Part shown: in pieces, positions 1 through 64,000 of the stretch
How positions within the stretch are numbered: position 1 is the first letter of the stretch
Layout: the number at the start of each line of letters is the position of its first letter
Origin: Bradyrhizobium sp. WBOS07
GTDB taxonomy: Bacteria > Pseudomonadota > Alphaproteobacteria > Rhizobiales > Xanthobacteraceae
NCBI RefSeq assembly: GCF_024585165.1
Contig: NZ_CP029008.1
Coordinates: 2,852,001 to 2,916,000, forward strand
DNA: 64,000 bases
Direction of reading: 5' to 3'
Position numbers and translations under genes: made by a program
Notes under the pieces: model-generated
Seen by the model: only the letters and a program-made list of their open reading frames with translations
Databases searched by the model: none
Told to the model about the DNA's origin: nothing

Positions 1-1
1 C

Positions 2-40
2 GAGAGCGTGCAGCCGAAGGACAAGAAAGAAGCCCCTTGA
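2..40 (+). CDS. C-terminal tail of an upstream protein (partial)
   Basis: Frame 2 is open from the window edge and ends at a TGA at 38-40, encoding a charged tail [12 protein letters not shown]. Its stop overlaps the TTG start of the next gene in a TTGA junction, the usual layout of translationally coupled genes. Too little is visible to name it. Because the next gene is a sensor kinase, a signalling partner is a natural guess, but this rests on position alone. Confidence 0.45.
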   Translation, partial: ESVQPKDKKEAP

Positions 41-2277
41 TTCCAACGCAGCGCGTCATTCTGGGTGCCGGACTTGCCATCCTCCTGATCATCACCGCGG
101 CTTCGATCGCCCTCGACGTCAAGTCGCGCTCGGATGCGGCCTGGGTCAATCAGACGGTCCAGGTCCAGAAGAAGATTTCCGATCTGCGCGTGCTGCTGCG
201 CCGCGCCGAGAGCGCCGCGCGCGGCTACGAGCTCTACCGCAGCCCGGGCTTCAGCGCCGAGTTCCAGGCGGTGCAGGCCCAGATCGCGCCGGCGCTGGCC
301 GACCTCAAGCGCGGCGTCCGCGACAATCCCGATCAGGTCGCGCTGCTGGAGGGCACCGAACCGCTGGCGCTGCGCCGGGTCGAGATCGCGGCCGAGGCGA
401 TGCGGCTGCGCGCGGCGAACGACCAGGCCGGCATTGCCGCGCTCAACGGCAGGGCCGAGGGCCGCGGTCTCATGGACACGGTGATGGGCAATCTCGACCG
501 ATTGAGCGCGGAGGAGGAACGCTTGCTCGCCGCGCGCTCCCAGGATTCGCGCCGCACGGGCGTCGTGCTGCTCGGCATCGATGTCGCGGGTGCCGTGCTG
601 ATCCTGCTGCTGGTCGCGCTGGTGATGCGCGAGAGCCGGCGCGCCACGGTGCAGCTCCAAAGCACGCTGAGCGAGACCACGGCCGCCAAGGACGCGCTCG
701 CGGCGGCGGTGGCCGATCGCACGCAGCATCTGGTGACCGCGCATGACGAGCTGCGCCTGTCGGTCAACGTGCTGCAAAGCACGTTCGACAGCATGGCGGA
801 GGCGGTGCTGGTGATCGATGCCGACGGCAACGTGCTGCTGTCCAATCCGGCCGCGGAGCGCATGCTGCTGCATCGCACCGGCATGAACCTGCGCAATCTG
901 CGGGCGCTGTCGGACGTCTTCCACGGCGACGGCGTCACGCCGATGCAGGCCGACGAGCTGCCATCGGTGCGCGTGCTGCGGGGCGAGAAGTTCGAAGACC
1001 TCGAGATGATCGTCCGGCCGCACAGCGGCAATGCGCCCCGTCATCTCATGGTCAGCGGCCGGCCCATGCTGGACGGGCACGGCGAGATCTCCGGCGCGGT
1101 GCTGGTCTATCACGACGCCACCATGTCGCGCGAGACCGAGCGGCAGCTGTACCAGTCGCAGAAGCTGGACGCGATCGGCAAGCTGACCGGCGGCGTCGCG
1201 CACGACTTCAACAACATGCTGACCGTGATCTCCGGCAACACCGAGACGCTGGTGGAAAGCCTGAAGCAGCAGCCCGAGCTGCAGCGCGTGGCGCGGCTGA
1301 TCGACGATGCGGCCGAGCGCTGCGCCGAGCTGATCCAGCATCTGCTCGCCTTTGCGCGCCGGCAGCCGCTGCAGCCGCGCAACGTCGAGATCAACGCCGC
1401 CATCGCCGACATCGCCAAGCTGCTGCGCCCCACCCTCGGCGAGCAGATCCAGATCGAGACCGTGCTGGAACAGGGGCCGATGACCGCGCATATCGATCCG
1501 TCCCGGCTCACCAATGCCGTGCTCAACATGGCCATCAACGCGCGCGACGCCATGCCGAACGGCGGCAAGCTGCTGCTGGAGACCCACCGCGTCGTGCTGG
1601 ACGAGGCCTATGCGCAGGCCCATGCGGACGTGAGGGCCGGCCCGTACATCATGCTCGCGGTCAGCGACACCGGCACCGGCATGTCGCCCGACATCCAGCT
1701 GAAGGCGTTCGAGCCGTTCTTCACCACCAAGGAGGTCGGCAAGGGATCCGGCCTCGGCCTCTCGATGGTCTACGGCTTCGTCAAGCAGTCCGGCGGCCAC
1801 ATCAAGATCTACAGCGAGGAAGGCCACGGCACCACGATCAAGCTCTATCTGCCGCCAGGCGAAGGCACGGCGGAGGTCGCGGTCACCGCCGCGCCGCCGG
1901 CCGAGGGCGGCGCCGAGATCATCTTCGTCGTCGAGGACGATCCGCTGGTGCGCAATTTCGTCACCGCGCAGCTGCAGAGCCTCGGCTACAAGACCATCGC
2001 CGCGCCCGACGGCAAGACCGCGCTGGACCTGATCGCGGCCGGCCAGACCTTCGACCTGCTCTTCACCGACGTCGTCATCCCCGGCGGCATGAGCGGCCGC
2101 GATCTCGCCGACGAGGTGGCCAAGCTGCGGCCGGGTGTGAAGGTGCTCTACACCTCCGGCTACACCGACAACGCCATCGTCCATCACGGCAAGCTCGACG
2201 ACGGCGTGATGCTGCTGACCAAGCCCTACCGGCGCAACCAGCTCGCGGAGATGATCCGGAAGGCGCTGGGCGCATGA
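37..2277 (+). CDS. Hybrid sensor histidine kinase with CHASE3 and receiver domains
   Basis: A 746-residue inner-membrane two-component sensor with a built-in receiver. A first membrane segment (about residues 7-26) is followed by a CHASE3-like periplasmic helical domain (about 39-170) and a second membrane segment (about 175-198). A PAS region (about 240-370) comes next, then HisKA with phospho-acceptor His389 in the motif GGVAHDFNN. The HATPase follows, with its N box [10 protein letters not shown] and the glycine motif [12 protein letters not shown]-terminal receiver (about 628-745) has phospho-acceptor Asp678 in LFTDVVIP. The stimulus is unknown. The start is a TTG overlapping the previous stop codon, so expression is probably coupled to the upstream gene. 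No separate response regulator lies downstream. Confidence 0.93.
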
Positions 2278-2316
2278 TCCGGAAAAGTGCGCAGCGGTTC
2301 TCCGGCAAGATCATGC
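2272..2316. repeat. Short intergenic palindrome overlapping the kinase stop codon
   Basis: An imperfect inverted repeat. The left end GCATGATCCGGA (2272-2283) mirrors the right end TCCGGCAAGATCATGC (2301-2316) around a loop containing AGCGG. Rhizobial chromosomes carry many dispersed elements of this GCATGATC...GATCATGC type. The TGA stop of the kinase (2275-2277) lies inside the left arm, so the element or its ancestor touches the coding end. It could also act as a hairpin at the 3' end of the kinase mRNA. Confidence 0.6.
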
Positions 2317-2330
2317 GCAAATAGGAGGCC

Positions 2331-3227
2331 TCACCGCGTCGCCAGCACCACCGCCGCCAGCGTGAAGATCAGAGCGGCGATCTGCCCTGCGCCGAGCGGC
2401 TCGCCCAGCGCGAGCGCCGAGGCGACGACGCCGATGACGGGCACAGCCATGGTGCCGATCGCGGCGACCGAGGCCGGCAGCCGCGCCAATGCGGCGAACC
2501 AGCTGACATAGGCGATGCAGAACTGCCCGACCACCGAATAGACCAGGAGCCACCAGCCGAGCGGCGTCACCTTCGACAGATCCGTGGTCTCGACCAGGAG
2601 GCCGATGATCGAGATCGGCAGGCAGCCGATCCCGATCTGCCAGGCCGCGGCCGCGATCGGCGGCAGGTGGATCGGATATTTCTTGGAGAACACCGTGCCG
2701 ACGGCGAAGCCGAACGCCCCGCCCAGCGCCATGATGATGCCCGGCAGCTTCTCGACGCTGGCGGCGATGCCGTTGCCGCCCATGATCGAGGCCAGACCGA
2801 CGAAGGCCATCACCAGCCCGAGCGTGCGCAGCAGCGTCGGCCGCTCGCCCAGCACCGGCCAAGCGATGATCGAGGCCCAGACCGGCATGGTGTAGGCGAT
2901 CAGCGCCGCCTCGCTCGCCGGCAGCCAGAGCAGCGCGAGGCCCATCAGCACCATCCAGCCGGTGACGTTGAGCGCGGCGGAGGTGACGAGGCGCGGCCAG
3001 ATCGCGGCGTCCACCTGCAGGCTCTGCCGGCGCATCACCGCCAGCGCCGCCAGCAGCACGGCGCCGAGCACGCCGGTGACCCCGCGCAGGGTCAGCGGCG
3101 GCAGCTCGGCGAGCAGGAATTTGGTCACCGGCCAGTTGAAGCCCCAGCCGATCGAGGTGATGGCGAGGAACATCAGGCCGGCCGGGGCGATGCGCGGCCG
3201 CGCATCCCGACGAGTCGAATCAAGCAT
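2331..3227 (-). CDS. EamA/DMT-family transporter
   Basis: A 298-residue inner-membrane protein with about ten hydrophobic helices in two EamA repeats (roughly residues 15-145 and 160-298). This is the normal length and layout of drug/metabolite transporters such as RhtA- and YdcZ-like exporters. The first repeat holds the typical GWGFNWPVTKFLL segment, with the small and Trp residues of EamA helix 1. The substrate cannot be read from the sequence; amino acids or other metabolites are usual in the family. It is convergent with the sensor kinase across a short gap containing a palindrome. The ATG at 3227 is used; an internal Met before MFLAI would shorten the soluble N terminus. Confidence 0.88.
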   Translation of the reverse strand: MLDSTRRDARPRIAPAGLMFLAITSIGWGFNWPVTKFLLAELPPLTLRGVTGVLGAVLLAALAVMRRQSLQVDAAIWPRLVTSAALNVTGWMVLMGLALLWLPASEAALIAYTMPVWASIIAWPVLGERPTLLRTLGLVMAFVGLASIMGGNGIAASVEKLPGIIMALGGAFGFAVGTVFSKKYPIHLPPIAAAAWQIGIGCLPISIIGLLVETTDLSKVTPLGWWLLVYSVVGQFCIAYVSWFAALARLPASVAAIGTMAVPVIGVVASALALGEPLGAGQIAALIFTLAAVVLATR

Positions 3228-3863
3228 GTGGGGTATCCGGCAAAATCAGGGTCAGCTTGGCGCGGATTCGTCGCCCAAGCCACCATCTCGGCGGGCATGC
3301 CTGCCCTCACCTTCCGTAGGGCTACGTGAGTCCAGCTGACGCAATCCCTTCGCCCAAAAATATACCTGCCCTGTGAACAGCGGGATGAAGCCTGCGCAGC
3401 ATGATCAGATACAAATTTTTTCAGTTGGGAATCCGTGAGGACTCACTGATACTTGTCTCCATAGCAGGCGCGGCCAAGACCCCTGTTATCCCCCACAATC
3501 CACCATATTTAGTATTTGATTCAGGAACCCGCACTAGTTCTTGACGGGCGCAGCGGAGAGTCCTAGCTTTCGATCCGTTCGGCGCGAGTGAGTTTGCGTC
3601 CCGCCGGCACTCCCCCAAAGGGTCTCGCAAATCGGCACTCCGCCAGGCCAGCCAAAGGCAGCGGATGAGGGCTTGTCTGCCCGCGAAGGGCGGATTCTTC
3701 GGGCGCCAGAATGGGCCGGCGACAGGCTCGGATGGCACGGAAAGACGTTGTGACGGTGGGGCGTTGAACGCGTGTCGGGCTCATCCCCTTGGGGGCGGAG
3801 GGGCCTGGACAGGCAGGCGGGATGTCAGGTGCGCGCACCAGCCATCGCGTCGGGAGAACAAGG
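3228..3863. other. Long gap without a convincing gene, upstream of the nrdJ leader
   Basis: About 640 bases with no open frame I trust. Frames exist on the minus strand (for example 3421-3738), but they lack family resemblance and natural composition. The part around 3380-3560 is clearly AT-richer than its surroundings (for example ATATTTAGTATTTG near 3507), and could be a promoter region, a decayed element or an unrecognised RNA. I found no cobalamin riboswitch core here (no GCCACTG and no B12 box). Confidence 0.4.
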
Positions 3864-3964
3864 GCCGGGTCCACCGGCTGAACTGCGGAGCTGCAAGGCC
3901 GAACGGCCAAAGGCGCCGCGAACGAAATGTCGACCGGCACGCCTGAACGGAGGCGAGACCGGTC
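3864..3964 (+). promoter_or_regulatory. Structured 5' leader of nrdJ: three hairpins in series
   Basis: Three stems can be drawn directly. The first is GCCGG (3864-3868) with CCGGC (3874-3878). The second has an outer pair GCGG (3885-3888) with CCGC (3916-3919) around an inner GGCC-GAAC-GGCC hairpin (3897-3908). The third is GACCGG (3932-3937) with CCGGTC (3959-3964), enclosing CGCCT (3940-3944) with AGGCG (3951-3955). The last stem ends 24 bases before the nrdJ ATG and just ahead of the ribosome site at 3973-3980. A regulatory RNA leader is an inference; a plain GC-rich leader is the alternative. Confidence 0.4.
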
Positions 3965-3988
3965 AAAACTTAAGGACGGGGCAAGACG

Positions 3989-6900
3989 ATGCGGATTGAG
4001 CGGCGCCACACCACCCAGGGACAATCACCTTACGCCGGAATCGATTTCCGGCTGACCACGTCGGAGATCAGGAATCCCGACGGCTCGGTCGTGTTCAAGC
4101 TCGACAATGTCGAGGTGCCCACGGAATGGTCGCAGGTCGCCTCCGACGTGCTCGCCCAGAAGTATTTCCGCAAGGCCGGCGTTGCCGCGCGCCTGAAGAA
4201 GGTCGAGGAGGAATCCGTCCCCTCCTTCCTGTGGCGTTCCGTGCCCGACACCGAGGCGCTCGCCGCGCTCCCTGAGAAGGAGCGCTATGTCAGCGAGCTC
4301 AGCGCCAAGCAAGTGTTCGACCGCCTCGCCGGCTGCTGGACCTATTGGGGCTGGAAGGGCAAGTACTTCTCGTCCGACGAGGACGCCCAGGCCTTCTACG
4401 ACGAGCTGCGCTACATGCTCGCGATGCAGATGGTCGCGCCGAACTCGCCGCAATGGTTCAACACCGGCCTGCACTGGGCCTATGGCATCGACGGCCCCGG
4501 CCAGGGCCATTATTACGTCGACCCCTTCACCGGCAAGCTGACCAAGTCCAAATCCGCCTACGAGCACCCGCAGCCGCACGCCTGCTTCATCCAGGGCGTC
4601 GGTGACGACCTCGTCAACGAAGGCGGCATCATGGACCTCTGGGTCCGCGAGGCCCGCCTGTTCAAGTACGGCTCCGGCACCGGCTCCAACTTCTCGCGCC
4701 TGCGCGGCGAAGGCGAGAAGCTCTCCGGCGGCGGCCGCTCGAGCGGCCTGATGAGCTTCCTCAAGATCGGCGACCGCGCCGCCGGCGCGATCAAGAGCGG
4801 CGGCACCACCCGCCGCGCCGCCAAGATGGTCGTGGTCGACGTCGATCACCCCGACATCGAGACCTATATCGACTGGAAGGTGAAGGAGGAGCAGAAGGTC
4901 GCCGCCCTCGTCACGGGATCCAAGATCAACCAGAAACACCTCAAGGCGGTGCTGAAGGCCTGCGTCAACTGCGAGGGCTCGGGCGACGATTGCTTCGACC
5001 CCGAGAAGAACCCTGCCCTGCGCCGCGAGATCAAGCTCGCGCGCCGCAGCCTCGTGCCCGACAACTACATCAAGCGCGTCATCCAGTTCGCCAAGCAGGG
5101 CTACAAGGACATCCAGTTCGACACCTACGACACCGACTGGGACTCTGAAGCCTACCTCACGGTGTCGGGCCAGAACTCCAACAATTCGGTCTCGCTGCGG
5201 GACGACTTCCTGCGCGCGGTCGAAACCGACGGCGACTGGAATCTGGTCGGCCGCACGACCAAGAAGATCACCAAGACGCTGAAGGCGCGCGACCTCTGGG
5301 AGAAGATCGGCTACGCCGCCTGGGCCTCGGCCGATCCGGGCCTGCACTTCAACACCACCATGAACGACTGGCACACCTGCAAGGCGTCCGGCGACATCCG
5401 CGCCTCCAATCCGTGCTCGGAATACATGTTCCTGGACGACACGGCGTGCAACCTCGCCTCCGCCAACCTGCTGACGTTCTACAACATCGAGACCAAGCGC
5501 TTCGACGTCGAGGGCTATGAGCATCTCTGCCGGCTCTGGACCATCGTGCTCGAAATCTCGGTGATGATGGCGCAATTCCCGTCGAAGGCGATCGCCGAGC
5601 TCTCCTACGAGTTCCGCACGCTCGGCCTCGGCTACGCCAATATCGGCGGCCTCTTGATGACCATGGGCCTGCCCTACGACAGCAAGGAAGGCCGTGCGCT
5701 CTGCGGCGCGCTGACCGCCGTCATGACCGGCATCACCTACAAGACCTCGGCGGAGATCGCTTCCGAGCTCGGCACCTTCCCCGGCTACAAGAAGAATGCC
5801 CAGCATATGCTGCGCGTGATCCGCAACCACCGCCGCGCCGCCCACGGCCAGTCCAACGGCTACGAGGCGCTCAGCGTCAACCCGGTGCCGATGGACCTCG
5901 TCTCCTGCCCGCAAGCCGACCTCGTCAGCCATGCCCAGGCGGCCTGGGATGCGGCGCTCGAGCTCGGCGAGCAGCACGGCTATCGCAACGCCCAGACCAC
6001 GGTGATCGCGCCGACCGGCACGATCGGCCTCGTGATGGATTGCGACACCACCGGCATCGAGCCCGACTTCGCCCTGGTCAAGTTCAAGAAGCTCGCCGGC
6101 GGCGGCTACTTCAAGATCATCAACCGCGCGGTCCCCGCAGCGCTGCGCGCGCTCGGCTATCGCGAAGCCGAGATCGCGGAGATCGAGGCCTACGCCGTCG
6201 GCCACGGCTCGCTCTCCAACGCGCCCGGCATCAACGCCTCGACCCTGAAGGCCAAGGGCTTCACCGACGAAGCCATCGCCAAGGTCGAGAAGGCGCTGCC
6301 GACCGCGTTCGACATCAAGTTCGCCTTCAACAAGTGGACCTTCGGCGAGGACTTCATCCGCGACCAGCTCGGCATCGGCGCCGAGGCGATCGCGGCGCCC
6401 GGCTTCGACCTGCTCCAGGCCGTCGGCTTCACCAAGCGCGAGATCGAGGCGGCCAACGTCCACATCTGCGGCGCGATGACGGTGGAAGGTGCCCCGCACC
6501 TTAGGCCTGAGCACTATCCGGTGTTCGACTGCGCCAATCCCTGCGGCAAGATCGGCAAGCGCTATCTGTCGGTCGAGAGCCACATCCGCATGATGGCGGC
6601 GGCGCAGCCCTTCATCTCGGGCGCGATCTCCAAGACCATCAACATGCCGAACGACGCCACGGTGGAGGACTGCAAGTCCGCCTATATGCTGTCGTGGAAG
6701 CTCGCATTGAAGGCCAACGCGCTCTATCGCGACGGCTCCAAGCTCAGCCAGCCGCTGAACTCGCAGCTCATCAGCGACGATGAGGACGAGGACGATGCGG
6801 TCGACCATCTCTACGAGAAGCCGCTTGCCGCCCGCACCGCCCAGGTCTCGGAAAAGATCGTCGAGAAGCTGGTCGAGCGCATCATCGTGATGCGCGAGCG

Positions 6901-7756
6901 CGAGAAGATGCCGGACCGCCGCAAGGGCTACACCCAGAAGGCGGTCGTCGGCGGCCACAAGGTGTACTTGCGCACCGGCGAATACGACGACGGCCGTCTC
7001 GGCGAGATCTTCATCGACATGCACAAGGAAGGCGCGGCGCTGCGCTCCTTCATCAACAACTTCGCCATCGCGGTGTCGCTCGGCCTGCAATACGGCGTGC
7101 CGCTGGACGAATATGTCGACGCCTTCACCTTCACCCGCTTCGAGCCGGCGGGCCCCGTGCAGGGCAACGACAGCATCAAGTACGCGACCTCGATCCTCGA
7201 CTACGTCTTCCGCGAGCTCGCGGTGAGCTACATGTCGCGCTTCGACCTCGCCCATGTCGACCCCAACGAGACCGGCTTCGACGCGCTCGGCAAGGGCGTC
7301 GATGAAGGCAAGGAGCCGGACGAGGACGGCGGCCACCACGCCACCCGCCTGGTCTCGCGCGGCCTCACCCGCTCGCGGACCGACAACCTCGTCGTGATGC
7401 GCGGCGGCTCGGCCGCGGTCACGCAAGGAAACGACAGCGCGCCTAGCGGTGGCAGCAAGGTCACGGCCCTGGCGCACGGTGCCTCAGCCCGCGCCGGCGA
7501 CGCCATCGAAGGCGCCGTTGCCCTGAAGCAGGAAGTCCAGCACGACCTCTCGCCGACGGAGAAACTGGAAGCCCTGCAATGGAGCAAGGCTGGCAGCGCC
7601 GCGGTTGCGGTGCCCTCCAAGGCGGAGCGCCGCGCCGAAGCCAAGGCCAAGGGCTACGAGGGTGAGATGTGCAGCGAGTGCGGCAACTTCACGCTGGTGC
7701 GGAATGGGACCTGCATGAAGTGTGATACGTGCGGCAGCACGACGGGGTGTAGCTGA
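3989..7756 (+). CDS. nrdJ: Vitamin B12-dependent (class II) ribonucleotide reductase
   Basis: A 1255-residue cytoplasmic enzyme that reduces ribonucleotides to deoxyribonucleotides using adenosylcobalamin as radical source, so it supplies DNA precursors without oxygen-dependent radical formation. Near residues 100-260 are class II motifs such as [11 protein letters not shown] and [14 protein letters not shown]. Around residue 474 are NPCSE and CNLASANL, which carry catalytic cysteines. The C-terminal 30 residues form a zinc ribbon (CSECGNF, then [13 protein letters not shown]) with a redox Cys pair near the end. Length fits alphaproteobacterial NrdJ. The ATG follows AAGGACGGGG at 3973-3980. 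It is monocistronic, with a structured leader. A 3.4-kb open frame on the opposite strand is a GC-bias artefact. Confidence 0.97.
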
Positions 7757-7787
7757 TACCAGCAGCGCAAGTCGCCCGGAGGCATCG

Positions 7788-8033
7788 ATGCCGGTTGCAT
7801 TACGCCAGGGCGGCTTGCGCTACTACTTCTTCTCGAACGAGGGGCAGCCGCCCGAGCCGGCGCATGTCCACGTCAAAGGCGGCGGCCGTGATGCCAAGGT
7901 CTGGCTTGAGCCGGCCATATCGATCGCCGACAGTTACGGCTTCAATCCGCGGGAACTTTCGAATATCCTGCGCGTCGTCGAGGACAACCGCGATCTTCTC
8001 CTGAAGGCTTGGCATGAGCATTTCGGCAACTAG
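7788..8033 (+). CDS. DUF4160 protein, possible toxin-like partner of a two-gene module
   Basis: An 81-residue protein with the DUF4160 signature: RYYFFSNEGQPPEPAHVHV near the start (His-containing, after an aromatic strand), followed by KVWLEPAISIADSYGF and a helical C terminus. The ATG at 7788 follows GGAGG at 7778-7782; an in-frame upstream start inside nrdJ has no support. The reading frame overlaps the next gene (DUF2442) by 20 bases. DUF4160-DUF2442 pairs recur in bacterial genomes and are often suspected to be toxin-antitoxin modules; I know of no biochemical activity I could assign. It starts the accessory patch after nrdJ. Confidence 0.82.
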   Translation: MPVALRQGGLRYYFFSNEGQPPEPAHVHVKGGGRDAKVWLEPAISIADSYGFNPRELSNILRVVEDNRDLLLKAWHEHFGN

Positions 8034-8262
8034 CGTTCGCTTTGACGAACATACGATGTGGGTCGAATTGTCGGACGGCCGGACGCTCGGTGTCCCCCTC
8101 GCCTGGTTTCCGCGGCTGCTGCACGCCACGCCCGCCGAGCGCGACCAGGTCGAATTGAGCCGCGTCGGGCTGCATTGGGACGCACTCGACGAGGACATTT
8201 CCATCGCTGGCCTGCTTGCCGGACGCGGGGATGTTACGCGATCGACGGAGCATGCGGCGTAG
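8014..8262 (+). CDS. DUF2442 protein, partner of the DUF4160 gene
   Basis: An 82-residue protein matching DUF2442: an N-terminal beta region with VRFDEHTMWVELSDGRTL, the conserved VPLAWFPRL turn, and a C-terminal LHWDALDEDISIAGLL segment. This fold is related to the N-terminal domain of the NE0471 protein and is often found beside DUF4160 or in antitoxin-like positions. The start ATG at 8014 lies inside the upstream gene, so the two are translated from one message. If the pair is a toxin-antitoxin unit this is the likelier antitoxin, by genome context only. Confidence 0.8.
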   Translation: MSISATSVRFDEHTMWVELSDGRTLGVPLAWFPRLLHATPAERDQVELSRVGLHWDALDEDISIAGLLAGRGDVTRSTEHAA

Positions 8263-8340
8263 TCTAGCGGGATGATCCGCTGGCCGGCCCCTCCAATCGA
8301 CGAAGGACTTGAAGGTCTCTGCCGGATCGAGCCTGGACCC

Positions 8341-8424
8341 CGTCGGATGGGTAGCGTGAAAGCGAAACCCATCAACAGCAACCAAGGCAACGATGGGTTT
8401 CGCAGGGGCTCAACCCATCCTACG
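8341..8424. repeat. Intergenic palindromic repeat, copy 1 (left of the AAA-DUF4435 gene)
   Basis: Starts CGTCGGATGGGTAGCG and ends GGCTCAACCCATCCTACG, so the ends are inverted. Inside, AGCGAAACCCATC is mirrored by GATGGGTTTCGC. A second copy in the same orientation lies at 10069-10150, on the other side of the AAA-DUF4435 gene. No open frame or transposase is associated with it. Confidence 0.7.
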
Positions 8425-8450
8425 CGCTTCGCTCATCCGGACTGCTTGCC

Positions 8451-10064
8451 ATGACGTTCAATTTTTCTATTCCGACCTCAACGGGAGAAATGAAATTCGA
8501 AGTCGCTCCGGGGACGTCCCTTTTGTTTGTCGGAGCGAACGGTGGTGGCAAGACCCGACTCGCGGTATTCATCGAGGATGCCTTAAAGCGAAAGGCTCAC
8601 CGAATTTCCGCTCACCGCGCATTGAAGCTCGATCCCACCGTTATCAAGATAAACGAAGAATTCGCGCTTCGTGCCCTTCATACCGGCAATAGACAAGACT
8701 CCTTTTTGATCACTGATCGGGCGATTGCCCGATGGAACAGTAAGGCCGCGACGACCCTGCTCGATGACTATCAATATCTGATCTAGGCACTCTTTGCCGA
8801 CCAAACAAACGTCGCTCTGGCTGCGTATAGGGCCAGCAAGGATCGTTCAGGGAACGGCGTTTACCCGGAGTGCTCGACCAAGTTTAAGAAATTGATCGAA
8901 ATATGGGATCGCCTGCTTCCGCACAGAAAGCTTCGGGTTAGTGGTGATGATATTGTGGTCGTTGCCGCCTCAGGCGCGCAGTATTCCGCAGCGGAAATGA
9001 GCGACGGCGAACGCGCAACGTTCTATCTGATCGGTCAAGCACTGATGGCGCCGCCGGATAGTCTCATTATCTTTGATGAGCCGGAACTTCACATCCATCG
9101 TTCAATCATGTCGCGGCTGTGGGATGAACTGGAAGCGGCTAGGTCTGACTGCGCGATAGTCCTTATCTCGCATGATTTGGAATTTGTCGCCTCGCGGGAC
9201 GGACGAAAATACATTCTTAGAGACTATGAGCCGCCGAGAAACTGGACGATCGAACCCGTGCCAGAAGACACGGGTTTTCCTGAAGATATCGCGACCCTCA
9301 TTCTTGGGAGCCGCAAACCGATCCTGTTTGTCGAAGGCTTGAGCGAAAGTCTGGACCGAGCCATTTATCGGGCTTGTTATCCAGATTGGACCATAATCCC
9401 GCGAGGCTCGTGCGAAGAGGTCATTCACGCGGTTACCTCGATGCGGGCCAACGCTGCCCTTACCGCGACAATGTGTTCTGGCATCGTCGATTCCGACGCC
9501 TATGACTCTAATGAAATCCAATTTCTGATGAGCAAAGGTATCGCTATTCTTCCAGTTTCCGAGATAGAAAATCTCTTTCTTCTACCGGACGTCCTCAGAG
9601 CAATTGGGTGTGCAGAGGGTTTTGAGGGAGCAACAGTCGAGTCGAAAGTCTCTGACATTCTAGATGAACTCTTCGATCAAGCTAAAATGCCCGCAAATCA
9701 AACTCCGGTCGTCCTGAGGTACTGTCGAAGAAGGATAGATCGTACGCTAAAGAAGCTAGATCTCCAGAGTGCCAAAGACGTTTCGACGCTTGCCGCTGAT
9801 TTCGTGTCAAAAACAACCGCCATTAACGTCGAGGATCTGGCTAGACTGGCGACGAGAAGCATCCAAAAAGCCATCGAAGATCGAAATGCCCCCGAGTTGC
9901 TCAAGTGGTATGACAACAAAGGCATTCTCGGAATTGCTTGCAAGGCAAAGGGAACGACCAAGAGACAATTCGAGCAATGGATTGTACGCGCGTTGCGTAA
10001 CAACAGTGCGCCCGGCGTCTCCGAGGTTATTAGAGGGATACTCCCTCCCATTGTCGCGTCTTAA
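8451..10064 (+). pseudogene. AAA ATPase-DUF4435 fusion (PARIS/OLD-like), interrupted by an in-frame TAG
   Basis: One frame from the ATG at 8451 to the TAA at 10062-10064 would encode 537 residues, except for a TAG at 8784-8786 (codon 112). Before the stop is Walker A GANGGGKT (residues 28-35). After it, in the same frame, come the ABC-type signature MSDGER (183-188), Walker B LIIFDEPELHIH (205-216) and H-loop LISHD. A DUF4435 TOPRIM-like domain then follows, with FVEG (Glu295) and the acidic pair in VDSDAY (Asp347, Asp349). This is the architecture of anti-phage ATPase-nuclease proteins; merged AriA-AriB (PARIS) is the nearest named system, and a generic AAA-DUF4435 protein the alternative. 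Base composition is AT-richer than in the neighbours, suggesting transfer. A restart at TTG 8892 would lack Walker A. Dead gene, sequencing error or stop readthrough cannot be told apart here. Confidence 0.75.
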
Positions 10065-10068
10065 AGAC

Positions 10069-10150
10069 CGTAGGATGGATAAAGCCCTTGCGAAACCCAA
10101 CTTTCCACCCAAGACCATTGATGAGTTTCGCAAGAGCTCAGCCCATCGTA
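10069..10150. repeat. Intergenic palindromic repeat, copy 2 (right of the AAA-DUF4435 gene)
   Basis: Starts CGTAGGATGG and ends AGCTCAGCCCATCGTA, with internal GCGAAACCCA mirrored by TGAGTTTCGC. Its right half (GATGAGTTTCGCAAGAGCTC and onward) matches the right half of the copy at 8341-8424 with few changes and in the same orientation. It begins five bases after the stop codon of the interrupted ATPase gene. Confidence 0.7.
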
Positions 10151-10242
10151 TGAGCAGAAATTGCCTTTGCCGTCGAACCCTTCCCTCCTAAACTGACTCC
10201 GCCGGCATGTGTCCTGACGGTCGGTAGAAGCGGAGTCGAGCT

Positions 10243-10758
10243 ATGCCCAAACCGGAAAGCTTCCCGATCGAGAAGATCTTCGTACCTACGAAGCAGAGGA
10301 AAGCCATCAAGCCCGCCACCGTCGCGGAGATCGCGGAAAGTATCCTGGACATCGGACAACAGACACCCATCTCCGTTCAGCGCGACGGAGATCGCCTCGT
10401 GCTGGTCGAGGGACTGCATCGGTTAGAGGCCTGCAAGGCGCTCGGCGAGACCACCATTCTCGGGGTCGTCGTCACGGAGGAGTTTGCTCAAGCCAAGCCG
10501 CTACTCGCCGAACGCCCCGAAGTCGAGGCGGAGCGCCTCAAGATGGCGCGATTGAAGCAGTTGCGCCTGGAGAAGGAAGCCGCGGAGGCATCGGTGGCGG
10601 CCTTGAAGGGCGCTGGCGCAGCCGAAGCCTCTCGCGCCCGTTCGGCGACAGGCGTTCGCAGCAATCCGAAGGCATCAACCGGCCGGACTGCGAAACCCGC
10701 GCCGAAATCATTGTCAGCCTGGATCGATCAGCAAAAGGGCAGCGGCGGCCGCTATTGA
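10243..10758 (+). CDS. ParB N-terminal-domain (ParB/sulfiredoxin-fold) protein
   Basis: A 171-residue protein. Residues about 5-95 form a ParB/Srx-like domain: a start like FPIEKIFVP, a helix TVAEIAESILDIGQQTPISV, and the nucleotide-binding box VEGLHRLEACKALGE in place of the usual GERR/GHRR sequence. The rest is a charged helix (EAERLKMARLKQLRLEKE) and a basic, low-complexity tail. It lacks the central DNA-binding region of chromosomal ParB, so it is not a partition protein in the usual sense. Such stand-alone domains occur in mobile and defence-like neighbourhoods, and this one closes the accessory patch. Molecular function is not known. Confidence 0.75.
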   Translation: MPKPESFPIEKIFVPTKQRKAIKPATVAEIAESILDIGQQTPISVQRDGDRLVLVEGLHRLEACKALGETTILGVVVTEEFAQAKPLLAERPEVEAERLKMARLKQLRLEKEAAEASVAALKGAGAAEASRARSATGVRSNPKASTGRTAKPAPKSLSAWIDQQKGSGGRY

Positions 10759-10828
10759 TGGCCGCTGCTGCATTCCACCGCCGCTATACGGCTCGATGTC
10801 GTCGCGTGCATCATCACTGCGATGGCGA

Positions 10829-11392
10829 CTACGCTGCACTGCTCCGCTGCGTGTGGCGACCTTCCCTCACCTCTTCGATGATCTTCGCGCTGAAGGCCTT
10901 GAGGTCACCGGGGTTGCGCGAGGTGATGAGGCCCTGGTCGACGACGACCTCCGCATCCTCCCACTTCGCGCCGGCATTGGCGACGTCGGTCTTGATCGAC
11001 TTGTAGGATGTCATCCTGCGGCCCCGCGCGATGCCCGTCTCGACCAGCAGCCAGGGCGCATGGCAGATTGCGGCGACGACCTTCTTGGCGTCGAAAACGC
11101 TCTTGATGAATTGAAGCGCCTTGGGCTCGACACGCAGCAGATCGGGGTTGATCTGGCCGCCGGGCAGCACGAGGGCGTCATAATCGCCGGCAGAGGCCTG
11201 GTCGAGGGTCTTGTCGACCTTGACCGGGCGGCCCCAGTCCTTCTCGTCCCAGCCCTTGATCTCGCCGGCTTGCAGCGAAATGATCTCCACTGTCGCGCCG
11301 GCCGCCTTGAGGGTGTCACGCGGCACTTCGAGTTCGGACTGCTCGAAGCCGTGGGTGGCGAGGATCGCGATTCTTTTCCCGGACAGTTCCAT
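10829..11392 (-). CDS. DJ-1/PfpI-family type 1 glutamine amidotransferase-like protein
   Basis: A 187-residue cytoplasmic protein of the PfpI/YhbO branch. It starts MELSGKRIAILATHGFEQSE, whose Glu in the first loop is typical. The central LVLPGGQINPDLLR and the nucleophile elbow AAICHAPWLLVE, with the reactive Cys, follow. YhbO-like members have been described as stress-response or glyoxalase/deglycase-type enzymes; the exact activity is debated. Start chosen at 11392 because homologues begin there; an upstream in-frame ATG at 11425 would add 11 residues with no family resemblance. Convergent with the ParB-like gene and divergent from the nitroreductase gene. Confidence 0.9.
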   Translation of the reverse strand: MELSGKRIAILATHGFEQSELEVPRDTLKAAGATVEIISLQAGEIKGWDEKDWGRPVKVDKTLDQASAGDYDALVLPGGQINPDLLRVEPKALQFIKSVFDAKKVVAAICHAPWLLVETGIARGRRMTSYKSIKTDVANAGAKWEDAEVVVDQGLITSRNPGDLKAFSAKIIEEVREGRHTQRSSAA

Positions 11393-11565
11393 CCGTTGTC
11401 TCCATTGCGTGTGAGGCGATGCCATTCAATCGAATGCTTTCGCCCTTGGTTCCTCACACGACATCGAGAGGCGCGATATCCGTCGGACCCCACGCGGTCC
11501 CGCCTTCCTCCCCCACTCCTCTCGCCCTACACTCCTCCCAACGACAACACCGGGAGAACCGCTCC

Positions 11566-12429
11566 ATGACCGACGCCCCGCTATTCCAGGACGTCATTCG
11601 CAAGCGCCGCAGCGTGCGGAAGTTCGAGCCGGGCCGCAGCGTCGGGCGGGATTTGCTGGAGCGGATCGTCGATTGCGGGCGCTGGGCGCCGTCGGGGGCG
11701 AACGTGCAGTGCTGGGATATCGTTGTCGTCGACGATCCCGCGATGCGCGAGAAGGTGCTCGCGGTGTTCCTGCGGCAGGCGCAGCGGCTGGTCGATCACG
11801 CCAAGGGCTTTCCGGCGGTGAAGAAGACTTATCTGGCCAACACCGTCGCGATCATCCTCGTGCTCGGCGATCCCCGCTGGAAGGTCTGCTTTCCGCAGGC
11901 GACCTCGCCCGAGTTCGATGCCGAATATCGCGACAACAACGAGGCGATCTTCTATTGCTCGCTCGGCGCGGCCATCCAGAACATCCAGCTCGGCGTCACC
12001 GCGGAAGGGCTGACCTCGGCCTGGCTGTCCGGCGGCGGCGAGGCCGAGACCAATCGCGAGCTCGCAGAAGTGCTGGGCTATCCCGAATGGATGACGGCCT
12101 TTGGCACGATCCCGATCGGCTATCCCGCCGTCGACCAGGACCGCCGCTACCGCCGGCCGCTCAAGCAGCTCCTGCACTGGAACGGCTACCAGCCCGCGCA
12201 ATATCGCCGCCACGCCCAGGTCGATTTCTACGAGAGCACGCTGCGCCCCTTCGCGATGTATCGCGACCAGGAATCCATGGACACCTGGCCGGACCGCGAC
12301 GAGATGCTGGGCGAGTGGACGGACGCCTTCACAGGTCCCGTCAGCAACCCCGCGCAATCCATCGAAAGCGAAGCCGACTTCTCCCATCCCAGGGTGATCG
12401 GCCAAGCCACCAAGCGGCGCCGGAGCTGA
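11566..12429 (+). CDS. Nitroreductase-family flavoprotein
   Basis: A 287-residue FMN-dependent oxidoreductase. The N terminus has the family FMN-phosphate motif RKRRSVRKF (about residues 10-18). After it come GRWAPSGANVQCWD in the substrate/FMN region and a GAAIQNIQLGVTAEGL helix at the dimer interface, as in NAD(P)H nitroreductases. The C-terminal 70 residues extend beyond the usual domain, which is common in the larger subgroup that acts on unknown electron acceptors. ATG 11566 is preceded by CGGGAG; the longer frame from 11419 is low-complexity and unlikely. Substrate unknown. Confidence 0.9.
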   Translation: MTDAPLFQDVIRKRRSVRKFEPGRSVGRDLLERIVDCGRWAPSGANVQCWDIVVVDDPAMREKVLAVFLRQAQRLVDHAKGFPAVKKTYLANTVAIILVLGDPRWKVCFPQATSPEFDAEYRDNNEAIFYCSLGAAIQNIQLGVTAEGLTSAWLSGGGEAETNRELAEVLGYPEWMTAFGTIPIGYPAVDQDRRYRRPLKQLLHWNGYQPAQYRRHAQVDFYESTLRPFAMYRDQESMDTWPDRDEMLGEWTDAFTGPVSNPAQSIESEADFSHPRVIGQATKRRRS

Positions 12430-12479
12430 AGAGCCCGAACCTGCTCCACCACGTTGCTTCCGTCCAGATGCGAGGCCCC

Positions 12480-12977
12480 ATGTTGAACTTCGAGCTGCCC
12501 TGGCACGAGATCTTTGCTCCGACGCATTCGCTCCTGGAAATGCTCGTGCGGGGCACCATCATGTATTTCGGCATCTTCATCTTGATGCGCCTCATCCTGA
12601 AGCGACAAACCGGCGGAATCAGCATCCCGGATGTGCTGCTCGTCGTGCTCCTGGCCGACGCCGCACAGAACGGCATGGCGGGTGAATACCGGTCGATCAC
12701 CGAAGGCCTGGTGCTCGTTGCCACCATTATCTTCTGGAACCTTGCCATCGATTGGCTCGGTTATCACGTGCCCTTCGTGGAGCGACTCGTTCGGCCCCCG
12801 CCGCTGCTTCTGATCAAGAACGGAAAGGTGCTTCGCCGCCATTTGCGACAGGAGCTGGTGACGATGGACGAGTTGCTGAGCAAGCTTCGGGAAGAAGGCG
12901 TCGACAGCCCTGCGGACGTGATCGAGGCCTATATCGAAGGCGACGGCAACATCAGCGTGAAAAAGAAGGAAAAGTGA
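12480..12977 (+). CDS. DUF421 (YetF-like) membrane protein
   Basis: A 165-residue protein with three hydrophobic N-terminal segments (about 20-40, 50-70 and 78-98). A soluble YetF/DUF421 domain follows, with PPLLLIKNGKVL and the ELLSKLREEGV helix typical of the family. YetF-type proteins are linked to spore or membrane functions in Firmicutes; in proteobacteria the role is unknown. Start chosen at ATG 12480, six bases after GAGG; an ATG at 12468 in the same frame is equally possible. It follows the nitroreductase by 50 bases and could be cotranscribed. An intergenic palindrome sits behind its stop. Confidence 0.85.
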   Translation: MLNFELPWHEIFAPTHSLLEMLVRGTIMYFGIFILMRLILKRQTGGISIPDVLLVVLLADAAQNGMAGEYRSITEGLVLVATIIFWNLAIDWLGYHVPFVERLVRPPPLLLIKNGKVLRRHLRQELVTMDELLSKLREEGVDSPADVIEAYIEGDGNISVKKKEK

Positions 12978-12993
12978 CGCGCGATGTCTCGGC

Positions 12994-13086
12994 GCGTAGG
13001 GTGGATTAGCGAAGCGTAATCCACCTCTTTTGCGTTCTCGGAGACACCCGGTGGTGGGTTACGCCTTCGGCTAACCCACCCTACGC
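12994..13086. repeat. Intergenic palindrome, GTAGGGTGG family
   Basis: Left arm GCGTAGGGTGGATTAGCG and right arm CGGCTAACCCACCCTACGC are inverted copies, and inner AAGCGTAATCCACC faces GGTGGGTTACGCC. Related elements, with GGGCAAAGCG instead of GGATTAGCG, lie at 13572-13697 and 39888-39977. Lies between two convergent genes. Confidence 0.75.
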
Positions 13087-13138
13087 GGTAGCCGCCATCC
13101 GCAGATCGCGGCTACCATCGAGCATCAACCCGATCGTC

Positions 13139-13405
13139 TTACGCCGCTTTCGCCTGCTCCGGCGAAGCCGTCTCCATCGCGCGCATGTAGAGGTCGAGCA
13201 GGCTTTCGCGCTCGTCGCGCTCGTTCTTGTCTTCCTTGCGCAGCTTGATGATCTCCTTGAGGATCTTGACGTCGAAGCCCTCGCCCTTGGCTTCCGCGAA
13301 GACTTCCTTCTTCTGCTCGCTCAGCTCCTGCATCTCGCTGTCGAGGTTCTCGATCCGCTCGACGAAGGAACGGATCTTGCCGCCGGGAATGGTGATGTCG
13401 GACAT
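13139..13405 (-). CDS. gapR: GapR-family (DUF2312) DNA-binding protein
   Basis: An 88-residue, highly helical protein that matches the alphaproteobacterial DUF2312/GapR family over its full length. It has the N-terminal GGKIRSFVERIENLDSEM coiled helix and the FDVKILKEIIKLRK segment that forms the DNA-facing part. In Caulobacter GapR binds overtwisted, AT-rich DNA ahead of replication and transcription complexes and helps topoisomerases; the same role is inferred here. The ATG at 13405 follows a near-ideal GAGGAGG, which fixes the start. Stand-alone, as in other rhizobia. Confidence 0.92.
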   Translation of the reverse strand: MSDITIPGGKIRSFVERIENLDSEMQELSEQKKEVFAEAKGEGFDVKILKEIIKLRKEDKNERDERESLLDLYMRAMETASPEQAKAA

Positions 13406-13571
13406 GGTGCCTCCTCGCTGACTGAGGTCGCGAAAATGCCCGCAAAGACATAACCAATCTGTTAACCGCGCGGCCCGCGCATTGCCCCTGTGGACAACGC
13501 CGAGAGTGCCGTTCCATGCAAGCCGGGCTGAAGACGGAGAGCGTCGCGCTGCGGTTGCACTTGCACGGTGC

Positions 13572-13697
13572 CGTAGGGTGGGCAAAGCGGCTTGTCCGCC
13601 GTAGCTCGAAGAGCGAAGGCGGAAGCGTGCCCACGACCTTGATCATATCGGAGAAAGAACGTGGGCACGGCGCAAGCGCGCCTTTGCCCACCCTACG
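13572..13697. repeat. Intergenic palindrome, GTAGGGTGGGC family, copy 1
   Basis: Begins CGTAGGGTGGGCAAAGCGG and ends GCGCCTTTGCCCACCCTACG. The segment from AAAGAACGTGGGCACGGCGC to the right end is almost identical to the right half of the element at 39888-39977. It fills most of the 300-base gap between gapR and the next gene, in which I see no coding frame. Confidence 0.8.
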
Positions 13698-13709
13698 AAT
13701 TGTCGTCAG

Positions 13710-13991
13710 CTACCACCAATACGGCCAGCGCCAGCCCTCGTAGCGAACGTAGGACGGCACCAGCGGCGGGCCGTAGGGATCGACCTTGTCGTCCTCGGGG
13801 CGATAGCGATAGCGCGGAACGATGTTGTAATCCCACGGCGTCGGCCGCAGCACGGGCGCGGTGATGATGAGCCGCTCTTGCGGGGCGCGAACGACGACGG
13901 CCTTGCGCGGCTTCGCCTCGGCGCCTGATGTTGCAAGGCTGCACAGCACCAGGGCGGTTCCGAGCGCGCAGGCGGCGGTTATTCTTGTCAT
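13710..13991 (-). CDS. Small exported protein with a Tyr/Pro/Trp-rich C terminus
   Basis: A 93-residue protein. Residues 1-26 form a clear signal peptide (MTRITAACALG, a hydrophobic core, then a small-residue cleavage site near SGAEA). The mature part has VVVRAPQERLIITAPVLRP and ends in an aromatic tail (YEGWRWPYWW). No catalytic motif is visible. Proteins of this kind are common in Bradyrhizobium and have no assigned role. ATG 13991 follows GAAGGAG; longer upstream extensions lack a signal. Expected location is periplasm or outer surface. Confidence 0.7.
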   Translation of the reverse strand: MTRITAACALGTALVLCSLATSGAEAKPRKAVVVRAPQERLIITAPVLRPTPWDYNIVPRYRYRPEDDKVDPYGPPLVPSYVRYEGWRWPYWW

Positions 13992-14150
13992 GCATTGTCT
14001 CCTTCGCAGCGAAGAGTGCAAAAGGATATCAGGCAAGGCAAGCGAATTTCGCGCGAGATGTTTTCCGCGGCCATCCTTCGAGACGCCCGCTTTGGGCGGG
14101 CTCCTCAGGATGAGGGCGGAGTGCGGGGCAACAGCTTCAGCAGGCACGCC

Positions 14151-14813
14151 TCATTCACGCGCGCGGCGCAGCGCCTCCTGCAGCTTCATGCGCTGCTTGT
14201 CCCATCGCGACTGTTCCGCTTCAGAGCGCTCGTCCAGTGCGGCGCGCGCGGCTTCGATCTCCTCCGCCTTCGCCTCGTGCTCGCGTCGCGCTTTGTCCAG
14301 CGCGGCTTCCGCTGCGGCGACGGCCTTGTCGCGGCGCGCGCGCTGCTTGGCGCGGGCGGCCTCCTCCTTGCGGCGCGCGGCCTCGCGCCGCCGCTCCTCC
14401 TTCTCGAACGCCGCCGCGGCCTTGCGGGCCGCCTGCTCGTCGACCTTGCGCGACGGCGTCTTTGCGGACTTGGCGGACTTCTTTGCGGTCTTGGCCGGAC
14501 GCTTGCCGGATTTTCGCCGGGGCCTGGCATCGTCCTCGGCAAGATCGGTCGGCAGCTCGGCGCTTTCGGTGAAGGGACCGTCGGATCCGACCGGGCGCCT
14601 GAGCACGACGCCGGGCTTGGCCAGCGTCGCCGCGACGACATCAGGATCGTCGGTCTCCTTCGCGGCGCCCTGATGGAACAGATTGGAGCTGGCGCCCCAG
14701 GCCTCGAGCGCCGCCTTCATCGAGGGCGCGGCAATGGCCTGGTCGTAGAAGCCGAGCGAGGTCTGGTAGGTCTTCAGCTTCCGTGTCGGTTTGCTTTTCG
14801 CTCGTTTTGCCAT
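14151..14813 (-). CDS. Lysine/alanine-rich coiled-coil protein of unknown function
   Basis: A 220-residue protein. Residues 1-80 are a moderately conserved N-terminal part containing KTYQTSLGFYDQAIAAPS and EAWGASSNLFHQGAA. Residues 95-125 are basic and low-complexity (KKSAKSAKTPSRK), and residues 125-220 form one long charged helix rich in Glu, Arg and Ala. Automatic pipelines often label such proteins TolA because of the helix, but there is no TolA membrane anchor or C-terminal TolA domain, so I do not use that name. Start ATG 14813 is the natural family start. A DNA- or RNA-associated role is possible from the basic composition, no more. Confidence 0.75.
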   Translation of the reverse strand: MAKRAKSKPTRKLKTYQTSLGFYDQAIAAPSMKAALEAWGASSNLFHQGAAKETDDPDVVAATLAKPGVVLRRPVGSDGPFTESAELPTDLAEDDARPRRKSGKRPAKTAKKSAKSAKTPSRKVDEQAARKAAAAFEKEERRREAARRKEEAARAKQRARRDKAVAAAEAALDKARREHEAKAEEIEAARAALDERSEAEQSRWDKQRMKLQEALRRARE

Positions 14814-14843
14814 GCCGCCCCGATCCTGGCTTCCGCATGCGAA

Positions 14844-14932
14844 CGTAGCCCGGATGGAGCGTAGCGCAATCCGGGGTCTTGTGTCGCTGGGTGAAGCTTC
14901 CCGGATTACGCTTGCGCTCCATCCGGGCTACG
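14844..14932. repeat. Intergenic palindrome, GTAGCCCGGATGGAGCG family, copy 1
   Basis: Left arm CGTAGCCCGGATGGAGCG (from 14844) and right arm CGCTCCATCCGGGCTACG (to 14932) are perfectly inverted, and inner GCGCAATCCGG faces CCGGATTACGC. Further copies are at 48162-48248 and a short relic at 15364-15394. The right arm overlaps the 3' end of the VOC gene. Confidence 0.85.
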
Positions 14933-15331
14933 AGCCTCCAAAAGCGCGTCGTATCCCTTCGCGCTGAACGCCAGCAGGCAGAAGCCGTGCCCGAACGGAT
15001 CGGCCAGCATCGCGATCCTTCCATAGGGCGCATCGCGCGCCGGCACCTCCAGGACCGCGCCGGCCCGCAGCGCGCGTTCGACGGCCGCATCGACATTCTC
15101 GACGACGACGTCGACATGCACCGGCGTCCAGTGCCGGGCGTAGCGGCGGCGGTCGCCGCCGGCGCCCACCGTGCCGGCCTGCTTGGTCAGGAGATAGACC
15201 GGCGCCGGCCAGCCGAGCAGCTCGACGAAGCCGGTGCCGAAGCGGCGGCCGACCGTGAGGCCGAAGGCTTCGGTGTAGAAGCGGGTGGCTTGCTCGATAT
15301 CGGGGACATCGATGTTGAGAAGGAAGCTCAT
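14906..15331 (-). CDS. VOC-family (glyoxalase/bleomycin-resistance fold) protein
   Basis: A 141-residue single-domain-pair VOC protein. It starts MSFLLNIDVPDIEQATRFYT, the typical opening beta strand and helix. It continues with HWTPVHVDVVVENVDAAVERA, containing a metal-ligand-type His, and with YGRIAMLADPFGHGFCLLAF, the usual DPxG turn. The family includes glyoxalases, dioxygenases and resistance proteins; substrate unknown. Start chosen at 15331, not the upstream ATG at 15349. The last eight or so residues (RSPDGAQA) and the stop codon are encoded by the right arm of the adjacent repeat, so the element has apparently set a new C terminus. Confidence 0.85.
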   Translation of the reverse strand: MSFLLNIDVPDIEQATRFYTEAFGLTVGRRFGTGFVELLGWPAPVYLLTKQAGTVGAGGDRRRYARHWTPVHVDVVVENVDAAVERALRAGAVLEVPARDAPYGRIAMLADPFGHGFCLLAFSAKGYDALLEARSPDGAQA

Positions 15332-15363
15332 GTCGGACTCGCTGCGCAATTGCGTCGCAAGCC

Positions 15364-15394
15364 TAGCCCGGATGGCGCGTCAGCGTCATCCGGG
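15364..15394. repeat. Short relic of the GTAGCCCGGATG palindrome
   Basis: TAGCCCGGATGGCGCG followed by TCATCCGGG gives a compact hairpin (CCCGGATG at 15367-15374 with CATCCGGG at 15387-15394). It looks like a truncated copy of the element at 14844-14932, placed just upstream of the VOC gene. Confidence 0.55.
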
Positions 15395-15526
15395 ATGATG
15401 CCGCTGTTTTGCCCGACGCCGCAACCCAATTTCGGCGCAGCCGAAAACGCGAGCCTTATCAAGGCCCGCTCTACTGTGCATGGGGTTGTTTTCGCAAAAA
15501 TCGTGTCCGCCGTGTCGGCGAGGTGC

Positions 15527-15886
15527 TCACCTGCGCCTGAGGCTGAGGATATAGGCCGACAGCACGTCCGCCTGCTCCGGCAAGATCACGATGTTCGGCA
15601 TGTTGTGGTGGCTGGTGCGCCAGAACACCTTGAGCGCCAGCGCGGTGGTGCCGCTGCGGTCGGCGATGGCCTGGAAGCTCGGGGCTTCGTCGAACCATCC
15701 GGCCATGCCCGGCTCGACCGCGTGACAGCTCTGGCACCATGCCTGCGCCAAGCGATGCCCCTCGGCGACCGCGCGCGGGCCGGACCGCGGCGCGCCCGCG
15801 GCGGTGTGGACCACGCTGAACAGGAACAGCAGCGACAACACGACCAGGAGAGCGAGGCCGAGATAGATTCGAGCACTATGCGACAT
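15527..15886 (-). CDS. Membrane-anchored c-type cytochrome, single heme
   Basis: A 119-residue protein with an uncleaved-looking N-terminal membrane segment (about residues 8-28) and a small cytochrome c domain. The heme-binding motif is CQSCH (residues 51-55), and the probable axial methionine is in HHNMPNIV (about residue 95). Such small cytochromes shuttle electrons in the periplasm. There is no oxidase, dehydrogenase or biogenesis gene nearby, so its partner is unknown. ATG 15886 is the only sensible start. Another single-heme cytochrome is encoded at 21166-21531. Confidence 0.88.
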   Translation of the reverse strand: MSHSARIYLGLALLVVLSLLFLFSVVHTAAGAPRSGPRAVAEGHRLAQAWCQSCHAVEPGMAGWFDEAPSFQAIADRSGTTALALKVFWRTSHHNMPNIVILPEQADVLSAYILSLRRR

Positions 15887-16072
15887 CGCCCAACCTCACC
15901 GTGATTGAATCATGGAGCCAGCCTAGATTTGCCCGGCAAGGCCAGGTTGATCTGCGTCAAGGACGGCGCTCGCGATACGACCTGCGCGCGCGACATTGGC
16001 TCATCGATCATGCTCGCCAGGGTCGAGACGAATGCATAAGCTCGCGCTCAATTGAGGTCAGGAGGGATCATC

Positions 16073-16246
16073 ATGAACGGCAATCGCTATTACGGCGTGC
16101 GCGTCGAAGGCGCGAAATACGGTGTCGGCTTCGGCTCGGCGCTCGCCATCGCGATCTCCTATGCCGACAACCATTCGATCCTGTGGGCGATCATCCACGG
16201 CATCCTCGGCTGGCTCTACGTGATCTTCGTTGCGCTGTTTCGGTGA
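16073..16246 (+). CDS. Small membrane protein, 57 residues
   Basis: A short frame with strong initiation signals: ATG 16073 follows AGGAGGG at 16061-16067. The protein begins MNGNRYYGVRVEGAKYGVGF, then has a hydrophobic stretch (SALAIAISY, then ILWAIIHGILGWLYVIFVAL) that could span the membrane once or twice. Similar small proteins with the terminal HGILGWLYVIFVAL-type segment are common in rhizobia. No function known. It stands alone between two unrelated genes. Confidence 0.75.
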   Translation: MNGNRYYGVRVEGAKYGVGFGSALAIAISYADNHSILWAIIHGILGWLYVIFVALFR

Positions 16247-16367
16247 TATCGCACCGGCAGGCGATGGGCCGGCACAGCCGTCGGCAGCTTTCCCTTGCTT
16301 TCCTGTTCCCGGCCCCTACGGTCGCGCCGCGAACGTGAGACGAGCAAAGGGTTAGACGAGACTTGCC

Positions 16368-16718
16368 ATGACCGACGCGATGAAATGCCCCGCCTGCAGC
16401 TCCGAGCACGCCTATCAGGACCGCGATCTCTGGGTCTGCCCGGAGTGCGGCCATGAATGGAGCGGCGCGGCGGAAGCGGCCGCGGAGAGTGCGCCGGATG
16501 CCGGCGTGCGCGATGCCAACGGCAATGCGCTCGCTGATGGCGACAGCGTCATCGTGATCAAGGATCTCAAGATCAAGGGCTCGTCCTCGGTGGTCAAGGG
16601 CGGCACCAAGGTGCGCAACATCCGTCTCCAGGACGCCAGCGACGGCCACAACATCGCCTGCAAGATCGACGGCATCGGCGCCATGAACTTGAAGTCGGAG
16701 TTCGTCAGGAAGGCGTAG
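16368..16718 (+). CDS. yjdM: YjdM/PhnA-like zinc-ribbon protein
   Basis: A 116-residue cytoplasmic protein. The N terminus is a zinc ribbon with [10 protein letters not shown] and CPECGHEW (Cys pairs near residues 7-10 and 25-28). It is followed by an Ala/Glu linker and the C-terminal YjdM domain with [21 protein letters not shown] and VRNIRL. The E. coli homologue (formerly called PhnA) lies near the phosphonate genes, but its function is not settled and there is no phosphonate gene here. Length and order agree with the family. It ends in front of a probable bidirectional terminator. Confidence 0.92.
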
Positions 16719-16732
16719 CGGCGGACGTAAAC

Positions 16733-16775
16733 GAAGGCAGTGGATCCCGCGCCTCCGCGGAACCCACCTGCCTTC
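16733..16775. terminator. Probable bidirectional terminator between convergent genes
   Basis: GAAGGCAGTGG (16733-16743) can pair with CCACCTGCCTTC (16764-16775), and the loop contains a further GC-rich stem (CCGCG with CGCGG). It lies between the yjdM-like gene on the plus strand and an exported-protein gene on the minus strand. There is no long T tract. Confidence 0.55.
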
Positions 16776-16787
16776 ATGCGTGTCAGC

Positions 16788-17042
16788 TCAGCGGGCAGCG
16801 CCCGTGGTGACGTTCGCGGTCGTCAGCTTGCGCGGGCTGAGGACGTTGGTCTGGTGGGCCGAGGCGACCGTGGTCGGCGCAGCAGCCTGCTGCTCGACAT
16901 GGGCGGCGCCGAGGACGCGAACCTGCAATGGCGAGACCGCAAATCCGTTGGTCTCGTAAGTCGGCAGCTCGGCGGCAAAAGCCGCGGTGCTGCCCGCGAT
17001 CGTCAGGATGGCTGCGGCGATCGACAAAGTCTTCTTGTTCAT
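16788..17042 (-). CDS. Small exported protein of unknown function
   Basis: An 84-residue protein with a typical signal peptide: MNKKTLSIAAAILTIAGSTA, then AFAA as the likely cleavage site near residue 24. The mature 60 residues (ELPTYETNGFAVSPLQVRVLG, then a Thr/Ala-rich tail) show no recognisable domain. The start ATG at 17042 follows a GGAGC-type site. The family appears restricted to Bradyrhizobium-like bacteria as far as I can tell from style. Periplasmic location is predicted. Confidence 0.65.
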   Translation of the reverse strand: MNKKTLSIAAAILTIAGSTAAFAAELPTYETNGFAVSPLQVRVLGAAHVEQQAAAPTTVASAHQTNVLSPRKLTTANVTTGAAR

Positions 17043-17213
17043 TGGTGATGCTCCGGAAGTGGAAGAGTCGGAGCATAGTTAGGTCGAATTTGCTGCATTG
17101 CGACATACTTTGTCGCATTGCAACATCGCGTCCCGCGCATGACAAGATGTTTAATGCGTTCAAGGCTTTGGCCGAATCACGCCGGCCGCGACAAGCGCAC
17201 CGGCGGACGGTGC

Positions 17214-17417
17214 TCAGCCACCGAGCACGTTGCCCCAGCCATCGAACAGATAGGTTTTCCAGGCCACCGTTCCCTCGGGGCCCGGCCGGCTGGCCCGCCT
17301 GTAATCGTCGGCCTGGTCAGCCGTCCAGGTGATGATCGTGTCCGTGAGGCGGTCGTGCAGGATGGCGGGTTCGGTGGGATCGAAGGCGTCCATGGGACGA
17401 AGCGAGGCATGCGTCAT
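17214..17417 (-). CDS. Conserved small hypothetical protein, 67 residues
   Basis: A 67-residue soluble protein, MTHASLRPMDAFDP at the start and ending KTYLFDGWGNVLGG. It has a natural amino-acid composition, with WTADQADDYRR and GPEGTVAWKT, unlike the arginine-rich shadow frames around it. No signal peptide, membrane segment or known motif. It lies alone and divergent from the M15-like peptidase gene. Function unknown; the call rests on composition and a recognisable rhizobial style. Confidence 0.55.
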   Translation of the reverse strand: MTHASLRPMDAFDPTEPAILHDRLTDTIITWTADQADDYRRASRPGPEGTVAWKTYLFDGWGNVLGG

Positions 17418-17675
17418 GGCCGACCAAACGTGCCAGCCGCAACAAAGTTGCCGCGACGCGGCAATCAAGCTGCTTTCGTGGAACCGGCGTTGCGCCTCAG
17501 CAACAGTGCTGCGAAAAGCCCATTTTTGCCGATTTGCGCCATTGCGCCGCCACACGGTCCTCCGAACAATCGACGCACTGCGTGCCTTTCCGTGCCAGGC
17601 TGTTTGCGTCAGGCTGTTTGCATCATGACTGTCCGGACAAGACGGGTTCGGGCAGACCGTTTGGAGGCAGGGATC

Positions 17676-19001
17676 ATGAACGATCGGCAGTCTCTTCTGG
17701 TGGCGGTCACATGCCCCTCGGCCGTGCTCGCCGGCTGGCTGGCGCTCTCCCTCTCCGCCTATGCCCCTGCTCTGATCGAGAACAGCGGTGCCAATGCGGC
17801 TGCCGTCTCGCGCGCCAAGGACCTGGCTAAGGATCTCGTCAAGGATGTCAGCCGGCTCGACCTCGCCGACGTGCCGCGCGCTGCGACGATCGAGGACGGT
17901 ATCGCCTTGACCGCCGACATCGCGGCTGCCGTGGCCGCGGCACCGGCTCCCACGAGCGAAGCAGCGCCTGAGACGCCCGCTCCCGCCATCAAGCTCGCCT
18001 CGGCCGATCCGGCGCTGATCCTGCCGGTGGAGGCGCCGCCTGCGTTGCAGATGTCGCCCGAGCCGGAGCCCGTCGTCGGCGAGGCTGCCCCGGTCGCTGT
18101 GCCGGAGCCCATCAAGCTTGCCTCGGCCGATCCCACCGAGATCGTGACGACCGACGCGCTGTTGCCCGCGGCAATCGCCAGCGGCCCGGTCACGCCCGTG
18201 AGCAAGCCATCGCCGCCGGCCGACACCGTCGCCGTGCTCGACGAATGCTTCGTCATGGAGGCCTGCGTCGACCGCTATCTCTGGGCGCTCTATCAACGCA
18301 CCGCCAAGGAAGACACGATCAAGGTCCAGGAGCGCCGCGCCGTCACGATCAAGCGCAAGGGCAAGACGGTCACGGTGATGCGCAACTTCACCAAGCTGGT
18401 CGATCAGGACTTCACCTGGAAGGATCCGAAGGCGGCCGAGCACGCCGGCATGTCGATGATGGACTACGTCATCGGCGGCATGGACAAGAGCTTCAAGCTG
18501 AAGCTGTTCCGCACGCTGCTCGCCGCGGAGGCCGCCGGCCTCTCGCCCGGCATCACCAGCGCGTTCCGCGATGATTATCGCCAGTCGATCGCGAGCGGCC
18601 TGAAAGCGGCCTCCGACCGGTCCTATCACGGCGGCAGCTTGCGCGGCGGCTACGGCCACGGCATGGCGGCCGACATCGTCAGCACGCAAGGCAACAACCG
18701 TGCGCAGCGCTGGGTCTCGACCGAAATCCTGTGGAAGTGGGTCGACGCCAACGGCAAGGCGTATGGCATCGGCCGGCCCTATCTCGGCCGCGATCCGCCG
18801 CATGTCGGTCCCATCGACGGCAAGGAGTACATCTCGCGCCGCGGCACCGGCGACGGCAAGCAAGTCGCCAGCGTGAAGCCCAAGCAGGCGGTGCGTGCCG
18901 CATCGCATGCCAAGCCGCCAAAGGCCCAGGTCGCGCGCGAGCAGAAGAGTCCCGCCAAGCCGCAGAAGTCGGCGCAATCGGCCGGTAAGCCCGCGACCTG
19001 A
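17676..19001 (+). CDS. Exported M15-like (D-Ala-D-Ala carboxypeptidase fold) peptidase
   Basis: A 441-residue protein: N-terminal signal or anchor (about 7-30), a long Ala/Pro-rich linker (about 60-185) with two IKLASADP repeats, a catalytic-type domain (about 190-390), and a basic tail. The last part of the domain has SYHGGSLRGGYGHGMAADIV and DPPHVGP. These carry the His, Asp and second His expected of M15 zinc peptidases that cut peptidoglycan cross-bridges. The start ATG 17676 follows GGAGGCAGGG; an ATG at 17625 would give a longer basic N terminus. Substrate specificity is not shown. Divergent from 17214-17417, convergent with pdxY. Confidence 0.78.
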   Translation: MNDRQSLLVAVTCPSAVLAGWLALSLSAYAPALIENSGANAAAVSRAKDLAKDLVKDVSRLDLADVPRAATIEDGIALTADIAAAVAAAPAPTSEAAPETPAPAIKLASADPALILPVEAPPALQMSPEPEPVVGEAAPVAVPEPIKLASADPTEIVTTDALLPAAIASGPVTPVSKPSPPADTVAVLDECFVMEACVDRYLWALYQRTAKEDTIKVQERRAVTIKRKGKTVTVMRNFTKLVDQDFTWKDPKAAEHAGMSMMDYVIGGMDKSFKLKLFRTLLAAEAAGLSPGITSAFRDDYRQSIASGLKAASDRSYHGGSLRGGYGHGMAADIVSTQGNNRAQRWVSTEILWKWVDANGKAYGIGRPYLGRDPPHVGPIDGKEYISRRGTGDGKQVASVKPKQAVRAASHAKPPKAQVAREQKSPAKPQKSAQSAGKPAT

Positions 19002-19006
19002 AGCCG

Positions 19007-19825
19007 TTACGTCGCGCGTCCCGGCGTCGGCAGCGGCACCAGCCGCATCTCGGCCGTGCCGGCGTCCTGTGTGCGTACCAGCACCGCAAAGACGGTGTCG
19101 ACCGCAAGCCGCACCGCTGCCTCCGTCGCCTGGCCCTTGGCCAAATGTGCTGCGATCAGGCCGGTGAGGAGATCGCCGGTGCCGTAAGGGCGGATCGGCA
19201 GGCGCGCAGTCGCAAAGCGCGATAATTGCCCGCCGGCGCACAGGATCGTCTCCACCTGCCCTGCCGCCGTATCGGCGAGCGTGCAGCCGGTCGCGACGAC
19301 GTCGATGCGACCGGTCCCCGCCAGCGCCGCACACGCGGCGCGCAGGCCCTGCGCATCCGCGATCGTGAGGCCGGAAAGCAGCTCGAGCTCGAACTGGTTC
19401 GGCGTCGTCAGCTTCGCCGCCGGCAGCAGCCGGTGCCGGACCACGTCCAAAATGCCGTCGGCGACATAGACGCGGCCGTCATCGCCGATCACGGGATCGC
19501 AGAGATAGACGAGCTTCGGATTCCGCGTCAGCGCCCGCTCGACGAAATCGGCGATCGCGGCGGCATTGCCCGGTGAGCCGAGATAGCCGGTCACGAGCAC
19601 GGCGGCTTCGTCGACCAGCCCGCGCTCCTCGACACCCCTCAGGAGATCGGCGACGAGCTCGGTCTCCAGCACCCGGCCGCGCAGGCTCGGATAGCGCGGA
19701 TGGTTGGACAGCAGCGTCGTCGGCACCGCTGCAACGTTCACCCCCTCCGCCTGCATCGCATAGGCGGCCGCGCTGTTGCCGACATGGCCGTGGACAACCT
19801 GGCTCTGAATGGAGATCACGAGCAT
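19007..19825 (-). CDS. pdxY: Pyridoxal kinase
   Basis: A 272-residue cytoplasmic ribokinase-superfamily enzyme. It phosphorylates pyridoxal (and probably pyridoxine) with ATP, in vitamin B6 salvage. Visible motifs are the N-terminal VISIQSQVVHGHVGNSAA, typical of PdxY/PdxK; the central VYLCDPVIGDDGRVYV, with the conserved Asp and metal-site residues; and the C-terminal anion hole and catalytic Asp in YGTGDLLTGL. Length fits the family. ATG at 19825. A gene for a PaiB-like flavin protein lies 40 bases upstream on the same strand and may share its transcript. Confidence 0.93.
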   Translation of the reverse strand: MLVISIQSQVVHGHVGNSAAAYAMQAEGVNVAAVPTTLLSNHPRYPSLRGRVLETELVADLLRGVEERGLVDEAAVLVTGYLGSPGNAAAIADFVERALTRNPKLVYLCDPVIGDDGRVYVADGILDVVRHRLLPAAKLTTPNQFELELLSGLTIADAQGLRAACAALAGTGRIDVVATGCTLADTAAGQVETILCAGGQLSRFATARLPIRPYGTGDLLTGLIAAHLAKGQATEAAVRLAVDTVFAVLVRTQDAGTAEMRLVPLPTPGRAT

Positions 19826-19865
19826 GAGGAAGGTCCGTAAGGTCAAACGTTGCGCGAGGCAAGCG

Positions 19866-20507
19866 CTACGGCATCTCGTATCCAAGCCCCTGCCGCAGCG
19901 CCTGCATCTTGCGCGCCAGCCGCCGGTGACCCGACTCCTCCGACCGCGCCAATCGATCGACGACCGCGACATGGTCAGCATCGCTCTTGTGCTGGTTGAG
20001 CTTGGCCTGGCCTTCGACCTCATCCACCACGAGATCGACGACGCGGATCGCAGCCAGCATGCTCTCACGCTTGCCCGGCTCCATCTGCGCGAGGTCCCAG
20101 GGTTCTTTCGGTAAGCGCGCCTCGGAGATTGCGAGCAGCGCATCGCCGTGTCCGCGGTTCTCGTCGAGCCCGCGCAGATGGGCCACGCCCGACAGGTGCA
20201 CCGCTTCGTAAAGCCAGGTCGAGACGTTGTCGCGTGAGGCATACCAGTCGTTGGAGACATAGGCATCGTCGCCCGTAACGATCAGCAGAAATCGTCTGCT
20301 GCCATCGGCCAGCGCCACAAGCGGATTCTTGGCGGTGAAGTGAATCTGCACGACGGTGCGCCCGCCGCGCTCGGTCAGCACGAATGGCACGTGCGAGGCC
20401 CGCGGCCCGCGCCCGTCCGCCGCCACGATCACGCCGAAGCCGCGAGATGCGGCAAACTCCAGCGCGCGCTGTGTCTCGATGCGGAACTGGGCGCGGAGAA
20501 CGTGCAT
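19866..20507 (-). CDS. PaiB-like FMN-binding split-barrel protein
   Basis: A 213-residue protein matching the PaiB/FMN-binding negative transcriptional regulator family over its length: RASHVPFVLTERGG, IHFTAKNPLV, YVSNDWYASRDNVSTWLYEAVHLSG, and the C-terminal LARKMQALRQGLGYEM region. The fold is a flavin-reductase-like split barrel. In Bacillus PaiB represses protease and sporulation genes; in proteobacteria the role is unproved and a flavin or heme enzyme is also possible. It is 40 bases upstream of pdxY on the same strand; a link to pyridoxal phosphate chemistry would be reasonable but is not shown. Confidence 0.9.
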   Translation of the reverse strand: MHVLRAQFRIETQRALEFAASRGFGVIVAADGRGPRASHVPFVLTERGGRTVVQIHFTAKNPLVALADGSRRFLLIVTGDDAYVSNDWYASRDNVSTWLYEAVHLSGVAHLRGLDENRGHGDALLAISEARLPKEPWDLAQMEPGKRESMLAAIRVVDLVVDEVEGQAKLNQHKSDADHVAVVDRLARSEESGHRRLARKMQALRQGLGYEMP

Positions 20508-20795
20508 GGCGCGGGGACTCGATGAATGGATGACGAATGCGGCGAGGCTAACCCATAATCCCCCGAGATCTGAACAACAATCAACCTTCGAACGCTGCTG
20601 CTGGCAATCCCTCAGCGCCGCGACAACCTCGCAAGATAGGCGCAGACATGTCGGTCATAGCGTCTCGCGGCCCCGTTCGCATTCCAACCGGTGTCGCAGG
20701 TTCGTCACTCACACATGATATCTGCTCGCGGCAAAAAGCCATCCATGGGGCTGACTTGGCTGCCCCTGCGGTTTCTCTCTTGCGCCGAGAGGCTC

Positions 20796-21140
20796 ATGAC
20801 CTCCGCTTTCAATGCTTACGCGGCCCTCGCCCTTGGCATCGTGTTCGAGGTCATCGCGTCGGCGCTCCTGCAGCAGTCCGCGCAGTTCACCCGTCCCTGG
20901 CCGACGCTGGCGATGGTGATGTTCTACGTCGCCTCGTTCTATGCGCTGTCGGTCGCGATCCGGGTCATTCCGTTGAGCATCGCCTATGCGATCTGGGGCG
21001 GGGTCGGCATCATCCTGACCGCCACCGTCTCGTTCGTGCTGTTCCGCCAGATCCTGGACTCCGCAGCCTTCGTCGGTATCGCCCTGATCGTATCAGGCGT
21101 CGTGATCATCAACCTGTTCTCGGAGAGTGCGGTGCGTTGA
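20796..21140 (+). CDS. Small multidrug resistance (SMR) family efflux protein
   Basis: A 114-residue inner-membrane protein with four hydrophobic helices, the size and layout of EmrE/SugE-type proton-coupled exporters. The essential membrane Glu is in GIVFEVIASALLQ (about residue 16), and the second-half motif AIWGGVGIILTATVS is typical of the EmrE branch. Substrates are probably hydrophobic cations. The ATG at 20796 follows GAGAGG, which could itself pair with CTCTC just upstream (20775-20779). A longer frame from 20691 lacks a membrane-protein N terminus. Confidence 0.9.
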   Translation: MTSAFNAYAALALGIVFEVIASALLQQSAQFTRPWPTLAMVMFYVASFYALSVAIRVIPLSIAYAIWGGVGIILTATVSFVLFRQILDSAAFVGIALIVSGVVIINLFSESAVR

Positions 21141-21165
21141 TCCCGGCAAGCTGCGGCGCGCAGAG

Positions 21166-21531
21166 CTACTGGCTCTGCGCCGGCTTGGGCTGATTCGGAG
21201 TGGATCGCGCCGGCTTCTTCGCGGGCCTGGCCGCAGCGCGCGGCGGCGGCTCGTCGACCGATTCCAGATAGGCGGCGAGCATCCTCGCCGAGTCCGAGCT
21301 GGTCGCGTAATGGTCCTTCAGGAACCAGGACAGCGTCAGGGTAAAGCGACCCTTGGCAAGGCCGCGCGGACTGCGATGGCAGGTCGCACAGCTGTCAGCG
21401 AAGAGCTTGGCGGGCGACTTGCCGGCGTCGAGATTTTGCGCGGCCGCGACCGTCGCCGTGAAAACGGCCGCGGCTGCAAGACTCATCAAGGCCGCGATCG
21501 GCGCGCGCCCCGGACCAAACAGCGATGTCAA
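21166..21531 (-). CDS. Exported single-heme cytochrome c with Pro-rich tail
   Basis: A 121-residue protein. The N-terminal 32 residues form a signal peptide (ALMSLAAAAVFTATVAAAQ). The heme motif CATCH is at residues 48-52, followed by KGRFTLTLSWFLKDHYATSS and ARMLAAYL, where the Met could be the axial ligand. The C terminus is a disordered Pro/Ala/Lys tail. The start is most likely TTG at 21531, behind GAGGGG; ATG starts farther up lack a signal peptide context, and the internal Met would still leave a short signal. Electron-transfer partner unknown. Confidence 0.82.
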   Translation of the reverse strand: MTSLFGPGRAPIAALMSLAAAAVFTATVAAAQNLDAGKSPAKLFADSCATCHRSPRGLAKGRFTLTLSWFLKDHYATSSDSARMLAAYLESVDEPPPRAAARPAKKPARSTPNQPKPAQSQ

Positions 21532-21557
21532 ATGACGTCCCCTCGGCCGCGCGTCGG

Positions 21558-21737
21558 TTACGCCGCCGACAGCTGATCGAATTCGGGCGGCGCGTAGGCC
21601 TTGCCATCCTGGTCGGTGATGACGACGCGCCACCCTTCGCTCGCCCACACCCTGGCCTTTGCCACGATGAGCAGCCGGCTCTCGCGGGCGAAACTGTACT
21701 TCTCATTGTCGCGTTCTGCGATCATCTTGTAGGCCAA
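21558..21737 (-). CDS. Conserved small hypothetical protein, 59 residues
   Basis: A short soluble protein beginning (M)AYKMIAERDNEKYSF and continuing ARESRLLIVAKARVWASEGW and RVVITDQDGKAYAP. The composition is that of a real protein, and the length is typical of small rhizobial conserved hypotheticals. The TTG at 21737 follows AGGGGACG and is preferred; the internal ATG at 21725 would remove four residues. It is 26 bases upstream of the cytochrome gene on the same strand, so the two may be cotranscribed. Confidence 0.65.
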   Translation of the reverse strand: MAYKMIAERDNEKYSFARESRLLIVAKARVWASEGWRVVITDQDGKAYAPPEFDQLSAA

Positions 21738-21947
21738 TTCGCGTCCCCTTGCGTCGCCCTGCACCCGCCCTCCTCGTGGCAGCGGGCTTTGGCGGCAATT
21801 CGCCGGGAGCGTGGCAATTTGGTGCCATCCGCAGGCGCGACGCCGGCGGCCGGCGCCGAGCCGCCTTCATGTCGTCCTGAATCGGGCACGGGAGCTGGTC
21901 CGTCACATCAGCTGCAACGGAACCGAGCGTCCCAACCTCGCGCTCCG

Positions 21948-22226
21948 CTAATGCACGCGGATGATATGGGGACGGCCGAGATCGATCAGTCCCTGCACTG
22001 CCGAGAGGCGGTCGTCGAGGGCTGCGATGGTGAGCAGCAGATTGTTGCGACGCTCGTCGAGCATGCCGATCTCGGCGCCGGTGAGCTTCGCGCCCATCCG
22101 CTCCTTGTGAATCCCTTCCAGGGATTCGCGCAGCCCGGCAATCAGACCCGCCAGCTGCTTGGCCTCTTTGGTCATCGACCGCTTCGCGACGTTGTGGCGG
22201 CGCGTCTCCGCCTGGCTTTGTCTCAT
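21948..22226 (-). CDS. Small helical protein of unknown function, 92 residues
   Basis: A 92-residue, mostly helical and charged protein with MTKEAKQLAGLIAGLRESLE and LTGAEIGMLDERRNNLLLTI, predicted to form a short coiled-coil bundle. No known domain. ATG 22226 is preferred because GGGAGG (22233-22238 on the opposite strand) is six bases before it; a second ATG two codons earlier sits on the same site. It stands alone between a 200-base gap and the terminator of the SH3 gene. Confidence 0.65.
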   Translation of the reverse strand: MRQSQAETRRHNVAKRSMTKEAKQLAGLIAGLRESLEGIHKERMGAKLTGAEIGMLDERRNNLLLTIAALDDRLSAVQGLIDLGRPHIIRVH

Positions 22227-22357
22227 CTTCATCCTCCCGTGCCCCGCTGCCCCGAGTGGATGCTTGCATCTTTGGGTACACATCTTACGATCGATGAAAT
22301 CTGCCCGCGAAGAACTTTCTTAAATTGTACGCGCAGGGAACCCGACTCGATCCTGCA

Positions 22358-22385
22358 GAAAGCCCGGCGCGCGGGCCGGGCTTTC
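22358..22385 (-). terminator. Terminator of the SH3-domain gene
   Basis: GAAAGCCCGG (22358-22367) and CCGGGCTTTC (22376-22385) form a perfect ten-base-pair stem with an eight-base loop, eleven bases past the end of the gene at 22397-23470. Read on the minus strand it ends in CTTTCT, a short T-rich tail. Confidence 0.65.
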
Positions 22386-22396
22386 CTTCGGGCTTC

Positions 22397-23470
22397 TTAG
22401 CGCTTCTGATGGCCGCCGCCGGGGCCGCCGGCCGGAGCACCGCCGCCGCGGGGCGCGGCGTTGACGTGCGGAGCGCCGCCACCGCCCTGCGGCATTGCAG
22501 GCGCAGCGGCACGGGGCGCCGGCATCTGCGCTCGGGCATTCATCGGCGCGCCGTGGCTCACATTCGGCTGCGCGACATGCGGCATTGCGCGTCGCTCGGC
22601 AGGTGCGGCCGAGCCACGCGGGGCTTCATGCGCGCGAGCCATCGGCCGGGTCCGCACCGCAGCGGGGCTTGCGGCCCGCTCGTGTATCATGCGGGCCTGG
22701 GCATCGCGCGGACTGCGAGTCTGCACATGGGTCCGCTCATGCGCGGCGCGCTCGCTCCGTCCGGCACGCGTCCGGTCGGCGGCAACAGCCGCGTCGCGCT
22801 TCGCGATCGCCGCGTCACGTCTCGTGATCGCCGCGTCACGTCTCGTGATCGCAGCGTCACGTCTCGTGGTCGCAGCGTCACGTCTCGTGATCGCAGCGTC
22901 ACGCGTGGCGATCGCGGCGTCGGGCCGCGCGTTCGCGGCGTTGCGTCCGGAGATCGCGGCGCCCCTGCCCCGCACGCCTTCCCGCTCCAAAGCAACCGCC
23001 GCATCGCGCGTCGCCGCGCGACCGATACGGGCCGCGCGCGGGTCAAGCGTCATTCGGGTCGCGATGCTCCGGTGCGATGTCCAGTAGCTGCTCCAGTAGG
23101 CGTGGCGGCGATACCAGGGACGCCCCGAATAATGGTTCGACCAGTACGATGTCAGCACGAACGGGACCACGGGCACGCCGATCTCGTCGACATAGTCGGG
23201 CAGATAAACGTAGCGGTTGCGATAGAGATATTCGAGATATTGCGATGACACCCAGCCGCGATCGTCGGAAAAGCTGACATCGCACCAGGCGTTGCCGCGC
23301 AGGCAGCCATGGATGTTGACGCGGGCGCCTCCGGGGATGCGATCGACCAGGGGAAAGCCTGCGCCCGGGCCGGCCCGCAGGCCGGTCGAGACGGTGACGA
23401 TGCCCGGCGCGGCCAGTGCGGCCGTTGGCGCGAACAGCAATGCGGCAATCAAAACGCTCTTGAATTTCAT
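22397..23470 (-). CDS. Exported SH3-domain protein with heptad-like repeat region
   Basis: A 357-residue protein. Residues 1-20 are a signal peptide (MKFKSVLIAALLFAP, cleavage after ALAA). Residues about 22-85 are a bacterial SH3 domain (VSTGLRAGPGAGFPLVDRIP, then CDVSFSDDRGWVSSQYL), a fold that often binds cell-wall peptides. A Tyr/Trp-rich stretch follows (about 85-130), then an Ala/Arg repeat region (about 150-240). There units of RRDAAIT recur because the gene carries 21-bp tandem copies. The last 100 residues are Pro/Ala/Gly-rich. ATG 23470 follows a GGAAC-type site. Function unknown; an envelope-associated role is inferred. Confidence 0.82.
   Translation of the reverse strand: MKFKSVLIAALLFAPTAALAAPGIVTVSTGLRAGPGAGFPLVDRIPGGARVNIHGCLRGNAWCDVSFSDDRGWVSSQYLEYLYRNRYVYLPDYVDEIGVPVVPFVLTSYWSNHYSGRPWYRRHAYWSSYWTSHRSIATRMTLDPRAARIGRAATRDAAVALEREGVRGRGAAISGRNAANARPDAAIATRDAAITRRDAATTRRDAAITRRDAAITRRDAAIAKRDAAVAADRTRAGRSERAAHERTHVQTRSPRDAQARMIHERAASPAAVRTRPMARAHEAPRGSAAPAERRAMPHVAQPNVSHGAPMNARAQMPAPRAAAPAMPQGGGGAPHVNAAPRGGGAPAGGPGGGHQKR
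22802..22927. repeat. Tandem repeat, about six 21-bp units inside the SH3 gene
   Basis: Six consecutive 21-base units, each resembling CGTGATCGCAGCGTCACGTC plus one base, begin at 22802, 22823, 22844, 22865, 22886 and 22907. The middle four are nearly identical and the end units are degenerate. The unit length is a multiple of three, so copy-number change would add or remove seven residues without breaking the reading frame. Confidence 0.85.
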
Positions 23471-23626
23471 GGCGTGTTCCTCTTCTTTCGAGTCGGAACG
23501 CGCTGGCGGAATGGGCGTTCCGTGCGCGAGGGCCGCATCTGCCCGAAAGATTGAAACGCAGTCGGTCGCGGTTCAATATTCATTCGCCGTTCATCGGCGC
23601 AACGCGCCAGCGTCGCTGTCCGATCG

Positions 23627-25549
23627 TCAGTTGACCTGCAACATGAACGCGTCGAAGTACGATGCAAGCCCGGCAAAGTCGTCGAGCGGCAGCACGTTCG
23701 CGACATACTGGTCCGGCCTCACCACGACCATGCAACCGGCTGTCCGATCGATGCCCCGCATGGCGAAAACGTCGTGGCCGCTCTTGAGGTCCGGGCAGTA
23801 CATCTTCTCGTAGTCGCGCAAGCCGTAACGGCCTTTACGCGGGAGCAGCAGCGGCGGCATTGCCTCGACGGCGAGCTCACGATGGTTCTGCTGAAACACC
23901 GCGCGCAGATCGATCACGCTGTCGACGTCGGCGCCGCCAGGCGTATAGCGCCTCACCGGCGACTCCCGCGCCTCGGTCAGGAAATTGCAGAGCGCGCGAA
24001 GGGCCGAGCCTGCGGCTGCAGGATCTTCCGCGGGAGAGAAGGCATAGATCCGGAAACGGCCGTCGGCCTGCCCGGCATGACCGAGATGCACCGGCTTGGC
24101 GTCAGCCAGCCGGATCACCGGGGCGGAATGGAAGCGCTTGCCGATGACGAGGCCTTGCGCGAGGTGCTGATGCGACGCCGCGCCGGTGAGGAGCGACGGC
24201 CTGTAATGCGTCGCCGTGCCCGCGGTGTAGCGGCCGTGCCGGACGAAATAGTCCTGGGTTTTGGCAGCATCGGCGCCGCCGGCCTTTGCGGCGGAGGCAA
24301 GAATGCCCGCCCATTCGCGGTCGAAATCGATCAGCTCCTTGGCGACCGCCTGGCGCTCGGCCGAATAGGAATGCAGCAGCTGTGGGGCGCACTGCTTCCG
24401 CATGACGGCCGCGAGCTTCCAGCCGAGATTGAAGGCGTCCTGCATCGAGACGTTCATGCCCTGCCCCGCCTTCGGGCTGTGGGTGTGGCATGCATCGCCT
24501 GCGATGAAGATGCGCGGCAGGCGCGTTGCGGTCTCCGCGTCCGGCACGTCGTCGAACTTGTCGGTCAGGCGCTGGCCGATCTCGTAGACCGACCACCAGG
24601 CGATCTCCTTCACCTCCAGCGTATGCGGCTTCAGGATCCGCTGCGCCTTGGCGATGACGTCATCGGCGGTGATGTTGCGGCTCGCGACGCGCTCGCCGAC
24701 CTCGAGCTTGGCGAGCTCGACATAGATGCGGACCATGTAGCCGCCTTCGCGCGGAATGATCAGCAGGCTGCCGTCCCTGGCCGACTGGATCAGCGACTTG
24801 AAGCGGATGTCCGGAAAATCCGTCACGGCCAGCACGTCCATCACACCCCAGGCGTGGTTGGCGGAATCGCCGTGCAGCTCGCGTCCGATCGACTTGCGCA
24901 CCGTGCTGCGCGCGCCGTCGCAGCCGACGACATAGCGCGCCTTGACCGTCTCGACCTTGCCCTCGTTCGCGGCATCGACGCGTTCGAGACGCACCGTCAC
25001 GGCATGATCGCCGGGACCTGCGGCCGGATCGACCTGGAGGTCGAGAAGACGGCGGCTGTAATGGGGTTCGAGCTTGGCCGGCGATTTGCGCATGACGTCG
25101 AGAAAGCCGTCATGGATACGTGCCTGGTTGAGGATGACGTGCGGGAATTCAGACAGGCCGTCCTCGACGTCCTGCACCCGGCCGCTGCGGATGATGGTGT
25201 CCGGCCTGCGTTCGTCGGGCTTCCAGAACGTCGTCTCGTTGACCCAATAGGCCTCCTTCAGCACGCGCTCGCTGAAGCCGTAGGCATGAAACATCTCCAT
25301 GGTACGGCAGGCGATGCCGTCGGCCTGCCCGACCAGCAGGCGGTCCGACTTCTGCTCGACGATGCAGGTCTTGATGTCGGGGAATTGCGCGAGCTGAGCC
25401 GCGAGCGTGAGGCCGGCCGGCCCGCAGCCGACGATGAGGACATCGACCTCGTCGGGCACGGCGCCCGCTGCGCCGGAAGCCTGAAGGCGGTCGGCGGGAT
25501 CGGCTATCTCGGGATCGCCCGGCTGAAATCCATTGAGATGGAATTGCAT
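23627..25549 (-). CDS. FAD-dependent aromatic monooxygenase (phenol 2-monooxygenase type)
   Basis: A 640-residue cytoplasmic flavoprotein of the PheA/PHBH class that hydroxylates aromatic rings using NAD(P)H and oxygen. Three flavin motifs are seen: GCGPAG (residues 41-46, in VLIVGCGPAGLTLAAQL); the DG motif VVGCDGARSTVRK; and the GD motif IFIAGDACHTHSPKAGQG. The last 200 residues form the thioredoxin-like C-terminal domain of phenol hydroxylases, ending in PDQYVANVLPL. ATG 25549 is the natural start. It is divergent from a MarR-type regulator across a 105-base region with a palindromic operator, so an aromatic inducer is likely. Exact substrate unknown. Confidence 0.93.
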   Translation of the reverse strand: MQFHLNGFQPGDPEIADPADRLQASGAAGAVPDEVDVLIVGCGPAGLTLAAQLAQFPDIKTCIVEQKSDRLLVGQADGIACRTMEMFHAYGFSERVLKEAYWVNETTFWKPDERRPDTIIRSGRVQDVEDGLSEFPHVILNQARIHDGFLDVMRKSPAKLEPHYSRRLLDLQVDPAAGPGDHAVTVRLERVDAANEGKVETVKARYVVGCDGARSTVRKSIGRELHGDSANHAWGVMDVLAVTDFPDIRFKSLIQSARDGSLLIIPREGGYMVRIYVELAKLEVGERVASRNITADDVIAKAQRILKPHTLEVKEIAWWSVYEIGQRLTDKFDDVPDAETATRLPRIFIAGDACHTHSPKAGQGMNVSMQDAFNLGWKLAAVMRKQCAPQLLHSYSAERQAVAKELIDFDREWAGILASAAKAGGADAAKTQDYFVRHGRYTAGTATHYRPSLLTGAASHQHLAQGLVIGKRFHSAPVIRLADAKPVHLGHAGQADGRFRIYAFSPAEDPAAAGSALRALCNFLTEARESPVRRYTPGGADVDSVIDLRAVFQQNHRELAVEAMPPLLLPRKGRYGLRDYEKMYCPDLKSGHDVFAMRGIDRTAGCMVVVRPDQYVANVLPLDDFAGLASYFDAFMLQVN

Positions 25550-25589
25550 GAGCACCTCTCCCCGGCAACGCTCTGTTTGGATATTGCTC

Positions 25590-25612
25590 AGTATGCTGAC
25601 TATCAGTATACT
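25590..25612. promoter_or_regulatory. Palindromic operator between the monooxygenase and marR-type genes
   Basis: Left arm AGTATGCTGA (25590-25599), three-base spacer CTA, right arm TCAGTATACT (25603-25612). The arms are inverted copies with one mismatch. The position between divergent genes and the length fit a MarR-dimer site, so the regulator at 25655 probably represses both promoters and releases on binding an aromatic ligand. Confidence 0.7.
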
Positions 25613-25654
25613 TGTCAATGAGCCGCAGCGTCCCCGTCCCAGGAGAAGAATTCG

Positions 25655-26119
25655 GTGAAAGACAACAACGACATGCCCGGGCATCTGGCGCGCCGGTTCC
25701 AGCAGATCGCCGTCGCGGTGTTCCTGGCCGAGGTCGAGGATGCCGGCTTCGACCTGACGCCGGTGCAATACGCCGCGCTTGCGACGATCAAGGCCAATCC
25801 GGGGCTCGACCAGGTGACGCTTGCGGGCCTCATCGCCTACGACCGCACCACCATCACCGGCGTAATCGACCGCCTCGTGCAGAAGGGCCTCGCCGAGCGG
25901 CGCGCCTCCAGCCGCGACCGCCGCGCCCGCGAGCTCGTCATCACCGACGAAGGCCGGCGCACGCTGCGCAAGATCACGCCGGCGGTCGAATCGGCCCAAC
26001 GCATCATGCTGCGCGGCCTCAGCGCGAAAGAGGCCGAGGACTTGATGCGACTGCTGCGCAAGGCGATTGCCGCCGGCAACGATCTCAGCCGCGCTCCGCT
26101 GCGCGATGCGCCGGTCTGA
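25655..26119 (+). CDS. MarR-family transcriptional regulator
   Basis: A 154-residue winged-helix repressor. The DNA-binding part is at about residues 35-105: LTPVQYAALATIKANPG, the recognition helix in YDRTTITGVIDRLVQKGLAER, and the wing SSRDRRARELVITDEGRR. Dimer helices lie at both ends. The GTG start at 25655 follows AGGAGAAG and agrees with the family length; an ATG at 25673 is the alternative. The gene is divergent from the flavin monooxygenase, which is its most likely target through the palindrome at 25590-25612. Confidence 0.93.
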   Translation: MKDNNDMPGHLARRFQQIAVAVFLAEVEDAGFDLTPVQYAALATIKANPGLDQVTLAGLIAYDRTTITGVIDRLVQKGLAERRASSRDRRARELVITDEGRRTLRKITPAVESAQRIMLRGLSAKEAEDLMRLLRKAIAAGNDLSRAPLRDAPV

Positions 26120-26234
26120 TGCCGCACGTGCCGCAATTGTCGCAGCGCACGAAACCAGGAACTAACTTTCAGCTGCTAACGTCGGCCGCATTGGGCGCTT
26201 AACGCGCGATTAACTTTGCGGGACGGAGTTCGGA

Positions 26235-26666
26235 ATGTTCAGGTTCCTCGTTGTGGCCGCAGCCATGACGCTCACGGTCAGTCATGCGGTGGCGGGCGGC
26301 CATGGCGGCGGTGACCCTCCTCCGCCGAAGGTCGAGGCGCCGGTGGCTCCGGCCAAGGTCATCCTGACCAAGCAGGGTCCCAAGCTCGTCGATCTCAATG
26401 GCATGACGCTCTATACTTATGAGCGCGACACCACCGGAAAGACGTCGAACTGCAACGGCAAGTGCACCGAGAACTGGGTGCCGCTGCCCGCAACGGCCGA
26501 CGCCAAGGCGGTCGGCGACTTCACCGTGATCAGCCGCGACGACGGCAGCAGGATGTGGGCGTACCGCTATCGTCCGCTCTACACCTCGCCCGCCGACAAG
26601 GCGCCCGGCGACGCCAAGGGCAACGCCACGACACTGCAATGGCGAATCGCGCGGCCTGCCGACTAG
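26235..26666 (+). CDS. Exported COG4315-type repeat protein
   Basis: A 143-residue secreted protein. The signal peptide (FLVVAAAMTLTVSHAVA) is followed by a Gly/Pro-rich spacer and one complete copy of the Lipoprotein_15 / COG4315 domain: VDLNGMTLYTYERDTTGKTS, CNGKCTENWVPL with paired cysteines, and a C-terminal TTLQWRIARP. There is no lipobox Cys, so it is probably soluble in the periplasm. Function of the family is unknown; heme or redox roles have been suggested from context elsewhere. ATG 26235 is 12 bases after GGGACGGAG. Confidence 0.85.
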   Translation: MFRFLVVAAAMTLTVSHAVAGGHGGGDPPPPKVEAPVAPAKVILTKQGPKLVDLNGMTLYTYERDTTGKTSNCNGKCTENWVPLPATADAKAVGDFTVISRDDGSRMWAYRYRPLYTSPADKAPGDAKGNATTLQWRIARPAD

Positions 26667-26692
26667 CGCGGGATCAGCCCAAGCATGTGACG

Positions 26693-27358
26693 TCAGAGCG
26701 CGCGTAAGCTCTGCCAGCCACCGCCCGCCTCGGCCCGCGCGCTCTGTCCGGGCGGCAGCACCACGACCATCGAATTGAGCTTTACCCGGTCGTACAGGTC
26801 GATCACGTCCTCGTTGCGCATCCGGATGCAGCCAGACGAGATCGCCTGGCCGATATATTCAGGCTGGTTGGTGCCGTGGATGCGATAAAGCGTGTCCTTG
26901 TTGCCGACATAGAGATAGATGCCGCGCGCGCCCAGCGGGTTGGCGGGACCGCCGGGAACCCGTGCCGGATACGGTCCGAGCCGCGCCTGGATATCTGCCG
27001 TCGGAACCCAGTCCGGCCATTCCGCTAGGCGGCCGACCCGCGCGACGCCGGAGAACGCCATGGCTTCCTCGCCCACTGCAACGCCGTAACGGATCGCCTT
27101 GCCGTCAGGCAGCACGAAATAGAGGTAGCGGGCGTCGGTATCGACGAGGATGGTGCCGGGCTGCTCCTTGCGGTGATAATCGACGATGTGACGGAGATAT
27201 TGCTCTGGCACATTCGCCTTCGCATATGGCGTATGCGCGAGCAGCTGCCGGTCGCGCGGCGTCATGCTCGCATCGCTCGAAGGTGAAAGCGTGGTCTGCA
27301 TGCAGCCGCCCAGCGGCAGCAAGGCAATAGCGAATAAAGCGATTAAAGATTTTGGCAC
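26693..27358 (-). CDS. YkuD-type L,D-transpeptidase, probable lipoprotein
   Basis: A 221-residue envelope enzyme that remodels peptidoglycan by making or breaking L,D cross-links. The N-terminal signal ends in a lipobox LPLGGC (Cys19), so it is probably lipid-anchored. The catalytic YkuD domain (about 65-202) has YRIHGTNQPEYIG (His161) and SSGCIRMRNEDVIDLY (nucleophile Cys177). The start is a GTG at 27358 behind GAGGGG; the ATG at 27475 would put 39 residues before the signal. Rhizobia typically encode many such enzymes. Convergent with the COG4315-type gene. Confidence 0.92.
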   Translation of the reverse strand: MPKSLIALFAIALLPLGGCMQTTLSPSSDASMTPRDRQLLAHTPYAKANVPEQYLRHIVDYHRKEQPGTILVDTDARYLYFVLPDGKAIRYGVAVGEEAMAFSGVARVGRLAEWPDWVPTADIQARLGPYPARVPGGPANPLGARGIYLYVGNKDTLYRIHGTNQPEYIGQAISSGCIRMRNEDVIDLYDRVKLNSMVVVLPPGQSARAEAGGGWQSLRAL

Positions 27359-27663
27359 CGCCGGCCCCTCTAGCGGATAGCACCCCCAGCATCGCCAGAT
27401 GTTGCCAAAATCGTGCTGAAAACAAGGCAACGGGAAACACGTGCACGTGTTCGACAAATCCGGTTCCATCACCACAAACGGCGGAAGAGCGTCGCATCAT
27501 CTCCATCCCCTCGCCTTGCTTTGGTCAAACCCGGCTGGACTCGTGCGTCATGCGCCGGGGCTCATCGGATTAGGTGGGCTCCCCTCGACAGATCGGCTCG
27601 CGCCAATGCGAGCGACCAGGACGTAACACCGGGCCTCAACGCCTGGGCTTCAAAGGAGCTGCG

Positions 27664-28716
27664 ATGCTCGCGACGCTGAACCCCAAGCAAATCGTCGATG
27701 AGATCGTGAAGGACACGGTCAAGGACAACGATCCGCACGACGCGATTCAGATTTCGCCCGACATCGTGCTGGCCTCGCGCCCCGTCAGCGTGGCACCCGC
27801 GTTGGCGCCTGACGTCGCGACCCGTCCGGAGCCGAAATTCGCGCCGCCGCCCAAGATCTCTCTGGAACCCAAACGCTCCCTGGAGCCGAGGTTCGCTCCG
27901 GTCTCGGAGCCGCCGGCGCCGCCGCCGCCCTCGGTCGACACGGCCGTGCGCGTCGCAGCGAGCGACGATCATGTCCGGCCGAAGCGATCGGCAATGCGCA
28001 AGTGGCTGCGCGGCGCGTTCGTCACGTTCCTGTTTGCGGGAGGAAGCGCGGCCGCCACCATCGCCTGGGAGCGGCACGGCGATACGGCCAAGCAGATGCT
28101 CGCCGAATGGACGCCTGCTCTGACGTCGTTGACGTCGTTGACGTCGCTGCTGCCCTCGACATCGCAGACCGCGCCGCTCGCCCCAGCGCAGGCCGCGGCG
28201 CCGGCGCAGCAAGATGCGCCGCCCGCAGCGCAAACGCCGACCGATCAAGTCATGGATCAATCGGCCACGCCGCCTGTGGCGCAGGTTGCAACAGCCGCGC
28301 CTGCGGCAACAGCTTCCGATTCAGCGCAGTCGGTGCAATCGATGACGCGCGACCTCGCCGCGATGGCGCAACAGATCGAGCAGCTCAAGGCCAACATCGC
28401 CGAACTAAAGGCCGGACAGGAGCAGATGGCGCGCGAGATGGCGAAGCCGCCTGCACCGAAACCGGTGGCTGAGGCCAAGCCGGTCGACCCGCGCACACGC
28501 GCAGCCGCGCTGCCGCCGAAACCTCCGGCGCCGCCGGTTCGCAAACCGAAACCCGCCGTGTCGCAAACTTACATGCCGGCTTATTCGCCCCAGCCGCTCG
28601 CGCCGCCGCCGCCGCAGTCGCAAGCTGCCGCTGTCCCGCCGCCACCTGTCACCACGACGCAAGCCGTTGCCGATGACGACGGCCCGATCGTGCGTCCGCC
28701 GATGCCGTTGCGCTAG
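27664..28716 (+). CDS. Pro/Ala-rich single-pass membrane protein with a coiled coil
   Basis: A 350-residue protein. Residues 1-105 are soluble and Pro-rich, starting MLATLNPKQIVDEIVKDTVK. A single membrane segment at about 115-132 follows a basic RKWLRG. Beyond it are a TSLTSLTSLL repeat, Ala/Pro/Gln-rich linkers, and a short coiled coil at about 245-275 (MTRDLAAMAQQIEQLKANIA). The tail is Pro-rich. This layout occurs in many Bradyrhizobium proteins of unknown function. ATG 27664 is preferred over the frame extension from 27574 because homologous N termini start MLATLNP-like; that is recollection, not alignment. It ends 48 bases before a terminator hairpin. Confidence 0.75.
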   Translation: MLATLNPKQIVDEIVKDTVKDNDPHDAIQISPDIVLASRPVSVAPALAPDVATRPEPKFAPPPKISLEPKRSLEPRFAPVSEPPAPPPPSVDTAVRVAASDDHVRPKRSAMRKWLRGAFVTFLFAGGSAAATIAWERHGDTAKQMLAEWTPALTSLTSLTSLLPSTSQTAPLAPAQAAAPAQQDAPPAAQTPTDQVMDQSATPPVAQVATAAPAATASDSAQSVQSMTRDLAAMAQQIEQLKANIAELKAGQEQMAREMAKPPAPKPVAEAKPVDPRTRAAALPPKPPAPPVRKPKPAVSQTYMPAYSPQPLAPPPPQSQAAAVPPPPVTTTQAVADDDGPIVRPPMPLR

Positions 28717-28764
28717 ACGATGGGTTGAGTCCGGGCAATTACGGGAAGCGCTATTTCACGCTCA

Positions 28765-28804
28765 AGAGAAAAGGCCGTCGGGATCTATGCCGGCGGCCTT
28801 CTCT
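28765..28804 (+). terminator. Hairpin terminator after the Pro/Ala-rich membrane protein gene
   Basis: AGAGAAAAGGCCG (28765-28777) pairs with CGGCCTTCTCT (28794-28804) apart from a small bulge, followed by a T-rich TTG. It is the only gene-end signal in the 326-base gap that follows the gene. Confidence 0.55.
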
Positions 28805-29042
28805 TGCAGCTGCCGGTTCCCGGAGCCCGGTTCTGCTGCAATTCCATGCCTTGATGATTGCGCCACGTATTTAATAAACTCTTAACGGCCCCGCAGGCTG
28901 CACATCATTTCTGCGCCATAAGCACAGAGATTGCGCGGCCCGTTCATTCGATAGATATCGACTCAGTGCTAACATCCGGACGTGTCGAGATTTCCATTGA
29001 AGATTTGTTTTTAAAGCCGGGTCGTCACATCGGGGAATTCGG
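28805..29042. other. Gap before the DUF6894-like gene
   Basis: No coding frame I trust. The stretch 28860-29020 is AT-richer than average (for example TTTAATAAACTCTTAACGG and ATAGATATCGACTC) and probably carries the promoter of the small gene at 29043. No repeat family member is visible. Confidence 0.4.
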
Positions 29043-29273
29043 ATGCCTTACTACTCCTTCGATCTCGTGGTTGGTGAAGAGTTCAGGAACCAGGGCGGAA
29101 TCATTCTCGAGGACATCGAGGTCGCCTCCGACCGCGCCGATCAACTCGCATGCGAGCTGTCGCAGGTGAAGCCGGAGCTGCAGCAGAAGGGTTGCGCGGT
29201 GCGCGTCACCGATCGCGATCACAACGAGCTCTATCGCACGCCGCTCGATCCGGTGCCGGCCTGGCGCCGCTGA
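29043..29273 (+). CDS. DUF6894-like small protein
   Basis: A 76-residue soluble protein starting MPYYSFDLVVGEEFRNQGG and containing EDIEVASDRADQLACELSQV and VRVTDRDHNELYRTPLDP. The alternation of a short strand, a central helix and a C-terminal strand with D-x-x-G-x-x-hydrophobic-type ending matches the DUF6894 proteins that are abundant in Bradyrhizobium. No function is known. The ATG at 29043 is not preceded by a strong ribosome site. Convergent with the SDR gene with one base between stops. Confidence 0.72.
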   Translation: MPYYSFDLVVGEEFRNQGGIILEDIEVASDRADQLACELSQVKPELQQKGCAVRVTDRDHNELYRTPLDPVPAWRR

Positions 29274-29274
29274 C

Positions 29275-30060
29275 TTAGGCGTCGAGCGCCGGCGGCTCGA
29301 ACCAATTGGTCAGCGCCAAGCCGCCGTCGACGACGAAGGCCGCGCCGGTGACGTAACCGGACAGCTTGTTCGACAGCACCGTGAGCGCCATCGGTGCGAG
29401 GTCGCTCGCCTCGCCGAGACGCCCGAGCGGAATGTGCCGCGCCAGCGCGGGATCCGCAACGAAACCGCCGGCCGCGATCGCGCCAGGCACCAGCGCATTG
29501 ACGCGGATGCCGTAGCGGCCGAACGTCCTGGCCAATTCCTTCACCAGCATCGCCAACCCTGCCTTCGCCGTGGAATAATGCGGCAGGTTGCGCGGCGTGC
29601 CTGCATGCAGCGAGGTGAGAAACAGGAACGAGCCCGGCCGTTTCGCCGCGATCAGGCGCTTGGCGAGTTCGCGCCCCAGGTGAAAGCCGGCATCGAGATT
29701 GACGGCATGCATCTGCTGCCAGGTCCTGCGATCGACCGCGAGCGCATGATCGGCCTCGCGCCGCGGCGGCGACGCGCTGTGAACGAAATGCGTGATCTCG
29801 CCCAATGCCGTCTTGGCCGCTTCGAGCAACGCCTCGCATGCGGCCGGCTCGGCGAGATCGCCGACCCAGGGCACGGCGAGCTCGGGCCGCGGGCTGGCCC
29901 CGATCGCGGCGCTCACCCGGCCCGCATCGACGTCGGCGAACACGGTCCGCACGCCCTCGCCGACCAGAGCCTGCGCGATGGCGCGGCCGATGCCGTTGCC
30001 CGCGCCAGTCACGAGCGCCGTATCGTGGGTGGGATCGAACGGCGTGCTGAACAGGCTCAT
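29275..30060 (-). CDS. Short-chain dehydrogenase/reductase
   Basis: A 261-residue classical SDR oxidoreductase. It has the cofactor motif TGAGNGIG (residues 18-25) and an acidic residue at the end of strand 2 (FADVD) that favours NAD(H). The catalytic Ser150 is in LTSLHAG, and the YxxxK pair (Tyr162, Lys166) is in HYSTAKAG. The C terminus has GAAFVVDGGLAL, typical of classical members. Substrate cannot be inferred; no pathway genes lie beside it. ATG 30060 is used; a longer frame to 30165 has no family support. Confidence 0.93.
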   Translation of the reverse strand: MSLFSTPFDPTHDTALVTGAGNGIGRAIAQALVGEGVRTVFADVDAGRVSAAIGASPRPELAVPWVGDLAEPAACEALLEAAKTALGEITHFVHSASPPRREADHALAVDRRTWQQMHAVNLDAGFHLGRELAKRLIAAKRPGSFLFLTSLHAGTPRNLPHYSTAKAGLAMLVKELARTFGRYGIRVNALVPGAIAAGGFVADPALARHIPLGRLGEASDLAPMALTVLSNKLSGYVTGAAFVVDGGLALTNWFEPPALDA

Positions 30061-30185
30061 GTCGCTCTCCAAGGCGGGGCCAGTCACGATAGCGCACTCC
30101 AGCAGGTGCGACAAATCTGCCCTGGCACCATTGCGGAGCCGCGCGCCGGACGCTAGCCTCGCCAAAAATCGGAGGAAAGACCAGG

Positions 30186-30599
30186 ATGCGCTACGGTTTG
30201 CTGATCGCTGCCCTGTTGCTGAGCGCAGCTCCCGCCCAGGCCCAGGACCAGGCTAAGGACCCGGCTAAGGACCACACACGCTCGACCTATGTGACCCTGA
30301 TGCTGCAAGCCTTCGCCGCCAAGGTTCAATGCCCGGGCACGGACGTCGTCTACCAGGATCTCGTGCAGAGGGCGGAACAGATGCACCTGCCCGAGGGCAC
30401 CACCGAGAAGGTGCGCAAGGCGATCGCCTGGATGCACACTGGCGGCAAGATGGGCGAGAAGCAGGATGACGATCTGATGGCCGAGGTCGCGGTGGCGACC
30501 CAGGCGACAGATCTCAACCAGCGGCGCCTCGGCATGCCGAGCTGGTGCGAGGTGCAGAAGACCAACCTCGCCGGCCTGATCCGCGCCAAGGGCGGCTAA
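30186..30599 (+). CDS. Exported hypothetical protein, 137 residues
   Basis: A protein with a clean signal peptide (MRYGLLIAALLLSAAPAQAQ) and a 117-residue helical mature part with two cysteines (VQCPGTDVVYQDLVQRAE and MPSWCEVQKTNLA) that could form a disulfide in the periplasm. No known domain. The ATG follows GGAGGAAAG, which is strong. It is divergent from the SDR gene. A homologous style is seen in other rhizobial genomes, but I cannot name a family. Confidence 0.75.
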   Translation: MRYGLLIAALLLSAAPAQAQDQAKDPAKDHTRSTYVTLMLQAFAAKVQCPGTDVVYQDLVQRAEQMHLPEGTTEKVRKAIAWMHTGGKMGEKQDDDLMAEVAVATQATDLNQRRLGMPSWCEVQKTNLAGLIRAKGG

Positions 30600-30716
30600 A
30601 ACGGGCGGTTGACAAGGGCGCGTTAAGCACGCGGCCAGGAGACTGTCCGCCGGCCAACAATTGTCACAATTCTGGCAAGCATGCGGGGCCTCTTCGAAAT
30701 CGAACAGGAACCTCTC

Positions 30717-30962
30717 ATGCGGATGATCCATGTCGTTTTCGCCGGCACGCTCGCGGCCGCCACGGTGCTGACCGGCCCAGTGCTGGCGAAGAACTCAGAC
30801 AGCCAGAAAGCCGAGGGCAATTCGCCCTCTTCCGGGTGCAGCGCGTATCAGCAGGCGCCTGACGGGACCTGGGAGCCGCTGCCCTGCAAGGAGGCAGGGG
30901 ACCGCAACCCGTCGCAAACCCGCCGATCCCAATCGCACGGAACCGAACGCGACGGCCGTTGA
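30717..30962 (+). CDS. Small exported protein, 81 residues
   Basis: Starts MRMIHVVFAGTLAAATVLTG with cleavage near VLAK (about residue 24). The mature part is short and polar, with a Cys pair around GCSAYQQAPDGTWEPLPC that could form a disulfide. The ATG at 30717 is preferred to 30681 because only it places the signal at the N terminus. No domain recognised. It lies 117 bases after another exported protein gene, in the same direction. Confidence 0.6.
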   Translation: MRMIHVVFAGTLAAATVLTGPVLAKNSDSQKAEGNSPSSGCSAYQQAPDGTWEPLPCKEAGDRNPSQTRRSQSHGTERDGR

Positions 30963-30982
30963 CGCAGCTCGTGCTGCGGCGG

Positions 30983-31168
30983 TCAGCCCTGGTGGGGCCC
31001 ACGCATGATCTTCATGGCGTCGGCGATGTGACGCCACTCCCTGGCCTCGTCGCCCTCGCCGCGGCTCTCGCAAGCCTGGGCCTGCTCGGCGGCCTTCGCG
31101 ATCGCAGCAAAACCGTGCTGCTCGAGCATCTGCCGCGCAACGGTATGGACCTGGACCTCGGACATCAT
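30983..31168 (-). CDS. Small conserved hypothetical protein, 61 residues
   Basis: A short helical, soluble protein: MSEVQVHTVARQMLEQHGFA, then AKAAEQAQACESRGEGDEA and a C-terminal WRHIADAMKIMRGPHQG. The pattern of an N-terminal helix with QHG and a terminal WRxIxxAxxxM matches small rhizobial proteins of unknown function. The double ATG at 31165 and 31168 sits behind GGAGAG. It is transcribed towards 30962 and away from the min terminator. Confidence 0.65.
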   Translation of the reverse strand: MMSEVQVHTVARQMLEQHGFAAIAKAAEQAQACESRGEGDEAREWRHIADAMKIMRGPHQG

Positions 31169-31305
31169 GGGCGCTCTCCGTCTGACGAAACCGCGTGGCC
31201 GTGGCTCGGCTCTCCGCGGTTTTCGGTAACGACTTCGCCGCAGGTCCCGTTCCGCCCGCCATCGATCACATTGGCTGGCCGGGAGCCGGAGTGACGCGAA
31301 CGACA

Positions 31306-31337
31306 AAGGCGGCCCGCTATGCCCAGCGGACCGCCTT
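31306..31337 (-). terminator. Probable terminator of the minCDE operon
   Basis: AAGGCGGCCCGCT (31306-31318) and AGCGGACCGCCTT (31325-31337) pair over thirteen positions with one mismatch. On the minus strand the stem is followed by TTTGTCG. It lies about 40 bases beyond the minE stop codon. Confidence 0.6.
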
Positions 31338-31376
31338 CTCACCCACCCCGAAATGGCTTGTCGTCGGCCGCGATCC

Positions 31377-31658
31377 CTACGCGACCGCGGCTTTCTTGCG
31401 CTCGAAATCGTTGGGCACCTCGATATCGACCTCCAGGGTCGAGACCTCGTCGCCGCGTTCGAGCCGGACGATGACCTTGGTCGGATCCAGCGTCACGTGC
31501 CTGGAGACGACGGCAAGGATTTCCTCGCGCAGCACGCCGAGCAAATCAGGCTGGCCGCGCATTCCGCGTTCATGGGCAAGCAGGATCTGCAGCCGTTCGC
31601 GCGCGACGGGTGCAGAGGCCTTGTTGCCGCGGAGAAGCCGAAGCAGACCCATGCTCAT
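31377..31658 (-). CDS. minE: Cell division topological specificity factor MinE
   Basis: A 93-residue protein that stimulates the ATPase of MinD at the membrane and drives pole-to-pole movement of the division inhibitor. The anti-MinCD part (about 1-35) starts [19 protein letters not shown] and includes [12 protein letters not shown], which binds MinD. The topological domain follows, with [13 protein letters not shown] and [20 protein letters not shown]. Length is normal. The start ATG at 31658 overlaps the minD stop codon in an ATGA junction, so the two are translationally coupled. Confidence 0.96.
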
Positions 31659-32470
31659 GCCGCCCTCCGTCGCAGCAGGCGATCCATGAAGCCTTTGCGC
31701 TCGGTCGGCACCTGCATCGGCACGGTGTCGCCGCACAGCCGGCGTGCCGCGTCGATATAGGCCCGCGCCGGAGCGCCGTCGGCATTCGACAGCGTGACGG
31801 GCGTGCCGACATTGGAGGCACGCAGCACGTCCTGGCTCTCGGGGATGATGCCGAGCAAGGGCGTTGCGAGGATCTCGAGGATGTCGTCGATCGTCAGCAT
31901 CTCGCCGCGCGCGGCGCGCGAGGGATCGTAGCGGGTGATGAGGATGTGCTTCTCGACCCGCTCGCCCTTCTCGGCCCGCACGGTCTTGGAATCGAGCATG
32001 CCGATGATGCGGTCGGAATCGCGCACCGAGGACACTTCCGGATTGGTGACGATCACGGCCTCGTCGGCGAAGCGCATCGCCATGGAGGCGCCGCGCTCGA
32101 TGCCGGCCGGGCTGTCGCAGATCACCCAGTCGAAGCGCTCGCGCAGATCGGCGATGACCTTGCCGACGCCCTCTTCCGTCAGAGCGTCCTTGTCGCGGGT
32201 CTGGGAAGCCGGCAGCAGCCAGAGGTTCTCCAGCCGCTTGTCGCGGATCAGGGCCTGCGGCAGCTTCGCCACGCCCTGCACCACGTTGATGAGGTCGAAC
32301 ACGACGCGGCGCTCGGCGCCCATCACGAGGTCGAGGTTGCGCAGGCCGACGTCGAAGTCGACGACGACGACCTTGTCGCCGCGCTGCGCCAGCGCCGCTC
32401 CCAGCGCGGCGGTGGTCGTGGTCTTGCCCACCCCGCCCTTGCCTGATGTCACGACCAGTACCTTGGCCAT
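31655..32470 (-). CDS. minD: Septum site-determining ATPase MinD
   Basis: A 271-residue ParA/MinD-type ATPase that binds membrane when loaded with ATP, recruits MinC and is displaced by MinE. The deviant Walker [16 protein letters not shown] is at residues 10-24 with the signature Lys, then [17 protein letters not shown] (Walker A' region) and [15 protein letters not shown] (Walker B). The C-terminal basic amphipathic helix [12 protein letters not shown] provides membrane attachment. It lies between minC (19 bases upstream) and minE (overlapping), the standard operon order. Confidence 0.97.
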
Positions 32471-32489
32471 CTCAATTGTCTCCTTCTGG

Positions 32490-33185
32490 TCAGTTCAGCG
32501 CGGTAATTCGCATAATGTTGCCCTGCAGGAAGGCCTGGGCCGGCCGACCGCGAAGCGCGGCGTCGATATCGTCGGCGGTCTGATAAAACCCATCGATCGC
32601 AAGCAGTTCGGCTTCGATCTTCTGGCAATAGATGCGCGCGCTGGTGTGCCCGTTGACGCCCGCCATGGCGCGGCCGCGCAGGGCGCCATAGACGTGGATC
32701 GAGCCGCCGGCGACGACCTCCGCGCCGGAGCCGACCGAGCCCAGGATGGTGACGTCGCCGTCCGGGAAGATCACGGTCTGGCCCGAGCGCACCGGGTTTT
32801 CGAGCAGCAAGGTCGGCTTGGTCTCGGACTTCGCCTCGGGCTTCTTCGTCGCGGTCGGCTCGACCACGCAGCTGCGCCCGCCCGACAGCAGCGGCGGCAT
32901 CATGGGCGTGAGCTTCGCCTCCTCCACGCCCTCGATGCCGAGCACGCGGATATTGCGGTCCTGCAGGCTGGTGAGCAGATGGCCGATGCCGGACTGGCTG
33001 AGATCGACCGAGGACAAATCGATCACCACGGGCCGGCCGGCAAAGAAACCGGGCGAGCGCGCAATGGTGGCGTCGATCTCGTGCAGCCAATCCTGCACCG
33101 GAACCGTCGGCGTAAACACGAAGGCCACGTAGGAGCGCCCGCGCAAGCGCACCATTTGGCGTTGAGGTTTGACTGCAGCCTCCAT
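32490..33185 (-). CDS. minC: Septum site-determining protein MinC
   Basis: A 231-residue FtsZ assembly inhibitor. The N-terminal domain (about 10-110) begins KPQRQMVRLRGRSYVAFVF. A Lys/Glu-rich linker with TKKPEAKSETKP follows. The C-terminal beta-helix domain (about 125-225) has SGQTVIFPDGDVTILGSVGSGAEV and GGSIHVYGALRGRAMAGV, the MinD-binding repeats. First gene of the minCDE operon; its promoter should lie in the 33186-33300 region, which is AT-richer. Confidence 0.96.
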   Translation of the reverse strand: MEAAVKPQRQMVRLRGRSYVAFVFTPTVPVQDWLHEIDATIARSPGFFAGRPVVIDLSSVDLSQSGIGHLLTSLQDRNIRVLGIEGVEEAKLTPMMPPLLSGGRSCVVEPTATKKPEAKSETKPTLLLENPVRSGQTVIFPDGDVTILGSVGSGAEVVAGGSIHVYGALRGRAMAGVNGHTSARIYCQKIEAELLAIDGFYQTADDIDAALRGRPAQAFLQGNIMRITALN

Positions 33186-33297
33186 AACGGCCGACTCGTT
33201 CCCTGTTATTGAATGGTTAACGATGCGGCGGATATGGTTAACGGTCGGTTAATTCTCCGTGGGAATACCTGGCATGGGCTCGGTTGGCGCCACTCTC

Positions 33298-33431
33298 GTG
33301 TCCCGGACGCGCTGCAGCGTGCAACACCGCCGCGCGCAGCCGGGGCCCATTCCACCAGGTCATGTTCTCGGCGAGTGGGCCCCGGCTCTGCAGCGCACCG
33401 TCGAAGGGACGCTGCGCTGCGTCCGGGGCAC
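33298..33431. repeat. Intergenic palindrome, GTGTCCCGGACGC family
   Basis: Left end GTGTCCCGGACGCGCTGCAG and right end CTGCGCTGCGTCCGGGGCAC are inverted copies, with an inner CCGGGGCCCA facing GTGGGCCCCGG. It fills much of the 375-base gap between minC and the transporter binding-protein gene; no coding frame is seen there. Confidence 0.7.
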
Positions 33432-33460
33432 CAGAGAGCAAGGCCCACCCCCTCACACAG

Positions 33461-33547
33461 CGTCATTGCGAGGAGCTCTTGCGACGAAGCAATCCAGACT
33501 GCCTCCGCAGAGACAGTCTGGATTGCTTCGCTGCGCTCGCAATGACG
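33461..33547. repeat. Intergenic palindrome, CGTCATTGCGAGGAGC family
   Basis: CGTCATTGCGAG...AAGCAATCCAGACTG (33461-33501) faces CAGTCTGGATTGCTTCG...CTCGCAATGACG (33514-33547). The arms match almost perfectly around a 12-base loop, so it would form a long stem. It lies immediately after the stop codon side of the binding-protein gene and could also serve as its terminator. Confidence 0.8.
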
Positions 33548-33560
33548 AGGAGAGAGGCCT

Positions 33561-34565
33561 CTACTTCTTCACCTTGCTCGCATCCATCTTGATGCTCGGG
33601 TCCAGCATCTTGGTGGTGAACGCAGTCATCACATCGAACGGCTTCTCCATGCCGAGATAGGTCTGGACCAGTTCGTAATCCTTCTTCATCCGCTCGCCGT
33701 CGATCCAGCCGAGACCCTTTGTCGTCGTGAACTCGTCCGTCATCAGGAATTTGATGCGCTCCCACTGGCGCTCCTGGTTCGCCTTGTCGAGCCCGGAGAC
33801 CTGGTCGAGCAGCGCCTTCAGGCACGGCGTGACGTCGGCGACGCAGGCTGCAAAGGCCTTCTGCGTGACGCGCACGAAGTCTTCCACGACCTTCGGATTC
33901 TTCTGCAGGTACGCGCCATTGACGATCAGCGAATTGCCGTAGGGATTGAGCCCGATGTCCTTCCAATTGACGTAGCCGAGGTCGGGCCCGAACTCGATCA
34001 CCTTCAGATCGTGCTCGTTGTAGAAGTCGCTGATGATATCGACGGTGTGGCTCTTCAGCGCCGCGATCTTCGCGGTCGGCCCGACATTGACGAAGCCGAC
34101 GGAGTCCGGGGCAAGGCCTGCGGCCTTGGCGAAGGCAGGCCACATCACGCGCGAGGCATCGCCGGGCGGATTGCCGATCTTGTGGCCGGCGAAATCCTTT
34201 ACCCCGTTCACGCCGTAGCTCTTCAGCCAGTAGAAGGTCTGCCCGGTGTTGGCGTAGACGCTCATCACCGCGACGGTGTCGGCGCCCTTGCTCTTGGCCA
34301 CCAACATGGTGGCGAGATCGGCGACGCCGAACGGCGAGCCGCCGGAGCCGACCTTGGCGGCGGAGACGCCGGAGCCCTTGCCGGTCTCGATTGTGAGATC
34401 AATCCCCGCCTTCTCGTACCAGCCCTGCGCCTTGGCGTAATAATACGGCGAGTGATCGGCCGTCGGCGTCCAGTTGAGGATCAGGTTCACCGCCTCGCCC
34501 GCGCTCGCCGGCACCGCCGGCAAGCCGAGCATCAGGGCCACAACAGCCGCCTGCAAACGCTTCAT
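33561..34565 (-). CDS. ABC transporter substrate-binding protein (NMT1/ThiY-like)
   Basis: A 334-residue periplasmic binding protein. Signal peptide MKRLQAAVVALMLGLPAV with cleavage at ASAG, then the family start AVNLILNWTPTADHSPYYYA and GWYEKAGIDLTIETGKGSG, as in the NMT1/SsuA/ThiY class that binds thiamine-precursor pyrimidines, sulfonates or nitrate-like ligands. It is divergent from the regulator gene, while the permease and ATPase are in the operon beyond it. The ATG at 34565 follows GAGGAGAG. The natural ligand is not known; the RutR-like regulator next door makes a pyrimidine-type or N-heterocycle ligand a fair guess. Confidence 0.9.
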   Translation of the reverse strand: MKRLQAAVVALMLGLPAVPASAGEAVNLILNWTPTADHSPYYYAKAQGWYEKAGIDLTIETGKGSGVSAAKVGSGGSPFGVADLATMLVAKSKGADTVAVMSVYANTGQTFYWLKSYGVNGVKDFAGHKIGNPPGDASRVMWPAFAKAAGLAPDSVGFVNVGPTAKIAALKSHTVDIISDFYNEHDLKVIEFGPDLGYVNWKDIGLNPYGNSLIVNGAYLQKNPKVVEDFVRVTQKAFAACVADVTPCLKALLDQVSGLDKANQERQWERIKFLMTDEFTTTKGLGWIDGERMKKDYELVQTYLGMEKPFDVMTAFTTKMLDPSIKMDASKVKK

Positions 34566-34647
34566 CGCATCTCTCCTCATGCCAGCGACCCGGCTTGTCG
34601 CTCTCCTCTTGTGAGGATACCAATGCAACAAGCCCGCCCTCCACTTG

Positions 34648-34663
34648 TCAACTGTTTGGTTGA
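34648..34663. promoter_or_regulatory. TetR operator, site 1 (binding-protein/regulator intergenic)
   Basis: TCAACTGTTTGGTTGA, ending three bases before the ATG of the tetR-type gene and 82 bases from the divergent binding-protein start. Outer TCAAC/GTTGA arms are inverted. The right half TGGTTGA is identical in site 2 at 35314. The layout fits autoregulation plus control of the divergent binding protein. Confidence 0.7.
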
Positions 34664-34665
34664 AA

Positions 34666-35313
34666 ATGTCCGCAAAACGATCTGGCGACACCGCGCCGCA
34701 GCGCCGCGATCCCGTCGCCACCCGCAACAAGCTGCTGACCGCGGCCCGCCAGGAGTTTGCCCGGCACGGCTTTGCCGGCGCCCGCGTCGACGAGATCGCC
34801 GAGCGGGCCGGCGTCAACAAGCAGCTCGTCTACCATTATTTCGGCGACAAGGACGCGCTCTACCTCGCCGTGCTGGAATGGGTCTATGAGGACATTCGCG
34901 AGCAGGAGCGCAGGCTCAACCTCGAAGGTCTGCCGCCGGAGAAGGCGATCCGCAAGCTGATCGAGGCCTCGTTCGACCATCTGGCCGCGAACCCCGATTT
35001 CATCGTTCTCTTGAACGATGAGAACCGCGGCGGCGCCCGCCACGTCCGCGGCTCGACGCGGCTGGAAGCGATGCATTCCCCGCTTGTGAAGAGCGTATCG
35101 CACATCCTGAACGAAGGGGTGCGTGGGGGCGTGTTCCGCAAGGGGATCGATCCGGTTCAGCTCTATATCTCCATTGCCGGCCTGTCCTATTTCTTCTTTT
35201 CCAACACGCCGACGCTGTCGGCGATATTCGGCAAGGACCTGTCGAGCCGCGCCCAGCGCCGCGCCCGCCGCCGCCACGTCGCCGACCTCGTGCTGCAGTC
35301 GCTCCGACCATAA
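34666..35313 (+). CDS. TetR-family regulator with RutR/YcdC-type C-terminal domain
   Basis: A 215-residue repressor. The N-terminal helix-turn-helix is at about residues 22-65: LLTAARQEFARHGFAGARVD, IAERAGVNKQLVYHYFGDKDALY. The C-terminal part has FIVLLNDENRGGARHVRGS and DPVQLYISIAGLSYFFFSN, which match the RutR-like TetR_C_3 domain. RutR itself senses pyrimidines, so a pyrimidine-related signal is possible. ATG 34666 is preferred to the TTG at 34645, because the operator would otherwise fall inside the gene; no Shine-Dalgarno is visible, so the message may be leaderless. Two matching palindromes flank the gene. Confidence 0.9.
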   Translation: MSAKRSGDTAPQRRDPVATRNKLLTAARQEFARHGFAGARVDEIAERAGVNKQLVYHYFGDKDALYLAVLEWVYEDIREQERRLNLEGLPPEKAIRKLIEASFDHLAANPDFIVLLNDENRGGARHVRGSTRLEAMHSPLVKSVSHILNEGVRGGVFRKGIDPVQLYISIAGLSYFFFSNTPTLSAIFGKDLSSRAQRRARRRHVADLVLQSLRP

Positions 35314-35329
35314 TCAACCAACTGGTTGA
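35314..35329. promoter_or_regulatory. TetR operator, site 2 (upstream of the permease operon)
   Basis: TCAACCAACTGGTTGA, a perfect palindrome (arms TCAACCA and TGGTTGA around AC) that starts at the base after the regulator stop codon and lies 68 bases upstream of the permease start. It resembles the known RutR half-site pattern TGACCA...TGGTCA. It predicts a promoter for the downstream genes separate from that of the regulator. Confidence 0.75.
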
Positions 35330-35396
35330 AACTTTCCCCGAACGCGGCTAGGCTCGCGACCTGCGGCCGCGTTGCCGCGGCAACAGGGAGCCATCG

Positions 35397-36167
35397 GTGG
35401 CAGGAGACAGGGCCCGCATCCCGCGCAGCTTCGCGATCATCCTGATCGTGCATCTCGCCATGCTCGTGCTCTGGCAGGTCGCGGTCGACGCCTTCCAGGT
35501 CCCTAAATTCATCCTGCCCTCCCCGCTGGCGACGATCCAGACGCTGGGCACCGCAGGCTATGCCTGGGGCGCCAACACGCTGGTGACGGCGGTCGAGATC
35601 CTCGGCGGCTTCGCGCTCGGCGCCGTCGTCGGCGTCGCGCTCGCCGTGATCTTCAGCTGGGCGCCGCTGCTGAGCCTGATGCTGCTGCCGCTGTTCGTGA
35701 CGCTGAACATGATTCCGAAGGTCGCGCTCGGCCCGCTCTTCATCGTCTGGTTCTCCTACGGCATCGTGCCGAACATCCTGATTGCCTTCAGCATCTGCTT
35801 CTTCCCGATCCTGCTCACCACCGCGCGCGGCCTGCGCGAGGTCGAGCCGGATCTGCTCGATCTCGTCAAATCGCTACGCGGCTCGCGCTGGACCCTGTTC
35901 CGCAAGATCCAGCTGCCGGGCTCGCTGCCTTACATCTTCTCCGGCATGAAGGTCGGTGCCATCCTGGCGGTCGCCGGCGCCATCGTCGGCGAATTCATCG
36001 CCTCCGAGCGCGGGCTCGGCTACCTCATGATCCAGGTGCAGTCCTCGCTGGACACGCCCGCGATGGTGATGGCGGTCGTGCTGCTGACGCTGCTCGGCGT
36101 CGCGCTCTACGGCCTGGTGCTGGCCCTCGAACGCATGTTCGTGGTCGGCGACGCAAGACAGACCTGA
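35397..36167 (+). CDS. ABC transporter permease (SsuC/ThiX-like)
   Basis: A 256-residue inner-membrane permease with six predicted helices. The BPD-type cytoplasmic EAA loop is at about residues 165-190 (GSRWTLFRKIQLPGSLPYIFSG, with the invariant G of the EAA-x3-G motif). It partners the binding protein at 33561-34565 and the ATPase at 39098-39871. The start is GTG 35397 behind GGGAG at about 35385. It opens the operon and lies 26 bases before the epimerase-like gene. Confidence 0.93.
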   Translation: MAGDRARIPRSFAIILIVHLAMLVLWQVAVDAFQVPKFILPSPLATIQTLGTAGYAWGANTLVTAVEILGGFALGAVVGVALAVIFSWAPLLSLMLLPLFVTLNMIPKVALGPLFIVWFSYGIVPNILIAFSICFFPILLTTARGLREVEPDLLDLVKSLRGSRWTLFRKIQLPGSLPYIFSGMKVGAILAVAGAIVGEFIASERGLGYLMIQVQSSLDTPAMVMAVVLLTLLGVALYGLVLALERMFVVGDARQT

Positions 36168-36193
36168 CAACGGCAGACCTGAGGACCCAATCC

Positions 36194-37231
36194 ATGCTGC
36201 TCACCCGCCAGACGCTGCCGAAGACCATCCCCGATATCGCAGCCCTCGACGACCTCTTGTGCCGGCCGACGCAGGCACTGATCGACGACCTTGCCAAGGT
36301 CGAGGGCGACATCATGATCCTCGGCGTCGCCGGCAAGATGGGCCCGACGCTGGCGGGCCTTGCGAAAGCCGCGGCGCCGGATCGGCGCGTCATCGGCGTC
36401 GCCCGCTTCAGCGACGCGGGCGTGAAGGACTGGCTGCACGCGCGCGGGGTCGAGACGATCAATTGCGACCTGATAGACGAGACGGCGATTGCGGCGCTGC
36501 CGAAGGCGCCGAACATTGTCTTCATGGCCGGCCGCAAGTTCGGCGCCGAGGGCGACCTGTCACTGACCTGGGCGATGAACGCGCATGTGCCCGCCTTGGT
36601 GGCACAGGCCTTCCCGTCCTCGCGCATCGTGGCGTTCTCGACCGGTTGCATCTATCCCTTCGTCCCGGTCGACGGCAAGGGCTCGACCGAGGACATGGCG
36701 CCGAATCCACCCGGCGAATACGCGCAGTCCTGCGTAGGCCGCGAGCGCATGTTCGAATACTTCTCGCGCAAGCTTGGAACGCCGGGGCGGCTGTTCCGTC
36801 TCAATTACGCGATCGACATGCGCTACGGCGTGCTGCACGACATCGCGACGAAGGTGCTCAACGGCGCGCCGATCGACGTCAGCCTGGGCCATGTCAACTT
36901 CATCTGGCAGGGCGATGCATCCGCGCAGGCGCTGCGCTGTCTCGCCCATTGCACGACGCCGACCTCGCCGATCAATGTCAGCGGCCACGAGATCCTGGCG
37001 GTACGCGATCTCGCCCAAAAGTTCGGCGCAAGGTTCGGCCGCACGCCGGTGCTGACGGGCAAGGAAGAGCCGACGGCCTGGCTGACCGATACGTCAAGAG
37101 CGGTCGAGCTGTTCGGCCTGCCGGTAGTTGATACCGAGCAGCTGATCGCCTGGACCGCCGATTGGGTCGCGCGCGCCATGCCGAGCCTCGGCAAGCCCAC
37201 CAAATACGAGGTGCGCGATGGACGCTACTGA
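36194..37231 (+). CDS. NAD-dependent epimerase/dehydratase-like protein, atypical active site
   Basis: A 345-residue extended-SDR-type protein. A Rossmann start is at about 38-52 (DIMILGVAGKMGPTLAGLA), where GVAGKMG takes the place of GxxGxxG. FSTGCIYPF (about 152-160) gives the Ser/Thr of the active site. The expected YxxxK is replaced: the sequence is GEYAQSCVGRERM, with Cys where Lys should be. The protein may therefore bind a nucleotide sugar or acid without normal dehydrogenase chemistry, or use another base. It is translationally linked, overlapping the GNAT gene by 14 bases. The substrate is unknown. Confidence 0.85.
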   Translation: MLLTRQTLPKTIPDIAALDDLLCRPTQALIDDLAKVEGDIMILGVAGKMGPTLAGLAKAAAPDRRVIGVARFSDAGVKDWLHARGVETINCDLIDETAIAALPKAPNIVFMAGRKFGAEGDLSLTWAMNAHVPALVAQAFPSSRIVAFSTGCIYPFVPVDGKGSTEDMAPNPPGEYAQSCVGRERMFEYFSRKLGTPGRLFRLNYAIDMRYGVLHDIATKVLNGAPIDVSLGHVNFIWQGDASAQALRCLAHCTTPTSPINVSGHEILAVRDLAQKFGARFGRTPVLTGKEEPTAWLTDTSRAVELFGLPVVDTEQLIAWTADWVARAMPSLGKPTKYEVRDGRY

Positions 37232-38039
37232 GGCCCCGCCTGTCCTCAAGCTTGGCGTGCAGGACGCGATCGCGGGGCTGGCGCTCTCGACCGAGGCGCA
37301 CTGGAATCAGACCGAAGAGGACTGGCGCATCTTCCTGCGCGACGGCATCGTGTTCGGCATCCGTGACGGCGCGCGGCTGGTCGCGACCGCCGCCCTGCTG
37401 CCCTATTCCGGCGACAACGCCTGGATCAGCATGGTTTTGGTGTCAGCAACGCATCGCCGCCGCGGCCTTGCAACACGCCTCGTCGATGCGTGCCTTGACA
37501 CCGCACGGAAGAACGGCCTGACGAGTTGGCTCGACGCTACGCCCGACGGCGCTGCCGTCTACGGCCCGCTTGGGTTCACGCCGACGCTGCAATTGCGCCG
37601 GTTGAAGCTGGCGAGGCCTGCGCGAGCGGAAGCGCCGCCATTGTCGTTAGCGACGCTCGATGCGCTTGCGATGCGGGATCGGCATGCGAGCGGCTTTGAC
37701 CGGACCGCGCTTCTCTCCGCCTTCGCCCAGCGTCCCGGCTCGCGCATCGTCGGCACTGACGGCGCCATCGCGCTGGTGCGCGACGGCCGTACCGCCCGCC
37801 ATATCGGTCCGCTGTTGGCCGACAATGCCGCGGCAGCCCTGGCTTTGGTTGACGCCATCATGCGCTCCGAGACCAGCCCGCTCCTGCTCGACGCCGTCGC
37901 CTCGCAAGCCGCGTTCCTCGAAGGCTTGGCTGCCTCCGGCTGGACCATCGAGCGCCCGTTCCAGCGCATGCGGTTCGGCCCCGCCACCGTCACGGGTGAG
38001 GAACCCCCATTCGCCGTCGCCGGCCCCGAATTCGGATAG
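37218..38039 (+). CDS. GNAT-family N-acetyltransferase
   Basis: A 273-residue protein with an N-terminal GNAT domain (about 10-135): AHWNQTEEDWRIFLRDGIVF and the acetyl-CoA loop VSATHRRRGLATRLVDACL (about 75-93), with the RxxGxA motif. A second, shorter region (about 140-270) may be a degenerate GNAT copy. It could acetylate an amine made from the transported compound, or remove a toxic intermediate; neither is shown. It overlaps the preceding gene by 14 bases and is six bases before the DHDPS-family gene, so all are on one message. Confidence 0.88.
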   Translation: MDATEAPPVLKLGVQDAIAGLALSTEAHWNQTEEDWRIFLRDGIVFGIRDGARLVATAALLPYSGDNAWISMVLVSATHRRRGLATRLVDACLDTARKNGLTSWLDATPDGAAVYGPLGFTPTLQLRRLKLARPARAEAPPLSLATLDALAMRDRHASGFDRTALLSAFAQRPGSRIVGTDGAIALVRDGRTARHIGPLLADNAAAALALVDAIMRSETSPLLLDAVASQAAFLEGLAASGWTIERPFQRMRFGPATVTGEEPPFAVAGPEFG

Positions 38040-38045
38040 GACATC

Positions 38046-39101
38046 ATGCACCACAGCCAGATCAACAGTGACGTCCGCAGGCTGATCAATGAGGGCACTG
38101 TGCTGCCGGCGCATCCCCTCGCGCTCACCGCCGAACGTCAGCTCGACAAAAAGCATCAGCGGGCGCTGACGCGCTATTACATCGACGCAGGCTCAGGCGG
38201 CCTTGCAGTCGGCGTGCACACCACGCAGTTCGCGATCCGCGATGTCGGCCTTTACCGCCCCGTGCTCGAGCTCGCCGCCGAGACCGCGGCGAACTGGACC
38301 AGGCGTCCGCTGGCGATGGTTGCGGGCCTCGCCGGTCCGACAACGCAGGCGGTCACCGAAGCCCGCACCGCGCGCGACATCGGCTATCACGCCGGCCTGC
38401 TCAGCCTCGCCGCGATGAAGAGCGCCTCCGAGGACGAGATCATCGCGCATTGCACGGCAGTCGCGGCCGAAATCCCGCTGGTCGGCTTCTATCTCCAGCC
38501 GGCCGTGGGCGGCGTCGTCCTGTCGAGCCGGTTCTGGCAGCGCTTCGCCTCGATCGACAACGTCATCGCGATCAAGATCGCGCCGTTCAACCGCTACCGG
38601 ACGCTCGATGTGCTGCGCGGCGTTGCGGCGGCAGGCGCGCTCGACCGCGTCGCGCTCTACACCGGCAACGACGATCACATCCTGCTCGATCTCACCTTGC
38701 CCTTCGACCTGCGCGACAACGGCGTCACCACCCGCACTTACTTCAGGGGCGGCCTGCTCGGCCACTGGTCGGTATGGACCGCGAGCGCGATCAAACAGTT
38801 CGAGCGCTGCAAGGCGGCACGGCACAAGGACAGCGTGCCGGCCGAACTTCTCGCACTCGATGCCCGGGTCACCGACTGCAACAGCGCCTTCTTCGATGTC
38901 GCCAACAATTTTCACGGCTGCATCGCAGGCTGCCACGAGGTCCTGCGCCGCCAGGGCCTGATGCGAGGCCTGTGGTGCCTCGATCCGAACGAGGGCCTCA
39001 GCCCCGGCCAGAAGGAGGAGATCGACCGCGTCACGCGCGATCACGCCGACCTCAGCGACGATGCCTTCGTCGCCGCGAACCTGAACAAATGGCTGGCATG
39101 A
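38046..39101 (+). CDS. Dihydrodipicolinate-synthase-family aldolase/dehydratase
   Basis: A 351-residue TIM-barrel protein of the DapA/NanA superfamily. The Schiff-base Lys177 is in VIAIKIAPFNRY and the catalytic Tyr149 in LVGFYLQPAVG. In place of the usual GTTGE loop is GLAVGVHTTQFAIRD, and the protein is longer than DapA. This indicates a side branch that uses an unusual 2-keto acid, possibly a pyruvate- or formyl-releasing aldolase or a dehydratase. It ends in an ATGA overlap with the transporter ATPase. Role in lysine synthesis is unlikely because of the transport context and loop. Confidence 0.9.
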   Translation: MHHSQINSDVRRLINEGTVLPAHPLALTAERQLDKKHQRALTRYYIDAGSGGLAVGVHTTQFAIRDVGLYRPVLELAAETAANWTRRPLAMVAGLAGPTTQAVTEARTARDIGYHAGLLSLAAMKSASEDEIIAHCTAVAAEIPLVGFYLQPAVGGVVLSSRFWQRFASIDNVIAIKIAPFNRYRTLDVLRGVAAAGALDRVALYTGNDDHILLDLTLPFDLRDNGVTTRTYFRGGLLGHWSVWTASAIKQFERCKAARHKDSVPAELLALDARVTDCNSAFFDVANNFHGCIAGCHEVLRRQGLMRGLWCLDPNEGLSPGQKEEIDRVTRDHADLSDDAFVAANLNKWLA

Positions 39102-39871
39102 GTTCGGCCCCCTTCATCAGCCTGCAGGGCGTCCGCAAGGTCTATCGCAGCGGCGGCGCCGAATTCCTGGCGGTGTCCGACGTCACCATGGACGTGCAGG
39201 AAGGCGAGCTCGTCTCGCTGGTCGGCCCGTCCGGCTGCGGCAAGACCACGGTGATGAAGATTCTGGCCGGCCTGCACGGCGCCGACGGCGGCACGGTGAC
39301 GATCGGCAATGCCGACAGCCCGTTCGATCCGACCCGTGACATCGGCATGGTGTTCCAGCAGGCGCTGCTGCTGAAGTGGCGGACGATCCTGGACAACGTG
39401 CTGTTGCCGGCCGAGATCGTCGGGCTGCCGATGAAGGCCGCGCGCGAGCGGGCGCGCGACCTGCTCAACCTGGTCGGGCTCGCCGGCTACGAGCACAAAT
39501 ATCCGCAGCAGCTGTCCGGCGGCATGCAGCAGCGCACCGCCATCGCGCGCGCCTTCATTCACGATCCCAAGCTGATCCTGATGGACGAGCCGTTCGGCGC
39601 GCTGGATGCGCTGACGCGCGAGCAGATGAACCTGGAGATGCTGCGGATCTGGCGCGAGAGCGGCAAGACCATCATCTTTGTCACGCATTCGATCCAGGAG
39701 GCCGTATTCCTGTCCTCGCACTGCGCCGTGCTGACGGCTGGACCCGCGAAGATGGCCGATTATTTTCCAATCGACCTGCCCTTCCCGCGCGACCTGCCGC
39801 TGAAGACCACCGATGCGTTCGGGGCGTATGCGCGAAGGATCTACGCGAAGTTGGGATTGGGCGCCGCGTAA
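39098..39871 (+). CDS. ABC transporter ATP-binding protein (SsuB/ThiZ-like)
   Basis: A 257-residue ATPase that powers the import system. Walker A GPSGCGKTT (about residues 42-50), Q-loop MVFQQALLLKWRT, signature LSGGMQQRTAIARA (about 137-150), Walker B LILMDEPFGALDALT, and H-loop VTHSIQEAVFL are all present. The start ATG overlaps the previous stop (39098-39101). With the permease at 35397 and the binding protein at 33561 it completes a typical three-part importer; the other operon genes presumably act on the imported molecule. The operon ends at an intergenic palindrome. Confidence 0.95.
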   Translation: MSSAPFISLQGVRKVYRSGGAEFLAVSDVTMDVQEGELVSLVGPSGCGKTTVMKILAGLHGADGGTVTIGNADSPFDPTRDIGMVFQQALLLKWRTILDNVLLPAEIVGLPMKAARERARDLLNLVGLAGYEHKYPQQLSGGMQQRTAIARAFIHDPKLILMDEPFGALDALTREQMNLEMLRIWRESGKTIIFVTHSIQEAVFLSSHCAVLTAGPAKMADYFPIDLPFPRDLPLKTTDAFGAYARRIYAKLGLGAA

Positions 39872-39887
39872 TTCACCACACGATTCC

Positions 39888-39977
39888 CGTAGGGTGGGCA
39901 AAGCGAAGCGTGCCCACCATTGCCCATGAAGTGAAAGAACGTGGGCACGGCGCAAGTGCGCCTTTGCCCACCCTACG
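39888..39977. repeat. Intergenic palindrome, GTAGGGTGGGC family, copy 2
   Basis: Begins CGTAGGGTGGGCAAAGCG and ends GCGCCTTTGCCCACCCTACG. Shares a nearly identical right half with the element at 13572-13697, including AAAGAACGTGGGCACGGCGC. It follows the transporter operon by 17 bases. Confidence 0.85.
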
Positions 39978-40017
39978 AAAGCCGGACGCGGCATGAACAC
40001 CGCGCCCACTCCTCGCG

Positions 40018-41109
40018 TCAGCTCTTGTTGCGCATCTTGCTGAGCAGATAGTTGTCGTAGAAGTTCTCCGCGATCTGCGTGTAGAACAGCAGCTCCTTCA
40101 TATACGCGTCGTGGCTCTCCTTGGTGCGCTTGAACAGGTCGCTCTTGGCGGCGAGCTCGTTGAGATGGTCCTGGGTCGCGTTGTAGCAGGCCTCCAGCAC
40201 CGGCTGCGGGAACGCTTTCAGCTCGGTGCCGTTCGCGATCAGCCGCTTCAGCGCGCCCGGGTTCACGCTGTCGTATTTCTCGACCATCCACGCCCCGGCG
40301 GCTGAGCCCGCCTGGTTGACGATCGCCTGGTATTGCTTGGGCAGCGAATTCCACTTCTCGTCGTTGACGATCATGTGCAGCATGGCGCCGCCTTCCCACC
40401 AGCCAGGGAAGTAATAGTACTTGGCGACCTTGTAGAAGCCGAGCTTCTCGTCGTCATAGGGACCGACGAACTCGACCGCGTCGATCGTGCCCTTCTCCAG
40501 CGCCGGATAGATGTCGCCGCCCGCGATCTGCTGCGGGACGACGCCGAGCTTTGCCAGCACGTGGCCGCCCATGCCGGCGATGCGGAATTTGAGACCCTTG
40601 AGGTCGTCGACGGTCTTGATCTCCTTGCGGAACCAGCCGCCCATCTGGGTGCCGGAATTGCCGCAGAGGATGGCATGGGCCTTGAACGGCTTGAGCGCCT
40701 CGTTGGTGAGGTCGGCGCCGCCGCCGAAGTGCCACCACGATTCCTGATGGCGATGGTTCATGCCGAAGGGCGCGCCGGTGGCATAGGCCAGAGCGGGCTC
40801 CTTGCCGATGTAGAAATAGAGCGGGGTCTGCGCCATCTCCACCGAGCCGGTGCTGACGGCGTCGAGCGCCTGCAGGCCCGGAACGATCTCGCCGGCCCCA
40901 AAGGTCTGGATCTGGAATTTGTTGTCGGTGGCCTCCGCGACGTATTTCGCGAAGGTCTGCGCGGTGCCGTAGATGGTATCGAGCGACTTCGGGAAGCTCG
41001 AGGTCAGGCGCCATTTGATCTCGGGCGTGCTCTGCGCGATCGCAGGTGCGGCAACCAGCGTCGTCGCGCCGGCAACCGCGCCGCCCTTAAGGAATGTACG
41101 GCGTTTCAT
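40018..41109 (-). CDS. TRAP transporter substrate-binding protein (DctP/TakP-like)
   Basis: A 363-residue periplasmic protein with a twin-arginine-type signal (MKRRTFLKGGAVAGATTLVA, cleavage near AIAQ). The mature protein has the DctP-family features IKWRLTSSFPKSLDTIYGTA, the ligand-carboxylate region FRIAGMGGHVLAKLGVV with its conserved Arg (LKGLKFRIAG), and EFVGPYDDEKLGFY. TakP-like members bind 2-oxo acids. No dctQ or dctM membrane genes are next to it, so it must use a distant membrane component. The ATG at 41109 is the family start. Confidence 0.9.
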   Translation of the reverse strand: MKRRTFLKGGAVAGATTLVAAPAIAQSTPEIKWRLTSSFPKSLDTIYGTAQTFAKYVAEATDNKFQIQTFGAGEIVPGLQALDAVSTGSVEMAQTPLYFYIGKEPALAYATGAPFGMNHRHQESWWHFGGGADLTNEALKPFKAHAILCGNSGTQMGGWFRKEIKTVDDLKGLKFRIAGMGGHVLAKLGVVPQQIAGGDIYPALEKGTIDAVEFVGPYDDEKLGFYKVAKYYYFPGWWEGGAMLHMIVNDEKWNSLPKQYQAIVNQAGSAAGAWMVEKYDSVNPGALKRLIANGTELKAFPQPVLEACYNATQDHLNELAAKSDLFKRTKESHDAYMKELLFYTQIAENFYDNYLLSKMRNKS

Positions 41110-41222
41110 GATGGGCTCTCCTGAAAGTAAGGTTCAACATACGGCTTGCGGCAACGATCTTCGCGGATCGTTTGCCCGTTCCTGCAGCGGAGTTCAAGCC
41201 GTGCGGAGAAGGCCGCAGGCCT

Positions 41223-41480
41223 TCAGAGCAGCTTCGCGCTGACGAACAGCGCGCGCACGGCGTTGGTTGCCTGCACCGCCAGCATCGCATTACCGGCCGC
41301 GCCTTCCAGGGCCGCGACGGCGTCCTCGTGCAGGGAGCGGAATTCCATCCACTCGACCGACTTGAAGTTGGTGAGGAATTGATAGGCCTGGCCGACAGTC
41401 GCGATCGCCAGCGTGTCGCCGTTCAGCTTGATCTTGAACGTCGTACGCAGCGGGGTCTCGGAACTTGATGGATCGCTCAT
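41223..41480 (-). CDS. DUF982-like small protein
   Basis: An 85-residue soluble protein: TFKIKLNGDTLAIATVGQAY, then FLTNFKSVEWMEFRSLHEDA and a helix with VAALEGAAGN and AVRALFVSAKLL. The strand-helix-helix pattern and the final A-x-x-x-F-x-x-A are typical of DUF982 proteins in rhizobia. No function known. The ATG at 41480 is preferred. It is upstream of the TRAP protein gene on the same strand, 113 bases away, and may be independent. Confidence 0.65.
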   Translation of the reverse strand: MSDPSSSETPLRTTFKIKLNGDTLAIATVGQAYQFLTNFKSVEWMEFRSLHEDAVAALEGAAGNAMLAVQATNAVRALFVSAKLL

Positions 41481-41548
41481 GGGCTGCTTCTGGACGATGA
41501 CGGCTTAACGGAGGGGAAACGGCAGCCCTGCCCTGGCAGGCAAGAATA

Positions 41549-42586
41549 TCAGGAATCGGTGCTCGCGCGCCGCGAGGCGGTCGCCGCCCCGCTCAGGCTC
41601 GGCACCACGACCAGGCGGTTGAACTCGCCGTTGTCGTAGGCTTTGAGGAAACGATCATGCTCCTTGATCGAGACGCAGCCGTTGGAATCGCCACGGGGCC
41701 CGAGCAGGTAGCCATGGGTGAGAAGGCCGACGCGGCCGAGCGCGCTGGTGCCCTCGGTCGGCGTCAAGCGCAGCGCGCGGGTGCCGTGGAACAGCTTCTC
41801 GCGCGGCTTCAGATCATAGATCGCGGGCGGGGTCGCGCCGACCATGCGCTGATCGACATGATCGGGATCGTCCATCAGCGCGCCCATGCCGGAATGGGCT
41901 TCCAGCGCGACGCCGCTTGGCAGGTAAACCGCCTTGGCCTTGATGTCATAGACTGCGGTCCGCGAATCGTAGCCGAGGGCGGCGAGATCCGGCGCCTTGC
42001 CGAACAGGCCGTCGCCGGGCGTCAGCGAGGCCAGCCGGATCTTGTCGCTGAATTTCTCGAAGAAGTTGCGGTTGTCGGCCCTGGGATTGGTGGTGTCGGC
42101 ATAGGCCTGGCTGGAGGCGATCTGGGCCGAGAGGTCCGCCTGAACCGGGCGCGAGCGCGGCATCGGGATGGCGTCGGCATGCTGCGAGGCCCTGGCCTCC
42201 TCGGTCAAGTGACGGTCGTCGTCGGTCAGGGTCGAACGCCAATCACCGCCCTGAAGCTTCTGCGCCAGCATCGCCTTGGCGTCGCGGAGCTTGAGCTGGA
42301 CCGCATTCAGGGCAGAGCGCTCCACCGTCCGCAGCCCGAGGTCCCGAGCCGGCGGATTGCCGGACGCCGAAGCGAAGCGGTCCTCAAAGGAAGGGGTATT
42401 GGCCGGCGGCAGGGCGGCGGAGACCAGCGCGCTGGAATCGCTCAAGCTCGAAGCTCCGATGTCCGCGACCCAGGCGGCGGCGCCCAGCGCCAGCGCGACG
42501 GCAGCCAGAGACAGCAAAACGCGCTCGGCCCGCCCTATACGGCGGCGCGGCAACAGCCTCTCGGCGCGAGCGCGGTCGGAAACCAT
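41549..42586 (-). CDS. DUF2778 (Tlde1-like) peptidoglycan L,D-transpeptidase-fold protein
   Basis: A 345-residue protein with a basic N terminus, a membrane segment (about 25-48), a disordered spacer and a C-terminal catalytic domain of the DUF2778 type. The active-site pair is His291 in THGYLLGPRGD and Cys304 in DSNGCVSIKEHD. Related Tlde1 domains act as type VI secretion effectors that attack peptidoglycan; here no secretion or immunity gene is adjacent, so a native cell-wall role is likelier. ATG 42586 is preferred; the frame extends upstream to 42664 without membrane-protein character. Divergent from the DUF1810 gene. Confidence 0.85.
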   Translation of the reverse strand: MVSDRARAERLLPRRRIGRAERVLLSLAAVALALGAAAWVADIGASSLSDSSALVSAALPPANTPSFEDRFASASGNPPARDLGLRTVERSALNAVQLKLRDAKAMLAQKLQGGDWRSTLTDDDRHLTEEARASQHADAIPMPRSRPVQADLSAQIASSQAYADTTNPRADNRNFFEKFSDKIRLASLTPGDGLFGKAPDLAALGYDSRTAVYDIKAKAVYLPSGVALEAHSGMGALMDDPDHVDQRMVGATPPAIYDLKPREKLFHGTRALRLTPTEGTSALGRVGLLTHGYLLGPRGDSNGCVSIKEHDRFLKAYDNGEFNRLVVVPSLSGAATASRRASTDS

Positions 42587-42720
42587 CAGATCCCCAAATC
42601 GATTCCCCGGGGGGGCCCAACCCCCACCCGGAGACTCTATATCAGCTACCACATTGGGAGCCAAAAGTTAGGCATAATCGCGGCCGGCAAGGGCCCGACA
42701 AGGCATCTCCGGGGTATCCA

Positions 42721-43158
42721 ATGACCGATCCTTTCGATCTCGAGCGCTTCGTCAGGGCCCAGGACCCGGTTTTTCGCGCCGTCGAGGCCGAGCTGGCCCG
42801 GGGCCGGAAGCAGACTCACTGGATGTGGTTCGTCTTCCCGCAAATTACCGGTCTCGGCTCCAGCGCCCTGTCGCAGCGCTACGCCATCGGCTCCCGCGCC
42901 GAGGCCAAGGCCTATCTCGCCCATCCCGTGCTCGGGGCCCGCCTGATCGAATGCGCCGGGCTCGTGCTCGCCGTCCAAGGGCGGAGCATCAACGCGATCC
43001 TCGGCGCGCCCGACGACGCCAAATTCCGCTCGTCGATGACGCTGTTCGGCGCGGTGTCCGATGAGCCCATTTTCGGCGCGGCCCTCGCCCGCTATTTCGC
43101 AGGCGAGAGCGATGCCGCGACGCTGGAGATCCTGTCGCAGCTGGACCGGCAGGCCTGA
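42721..43158 (+). CDS. DUF1810 protein
   Basis: A 145-residue soluble protein of the DUF1810 family (sometimes called calpastatin-like by error). Visible family features are DLERFVRAQDPVFRAVEAEL, the conserved THWMWFVFPQITGLGSS, RYAIGSRAEAKAYLAHPVLG, and DDAKFRSSMTLFGAV. The catalytic or binding function is unknown; structural relatives bind ADP-ribose-type ligands. The ATG at 42721 is preceded by GGGGTATCCA, a weak site. Convergent with the enoyl-CoA hydratase gene. Confidence 0.92.
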   Translation: MTDPFDLERFVRAQDPVFRAVEAELARGRKQTHWMWFVFPQITGLGSSALSQRYAIGSRAEAKAYLAHPVLGARLIECAGLVLAVQGRSINAILGAPDDAKFRSSMTLFGAVSDEPIFGAALARYFAGESDAATLEILSQLDRQA

Positions 43159-43167
43159 AGCCGTTGA

Positions 43168-43944
43168 TCAACGCCCCTGGAAGACTGCGGCACGGCGCTC
43201 GATGAAGGATTGAATGCCTTCCTTTGCATCGGCGCTTGCGAGCACGCGGGCGCGAATGTTCGGGATGTAGGCGATCGCGGCCGCCTCGCCAGCTTCAACG
43301 TATTTCGCCGCCGCTTCCTTGGTGACCTGGATGCCGAGCGGGGCATTGCGCGCGATGATGGCAGCGAGCGCCATCGCGCGCTCGACCTGCTCGCCTGCCG
43401 GCACGACCTCCTGGACGAGGCCGATCGCATGAGCGCGCTCGGCCGAGAACTCGTCGCACAGGAACAGATGGTACATTGCATCGCCCCAGCCCGCGCGCGA
43501 CAGGAAACGGAAATGCGCGCCGCCCAGTGGCGCGATGCCGCGCTTGGATTCCATCTGGCAGAAGCGCGCATCCGCAGCGGCTACCACGATGTCGCCGGCG
43601 AGCATCAGCTCGATGCCGACGGTGAACACGATGCCTTGCACGGCGGTCACGACCGGCTTGCGGCAGCGCTTGGCAAGGCCGAACGGATCGACATTGCCTT
43701 CCTTGATGGTGCGCTTCTCTGCGGAAGGGCCGAAGAATCTCGGCATGTCGAGACCCGCGGTGAAATCCCTGCCCTCGGCGCAGACGACGCCGACGCGGTA
43801 AGTCTCGTTGTCGTGCAGCTCGGTCAGCGCATCGGACAATTGCTCCATCATCGCCGGCGTGAACGCGTTCTTCTTGGCGGCGTTGTCGATGATGATCTTG
43901 AGAACGTAACCATGCACCTCGGTGCGAATGTGTCCCTCGCTCAT
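43168..43944 (-). CDS. Enoyl-CoA hydratase/isomerase family protein
   Basis: A 258-residue crotonase-fold enzyme. It has the first oxyanion-hole segment EGRDFTAGLDMPRF and the second VQGIVFTVGIELMLAGDIVVA, with the glycine-rich turn. The general-acid Glu region is less clear (ESKRGIAPLGGAHF), so the reaction could be hydration, isomerisation or thioester hydrolysis. Length and C terminus are typical. With a tautomerase-like protein upstream (41 bases), a divergent TetR regulator and a keto-pentenoate hydratase-type gene, it looks like part of a small degradative pathway. ATG 43944. Confidence 0.9.
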   Translation of the reverse strand: MSEGHIRTEVHGYVLKIIIDNAAKKNAFTPAMMEQLSDALTELHDNETYRVGVVCAEGRDFTAGLDMPRFFGPSAEKRTIKEGNVDPFGLAKRCRKPVVTAVQGIVFTVGIELMLAGDIVVAAADARFCQMESKRGIAPLGGAHFRFLSRAGWGDAMYHLFLCDEFSAERAHAIGLVQEVVPAGEQVERAMALAAIIARNAPLGIQVTKEAAAKYVEAGEAAAIAYIPNIRARVLASADAKEGIQSFIERRAAVFQGR

Positions 43945-43984
43945 ACGTTTCTCTCCATGACCGGTCAGTGGTGTTGATGGCGCG

Positions 43985-44467
43985 TCAGGCCGGCGGCTGA
44001 ACCGCCGCGCGGATCGCCCTGATCCGCTCCGACGTGAACACGCCGGATTCGAGCAGTTGCAGGATCGAGAGCACGCCGCCCCGCGAGCCCCAGCTTCCCT
44101 CGTCGATGATCTCGAAATTGACCCACCAGGTCGGCGCCGGGATCGGCATCCCAAATGCCTCCGCGAGCCGCGCGAGCACGTTGCGGATCACCTCCGCGCG
44201 CACCTCGGCCGGCCAGGCCGCATTCATCACCGCGATCCTGACAGCGATGATGTCGCGCGGGCTGTCCTGATCGGACAAGAGCCGGCCGCCGATCGCCATG
44301 CAATCGGCGGGCAGATCGTGGAAATGGACCTGGAAGCCCGCTCGCGCGGCCGCCACGTGCTGACCGAGCTCGGGCACGAGCACCGCGTCGGTCAGGCTTT
44401 CCGCGAGGTGGCGGCGCTGCGTCGGGCTGAGCCGGCCCGCAGGCGCGGTCACGGTGATGATGGTCAA
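43985..44467 (-). CDS. Tautomerase-like protein without N-terminal proline
   Basis: A 160-residue protein starting (M)TIITVTAPAGRLSPTQRRHL, the pattern of the tautomerase superfamily, and with a second beta-alpha unit (VRIAVMNAAWPAEVRAEVIR). Members that tautomerise 2-keto acids have Pro as the first residue after Met; here the residue is Thr. Either the protein has another activity or the start is wrong. The TTG at 44467 is the only start that gives the family N terminus; the upstream ATG at 44506 would add a stretch with no homology. It lies between the enoyl-CoA hydratase gene and the divergent TetR gene. Confidence 0.72.
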   Translation of the reverse strand: MTIITVTAPAGRLSPTQRRHLAESLTDAVLVPELGQHVAAARAGFQVHFHDLPADCMAIGGRLLSDQDSPRDIIAVRIAVMNAAWPAEVRAEVIRNVLARLAEAFGMPIPAPTWWVNFEIIDEGSWGSRGGVLSILQLLESGVFTSERIRAIRAAVQPPA

Positions 44468-44484
44468 ACGACGCTCTCCAAGAC

Positions 44485-44533
44485 TATGACACGTGTCATA
44501 TTTCATTCCGACTTGCTTATGTCAAGCGTCATA
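44485..44533. promoter_or_regulatory. Pair of TetR-type operators between the tautomerase and tetR genes
   Basis: Site one is TATGACACGTGTCATA (44485-44500), a perfect 16-base palindrome. Site two is TATGTCAAGCGTCATA (44518-44533), a weaker version with the same outer bases. Spacing centre to centre is 33 bases, three helical turns. They lie between divergent genes and would allow one regulator to control both promoters. Confidence 0.75.
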
Positions 44534-44566
44534 GTCTACACCGGAACGCCAATCACGGGATCTCCG

Positions 44567-45178
44567 ATGACCTCCAGTACCCGCGACAAGATGATCGCCG
44601 GCGCCGCCGACTTGATGAGCCGCCGCGGCGTCAATGCCACCAGCATGCGCGACGTCGTTCGCCATACGGCGACGCCGCGCGGCTCGATCAGTCATCACTT
44701 TCCGGACGGCAAACGGCAGTTGGTCGCCGAAGCCGTGATCTTCGCCGGCAAAGAGGTGTCCATTCCCCTGGAGAGGACCATGAGCGACCGCGGCGTGATC
44801 GACGGCTTGCGGGCTTTTGTGGCGTCCTGGCGCCGCCGGCTGGCGACGACCGGCTTCGAGGCGGGGTGCCCGGTGCTCGCGGTCGCCGTCGACCGCTATG
44901 TCGGAGAGGCCTCCGACAAGGACGATGACGCGGCGCAGCAGCATCTGCTCGCTCTCGCCGACGGCGTGTTCACCGAGTGGCGGCAAATCATGCGCGCAGC
45001 CTTGCTGCGCGAAGGCTTGGCTCCGGAGCGCGCCGAGCGGCTTGCAACACTCGTCGTCGCCGCGATCGAGGGCACCGTCGCCATGTGCCGCGCAAACCGC
45101 AGCGCCGATGCGCTCGATCAGGTTCAAGAAGAGCTGGAGACGGTCCTCGCGGCCGCCCTCACCCAAGCCAAAAGATAG
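44567..45178 (+). CDS. TetR/AcrR-family transcriptional regulator
   Basis: A 203-residue repressor. Helix-turn-helix at about residues 8-52: KMIAGAADLMSRRGVNATSM, VVRHTATPRGSISHHFPDGK. The C-terminal ligand domain has the GCPVLAVAVDRYVGEA stretch of the YxaF/LmrA-like branch. ATG 44567 is chosen from the family start; an ATG at 44519 would put operator bases inside the gene. The palindromes at 44485 and 44518 lie just upstream. It is divergent from the tautomerase-like gene and 14 bases before the hydratase-like gene, which it probably controls as well. Confidence 0.9.
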   Translation: MTSSTRDKMIAGAADLMSRRGVNATSMRDVVRHTATPRGSISHHFPDGKRQLVAEAVIFAGKEVSIPLERTMSDRGVIDGLRAFVASWRRRLATTGFEAGCPVLAVAVDRYVGEASDKDDDAAQQHLLALADGVFTEWRQIMRAALLREGLAPERAERLATLVVAAIEGTVAMCRANRSADALDQVQEELETVLAAALTQAKR

Positions 45179-45192
45179 AGTGGAGACGCCTC

Positions 45193-45978
45193 GTGGATTC
45201 ATCACGGCAACGCGAACTCGCCCGTCACCTCGCCAATCTGCGCCGCGAGGGCCGGCAACAAAGCGGCCTCGATGAGCGCCTCGTGCCACCGGACGCCGAC
45301 ACGGCCTATCTCGTCGCACGAATGGTGGAAGAAGAACTGAGCTGGGATGTCGTCGGCTGGAAGATCGCCGGCATGAAGTCCGGGCTCCAGCGCCAGCTTC
45401 GCATCTCCTCGCCGATCTATGGGCGAGTGTTCGCGCCATTGATCAAGAGCTCGCCCGCCAGCGTCGAACACGCCAGGCAATGCAGCCCGATACCGGAAGT
45501 CGAGTATCAGGCGCGGCTCGGCGCCGACCTGCCGCCGCGCGCGAAACCCTATTCGGTGGATGAGGTCGGCGACGCCGTCGCCTCCTTGCATCCCGGCATC
45601 GAGCTTGCCGAATGCCGCTTCGTTCACGACGCTGCGTTTCCACCGATGCCAGCAATCATGGCCGACGGCTCTGGATCGGGAACAATCGTGCTCGGAGAGG
45701 CAATTGCCGATTGGCGCGACCGCGACATCACCCATCAGGACGTCATCCTCAATTGCAACGGGGCCGAGAGGCGCCGCGGCTCCGCCGCAGAGGCGATTGA
45801 CCATCCGCTGGTGCCGCTGGCCTGGCTCGCCAACGAGTTGTCGCGGACCGGCATAGGTCTCAAGGCCGGCCAGACCATCAGCACGGGCACGCTGACCGGT
45901 ATGCTGCGACCGAAGGCCGGGGAAACCTACGTCGCCGATTTCGGTCCGCTGGGCTCGGTAAGCGCGACCTACTGCTGA
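45193..45978 (+). CDS. 2-keto-4-pentenoate hydratase / FAH-superfamily protein
   Basis: A 261-residue cytoplasmic protein resembling MhpD-like hydratases. It has [20 protein letters not shown] with the conserved Lys and Gly. The metal-binding acid region is in [16 protein letters not shown] and [13 protein letters not shown], and the C-terminal [19 protein letters not shown] is typical of the family. Such enzymes hydrate 2-keto-4-pentenoate made by meta cleavage of aromatics. GTG 45193 is preferred (14 bases after the regulator stop). Together with the enoyl-CoA hydratase and tautomerase-like proteins it suggests a partial lower pathway for an aromatic or cyclic compound. Confidence 0.88.
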
Positions 45979-46070
45979 GACGGCCCCATCGGCCAGAGCG
46001 TAAACCCGAGATTAACGCCGGCAAACTATCGTCCGAGCAAAATAATTCTCCGTTATTTGCCGGACAGATC

Positions 46071-48152
46071 ATGAAAATCGGTACGCTCCTGACCACCGCC
46101 ATCGTTTCGCTCTCGACCGTGGGCGGCGGCCTCGCCGTCTACGTCGCCGTGACCAGGTACCAAACGATGGAGCGCATCACCGAGGCGCAAGGCCGGCTGG
46201 CGATCGTCCGCGCCGTCAGCGACATCCCGCGCTACCTCAATCCCGAGCGCGGCTTTTCCACCAACATCCTTTATGGGCCGGCCAGCATCGACCCGGCGCT
46301 GCTCGCCGAGCAGGACAAGCTGCGCAAGCAGACCAACGGCGCCCGCGACAAGATGAACGCGCTGCGCAAGGAGCTGCCCGGCTCGTTCGACGACGGCGCG
46401 GCCATCGGCAGCAACATCGACGGCATCAATGCGAAATTCACCGCGCTGCGCGAGGCCATCGACAAGGCGCTGGCAGGCCCAGTCGAGGCGCGCAAGGACG
46501 CGGCCAAGAAGATCGTCGCCGACAACGTTTTGCTCAACAGCGGCGTGACCGCGCTGCTCAACGAGCAGGTCCGCCGCATGGCGATCCTCAACGGCGACGC
46601 CTACCGCCAGGCCAGCTACGCCAACATCGCAATGACGTTGCGCGACGTCGGCGGCTTCAACTCCAGCCTGCACAAGAATCTCGTCGGCGGCAAGAAACCG
46701 GCCACCGACGCCGAGAAGGCCGACATCGCCCGCTCACAGGGCCGCAACGACCAGATCGTGATGTCGCTGCAGGAATTGCGCGGCAATCCAACAACGCCGG
46801 CGAACGTCGCCGCCGCGCTCGAGAAGTTCAACGCGAGTTACGTCGAGGAGTTCGGCCGCGAGCTCAAGCTGGTCAAGGACGGTGCGATCAGCGGCAAGTA
46901 CGAACACGACATGGAGACCTATTACGCCGCGACGCAGCGCGGCCTCAGCACCATCATCGAGGTCCGCGACGCGTTCTATGACAATGCCGAGCAGATCCTC
47001 GCCGGCGCCTCCTCCGCCGCCCGCACCAGCTTCACCATCGCGCTTGCAGGCCTTGCCGCCGTGCTGATCGCGAGCATCGGCCTCATCGTGATGGTCCGCC
47101 GCCGCGTCTGCGCTCCGATCGTCAACCTGACGACGCGGATGTCGCGGCTTGCCGAGGGCGAGGTTGCGGACGGCATTCCCGGCGCCGAGCGCTCCGACGA
47201 GATCGGGGCGATGGCTGCGGCCGTTCAGGTCTTCAAGGACAACATGATCCAGGCCGACCGGCTCGCGGCCGAGAAGCAGGCCGAGAGCGACGGCAAGATG
47301 CGCCGCGCCCAGGCACTCGACGAGCTCACCCGCGCCTTCGAGGCCAAGGTCAGCGAGCTCGTCGGCGGCCTGTCGCGGGCGTCCTCGACCATGGAAAGCA
47401 CCGCGCAGTCGATGACCTCGACGGCGGCCCAGACCAACAGCCAGGCCGCGGTCGTCGCCGCCGCCTCCGAGCAGACCTCGACCAACGTGCAGACCGTCGC
47501 CAGCGCCACCGAAGAGCTGACCTCCTCGATCTCCGAGATCGGCCGCCAGGTCGCACAAAGCACCGAGATCGCGGCCCGCGCCGTCGACAACGCCCGCCGC
47601 ACCGGCGACACCGCACGCACGCTGGCCGAGGGCGCACAGAAGATCGGCGACGTCGTCACGCTTATCCAGAGCATCGCCGAGCAGACCAACCTGCTGGCGC
47701 TGAACGCCACCATCGAGGCCGCCCGCGCCGGCGATGCCGGCCGCGGCTTTGCCGTGGTTGCCTCCGAAGTGAAATCGCTGGCGGGCCAGACCGCCAAGGC
47801 GACGACCGAAATCTCCGAGCAGATCGCGGCGATCCAGACCGCGAGCGACGAGACCGTGGCCGCGATCCGCAACGTTGCCGACGTCATCGGCGAGATCGAC
47901 CAGATCGGCACCGCGATTGCCGCGGCGATCGAGGAACAGGGCTCGGCCACCAAGGAGATCGCCCGCAGCGTCCAGGAAGCCGCCCGCGGCACCCAGGAGG
48001 TCAACAGCAACATCTCCGGCGTGCAGCGTGCCGCCGACGACACCGGCGCCGCCGCGCGGGAAGTGCTTGTCGCCGCCGAGCAGCTCTCGACCCAGTCGCG
48101 CGATCTCGCCGGACAGTTCGACCGCTTCCTCGGCGAGGTCAGGGCGGCGTAG
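46071..48152 (+). CDS. Methyl-accepting chemotaxis protein
   Basis: A 693-residue chemoreceptor. Membrane segments at about 7-26 and 322-345 enclose a 295-residue periplasmic helical sensor. A HAMP domain (about 348-400: [20 protein letters not shown] and [10 protein letters not shown]) and a long signalling coiled coil follow. Its hairpin tip, [20 protein letters not shown] (about 545-565), binds CheA and CheW. No chemotaxis operon is adjacent, so it uses a remote pathway. Ligand unknown. Rhizobia usually carry dozens of such receptors. The repeat at 48162 follows the stop by ten bases. Confidence 0.95.
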
Positions 48153-48161
48153 GGGCGGATT

Positions 48162-48248
48162 CGTAGCCCGGATGGAGCGAAGCGTAATCCGGGAAAGTGC
48201 CGTTGACGCACGAGATCCCGGATTGCGCTTCGCTCCATCCGGGCTACG
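48162..48248. repeat. Intergenic palindrome, GTAGCCCGGATGGAGCG family, copy 2
   Basis: Left arm CGTAGCCCGGATGGAGCGAA (from 48162, continuing GCGTAATCCGGGA) is mirrored by the right arm TTCGCTCCATCCGGGCTACG (to 48248). Arms are nearly perfect over about 33 bases around a 21-base loop. Same family as 14844-14932. Confidence 0.87.
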
Positions 48249-48272
48249 GTACCGTCTTCCCGGCGAACGACA

Positions 48273-48863
48273 TCAATAAGGCGGTGCTTTCCTTGCCCGC
48301 TGCGCTTTCGCCGCTTCAATCCACCACGTCAGATCGTCGGCAAAGCGGGGGAACGAGCGCTCCAAGGCCTTGCCGCCCTCGCCAATCGGCTCGCCCTCGG
48401 CCGACAATGTCTGCGCGATCGGGCCGACGCCGATGGTGCTCGACACCACCACCATGCCCATCTCCGACAGCGTGCCATGCCAGGCGGTTGCGGCGCGCGC
48501 GCCGGACAGCCGGCCGGCCGAATAGCTCACGATCGCGGCCGGGCGCCAGAACCATTCTTCGAGGAAATGGTCGGTGAGATTCTTCAGGCCGGGCTGGATG
48601 CCCCAATTGTATTCGCCGGTGACGAACACGAAACCGTCGGCGCCGCGGATCTGTCCGGCCAGCTTTTCCAACGCCTCGGGTGCCGCGCCCTTGGGATATT
48701 CCTTGTACATGCGGTCGAGCATCGGCAGGCCGATCGCCTTGGCGTCGATGAAGGTGACGTCGTCGCCGCGGCCACGCAGCCCGTTGATGACGAAATTCGC
48801 AAGGCGGATGCCCATGCGGTCGGAACGGTAGGAACCGTAGAGGACAAGAATGCGATTGCTCAT
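48273..48863 (-). CDS. NADPH-dependent FMN reductase-like protein
   Basis: A 196-residue flavodoxin-fold oxidoreductase. The FMN phosphate loop is near the start (VLYGSYRSDRMGIRLANFV), followed by the family core FVTGEYNWGIQPGLKNLTDHF and IVSYSAGRLSGARAATAWHG. Typical of the SsuE/ArsH/Lot6 group of quinone or flavin reductases; the electron acceptor is unknown. ATG 48863 is the natural start. The gene lies convergent with the chemoreceptor, separated by a palindrome, and downstream of the AraC-type gene on the same strand. Confidence 0.9.
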   Translation of the reverse strand: MSNRILVLYGSYRSDRMGIRLANFVINGLRGRGDDVTFIDAKAIGLPMLDRMYKEYPKGAAPEALEKLAGQIRGADGFVFVTGEYNWGIQPGLKNLTDHFLEEWFWRPAAIVSYSAGRLSGARAATAWHGTLSEMGMVVVSSTIGVGPIAQTLSAEGEPIGEGGKALERSFPRFADDLTWWIEAAKAQRARKAPPY

Positions 48864-48913
48864 GGTCCGACGGTAGCACGAAACCGGCGGCGGGCTCTAC
48901 GCGATTTGTCAGA

Positions 48914-49861
48914 CTATCGTCCGCGCCCGCGCTCCAGGGTTTGCGACGGCGTCTCACCGAACTGGTCGCGGTAACTCCGGGAGAAGTCGCTGAGATGCCA
49001 GAAGCCGAAGGCGAGCGCCACGGCCTTGACGCTGTCGGCGCCGGCGAGCAGCCGCCGGCGCACAAGCCACAACCGGCGCAGGCGCAAGTAACGGTGCAAG
49101 CTCATGCCGCGATAGCGGCGGACGATGTCGTGCATGGTGCGGACAGACAGTCCGAGCTTGCGCGCAATCTCATCGCTGTAGATCGGCTGCGAGAGATCAT
49201 CGGACAGAAGCGTGCTGATCTGCCGGAATATCCTGAAGTTTCGCTCGTCATTGGGACGCAGGGTCCAGCGGACCGAAACGACGTCCTCCAGCGCGTGGTC
49301 GACGGCTGCGAGCAGAGATTCCTTCATTGCTCTCGCCTTGAGGGTGAGATCCGCCGCCTCGATGGGCTCTGAAGCCGCGGCCATGACCTCACGTACCACA
49401 CGGCGCAACCTGCCAAGGCCGACCGCGCTCGTTTCGAAGATCTTGAAGGTCTGGGAAGCGCTTGGCCAGCCGCGGTCCGTCACCTCCGGCCTGAAGATCA
49501 TCGACGCGATTTGCCGCTGCACCTCCTCGATGATGGTGTAGGCCGCGCCGCCGCTGCCGATGACGATGGCCGGACGCGCACGCTGCGAGCCATTGAAGCG
49601 TATGGGCACGTCAAGGTCGTCCATGTTGAACCCGACCGCAGTGCAATTCTCGACGAGCTGCGCGTCGACCACGCGCGGAAATGCGGTCGTCAGATTCACG
49701 TCGCAGCCCGGCAAGGACAGAATGATCTGCTCGGCCGAAATGCTCCGGACGAAAGGCGTGAATTCTAAGTCCAGGCCGCGGATGGCATACCGAAATTCGT
49801 CGACGTCTGAAAAACGAAATATTCTGGGTGCCAACCCGGGCACGTCATCAATACTGTTCAT
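48914..49861 (-). CDS. AraC-family transcriptional regulator
   Basis: A 315-residue regulator. The C-terminal two-helix-turn-helix domain (about 215-310) has IARKLGLSVRTMHDIVRRYR, then ALAFGFWHLSDFSRSYRDQF and GETPSQTL, the usual AraC ending. The N-terminal 200 residues resemble the AraC_binding_2-type sensor of several rhizobial regulators, with no clear ligand motif. Start ATG 49861 is the first sensible one; the frame above it is not protein-like. It lies 50 bases upstream of the flavin reductase gene on the same strand and might regulate it. Confidence 0.9.
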   Translation of the reverse strand: MNSIDDVPGLAPRIFRFSDVDEFRYAIRGLDLEFTPFVRSISAEQIILSLPGCDVNLTTAFPRVVDAQLVENCTAVGFNMDDLDVPIRFNGSQRARPAIVIGSGGAAYTIIEEVQRQIASMIFRPEVTDRGWPSASQTFKIFETSAVGLGRLRRVVREVMAAASEPIEAADLTLKARAMKESLLAAVDHALEDVVSVRWTLRPNDERNFRIFRQISTLLSDDLSQPIYSDEIARKLGLSVRTMHDIVRRYRGMSLHRYLRLRRLWLVRRRLLAGADSVKAVALAFGFWHLSDFSRSYRDQFGETPSQTLERGRGR

Positions 49862-50113
49862 GGCGATACGAAACGCTGCGCCGCAATTGACGCGCGTCCG
49901 GCGGCGGTGCCGGGCTCCCTTCCCCATTGATTTTTGCGTCAGACCAAGAGAATCAATCTTAACGTGTCCTGGCCAGTTGGCGAGGGCACGATTGCAAGGA
50001 CAAGCCGAGATGCCGGATCTCGCCGAATTTCGATAGCGTTTTTCAAGAGTTCGGCGCTGCACACTACCTGAATACGCGATCCCTAAAACTCAAGTTAACG
50101 CCCTTAGGGTGCA

Positions 50114-51271
50114 ATGAGCCCTGTTGGATCGTCAAAGTTATTTCAATTCAGGCTCCCTGCCATGATGGCAAATTCGCCTGCGGATATTTTGGTTGAGTTG
50201 GAAGATGCAGTCGCAACGTGTCCGCTGGACCGTTGCGCCCGGATCCTCGAAGGCATTTTGCAGTTGCTCACTGGGAGCTGCGACCGGTCTCAGGAATTGC
50301 TTGCCAATGTGGTCGACGGCGTCCTGCTGCGGTTGACGGAGCGGGTCGAGGCCGGCGCATTGGTTCGGCTCGGCGGGGCGCTTGCCGAGCTCAAGGTGGC
50401 TCCGCCGCAGACCTCGCGACGCCTTGCCTCACACGACGATCCCGACGTGGCCTGCCCCGTTCTGCTCAAATCGCAGGCGCTGTCCACGTCCGATCTCGAA
50501 ACGATCGCGATTTCGAGCGGCGAACGGCAGCAACTCGCGATCGCCGCCCGCGCATTCGTCGAGCCGCCATTGACCGAGACGCTCATCGGGCGCGGCGGCC
50601 GCGCCGTCCACCTTGCGCTGATCAGCAATGCAGGGGCACGGCTCTCCGATGCCGCCTACGTCGCAATCGTCGAAAAGTGCGTGAGCGATGACGAGCTGAC
50701 GAAGGCACTGGCGCTCAGACCGGGCACGCCCGATGCGGTGCTGCGGAAGTTGCTATCGGCCTCACCGAATCCCAACGTCCGCGCGGACCCGAAGGCTCCC
50801 TCCGTCTCGCCTCCTCGAGCGGCGACGCCGACGGTGCCCAAGCTGCCCAACGCGACCGCCTATGCAAGCGCGCGGCCGGAGATCGTTGCGCTCAACCACA
50901 TCGGCAAGCTCAACGATTCCACGGTGAACCGCTTCGCGATCCGCGGCGAGACGGCCAATCTGTTCACGGCCTTGTCGCTGCTTTCGGGGGCTCCCATCGA
51001 GATTGTCGAGCACGTCATGACCGACGACGATTGCGAGGGCCTCGTCATGGCCTGCCGGGCTTCGCGGCTGAACTGGCAGACCACGCTTGCCATCCTGAGC
51101 AACCGCAACGGCATCAGGCTTTCCTTTGCCGAGCGTGAACGCGCGCAACACCTTTTCGAGACACTGCTTCTGTCCACCAGCCAGTGGACGGTGCGATGGG
51201 GGGAAATCGCCGCCAATGCCCAGGGCAATGGTTGCGGAAAACATGGCGCAAGAGCGGGGGTTAGCCGATGA
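50114..51271 (+). CDS. DUF2336 protein
   Basis: A 385-residue helical-repeat protein matching the alphaproteobacterial DUF2336 family. It opens ADILVELEDAVATCPLDRCA, contains CDRSQELLANVVDGVLLRLT and DDPDVACPVLLKSQALSTSD, and has an Ala/Pro linker near 230-255. HIGKLNDSTVNRFAIRGETA follows. It has HEAT-like or ARM-like repeats and is probably cytoplasmic. Function unknown; members often occur near c-di-GMP and cell-cycle genes, as here. ATG 50114 has a better ribosome site (AGGG) than ATG 50162, but the conserved region begins only after the latter. It overlaps the PilZ gene by four bases. Confidence 0.85.
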   Translation: MSPVGSSKLFQFRLPAMMANSPADILVELEDAVATCPLDRCARILEGILQLLTGSCDRSQELLANVVDGVLLRLTERVEAGALVRLGGALAELKVAPPQTSRRLASHDDPDVACPVLLKSQALSTSDLETIAISSGERQQLAIAARAFVEPPLTETLIGRGGRAVHLALISNAGARLSDAAYVAIVEKCVSDDELTKALALRPGTPDAVLRKLLSASPNPNVRADPKAPSVSPPRAATPTVPKLPNATAYASARPEIVALNHIGKLNDSTVNRFAIRGETANLFTALSLLSGAPIEIVEHVMTDDDCEGLVMACRASRLNWQTTLAILSNRNGIRLSFAERERAQHLFETLLLSTSQWTVRWGEIAANAQGNGCGKHGARAGVSR

Positions 51272-51600
51272 AATTCGACGGCCGCAAGGCAGCGCGGGTG
51301 CGGATGGACCACAGGCAGCCGATCAATCTGATGGGCTCCGACGGCACATGGCGGCGCAGCTGCGTTCTGCTCGACGTGTCTCAGACAGGCGCAAAGGTCG
51401 AGGTCGAGGGCACGCTGGACGTCCTTCAGGCCAAGGAATTCTTCATGCTGCTGTCATCGACCGGGCTCGCCTATCGGCGCTGCGAGCTGGTCTGGATCGA
51501 TGGCACCACAGCCGGCATTCACTTCGTGACTGCGGACGGCAAGAAGAAGCAGGCGAGCGCACCGTCGGCCGCTCCGCAGACCATGGTGCGGAGCAAATAG
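51268..51600 (+). CDS. PilZ-domain c-di-GMP receptor protein
   Basis: A 110-residue protein with one PilZ domain. The c-di-GMP-binding pattern is visible: RKAAR at residues 6-10 (R6xxxR10) and DVSQTG at 36-41 (D36xS38xxG41). It probably binds cyclic di-GMP and transmits the signal to an unknown partner, perhaps the DUF2336 protein. Start ATG overlaps the preceding stop (ATGA, 51268-51271), indicating translational coupling. The next gene downstream encodes an HD-GYP phosphodiesterase, which would degrade the same messenger. Confidence 0.92.
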   Translation: MKFDGRKAARVRMDHRQPINLMGSDGTWRRSCVLLDVSQTGAKVEVEGTLDVLQAKEFFMLLSSTGLAYRRCELVWIDGTTAGIHFVTADGKKKQASAPSAAPQTMVRSK

Positions 51601-51649
51601 GCAGAGCATTCAACCCACAGCGTAATCCGCGACAGTCCAGGTCTAAGCC

Positions 51650-52759
51650 GTGCAGAACGCGCGAACCATCCTCAGCCCCGCTGACAGAGACCGCACCCGC
51701 GAGAAGGAAGCGGCCCGCCCGTTCGTGCACGTGCTGGCCGACAGATCCGAGAAGCTGGCGGGCGTCTGCGCGATGCTCGAGGAGCGTTTCGCCGTCGCCG
51801 GCGAACGGCTGGATGCCGAAGCCAAGCTCTCGCAGGTGCCTTCCGCCATCGTCATCCGCGCGGACCTGCGCGACATCGACAACATCGCGGCCATCAAGAA
51901 ACGGGCTGGCAAGCTCGCCAAGGCGACGAAGCGGATATTTATCATCGAGCACAGCTCTCACGTCGGCATCTCGCAAGCCTACGCGCTCGGGGCGACGCTC
52001 GTCCTGTCCGGTCCGATCAACCGGCCCAGACTGCTGGCGGCCCTGTCTGATCCGGCGGATCGCTCGTCGAGCGAGACCGCACAGTCCGATACCGCGGTCG
52101 AGGCCGCGGCAACCGCGATTGCCTCGATGTTCACTGCGGTCACCCTTGACCAGCCCCTCGACATCGACGGCACCAAGGAGGCCGGCCGCCAGATAGCCGA
52201 TCGCATCACCGAGCGAGGCCTGTCGGAATGGCTGACGACGGTACGGCGACACCACGAAGGAACCTACCAGCATTGCCTGCTCGTGACCGGCGTCGCCATC
52301 GACTTCGGCCTGAGCCTCGGTGTCGGTCAAGCCGATCTGGAGCGCCTCTACTCGGCAGCCATGTTCCACGACATCGGCAAGGCACAGATCCCGCTTGCCA
52401 TTCTCGACAAGCCGGGCCGTCTCGATGCGGAGGAACGGGCCCTGATCGAAACCCATCCGGCCGCGGGCTACGCGTTTCTGAAGGGGCACGACAAGATTTC
52501 ACCGGAAATTCTCGATGCCGTTCGCCATCATCACGAGTACCTCGACGGCAGCGGCTATCCCGATGCGCTCTGCGCCGAGAGCATCGGCGACATCGTACGA
52601 ATTCTGACCATCTCGGACATCTTCGCGGCGCTGATCGAGCACCGGCACTACAAGCCGACCATGCCCCGCGCGGAGGCCTACAACGTCTTGTGCGGAATGA
52701 ATGGGAAGCTGGAAAAGGCTCTGGTCCACTCGTTCAAGCAGGTCGCACTCACGCGGTGA
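51650..52759 (+). CDS. HD-GYP domain protein (probable c-di-GMP phosphodiesterase)
   Basis: A 369-residue protein. The N-terminal 130 residues are a receiver-like fold without a clear phospho-acceptor (AIVIRADLRDIDN, then the Lys-like KRIFIIEHSSH). The C-terminal part (about 190-350) is an HD-GYP domain: metal-binding HD in AAMFHDIGKAQIPLAIL and the second motif HHHEYLDGSGYPDAL. It should hydrolyse c-di-GMP. The GTG start at 51650 has a weak ribosome site. It is 49 bases after the PilZ gene in the same direction, so DUF2336, PilZ and HD-GYP may form one unit. Confidence 0.92.
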   Translation: MQNARTILSPADRDRTREKEAARPFVHVLADRSEKLAGVCAMLEERFAVAGERLDAEAKLSQVPSAIVIRADLRDIDNIAAIKKRAGKLAKATKRIFIIEHSSHVGISQAYALGATLVLSGPINRPRLLAALSDPADRSSSETAQSDTAVEAAATAIASMFTAVTLDQPLDIDGTKEAGRQIADRITERGLSEWLTTVRRHHEGTYQHCLLVTGVAIDFGLSLGVGQADLERLYSAAMFHDIGKAQIPLAILDKPGRLDAEERALIETHPAAGYAFLKGHDKISPEILDAVRHHHEYLDGSGYPDALCAESIGDIVRILTISDIFAALIEHRHYKPTMPRAEAYNVLCGMNGKLEKALVHSFKQVALTR

Positions 52760-52785
52760 GCGCGACGACCCGTCTCGAACGCACC

Positions 52786-52989
52786 CTAATGGGTCGCACG
52801 ATAGCTGGCGCGGCGCGGGATGGACCGGCACGCCAGACCATCGGCCAGCAGCTTCATGTCCTCGTGCCGGCCGCTCCGAATCAGCCGACCGAACTCTTCG
52901 GGTGTGAAAGGAAGACTTGGATCTTCATCGATCGGGCGCCGCAATCGCGGGCCGAAGAAACGCCGAACCAGGCTAGCCAGCCGCCGCAT
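52786..52989 (-). CDS. Possible small basic protein, 67 residues
   Basis: A short frame with protein-like composition: MRRLASLVRRFFGPRLRRPI followed by DEDPSLPFTPEEFGRLIRSG and a polar tail. The basic amphipathic N terminus could bind membrane or nucleic acid. There is no homologue I can name. It lies in the 360-base gap between the HD-GYP and nitroreductase genes, on the strand of the latter; the rest of the gap shows nothing else. Confidence 0.4.
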   Translation of the reverse strand: MRRLASLVRRFFGPRLRRPIDEDPSLPFTPEEFGRLIRSGRHEDMKLLADGLACRSIPRRASYRATH

Positions 52990-53120
52990 GTCAATTCCCT
53001 CGCGCCAGCAACAAACCTCTCACCGGACATATTGTTCCTCCCGCACCTTCGAGATTGCAAGAGGCCGCTTGGGGCTCCGCACCAAAAATTTCGCGAGAGA
53101 ATAATCTCCTCTCGCACACG

Positions 53121-53798
53121 CTAGTCGGCAAAACCAACGTAGCGTACAAACTCCTGATTGTGCTCGCGATCCGAACGCACCGCGTTTGCGGCAAAGCCGT
53201 CGTCCGGATAGCCCATCGCGACGCATGTCATGATGACCTCGTCCTCCGGAATCTTCGCCACCTCGCGCACGATGTCGGAGCGCATGATGCCCTGCCCGTT
53301 GATCACCGAGCCGAGGCCGCGGTCCCACGCCGCGAGCACGATGCCGTAGCAGAGCGCGCCGAGATCGAAATGGCAGACCGCGCCGGGATCGAGCACGCGG
53401 TCGTAGGTCAGGACCAGCGAGACCGGCGCGTCGAACTGGCGGAAACCGCGCAGCACCCAGTCCTGCCGCATCGGCTTGTCGTCGCGCGCGATCCCCATCG
53501 CGCCGAACAGCTTCTTGGCGATGTCGACCTGGCGCGTGCGGTGCACGCCCTGATACTCGCCGTGGCTGACGATGTCGCGCTTGACCTTGGCGCCGCCGAC
53601 CATCTCCTCCATGTTGCGGCGGCGCACCTCTTCGAGCGGGCTGCCTGTGAGCACGTGGACATGCCAGGGCTGGGTGTTCATCGACGACGGCGCGCGCTTG
53701 GCGCTCTCGATGATCGCCTCGATCACCGCGCGCGGCACCGGCTCGTTCTTGAAGCCACGCACGCTGCGGCGCGACTGGACCAGCGTTTCGAATTCCAC
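53121..53798 (-). CDS. Nitroreductase-family flavoprotein
   Basis: A 225-residue FMN oxidoreductase of the classical size. The FMN motif RRSVRGFKNEPVP is near the start, AKRAPSSMNTQPWHVHVLTG is in the substrate pocket region, and DLGALCYGIVLAAWDRGLGS leads to the C-terminal cofactor region. ATG 53798 is the natural start. Substrate unknown; nitroaromatics and quinones are common in the family. The other nitroreductase-like gene at 11566 belongs to a different, longer subgroup. Divergent from the esterase gene across about 130 bases. Confidence 0.92.
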   Translation of the reverse strand: MEFETLVQSRRSVRGFKNEPVPRAVIEAIIESAKRAPSSMNTQPWHVHVLTGSPLEEVRRRNMEEMVGGAKVKRDIVSHGEYQGVHRTRQVDIAKKLFGAMGIARDDKPMRQDWVLRGFRQFDAPVSLVLTYDRVLDPGAVCHFDLGALCYGIVLAAWDRGLGSVINGQGIMRSDIVREVAKIPEDEVIMTCVAMGYPDDGFAANAVRSDREHNQEFVRYVGFAD

Positions 53799-53928
53799 CT
53801 CTCAGAACCTCCCTGCCCGTTCATCCGCCGGCGTGACGACACGAGGCCGGTTGCCGATGCGGCGCGCAAAATCTATGCTAACCCGCAAGCAAGACCAAGA
53901 ACCCTGCAAGAAGCTTGGAGGAGCCGCC

Positions 53929-54891
53929 ATGGCCGCGCCACTCGATCCCGTCATCGCCGAGATCATCCCGCTCATGCCGATGCGCGATCCCACGGTCATG
54001 ACGCCACAGAGCGCCCGCGATTCCTTGCGTGCACTGGCTGCCTCACGCGCGGCCATCCCGCCGCCGCCCGTCGATAGCATCGAGAATATCAAGGTCGAAG
54101 GCGGCGCCGGCCCGCTTCCCGCGCGGGTCTACCGGGTCGGCACCACGCCGGCGCCGACCGTGGTGTTCTTCCATGGCGGCGGCTGGGTCGCGGGCGACCT
54201 CGAGACCCACGACCGGCAGGCGCGCAACCTTGCGATCGAGACCGGCGCCGTCGTTGTCTCCGTCGACTATCGGCGTCCGCCGGAAACGCGTTTTCCTGGC
54301 GCGTTCGAGGACGCCTATGCCGCAGTGAGCGACATCTTCAACCGCGTCGCGGAATTTGGCGGCGACGCGCAACGCCTCGGCGTTGCCGGCGACAGCGCCG
54401 GCGGCAATCTCGCCGCGACCACCGCGATCGCCTGCCGCAACGCCGGCATCAAGCTCGCCGCGCAATTACTGGTTTATCCCGTGACCGACGTCCTCGGCGC
54501 TTACGCCGACGCGCGCGAGAATGCGCGCTATCCCTCGCGCGCCGAGAATGCCGAGGGTTACTTCCTGACGCGTGCCACGATGGAATGGTTTTGCGGCCAT
54601 TATCTCGCCGATCCCGGCCATGCTTCCGACTGGCGTGTCTCGCCGCTGCGCGCAACGTCCCTCGCCGGTGTCGCACCTGCGGTCGTGACCACCGCCTGGT
54701 TCGATCCCCTGCGCGACGAGGGCACAGCCTATGCGCGGGCGCTGGAGGCGGCCGGCGTGCGGGTCAAGCACCATGAGGGCCCCGGACTGATCCACGGCTA
54801 TTTCGGCATGGGCGACGCCTCCGACGCCGCACGCGCCGAGGCACAAGCCGCCCGGGCCGACTTCAAGGCGCTGCTGATGCGTGGCGCGTAG
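53929..54891 (+). CDS. Alpha/beta hydrolase of the HSL (hormone-sensitive lipase-like) family
   Basis: A 320-residue carboxylesterase. The oxyanion motif HGGG is at residues 82-85, nucleophile Ser156 is in GDSAGGN, Asp259 is in AWFDPLRDEG, and His289 is in LIHGYFGM. These make a complete triad. The N-terminal cap helices are present. Substrates are likely short-chain esters. The ATG at 53929 follows GGAGGAGCC. It is divergent from the nitroreductase gene and convergent with the cupin gene. Confidence 0.93.
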   Translation: MAAPLDPVIAEIIPLMPMRDPTVMTPQSARDSLRALAASRAAIPPPPVDSIENIKVEGGAGPLPARVYRVGTTPAPTVVFFHGGGWVAGDLETHDRQARNLAIETGAVVVSVDYRRPPETRFPGAFEDAYAAVSDIFNRVAEFGGDAQRLGVAGDSAGGNLAATTAIACRNAGIKLAAQLLVYPVTDVLGAYADARENARYPSRAENAEGYFLTRATMEWFCGHYLADPGHASDWRVSPLRATSLAGVAPAVVTTAWFDPLRDEGTAYARALEAAGVRVKHHEGPGLIHGYFGMGDASDAARAEAQAARADFKALLMRGA

Positions 54892-54897
54892 GATGCG

Positions 54898-55362
54898 TCA
54901 GGCGCTCCGCGCTCGCTGCGCGCCGGTGTGCCCCCAGGTCTCGTCCCAATCCTGACCGGCGGCGTCGACGACGCGGCCATCGGCTTCGAAGAACTTGTTC
55001 GGCACCTGGAAGATCGCAAGGATCAGGGCCCCGTCCGGACACCACGCGGCATGGCGGCTGCCCGCCTCGCGCCAGATGAACTCACCGGCCTTGCAGGCGA
55101 TGCCCTGGGCCGGCCCCTCCTTGTCGACCAGCGCACCCTCGATCACCCAGCTCTGCTCGATACCGACGTGCTCGTGGTCGGGCAGCACCGATCCCGGCGC
55201 AAACCGCATCAAGGCGGTCATCAGGCCCGTGCGCCGGTCGAACAGCAGCGTCTTGGCCTCGCAGCCCGGAAAACGGGTTTTCTGCCATTCCATGTCTTGA
55301 GGCCGAACCAGGTGAGAATGCTGGTCGGCGGCTTCCTGGTGTTTCGGGATCACGGCGTCCAT
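54898..55362 (-). CDS. Cupin-domain protein (ChrR-like)
   Basis: A 154-residue protein with a single cupin. The first motif is at about 58-75: MRFAPGSVLPDHEHVGIEQS with its metal-ligand His and Glu, then WVIEGALVDKEGPAQGI. The second is GEFIWREAGSRHAAWCPDG. The sequence resembles the C-terminal cupin of ChrR-type anti-sigma factors and stand-alone DUF-type cupins that bind metal. No sigma factor is nearby. The ATG at 55362 is preferred over the GTG one codon earlier. Confidence 0.87.
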   Translation of the reverse strand: MDAVIPKHQEAADQHSHLVRPQDMEWQKTRFPGCEAKTLLFDRRTGLMTALMRFAPGSVLPDHEHVGIEQSWVIEGALVDKEGPAQGIACKAGEFIWREAGSRHAAWCPDGALILAIFQVPNKFFEADGRVVDAAGQDWDETWGHTGAQRARSA

Positions 55363-55522
55363 CACGATGCTCCATCCAGCTCGGCTGACCCAGCCTAGCA
55401 GGATTGGCCGCCGGGGTCAGCGAGCGGTGCAACAGACCAGGCAACAGGGCCGTCATCCAGCTTGATTGCGCCACGATTCCCGGCTCCAATCCCGACGCCA
55501 TTTCTGGCTGACGGAGACACCC

Positions 55523-55771
55523 ATGATGAAGCGGATTTTCCTCGCTGCGATCGTTGCCACCTTTGCAGCAGGCTCGGCCTTTGCGCAAGAAACCTGCGAG
55601 AGCAAGGCGGTCGGCAAGGACGGCAAGCCGCTGGCCGGCGCCGCCAAGACCTCGTTCCTGAAGAAATGCAAGGCCGATGCCTGCGCGCCCAAGGCCGTCA
55701 GCGCCGACGGCAAGCCGCTCGCCGGCGCCGCCAAGAACAGCTTCATGAAGAAGTGCGAGACCGGCGCCTGA
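55523..55771 (+). CDS. psiF: PsiF-repeat exported protein
   Basis: An 82-residue periplasmic protein. Signal peptide MMKRIFLAAIVATFAAGSAF (cleavage at AFAQ), then two copies of the PsiF repeat. The first is KAVGKDGKPLAGAAKTSFLK and the second KAVSADGKPLAGAAKNSFMK, each ending in a Lys-Lys/Lys-Cys motif. PsiF was found as a phosphate-starvation-inducible protein in E. coli; its biochemical role is unknown. I see no convincing Pho box upstream. The double ATG at 55523/55526 follows GGAG. Confidence 0.9.
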   Translation: MMKRIFLAAIVATFAAGSAFAQETCESKAVGKDGKPLAGAAKTSFLKKCKADACAPKAVSADGKPLAGAAKNSFMKKCETGA

Positions 55772-55817
55772 TCGCAGCGCATTCGCTGCTTTTTGGCGAG
55801 TAATCGCTCTCCGCACT

Positions 55818-55903
55818 CGTCATGCCCGGGCTTGTCCCGTGCATCCACGTTCTTCGTGCAGCGCTGGAGATCGTGGATGGCCGGGACAAGCCCGGCCATG
55901 ACG
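55818..55903. repeat. Intergenic palindrome, CGTCATGCCCGGGCTTG family
   Basis: Left arm CGTCATGCCCGGGCTTGTCC and right arm GGACAAGCCCGGCCATGACG are inverted copies around a loop that itself contains GCATCCACG mirrored by TCGTGGATGGC. It lies between two convergent genes and could also work as a terminator for both. Confidence 0.8.
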
Positions 55904-55910
55904 GCGGACT

Positions 55911-56786
55911 TCACGCCCGCCTGAACCGATAATCGAACGCATCGCCCAGCGGCCTGATCCATCCCACCGTCGGTGCCGGAAAATGGACCGGCAGGATCAG
56001 CGTGTCGGTGTCGGCAACGGACGCGAAAAACTTGCGCCGCGACAGTGCCGATTGCTTCGGATCCCAGTCGGGTCGCGCCGACCAGTCCGGCTCGCGGCAC
56101 TGGATCTGGTGATGCATGAGGTCGCCCGCGACCACGGCGCGCTGCCCCTTCGAAAAAATGTTCACGCAGCAATGGCAGGGCGAATGCCCCGGCGTCGGCG
56201 TCAGCGTCACGGTGTCGTCGAGCGCGTAGTCATCGTCGACGAGCAGCGCCTGCCCCGCCTCGACGATCGGCAGGCAATTGTCGCGGAAGACCGTGCCCGG
56301 CGGATTATTGCCCTTGGCATGCTCGGCCTCCCAGGCCGCGTATTCCCCCTTGTGGAAGACGTACTTCGCGTTCGGAAACGTCGGCACCCAGCGGCCGTCG
56401 CGCAAGGTCGTGTTCCAGCCGGTGTGGTCGATATGCAAATGCGTGCAGAACACGTAGTCGATCTGCTCGAAGGAGATGCCGAGCGCGAGCAATTCGTTGC
56501 GCCAGCGCTCCTTGCCGGGAAAATCGAACGGCGGCGGATGACCCTTGTCCTCGCCGGTGCAGGTGTCGACGAGAATGGTGTAGCGCGGCGTTCGCACCAC
56601 GAAGGTCTGATAGGTGATCACCATCATGCCGCGCGCGGCGTCGAACACCTCCGGCTCCATCGTCGGCAGATGGCGCTTGAACACGCCCTCGTCATAGGCC
56701 GGGAAGAAATCCTGCGGCCGCCGCCACGGCCCCTCCCGCTCGATCACCGCATCGATGGTGATGTCCCCGATCCTGAGTTGCCGCAT
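55911..56786 (-). CDS. Metallo-beta-lactamase fold hydrolase
   Basis: A 291-residue enzyme of the MBL superfamily. The zinc site THLHIDHTGW gives His116, His118, Asp120 and His121. Further ligand candidates are in LTPTPGHSPCHCCV and in VVAGDLMHHQIQ (Asp), with the last His in LPVHFPAPTVGW. It is of the AHL-lactonase-like/class B hydrolase group found widely in rhizobia; the true substrate (lactone, thioester or other) is not known. The ATG at 56786 follows GAGGGGAG upstream. Divergent from the GDPD gene. Confidence 0.92.
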   Translation of the reverse strand: MRQLRIGDITIDAVIEREGPWRRPQDFFPAYDEGVFKRHLPTMEPEVFDAARGMMVITYQTFVVRTPRYTILVDTCTGEDKGHPPPFDFPGKERWRNELLALGISFEQIDYVFCTHLHIDHTGWNTTLRDGRWVPTFPNAKYVFHKGEYAAWEAEHAKGNNPPGTVFRDNCLPIVEAGQALLVDDDYALDDTVTLTPTPGHSPCHCCVNIFSKGQRAVVAGDLMHHQIQCREPDWSARPDWDPKQSALSRRKFFASVADTDTLILPVHFPAPTVGWIRPLGDAFDYRFRRA

Positions 56787-56933
56787 CGCTGTTTCGCTCC
56801 CCTCTTTGAGGGAAGCGTAGCGGCCGGCATGGGACCATTCAAGCCGTGCAATCCGCACCGCGCTCCTGCGCGACGATTGCCGCAAATCAACCTCAAACTC
56901 GGTCGACGGTGATCGCGAAATTGGAAAGATCGC

Positions 56934-57917
56934 GTGGGAAGAAAACCCAAATTCGCCGCGCTGGCCCTGATTGCCGTCGCGGCTGGTGTCTACGTCAACA
57001 ACACCAGTCTTCTGACGCCGCATCCCGGCGGCAAGCCGGTCCTGCTCGCCCATCGCGGCATGGCGCAACGCTTCGATGAGCGCGGTGTGAAGAGCGACAC
57101 CTGCACCGCCACACGGATGTTGTCGCCGACGCACGATTACCTGGAGAACACCCTACCCTCGATGCGTGCGAGCTTCGAGGCCGGCGCCGATATCGTCGAG
57201 CTCGACGTGCACCCGACGACCGATGGCCAGTTCGCCGTATTCCACGACTGGACGATCGACTGCCGCACCGACGGCCGGGGTGTCACGCGCGAGCAGAGCA
57301 TGGCGAAGCTGAAAATGCTCGACATCGGCTACGGCTACACCGCCGACGGCGGCAAGACCTTCCCGTTTCGCGGCAAGGGAATCGGGATGATGCCGACGCT
57401 GCCGGAGGTGCTTGCGACCTTCCCTGACAAGGGACTGCTTATCAATGTGAAGAGCCGTGACGCGAGCGAAGGCGAGAAACTCGCCGCCGCGCTGAACGCG
57501 CTGCCGACCGAGCGACGGCGGACCATCATGGTCTATGGCGGTGACGAGCCGATCGACATGATCCGTCGCCTGACCCCTGACGTCCGTACCATTTCGCGCG
57601 CGGCGATCCGAAGCTGCCTGATCCGCTATATCGCCTATGGCTGGACCGGTCTCGTCCCGCCGGCCTGCCGCAACGCGATGGTGCTGGTCCCTGTCAACGT
57701 CGCGCCCTGGCTATGGGGCTGGCCCAACCGCTTCCTCAATCGGATGACCGATGCTGGCAGCGCGGTCTTCGTGCTCGGCCCCTACAGCGGCGGTGAATTC
57801 TCCACCGGCGTCGATACGCCCGAATTGTTCGCCCGGCTGCCGCAAGGCTATTCCGGCGGCATCTGGACCAACGAGATCGAGACCGTCGCCAGGATCGCGG
57901 GCAAGAGCAATGACTAG
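56934..57917 (+). CDS. Glycerophosphodiester phosphodiesterase family protein
   Basis: A 327-residue protein with an N-terminal membrane anchor or signal (about 6-22) and a GDPD TIM barrel. Visible catalytic residues are His40 and Arg41 (LLAHRGM), Glu71-Asn72-Thr73 (LENT), Glu89 and Asp91 (VELDVH), and the second His in FHDWTIDCRTDG. It would cleave glycerophosphodiesters from lipid turnover at the periplasmic face. GTG 56934 is the chosen start. The last four bases overlap the 3' end of the ABC-F gene on the opposite strand. Confidence 0.9.
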   Translation: MGRKPKFAALALIAVAAGVYVNNTSLLTPHPGGKPVLLAHRGMAQRFDERGVKSDTCTATRMLSPTHDYLENTLPSMRASFEAGADIVELDVHPTTDGQFAVFHDWTIDCRTDGRGVTREQSMAKLKMLDIGYGYTADGGKTFPFRGKGIGMMPTLPEVLATFPDKGLLINVKSRDASEGEKLAAALNALPTERRRTIMVYGGDEPIDMIRRLTPDVRTISRAAIRSCLIRYIAYGWTGLVPPACRNAMVLVPVNVAPWLWGWPNRFLNRMTDAGSAVFVLGPYSGGEFSTGVDTPELFARLPQGYSGGIWTNEIETVARIAGKSND

Positions 57918-59536
57918 CTCCGCAGCCCCGGCGCCTCCTGCCCGGTTCGCGCGACGTACTCCGTGTAGCCGCCGCCGAACTGGTGGATGCCTTCCGGCGT
58001 CAGCTCCAGCACGCGGTTCGACAGAACGCTGAGGAAATGCCGGTCGTGCGAGACGAACAGCATGGTGCCCTCGAAATCCGACAGCGCATTGATCAGCATC
58101 TCCTTGGTGGCGAGGTCGAGATGGTTGGTCGGCTCGTCCAGCACCAGGAAGTTCGGCGGATCGAACAGCATCTTGGCCATGACGAGGCGGGCCTTCTCGC
58201 CACCCGACAGCACCCGGCAGCGCTTCTCGACGTCGTCGCCGGAGAAGCCGAAGCAGCCGGCGAGCGCGCGCAACGAGCCCTGCCCCGCGGTCGGAAACGC
58301 ATCTTCGAGCGACTGGAACACGGTGCGTTCGCCGTCGAGCAGATCCATCGCGTGCTGGGCGAAATAGCCCATCTTGACGCTGCCACCGAGTGCCACCGTG
58401 CCCTGGTCGGGCTCGCTCGCGCCCGCGACCAGCTTGAGCAGCGTCGATTTGCCGGCGCCGTTGACGCCCATCACGCACCAGCGCTCCCTGCGGCGGATCA
58501 TGAAATCGAAGCCGTCGTAGATGCGCTTTGAGCCGTAGCCCTTGTGCACGCTCTTGAGCGCGACCACGTCCTCGCCCGAGCGCGGCGCCGGCGGGAAGTC
58601 GAACGCCACGCTCTGGCGGCGCCGCGGCGGCTCGACCCGCTCGATCTTGTCGAGCTTCTTCACCCGGCTCTGCACCTGCGCCGCATGCGAAGCGCGCGCC
58701 TTGAAGCGCTCGATGAACTTGATCTCCTTGGCGAGCATCGCCTGCTGGCGCTCGAACTGCGCCTGCTGCTGCTTCTCGTTCAGGGCGCGCTGCTGCTCGT
58801 AGAACTCGTAGTCGCCGGTGTAGGTGGTGAGAGAGCCTGAATCGATCTCGATCACCTTGGAGATCACGCGGTTGATGAACTCGCGGTCGTGCGAGGTCAT
58901 CAACAGCGCGCCTTCGTAATCGTGCAGGAATTTCTCCAGCCAGATCAGGCTTTCGAGGTCGAGATGGTTGCTCGGCTCGTCGAGCAGCATGACGTCGGGA
59001 CGCATCAGGAGGATGCGCGCCAGCGCCACGCGCATCTTCCAGCCGCCGGAGAGCTTGCCGACGTCGCCGTCCATCATCTCCTGGCTGAAGCCGAGGCCCG
59101 CCAGCGCCTCGCGCGCGCGGCCGTCGAGCGCATAGCCGTCGAGCTCCTCGAAACGGTGCTGCACCTCGCCGTAGCGGGCGATGATCTCGTCCATCTGGTC
59201 GGCCTTGTCAGGGTCGGCCATCGCGGTCTCGAGCGCGCGCAACTCGGCGGCGACCTCGCTGACGGGACCCGCGCCATCCATCACCTCGGCGACGGCGCTG
59301 CGGCCACTCATCTCGCCGACGTCCTGGTTAAAATAGCCGATGGTGATGCCGCGATCGATCGAGACCTGTCCCTCGTCGGGCAGGTCCTGGCCGGCGATCA
59401 TCCGGAACAGCGTGCTCTTGCCGGCGCCGTTGGGGCCGACGAGCCCGATCTTCTCGCCCTTGTTGAGGGCAGCGGAGGCTTCGATGAACAGGATCTGGTG
59501 GCCGGCTTGCTTGCTGACGTTGTCGAGGCGGATCAT
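57914..59536 (-). CDS. ABC-F family ATPase (ribosome-associated type)
   Basis: A 540-residue cytoplasmic protein with two ABC domains and no membrane part. The first domain has GPNGAGKST (about 35-43), LSGGWKMRVALARIL and LLDEPSNHLDL. An arm/linker follows with KEIKFIERFKARASHAAQVQ. The second domain has GVNGAGKSTLL, LSGGEKARLVMAKML and LDEPTNHLDL. This layout matches EttA/Uup/YbiT-like proteins that act on ribosomes; which subtype is uncertain, but the linker length suits the YbiT/Uup-like group. ATG 59536. Monocistronic. Confidence 0.95.
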   Translation of the reverse strand: MIRLDNVSKQAGHQILFIEASAALNKGEKIGLVGPNGAGKSTLFRMIAGQDLPDEGQVSIDRGITIGYFNQDVGEMSGRSAVAEVMDGAGPVSEVAAELRALETAMADPDKADQMDEIIARYGEVQHRFEELDGYALDGRAREALAGLGFSQEMMDGDVGKLSGGWKMRVALARILLMRPDVMLLDEPSNHLDLESLIWLEKFLHDYEGALLMTSHDREFINRVISKVIEIDSGSLTTYTGDYEFYEQQRALNEKQQQAQFERQQAMLAKEIKFIERFKARASHAAQVQSRVKKLDKIERVEPPRRRQSVAFDFPPAPRSGEDVVALKSVHKGYGSKRIYDGFDFMIRRRERWCVMGVNGAGKSTLLKLVAGASEPDQGTVALGGSVKMGYFAQHAMDLLDGERTVFQSLEDAFPTAGQGSLRALAGCFGFSGDDVEKRCRVLSGGEKARLVMAKMLFDPPNFLVLDEPTNHLDLATKEMLINALSDFEGTMLFVSHDRHFLSVLSNRVLELTPEGIHQFGGGYTEYVARTGQEAPGLRS

Positions 59537-59598
59537 GAGTGTCTTTTGGGGGATTTTTGCGTTGCAGCGTCATAGGGCATGCGGAGCGCCAGGGGAAG

Positions 59599-59630
59599 CC
59601 CGGGACAGGCCGGGATCCGGCCTGCCCGGG
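59599..59630. other. GC-rich palindrome in the gap 59537-59792
   Basis: CCCGGGACAGGCCGG (from 59599) mirrors CCGGCCTGCCCGGG (to 59630) around AT, with one mismatch. It lies upstream of the ABC-F gene, in a 256-base gap without coding sequence. It resembles the CCGGGACAAGCCCGG part of the repeat at 55818-55903 and may be a relic of it. Confidence 0.45.
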
Positions 59631-59792
59631 GGTCAATTCCCTGGTCGTCGTCCCTCAAGCTTGGGGGCTTGGACCCAACGCCACCAGCGCCGTGAGCTCG
59701 CACCTCCACGCTTCAGAAAGCCATCGGTCCGCCGTCACAATCCCCGTATCGTCCAGGCATCCTGCGCGCGGCGCCCGCGTGCAGGATGGCCG

Positions 59793-60146
59793 TCACTTCC
59801 TGAGGACGCCCGGATTGGTATTTCCAAGCTGCTGGATGGCAGCATTCGCGGCCGGCGTGTCGTAAGTCGGTCGAGATCCGCCGCCGTCCTGACCAGAAGG
59901 CGTGACGCCCAGTCGCTCACCTGTCGTTCCCTTGTTCTTTGCATTGGACGTGTTGGGGCCCGGCGACCCCCCAGTTCCGCTCAGCGTGGTCCCATTCGAG
60001 AGCGTCGAACCGCCGGTACCGCCCGGGCCGGCTCCGCTCGTGCCGCCGCCGGATGAAGAACCGCCGGAAGCGCCTCCCGAGCTTTGCGCCATGGCGAATG
60101 AAATGCTGCCCAGCAGGATCGTCGCCGCGATGGCAAGAAGCTTCAT
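59793..60146 (-). CDS. Small exported Gly/Ser-rich protein
   Basis: A 117-residue protein with a signal peptide (MKLLAIAATILLGSISFAM, cleavage at AMAQ) and a mature part dominated by Gly, Ser and Thr (SSGGASGGSSSGGGTSG). It ends in a more ordered PAANAAIQQLGNTNPGVLRK. No domain. Such proteins are common in rhizobia and thought to be secreted or periplasmic. ATG 60146 is preferred over 60164, which would add a non-signal start. It is on the same strand as the downstream ABC-F gene, 256 bases away, and probably separate. Confidence 0.7.
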   Translation of the reverse strand: MKLLAIAATILLGSISFAMAQSSGGASGGSSSGGGTSGAGPGGTGGSTLSNGTTLSGTGGSPGPNTSNAKNKGTTGERLGVTPSGQDGGGSRPTYDTPAANAAIQQLGNTNPGVLRK

Positions 60147-60224
60147 GTCCGTCCCTCCATGCACCAGCGATCGCTCAGGTCGCTGCAGTTTTTCCTTGCG
60201 GGCCAGTAGCGCCAGCTCCCGCTC

Positions 60225-60479
60225 CTAACGCCGGCGAGCGATCCATGCCCCGGCGAGAAAAGCCACGAGCAACGACCGTAGCGGCGCCCTCACCGCCATC
60301 CCGCGCAGCTGGTCGGCCCATCGCGTCGCGGACTTCGGCGAAGGCGAGTTGAGCTGCGACCGGACCGTTCCTGCTTTCTCTTCGGAACCCAATCGCTGGG
60401 TCGTGGTCTGGTTCCCGCGGTCCTGCTGGTCCGTGAGCCCGGATGCCTCCGTCATCGCCTCTGCTTCCTTGATGTCCAT
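60225..60479 (-). CDS. Small C-terminally membrane-anchored protein
   Basis: An 84-residue protein. The N-terminal 50 residues are polar (MDIKEAEAMTEASGLTDQQD). After that come the segment TRWADQLRGMAVRAPLRSLL and a hydrophobic end VAFLAGAWIARRR, an arrangement seen in ElaB/YqjD-type small proteins that insert by a C-terminal helix and often bind ribosomes under stress. The similarity is general, not a firm family match. ATG 60479 is the chosen start. It is 78 bases upstream of the exported Gly/Ser protein gene on the same strand. Confidence 0.65.
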   Translation of the reverse strand: MDIKEAEAMTEASGLTDQQDRGNQTTTQRLGSEEKAGTVRSQLNSPSPKSATRWADQLRGMAVRAPLRSLLVAFLAGAWIARRR

Positions 60480-60591
60480 GCGCGAACTCCAATCCTGCCG
60501 CGGTTGCGAACCAACATCCTGATCTCAGGTGCTATGGCGCCAGCGTTCATGCGAACTATATGGTTGACCACAAGCCCGCCGTATCACTCCC

Positions 60592-61335
60592 TTGAAGAAG
60601 CCCTTGCTCATCCTTCTGTTCCTCGTCTTGGCACCGCTGGCCGCTTCAGCGGTGAGATATGTTTGGCTGGGCGATGGCCGCGAGAATTGGCAAACCGCCG
60701 ATCGGTCGAGCGCCGGCCTTCTGCCCGCCGCTGCCGCCAATTCCGAAGCCGTCATACGGGTGTTCGGGGCGAGAACGGTGAGATGGCGCAGCATCTTCGC
60801 GGTTCACACCTGGATCGTCGTCAAGGAGAAGGATGCGCCGACCTACACCCGGTATGACTACACGGCGTGGGGCGAGCCGATCCGCACCAACGGCTTTGCT
60901 CCGGACGGTCGATGGTTCGGCGCCGCGCCGGAAACCATTGTCGCCGTCGATGGAGCGCGCGCGGAGGCGCTGATCCCCAAGATCAGGCATGTGATTGAAA
61001 ACTACAAGTTTCGATCCTATGGCGATTACAGCGTCTGGCCTGGTCCCAATTCCAACACGTTCGTGCAGGCCGCGCTCGACGCCGTCCCCGAGCTTCGCGC
61101 CGTCCTGCCGCCGACCGCGATCGGCAAGGACTTCCCGTACACCGGCAGATGGGCCGGCATAACCGCCTCGGGTACGGGCATCTATGCCTCGCTTGCCGGA
61201 TATCTCGGCTTCTCGATCGGCTGGGTCGAAGGCCTGGAGATCAATTTCTTCGGTGCCGTGCTCGGCTTCGACATCCGGCGCCCGGCGCTCAAGCTACCCG
61301 GCCTCGGCCGCGTTGGGCTTCGCCCCGGCGTATGA
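60592..61335 (+). CDS. DUF3750 protein, exported or membrane-anchored
   Basis: A 247-residue protein with an N-terminal hydrophobic segment (LLILLFLVLAPLAASA) and a DUF3750 domain: SIFAVHTWIVVKEKDAPTYT, YDYTAWGEPIRTNGFAPDGR, and YSVWPGPNSNTFVQAALDAV. The conserved His and Asn-rich motifs hint at a papain-like or NlpC-like fold acting in the periplasm, but no activity is known. The start is TTG 60592, since no ATG lies at the family N terminus. Monocistronic and divergent from the small anchored protein gene. Confidence 0.87.
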   Translation: MKKPLLILLFLVLAPLAASAVRYVWLGDGRENWQTADRSSAGLLPAAAANSEAVIRVFGARTVRWRSIFAVHTWIVVKEKDAPTYTRYDYTAWGEPIRTNGFAPDGRWFGAAPETIVAVDGARAEALIPKIRHVIENYKFRSYGDYSVWPGPNSNTFVQAALDAVPELRAVLPPTAIGKDFPYTGRWAGITASGTGIYASLAGYLGFSIGWVEGLEINFFGAVLGFDIRRPALKLPGLGRVGLRPGV

Positions 61336-61579
61336 GCGGGATTGGCAGCAGAACCTGCGTCAATCACGCCAGCGGTAACCCCGGTTTGCAGACATGGACT
61401 TTACCTCGTCCTGCCGCGCGGGCGAAAAGCGTATTCGGCCTCTCGCACCTGCTGCGACATCTTGTTCGCTTCAAGGACGAAGCCAAGGCGACGGTTTGAC
61501 AGGAATGTGAGCCGCGATGTGAGAGGACACGGCTATACTTCGGACCGCTTGCAATGGAACAACGAACGGCCGCGGGCAA

Positions 61580-61735
61580 ATGCGATGCCGCTCTGATCCG
61601 AGCCTAACCGACGACACCGCGCCTGCTGAGACAAGTGTGTGGCGGGCAATAGCGCTGTGCGGCTTCTATACGTTGCTTGGCGCTCTCGCAGCCGCGTTAG
61701 CCGCTGCGATCGGTACCGTCTCCCACTGGATCTGA
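61580..61735 (+). CDS. Possible small membrane protein, 51 residues
   Basis: A short frame in the 570-base stretch between the DUF3750 gene and the antiporter gene. It begins MRCRSDPSLTDDTAPAETSV and has a strong single hydrophobic helix near the C terminus (IALCGFYTLLGALAAALAAA) before GTVSHWI. The ATG at 61580 is preceded by CGCGGGCAA, a poor ribosome site. Composition is protein-like and there is no overlap with a known repeat. I cannot name a homologue. The stretches on either side, 61336-61579 and 61736-61907, show nothing I can support. Confidence 0.4.
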   Translation: MRCRSDPSLTDDTAPAETSVWRAIALCGFYTLLGALAAALAAAIGTVSHWI

Positions 61736-61907
61736 CTGCACCATTTCAAACCGAGTGACCCGCTGGCGGCATCGGAGGATGGCGGCTCACCACGCAGGCG
61801 CCAACAGCTGCTAAATCTAGCGGTGGAGATATCTTCCTGCCTCAGCTAAGCAATCGGGTGAGCGAAACACACGTCCTTTACCCCGCAGATTGAGGCAGCC
61901 GAACGCG

Positions 61908-64000
61908 ATGTTCCTCCTTGCCGTTCTCGTCCTTCCTTTCGCCGGAAGCTTCATTGCGGCTCTCCTGCGGGTCAATGCGCGCGATGCTGAGGCATGGCTC
62001 GCGGGAAGCGTCGCTCTTGCTGCCTTTGTCCTCACAGCCACGGCCTATCCCGGCGTCACGAATGGCGGCGTCATCGCCTGGCGAACGGAGTGGGTTGCCG
62101 AACTCGACCTCGCGTTTGTTCTGAGAGTTGACGGCTTCGCCTGGGCCTTCGCCATGCTGGTCACCGGAATCGGCTTTCTGGTGGTGCTGTATGCTCGCTA
62201 CTACATGTCGCCCAGCGATCCCGTTCCGCGCTTCTTTTCGCTGCTGCTCGCGTTCATGGGCGCCATGCTCGGGATCGTGCTGTCCGGAAACCTGCTGCAG
62301 CTGGTGTTCTTCTGGGAGCTGACCAGCCTGTTTTCGTTCTTGCTGATCAGCTACTGGCACCACAATTCGACCGCAAGGGACGGCGCGCGAATGGCGCTCG
62401 TGATCACTTCGAGCGGCGGCCTTTGCCTGTTCGCCGGCGTGCTGCTGATCGGGCACATTGTCGGGAGCTACGACCTGGACAAGGTGTTGGCCTCCGGAGA
62501 CGCGATCCGCTCGCATGCGCTCTACGTCCCCGCGCTCGTGTTGATCCTGCTCGGCGCTCTCACCAAAAGCGCCCAGTTTCCCTTTCATTTCTGGCTTCCG
62601 CACGCGATGGCGGCTCCGACGCCCGTGTCCGCCTATCTTCATTCAGCCACCATGGTGAAGGCCGGCGTGTTCCTCCTGGTGCGGCTCTGGCCGGCTCTGG
62701 GCGGAACGAACGAGTGGTTGTGGCTGGTAGGATCTGCCGGCTTGATCACGTTTCTTCTGGGCGCATTTCTCGCCGTGTTCCAGCAGGATTTGAAAGGGCT
62801 CCTCGCCTACTCGACAATCAGCCATCTCGGCTTGATCACGCTCCTGACCGGACTCGATACCCCGTTCGGTCAGATCGCCGCCATCTTTCACATCATGAAT
62901 CACGCGACCTTCAAGGCGTCGCTTTTCATGGCCGCGGGCATCATTGACCATGAAACGGGCACGCGCGACATTCGCCGCCTGAGCGGTCTATGGACCTTCA
63001 TGCCGATCACGGCGACCTTGGCCATGGTCGCCGCGGGCTCGATGGCGGGAGTCCCGCTATTGAACGGATTTCTCTCCAAGGAAATGTTCTTCGCCGAAAC
63101 CATCGAGATCCACGACAACTCGCTTGTCGACCGGGCGCTTCCCTATATCGTCACCGCCGCGAGCACTTTCAGCGTGGCCTATTCGCTGCGGTTCATTCGC
63201 GACGTGTTCTTCGGGCCGGCTCCGGTCGGCCTTCCGCATACGCCCCACGAGCCGCCGCTCCTGATGCGGCTTCCCGCCGAGCTTCTGGTGCTCGCATGCG
63301 TCGTCGTCGGTATCGCGCCCTCCTTGACCGTTGCACCCATTCTCGATACGGCAGCTCAAGCAGTTCTCGGCTCAAAGATGCCGGAATACAGTCTGCGCAT
63401 TTGGCACGGCTTTACCCCCGAATTGCTGATGAGCATCGTCGCGATGGTCGGTGGCGTCGCCGTCTATGCGATGCTGCGCTCGTACCTGCTCGCCCACGAA
63501 GGCCCACCCTTGCTCCGCCGCTTCAGCGGCAAGCAGATTTTCGACTGGTTGATGGTGACGTTGTCCTGGCGGCTTGCACGATGGCTCGAGAGCAAGCTCG
63601 GGACGAGACATCTCCAGCCGCAGTTGAGGGTTCTGGCCGGCATCGCTTTCCTCGCTGCCTTGCTGCCGCTCCATGCACGCGGCATCATGCTGACCGATCC
63701 CCTGGCCGGCGAGTTCGATCCCGTCTTTGCCTTGCTCTGGGCGGTCGGCGCCGCCTGCGCTATCGGAGCTGCAGTACAGGCGAAATTCCATCGTGTCGTC
63801 GCGCTGATACTGCTCGGGACCGCCGGTCTCGTGACCTGCATCAGCTTCGTATGGCTGTCCGCTCCGGATGTCGCGCTGACACAGATCGTCGTGGAGACCG
63901 TCACGACGGTCCTCCTCTTGCTCGGCTTGCGGTGGCTGCCGAAACGCGTGACACCAGCGAGTTCGGACAAGGGACCCGGCAGGATCCGATGGCATCGCGT
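61908..64000 (+). CDS. Monovalent cation/H+ antiporter large subunit (MrpA/MnhA/PhaA type), 3' end missing
   Basis: A reading frame of at least 697 residues that runs out of the window. It is very hydrophobic with many membrane helices. The first part (about 1-500) is NuoL-like: ARYYMSPSDPVPRFFSLLLA and LVFFWELTSLFSFLLISYWH. It continues FPFHFWLPHAMAAPTPVSAY, with the conserved Lys in LGALTKSAQ, and SATMVKAGVFLLVR. From about 570 on it becomes the MrpA-specific C-terminal domain (VALTQIVVETVTTVLLLLG). It is the start of a seven-subunit or six-subunit sodium or potassium/proton antiporter operon. ATG 61908 is the first sensible start. No upstream regulator was found. Confidence 0.93.
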   Translation, partial: MFLLAVLVLPFAGSFIAALLRVNARDAEAWLAGSVALAAFVLTATAYPGVTNGGVIAWRTEWVAELDLAFVLRVDGFAWAFAMLVTGIGFLVVLYARYYMSPSDPVPRFFSLLLAFMGAMLGIVLSGNLLQLVFFWELTSLFSFLLISYWHHNSTARDGARMALVITSSGGLCLFAGVLLIGHIVGSYDLDKVLASGDAIRSHALYVPALVLILLGALTKSAQFPFHFWLPHAMAAPTPVSAYLHSATMVKAGVFLLVRLWPALGGTNEWLWLVGSAGLITFLLGAFLAVFQQDLKGLLAYSTISHLGLITLLTGLDTPFGQIAAIFHIMNHATFKASLFMAAGIIDHETGTRDIRRLSGLWTFMPITATLAMVAAGSMAGVPLLNGFLSKEMFFAETIEIHDNSLVDRALPYIVTAASTFSVAYSLRFIRDVFFGPAPVGLPHTPHEPPLLMRLPAELLVLACVVVGIAPSLTVAPILDTAAQAVLGSKMPEYSLRIWHGFTPELLMSIVAMVGGVAVYAMLRSYLLAHEGPPLLRRFSGKQIFDWLMVTLSWRLARWLESKLGTRHLQPQLRVLAGIAFLAALLPLHARGIMLTDPLAGEFDPVFALLWAVGAACAIGAAVQAKFHRVVALILLGTAGLVTCISFVWLSAPDVALTQIVVETVTTVLLLLGLRWLPKRVTPASSDKGPGRIRWHR

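Follow-up and report, generated by a model that had tools for sequence, protein, structure and literature searches.

PARIS anti-phage systems are detected, according to PMC9122126, by the combination of an ATPase of the AAA_21 or AAA_15 type with DUF4435. The same study reports single-gene PARIS fusions, states that deletion of ariA or of ariB is non-toxic, and describes mutations in the ATPase that abolish defence in E. coli PARIS. In the current model, as set out in PMC12409363, AriA keeps AriB inactive until a phage trigger frees AriB to cleave tRNAs, so that control in PARIS already lies within the protein.

The window analyzed here is a stretch of 64,000 nucleotides from the genome of Bradyrhizobium sp. 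WBOS07 (contig NZ_CP029008.1, positions 2,852,001 to 2,916,000), and all coordinates below are counted from its first base. It contains a frame that resembles merged PARIS (PADLOC profile AriAB, PDLC02982) in the order of its domains, with AAA_21 followed by DUF4435/TOPRIM, in its length, and in its coverage of profile positions 25-567 of 570, but that differs from it by an in-frame stop at codon 112. With the two-gene PARIS of E. coli (ariA plus ariB) the frame shares the components (AriA profile, E = 1.2e-12; AriB profile, E = 8.8e-08), although in the window these belong to one polypeptide, and to a broken one. OLD and Gabija GajA also combine an ABC-type ATPase with TOPRIM, and one GajA profile matched weakly (E = 0.0023); however, the window frame has DUF4435, of the AriB type, as its nuclease part, and it matched the AriAB profile far better.

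An interrupted frame of the merged PARIS family

Translation of positions 8451-10064 of the forward strand yielded one frame of 538 codons, terminal stop included, in which the sole internal stop was a TAG at codon 112 and no frameshift was present, exactly as a sequence-only reading of this stretch had described it. The following features were recognized in this frame:

8451..8786, forward strand: 5' part of AriAB, 111 codons plus the in-frame TAG; Walker A at codons 28-35 (8532-8555)
8784..8786, forward strand: in-frame TAG, codon 112
8787..10064, forward strand: 3' part of AriAB, 425 codons plus stop
8892..10064, forward strand: open frame after the stop, with a TTG start, 390 aa (P0002 in the protein database)
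9000..9014, forward strand: signature SDGER, codons 184-188, after the TAG
9063..9080, forward strand: Walker B, codons 205-210, after the TAG
9171..9173, forward strand: H-loop His, codon 241, after the TAG
9312..9605, forward strand: DUF4435-matching stretch, profile positions 1-98 of 238
9333..9335, 9489..9491 and 9495..9497, forward strand: TOPRIM-like acidic residues E295, D347 and D349, respectively, after the TAG

The AriAB profile PDLC02982 was the top PADLOC match for each half of the frame, the 111 residues before the stop corresponding to profile positions 25-146 (E = 1e-17) and the 425 residues after it to positions 148-567 of 570 (E = 2.7e-135). Since these are adjoining positions of one AriAB profile, the two halves are one gene, with no loss at the junction. 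Within the part following the stop, both AAA_21 (43.8 bits) and DUF4435 (32.2 bits) scored over their Pfam cut-offs (27 in each case), and the window frame thus agrees with the earlier proposal of a PARIS-like AAA-DUF4435 fusion: it joins an AAA ATPase and DUF4435 in one chain, which is the domain rule for merged PARIS. The reading frame of the window copy is interrupted by the TAG at codon 112.

The stretches that we take to be Walker A, the signature, Walker B, the H-loop and the TOPRIM-like residues had been placed by the sequence-only reading on either side of the TAG, Walker A before it and the others after it, and this arrangement was recovered. All of them, E295, D347 and D349 included, fall on columns that are conserved or invariant across the family, so that the key residues are indeed intact apart from the stop; E295 is probably equivalent to E26 of E. 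coli AriB. A sequence search of solved structures returned no chain named AriA or AriB; the matches were mostly ABC-type ATPases, and those with weak E-values also included kinases, DnaC, a ribosome hibernation factor and an unnamed "AAA family ATPase". Judged from the profile and domain matches, the gene is a single-gene PARIS (a merger of the AriA ATPase and the AriB TOPRIM nuclease), that is, a member of a known family.

Distribution of the internal stop among relatives

The genome of the strain, a single contig of 6,727,433 bases, contained no match to AriAB other than that of the window. In order to place it in the genus, 265 genomes were searched, with five candidates scored per genome, and 12 matches were obtained at E <= 1e-20: the window copy, four close full-length relatives (G136, G241, G025 and G237; 65-67% identity), six distant relatives (26-33%) and a remnant in G106. 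A stop within the match occurred in the window copy only; the other 11 matches lacked one, the copy of G106 being broken otherwise. The four close relatives matched the AriAB profile with E-values of 2e-157 to 5e-200 and are uninterrupted, with lengths of 533-535 aa, showing that the interrupted frame of the window is not a chance frame. A named genome contig search gave two loci, L031 being the same contig stretch as that of G136 (L002) and counted once. Around E = 1e-4, a few matches to the ATPase part contained a stop (e.g., in G215 and G145); as they cover the ABC-type stretch only, they were taken for other ATPases and rejected as AriAB copies.

The remnant in G106 (L012) reads in frame for 80 codons, after which only residues 88-117 follow, in another frame, and it is on these grounds an independently broken AriAB copy within the genus.

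At the level of the order, 397 genomes (three candidates scored per genome) gave 14 matches at E <= 1e-20, three of them shared with the genus search, and the internal stop was again confined to the window copy (0 of the 13 others). Moreover, the position of the TAG was compared across an alignment of 112 relatives of 515-600 aa, taken from the best 120 of 1990, eight of which were left out for their length, including the window's own 390-aa fragment. A sense residue occupied the column in 112 of 112 relatives, and the residue was identical in 111 of them. Intact copies therefore exist, the nearest among the best 120 of 1990 being approximately 70% identical. The record of this gene in the protein database is the 390-aa frame (P0002), found on five contigs, which constitute neither independent support for the TAG nor a refutation of it. 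In sequence terms, the window copy is a broken member of merged PARIS by descent.

Age of the lesion

On the evidence of the frame and of its relatives, the window most probably carries a merged PARIS gene recently inactivated by a nonsense mutation. The 425 codons that follow the TAG contained no further stop or frameshift, and the window copy was changed at only 3 of 138 conserved columns (those on which at least 98% of the remaining alignment rows agree), all three located after the TAG; both observations point to a recent nonsense pseudogene, and of the three options left by the sequence-only reading (a freshly killed gene, a sequencing error, or a stop that is occasionally read through) the first is the best supported. 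The median relative departs at approximately one of the conserved columns, and a rate as high as that of the window copy was matched by only 7 of 112 relatives, which may point, if only weakly, to decay already under way or to an earlier relaxation of constraint.

In a tree of 70 of the 113 alignment rows, the end branch of the window copy measured 0.44, against a median of 0.18. Within its own clade the end branches were 0.42 (P0015), 0.36 (P0013), 0.22 (P0005) and 0.17 (P0003), so the window branch is long yet not unique. Nonsynonymous distances between the window copy and the four close relatives were 0.284-0.424 before the TAG and 0.215-0.251 after it, while those among the four relatives themselves were 0.119-0.347 and 0.132-0.275, respectively. 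As the values for the post-stop part fall within the range seen among the relatives, this part shows no excess divergence. For most pairs the synonymous distances were saturated, and the age of the loss is for this reason a rough one and carries no date; by a rough estimate, had more than approximately 0.02 neutral substitutions per site accumulated after the loss, departures would be more numerous than those seen. An old pseudogene was considered unlikely despite the long branch, given the lack of a second stop or frameshift and the mere three changes in 138 columns, and a recent loss appears to be the best fit.

If the gene was lost in this way, the ribosome would end at codon 112 and release a useless 111-aa fragment containing Walker A, whereas any product started after the stop would be without Walker A and would not be a working sensor. 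The strain would thus be without PARIS defence from AriAB, and the gene would await further decay or replacement. By analogy with PARIS of E. coli, the ATPase of intact members of the family would be expected to sense a phage anti-restriction protein and then to release the TOPRIM nuclease, which would attack host tRNAs.

Alternative explanations of the in-frame TAG

An error of sequencing or assembly would give the same pattern as a recent loss, the living strain then having an intact, ordinary merged PARIS gene, and the intact appearance of the rest of the gene would suit it. We nevertheless regard such an error as unlikely: the genome is assembled in one contig of 6.73 Mb and is 99.92% complete, and what interrupts the gene is a clean in-frame stop, not an indel. 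Indels are the commoner type of error in finished assemblies.

It is very improbable that the TAG divides a gene which still works in two pieces, a second start after the stop giving a C-terminal protein that acts together with the N-terminal piece in the manner of two-gene PARIS. A 390-aa frame does follow the stop, and the database includes it as a predicted protein; the break, however, lies inside the ATPase and not at the boundary between AriA and AriB, which makes an internal restart unlikely. Walker A and Walker B would sit on different chains, and in E. coli PARIS mutations of the ATPase abolished defence, according to PMC9122126. No clear ribosome site was seen by eye at the TTG start (8892) and none at the main ATG, so an argument from ribosome sites cannot separate the two starts.

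The sequence-only reading had also raised the idea of a toxic nuclease held back by a stop that is occasionally read through. Such a functional gate, in which low-rate readthrough of the amber codon would supply a little full-length AriAB and limit a costly abortive-infection protein, would need the preserved post-stop sequence and key residues that are in fact observed, but we give it only a very slim chance. Its premise of toxicity is at odds with the non-toxic deletions of ariA or ariB reported in PMC9122126. The genome was surveyed for a suppressor tRNA, as the same reading had advised, and no CTA anticodon was present among the 46 of 47 tRNA matches that could be read (Rfam search, ARAGORN reading); the 47th match is partial and was not called by ARAGORN, and visual inspection of its anticodon loop showed that it is not CTA. 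This survey starts from Rfam matches, and a tRNA missed by Rfam would be missed in it as well. RF1 (prfA) is present over the cut-off, and TAG is the stop of 12 of the 38 genes in a crude gene set of the window, the neighbouring DUF2442 gene also terminating with it. TAG is an ordinary stop in this genome, where neither a suppressor tRNA nor a reassigned TAG was found. Moreover, the stop is unique to the window copy among the strong matches, while a programmed readthrough would be expected to keep it in relatives. Readthrough or recoding of codon 112 was rejected on the combined evidence of the tRNA set, RF1, TAG usage and the relatives. Searches of the literature on stop codon readthrough in anti-phage defence, and on pseudogenised defence genes, hotspots and premature stop codons, returned nothing related, as judged by titles and the beginnings of abstracts. 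The variant in which leaky readthrough of the UAG rises on infection, e.g., through disturbed termination, making the stop part of the trigger, is likewise very improbable, although the intact post-stop region would be compatible with it.

Genomic neighbourhood

A merged PARIS gene inactivated by a nonsense mutation remains the preferred reading for the window copy. The following features lie around it:

3989..7756, forward strand: nrdJ-like ribonucleotide reductase, which we take to be nrdJ; it forms the conserved left border of the variable spot
7722..8033, forward strand: DUF4160 gene, accessory in the nrdJ-ParB_N interval
8014..8262, forward strand: DUF2442 gene, accessory in the nrdJ-ParB_N interval
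8340..8429, no strand assigned: palindromic intergenic repeat, shortly before the start of AriAB
10068..10150, no strand assigned: palindromic intergenic repeat of the same family, just downstream of AriAB
10243..10758, forward strand: ParB_N-like gene (Pfam E = 0.027, below the cut-off); conserved right flank

The G+C content of the AriAB gene was 51.4% vs. 64.9% for the window, and the gene was probably acquired horizontally. Promoter-like sites numbered 0 (shuffle mean 1.4) and terminator-like sites 3 (mean 2.5), and a search of positions 7700-10300 against Rfam gave no match. The pair formed by the DUF4160 and DUF2442 genes, which in the window directly follows nrdJ, recurs in L112 and partly in L117, and a DUF2442 gene is located downstream of AriAB in L002. 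L080, L083 and L087 have palindromic repeats similar to those of the window close to their ParB_N-like gene.

AriAB directly follows nrdJ in all four close full-length relatives of the genus, and in G025 it is in turn followed by the ParB_N-like gene as well. In G023 and G087, nrdJ and the ParB_N-like gene enclose other cargo, consisting of a small frame in G023. The cargo of G087 (L148) includes a frame of 194 aa (182-766) that corresponds to the truncated front part of an OLD/AriA-like ATPase and looks like another decaying defence gene. No match to nrdJ was found in the 1.5 kb fetched around the broken AriAB of G106.

Cargo of the nrdJ-ParB_N interval

The 5 kb downstream of nrdJ were taken from 40 of the 254 genomes with nrdJ (loci L111-L150), hand-picked mostly by nrdJ identity and in some cases for a known ParB_N-like gene; for G025, G023 and G087 the cargo was known before the choice was made. 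The ParB_N-like gene followed nrdJ in 34 of these 40 loci, at distances of 476 to 4454 bases. A total of 114 frames was obtained, of which 40, mostly longer ones and coming from 30 loci, were scanned with PADLOC. Matches at E <= 1e-5 were found for 20 of the 40 frames, in 16 of the 30 loci, some of the matches (ATPases, kinases) being generic; with the knowingly picked AriAB of G025 the count becomes 17 of 31 loci among the 40. None of 10 ordinary genes of the window had a PADLOC match, in a control of limited size that was not matched to variable intervals.

The PADLOC-positive cargo mostly differed between loci and comprised a CBASS cyclase, Drt6, another reverse transcriptase, HEC-07 with an OLD-like ATPase, other OLD-like ATPases, a PD-T4-6-type kinase, TIR-TM, bSEFIR, AbiTii, PDC-S05 (twice), PDC-S73 and a weak capP, together with PDC-S66, which was present in L121 and also in L113, where it lies next to the TIR-TM gene. 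Pfam domains examined in 71 of the 114 frames included AAA_21 in six, TIR_2 in four and AAA_15 in four, as well as ordinary cargo, represented by Phasin_2 in three, Response_reg in two, a transporter in one and a histidine kinase in one. Long frames with no PADLOC match at E <= 1e-5 were present in L114 (68-2803), L139, L115 and L132 (911, 743, 605 and 592 aa, respectively), and are candidates for undescribed defence genes or for unrelated cargo.

Taken as sampled, the nrdJ-ParB_N interval looks like a defence hotspot of the genus, with part of its cargo unrelated to defence, and gain, decay and replacement of genes would be expected there. No account of such a site was found among the publications listed in literature searches on Bradyrhizobium, nrdJ and rhizobia; the one listed on antiphage systems of rhizobia concerned Sinorhizobium prophages.

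Implications

As a broken copy, the AriAB gene of this strain does not belong in a count of active immunity, and PARIS would be overcounted by profile scans in which the 390-aa remnant is called. Its surroundings may be of greater importance than the gene itself, the hotspot being the more useful by-product of its analysis. If a full survey bears the hotspot out, the nrdJ-ParB_N interval would be a constant location in which to look for new defence genes and a site at which the gain, breakage and replacement of such genes could be studied.
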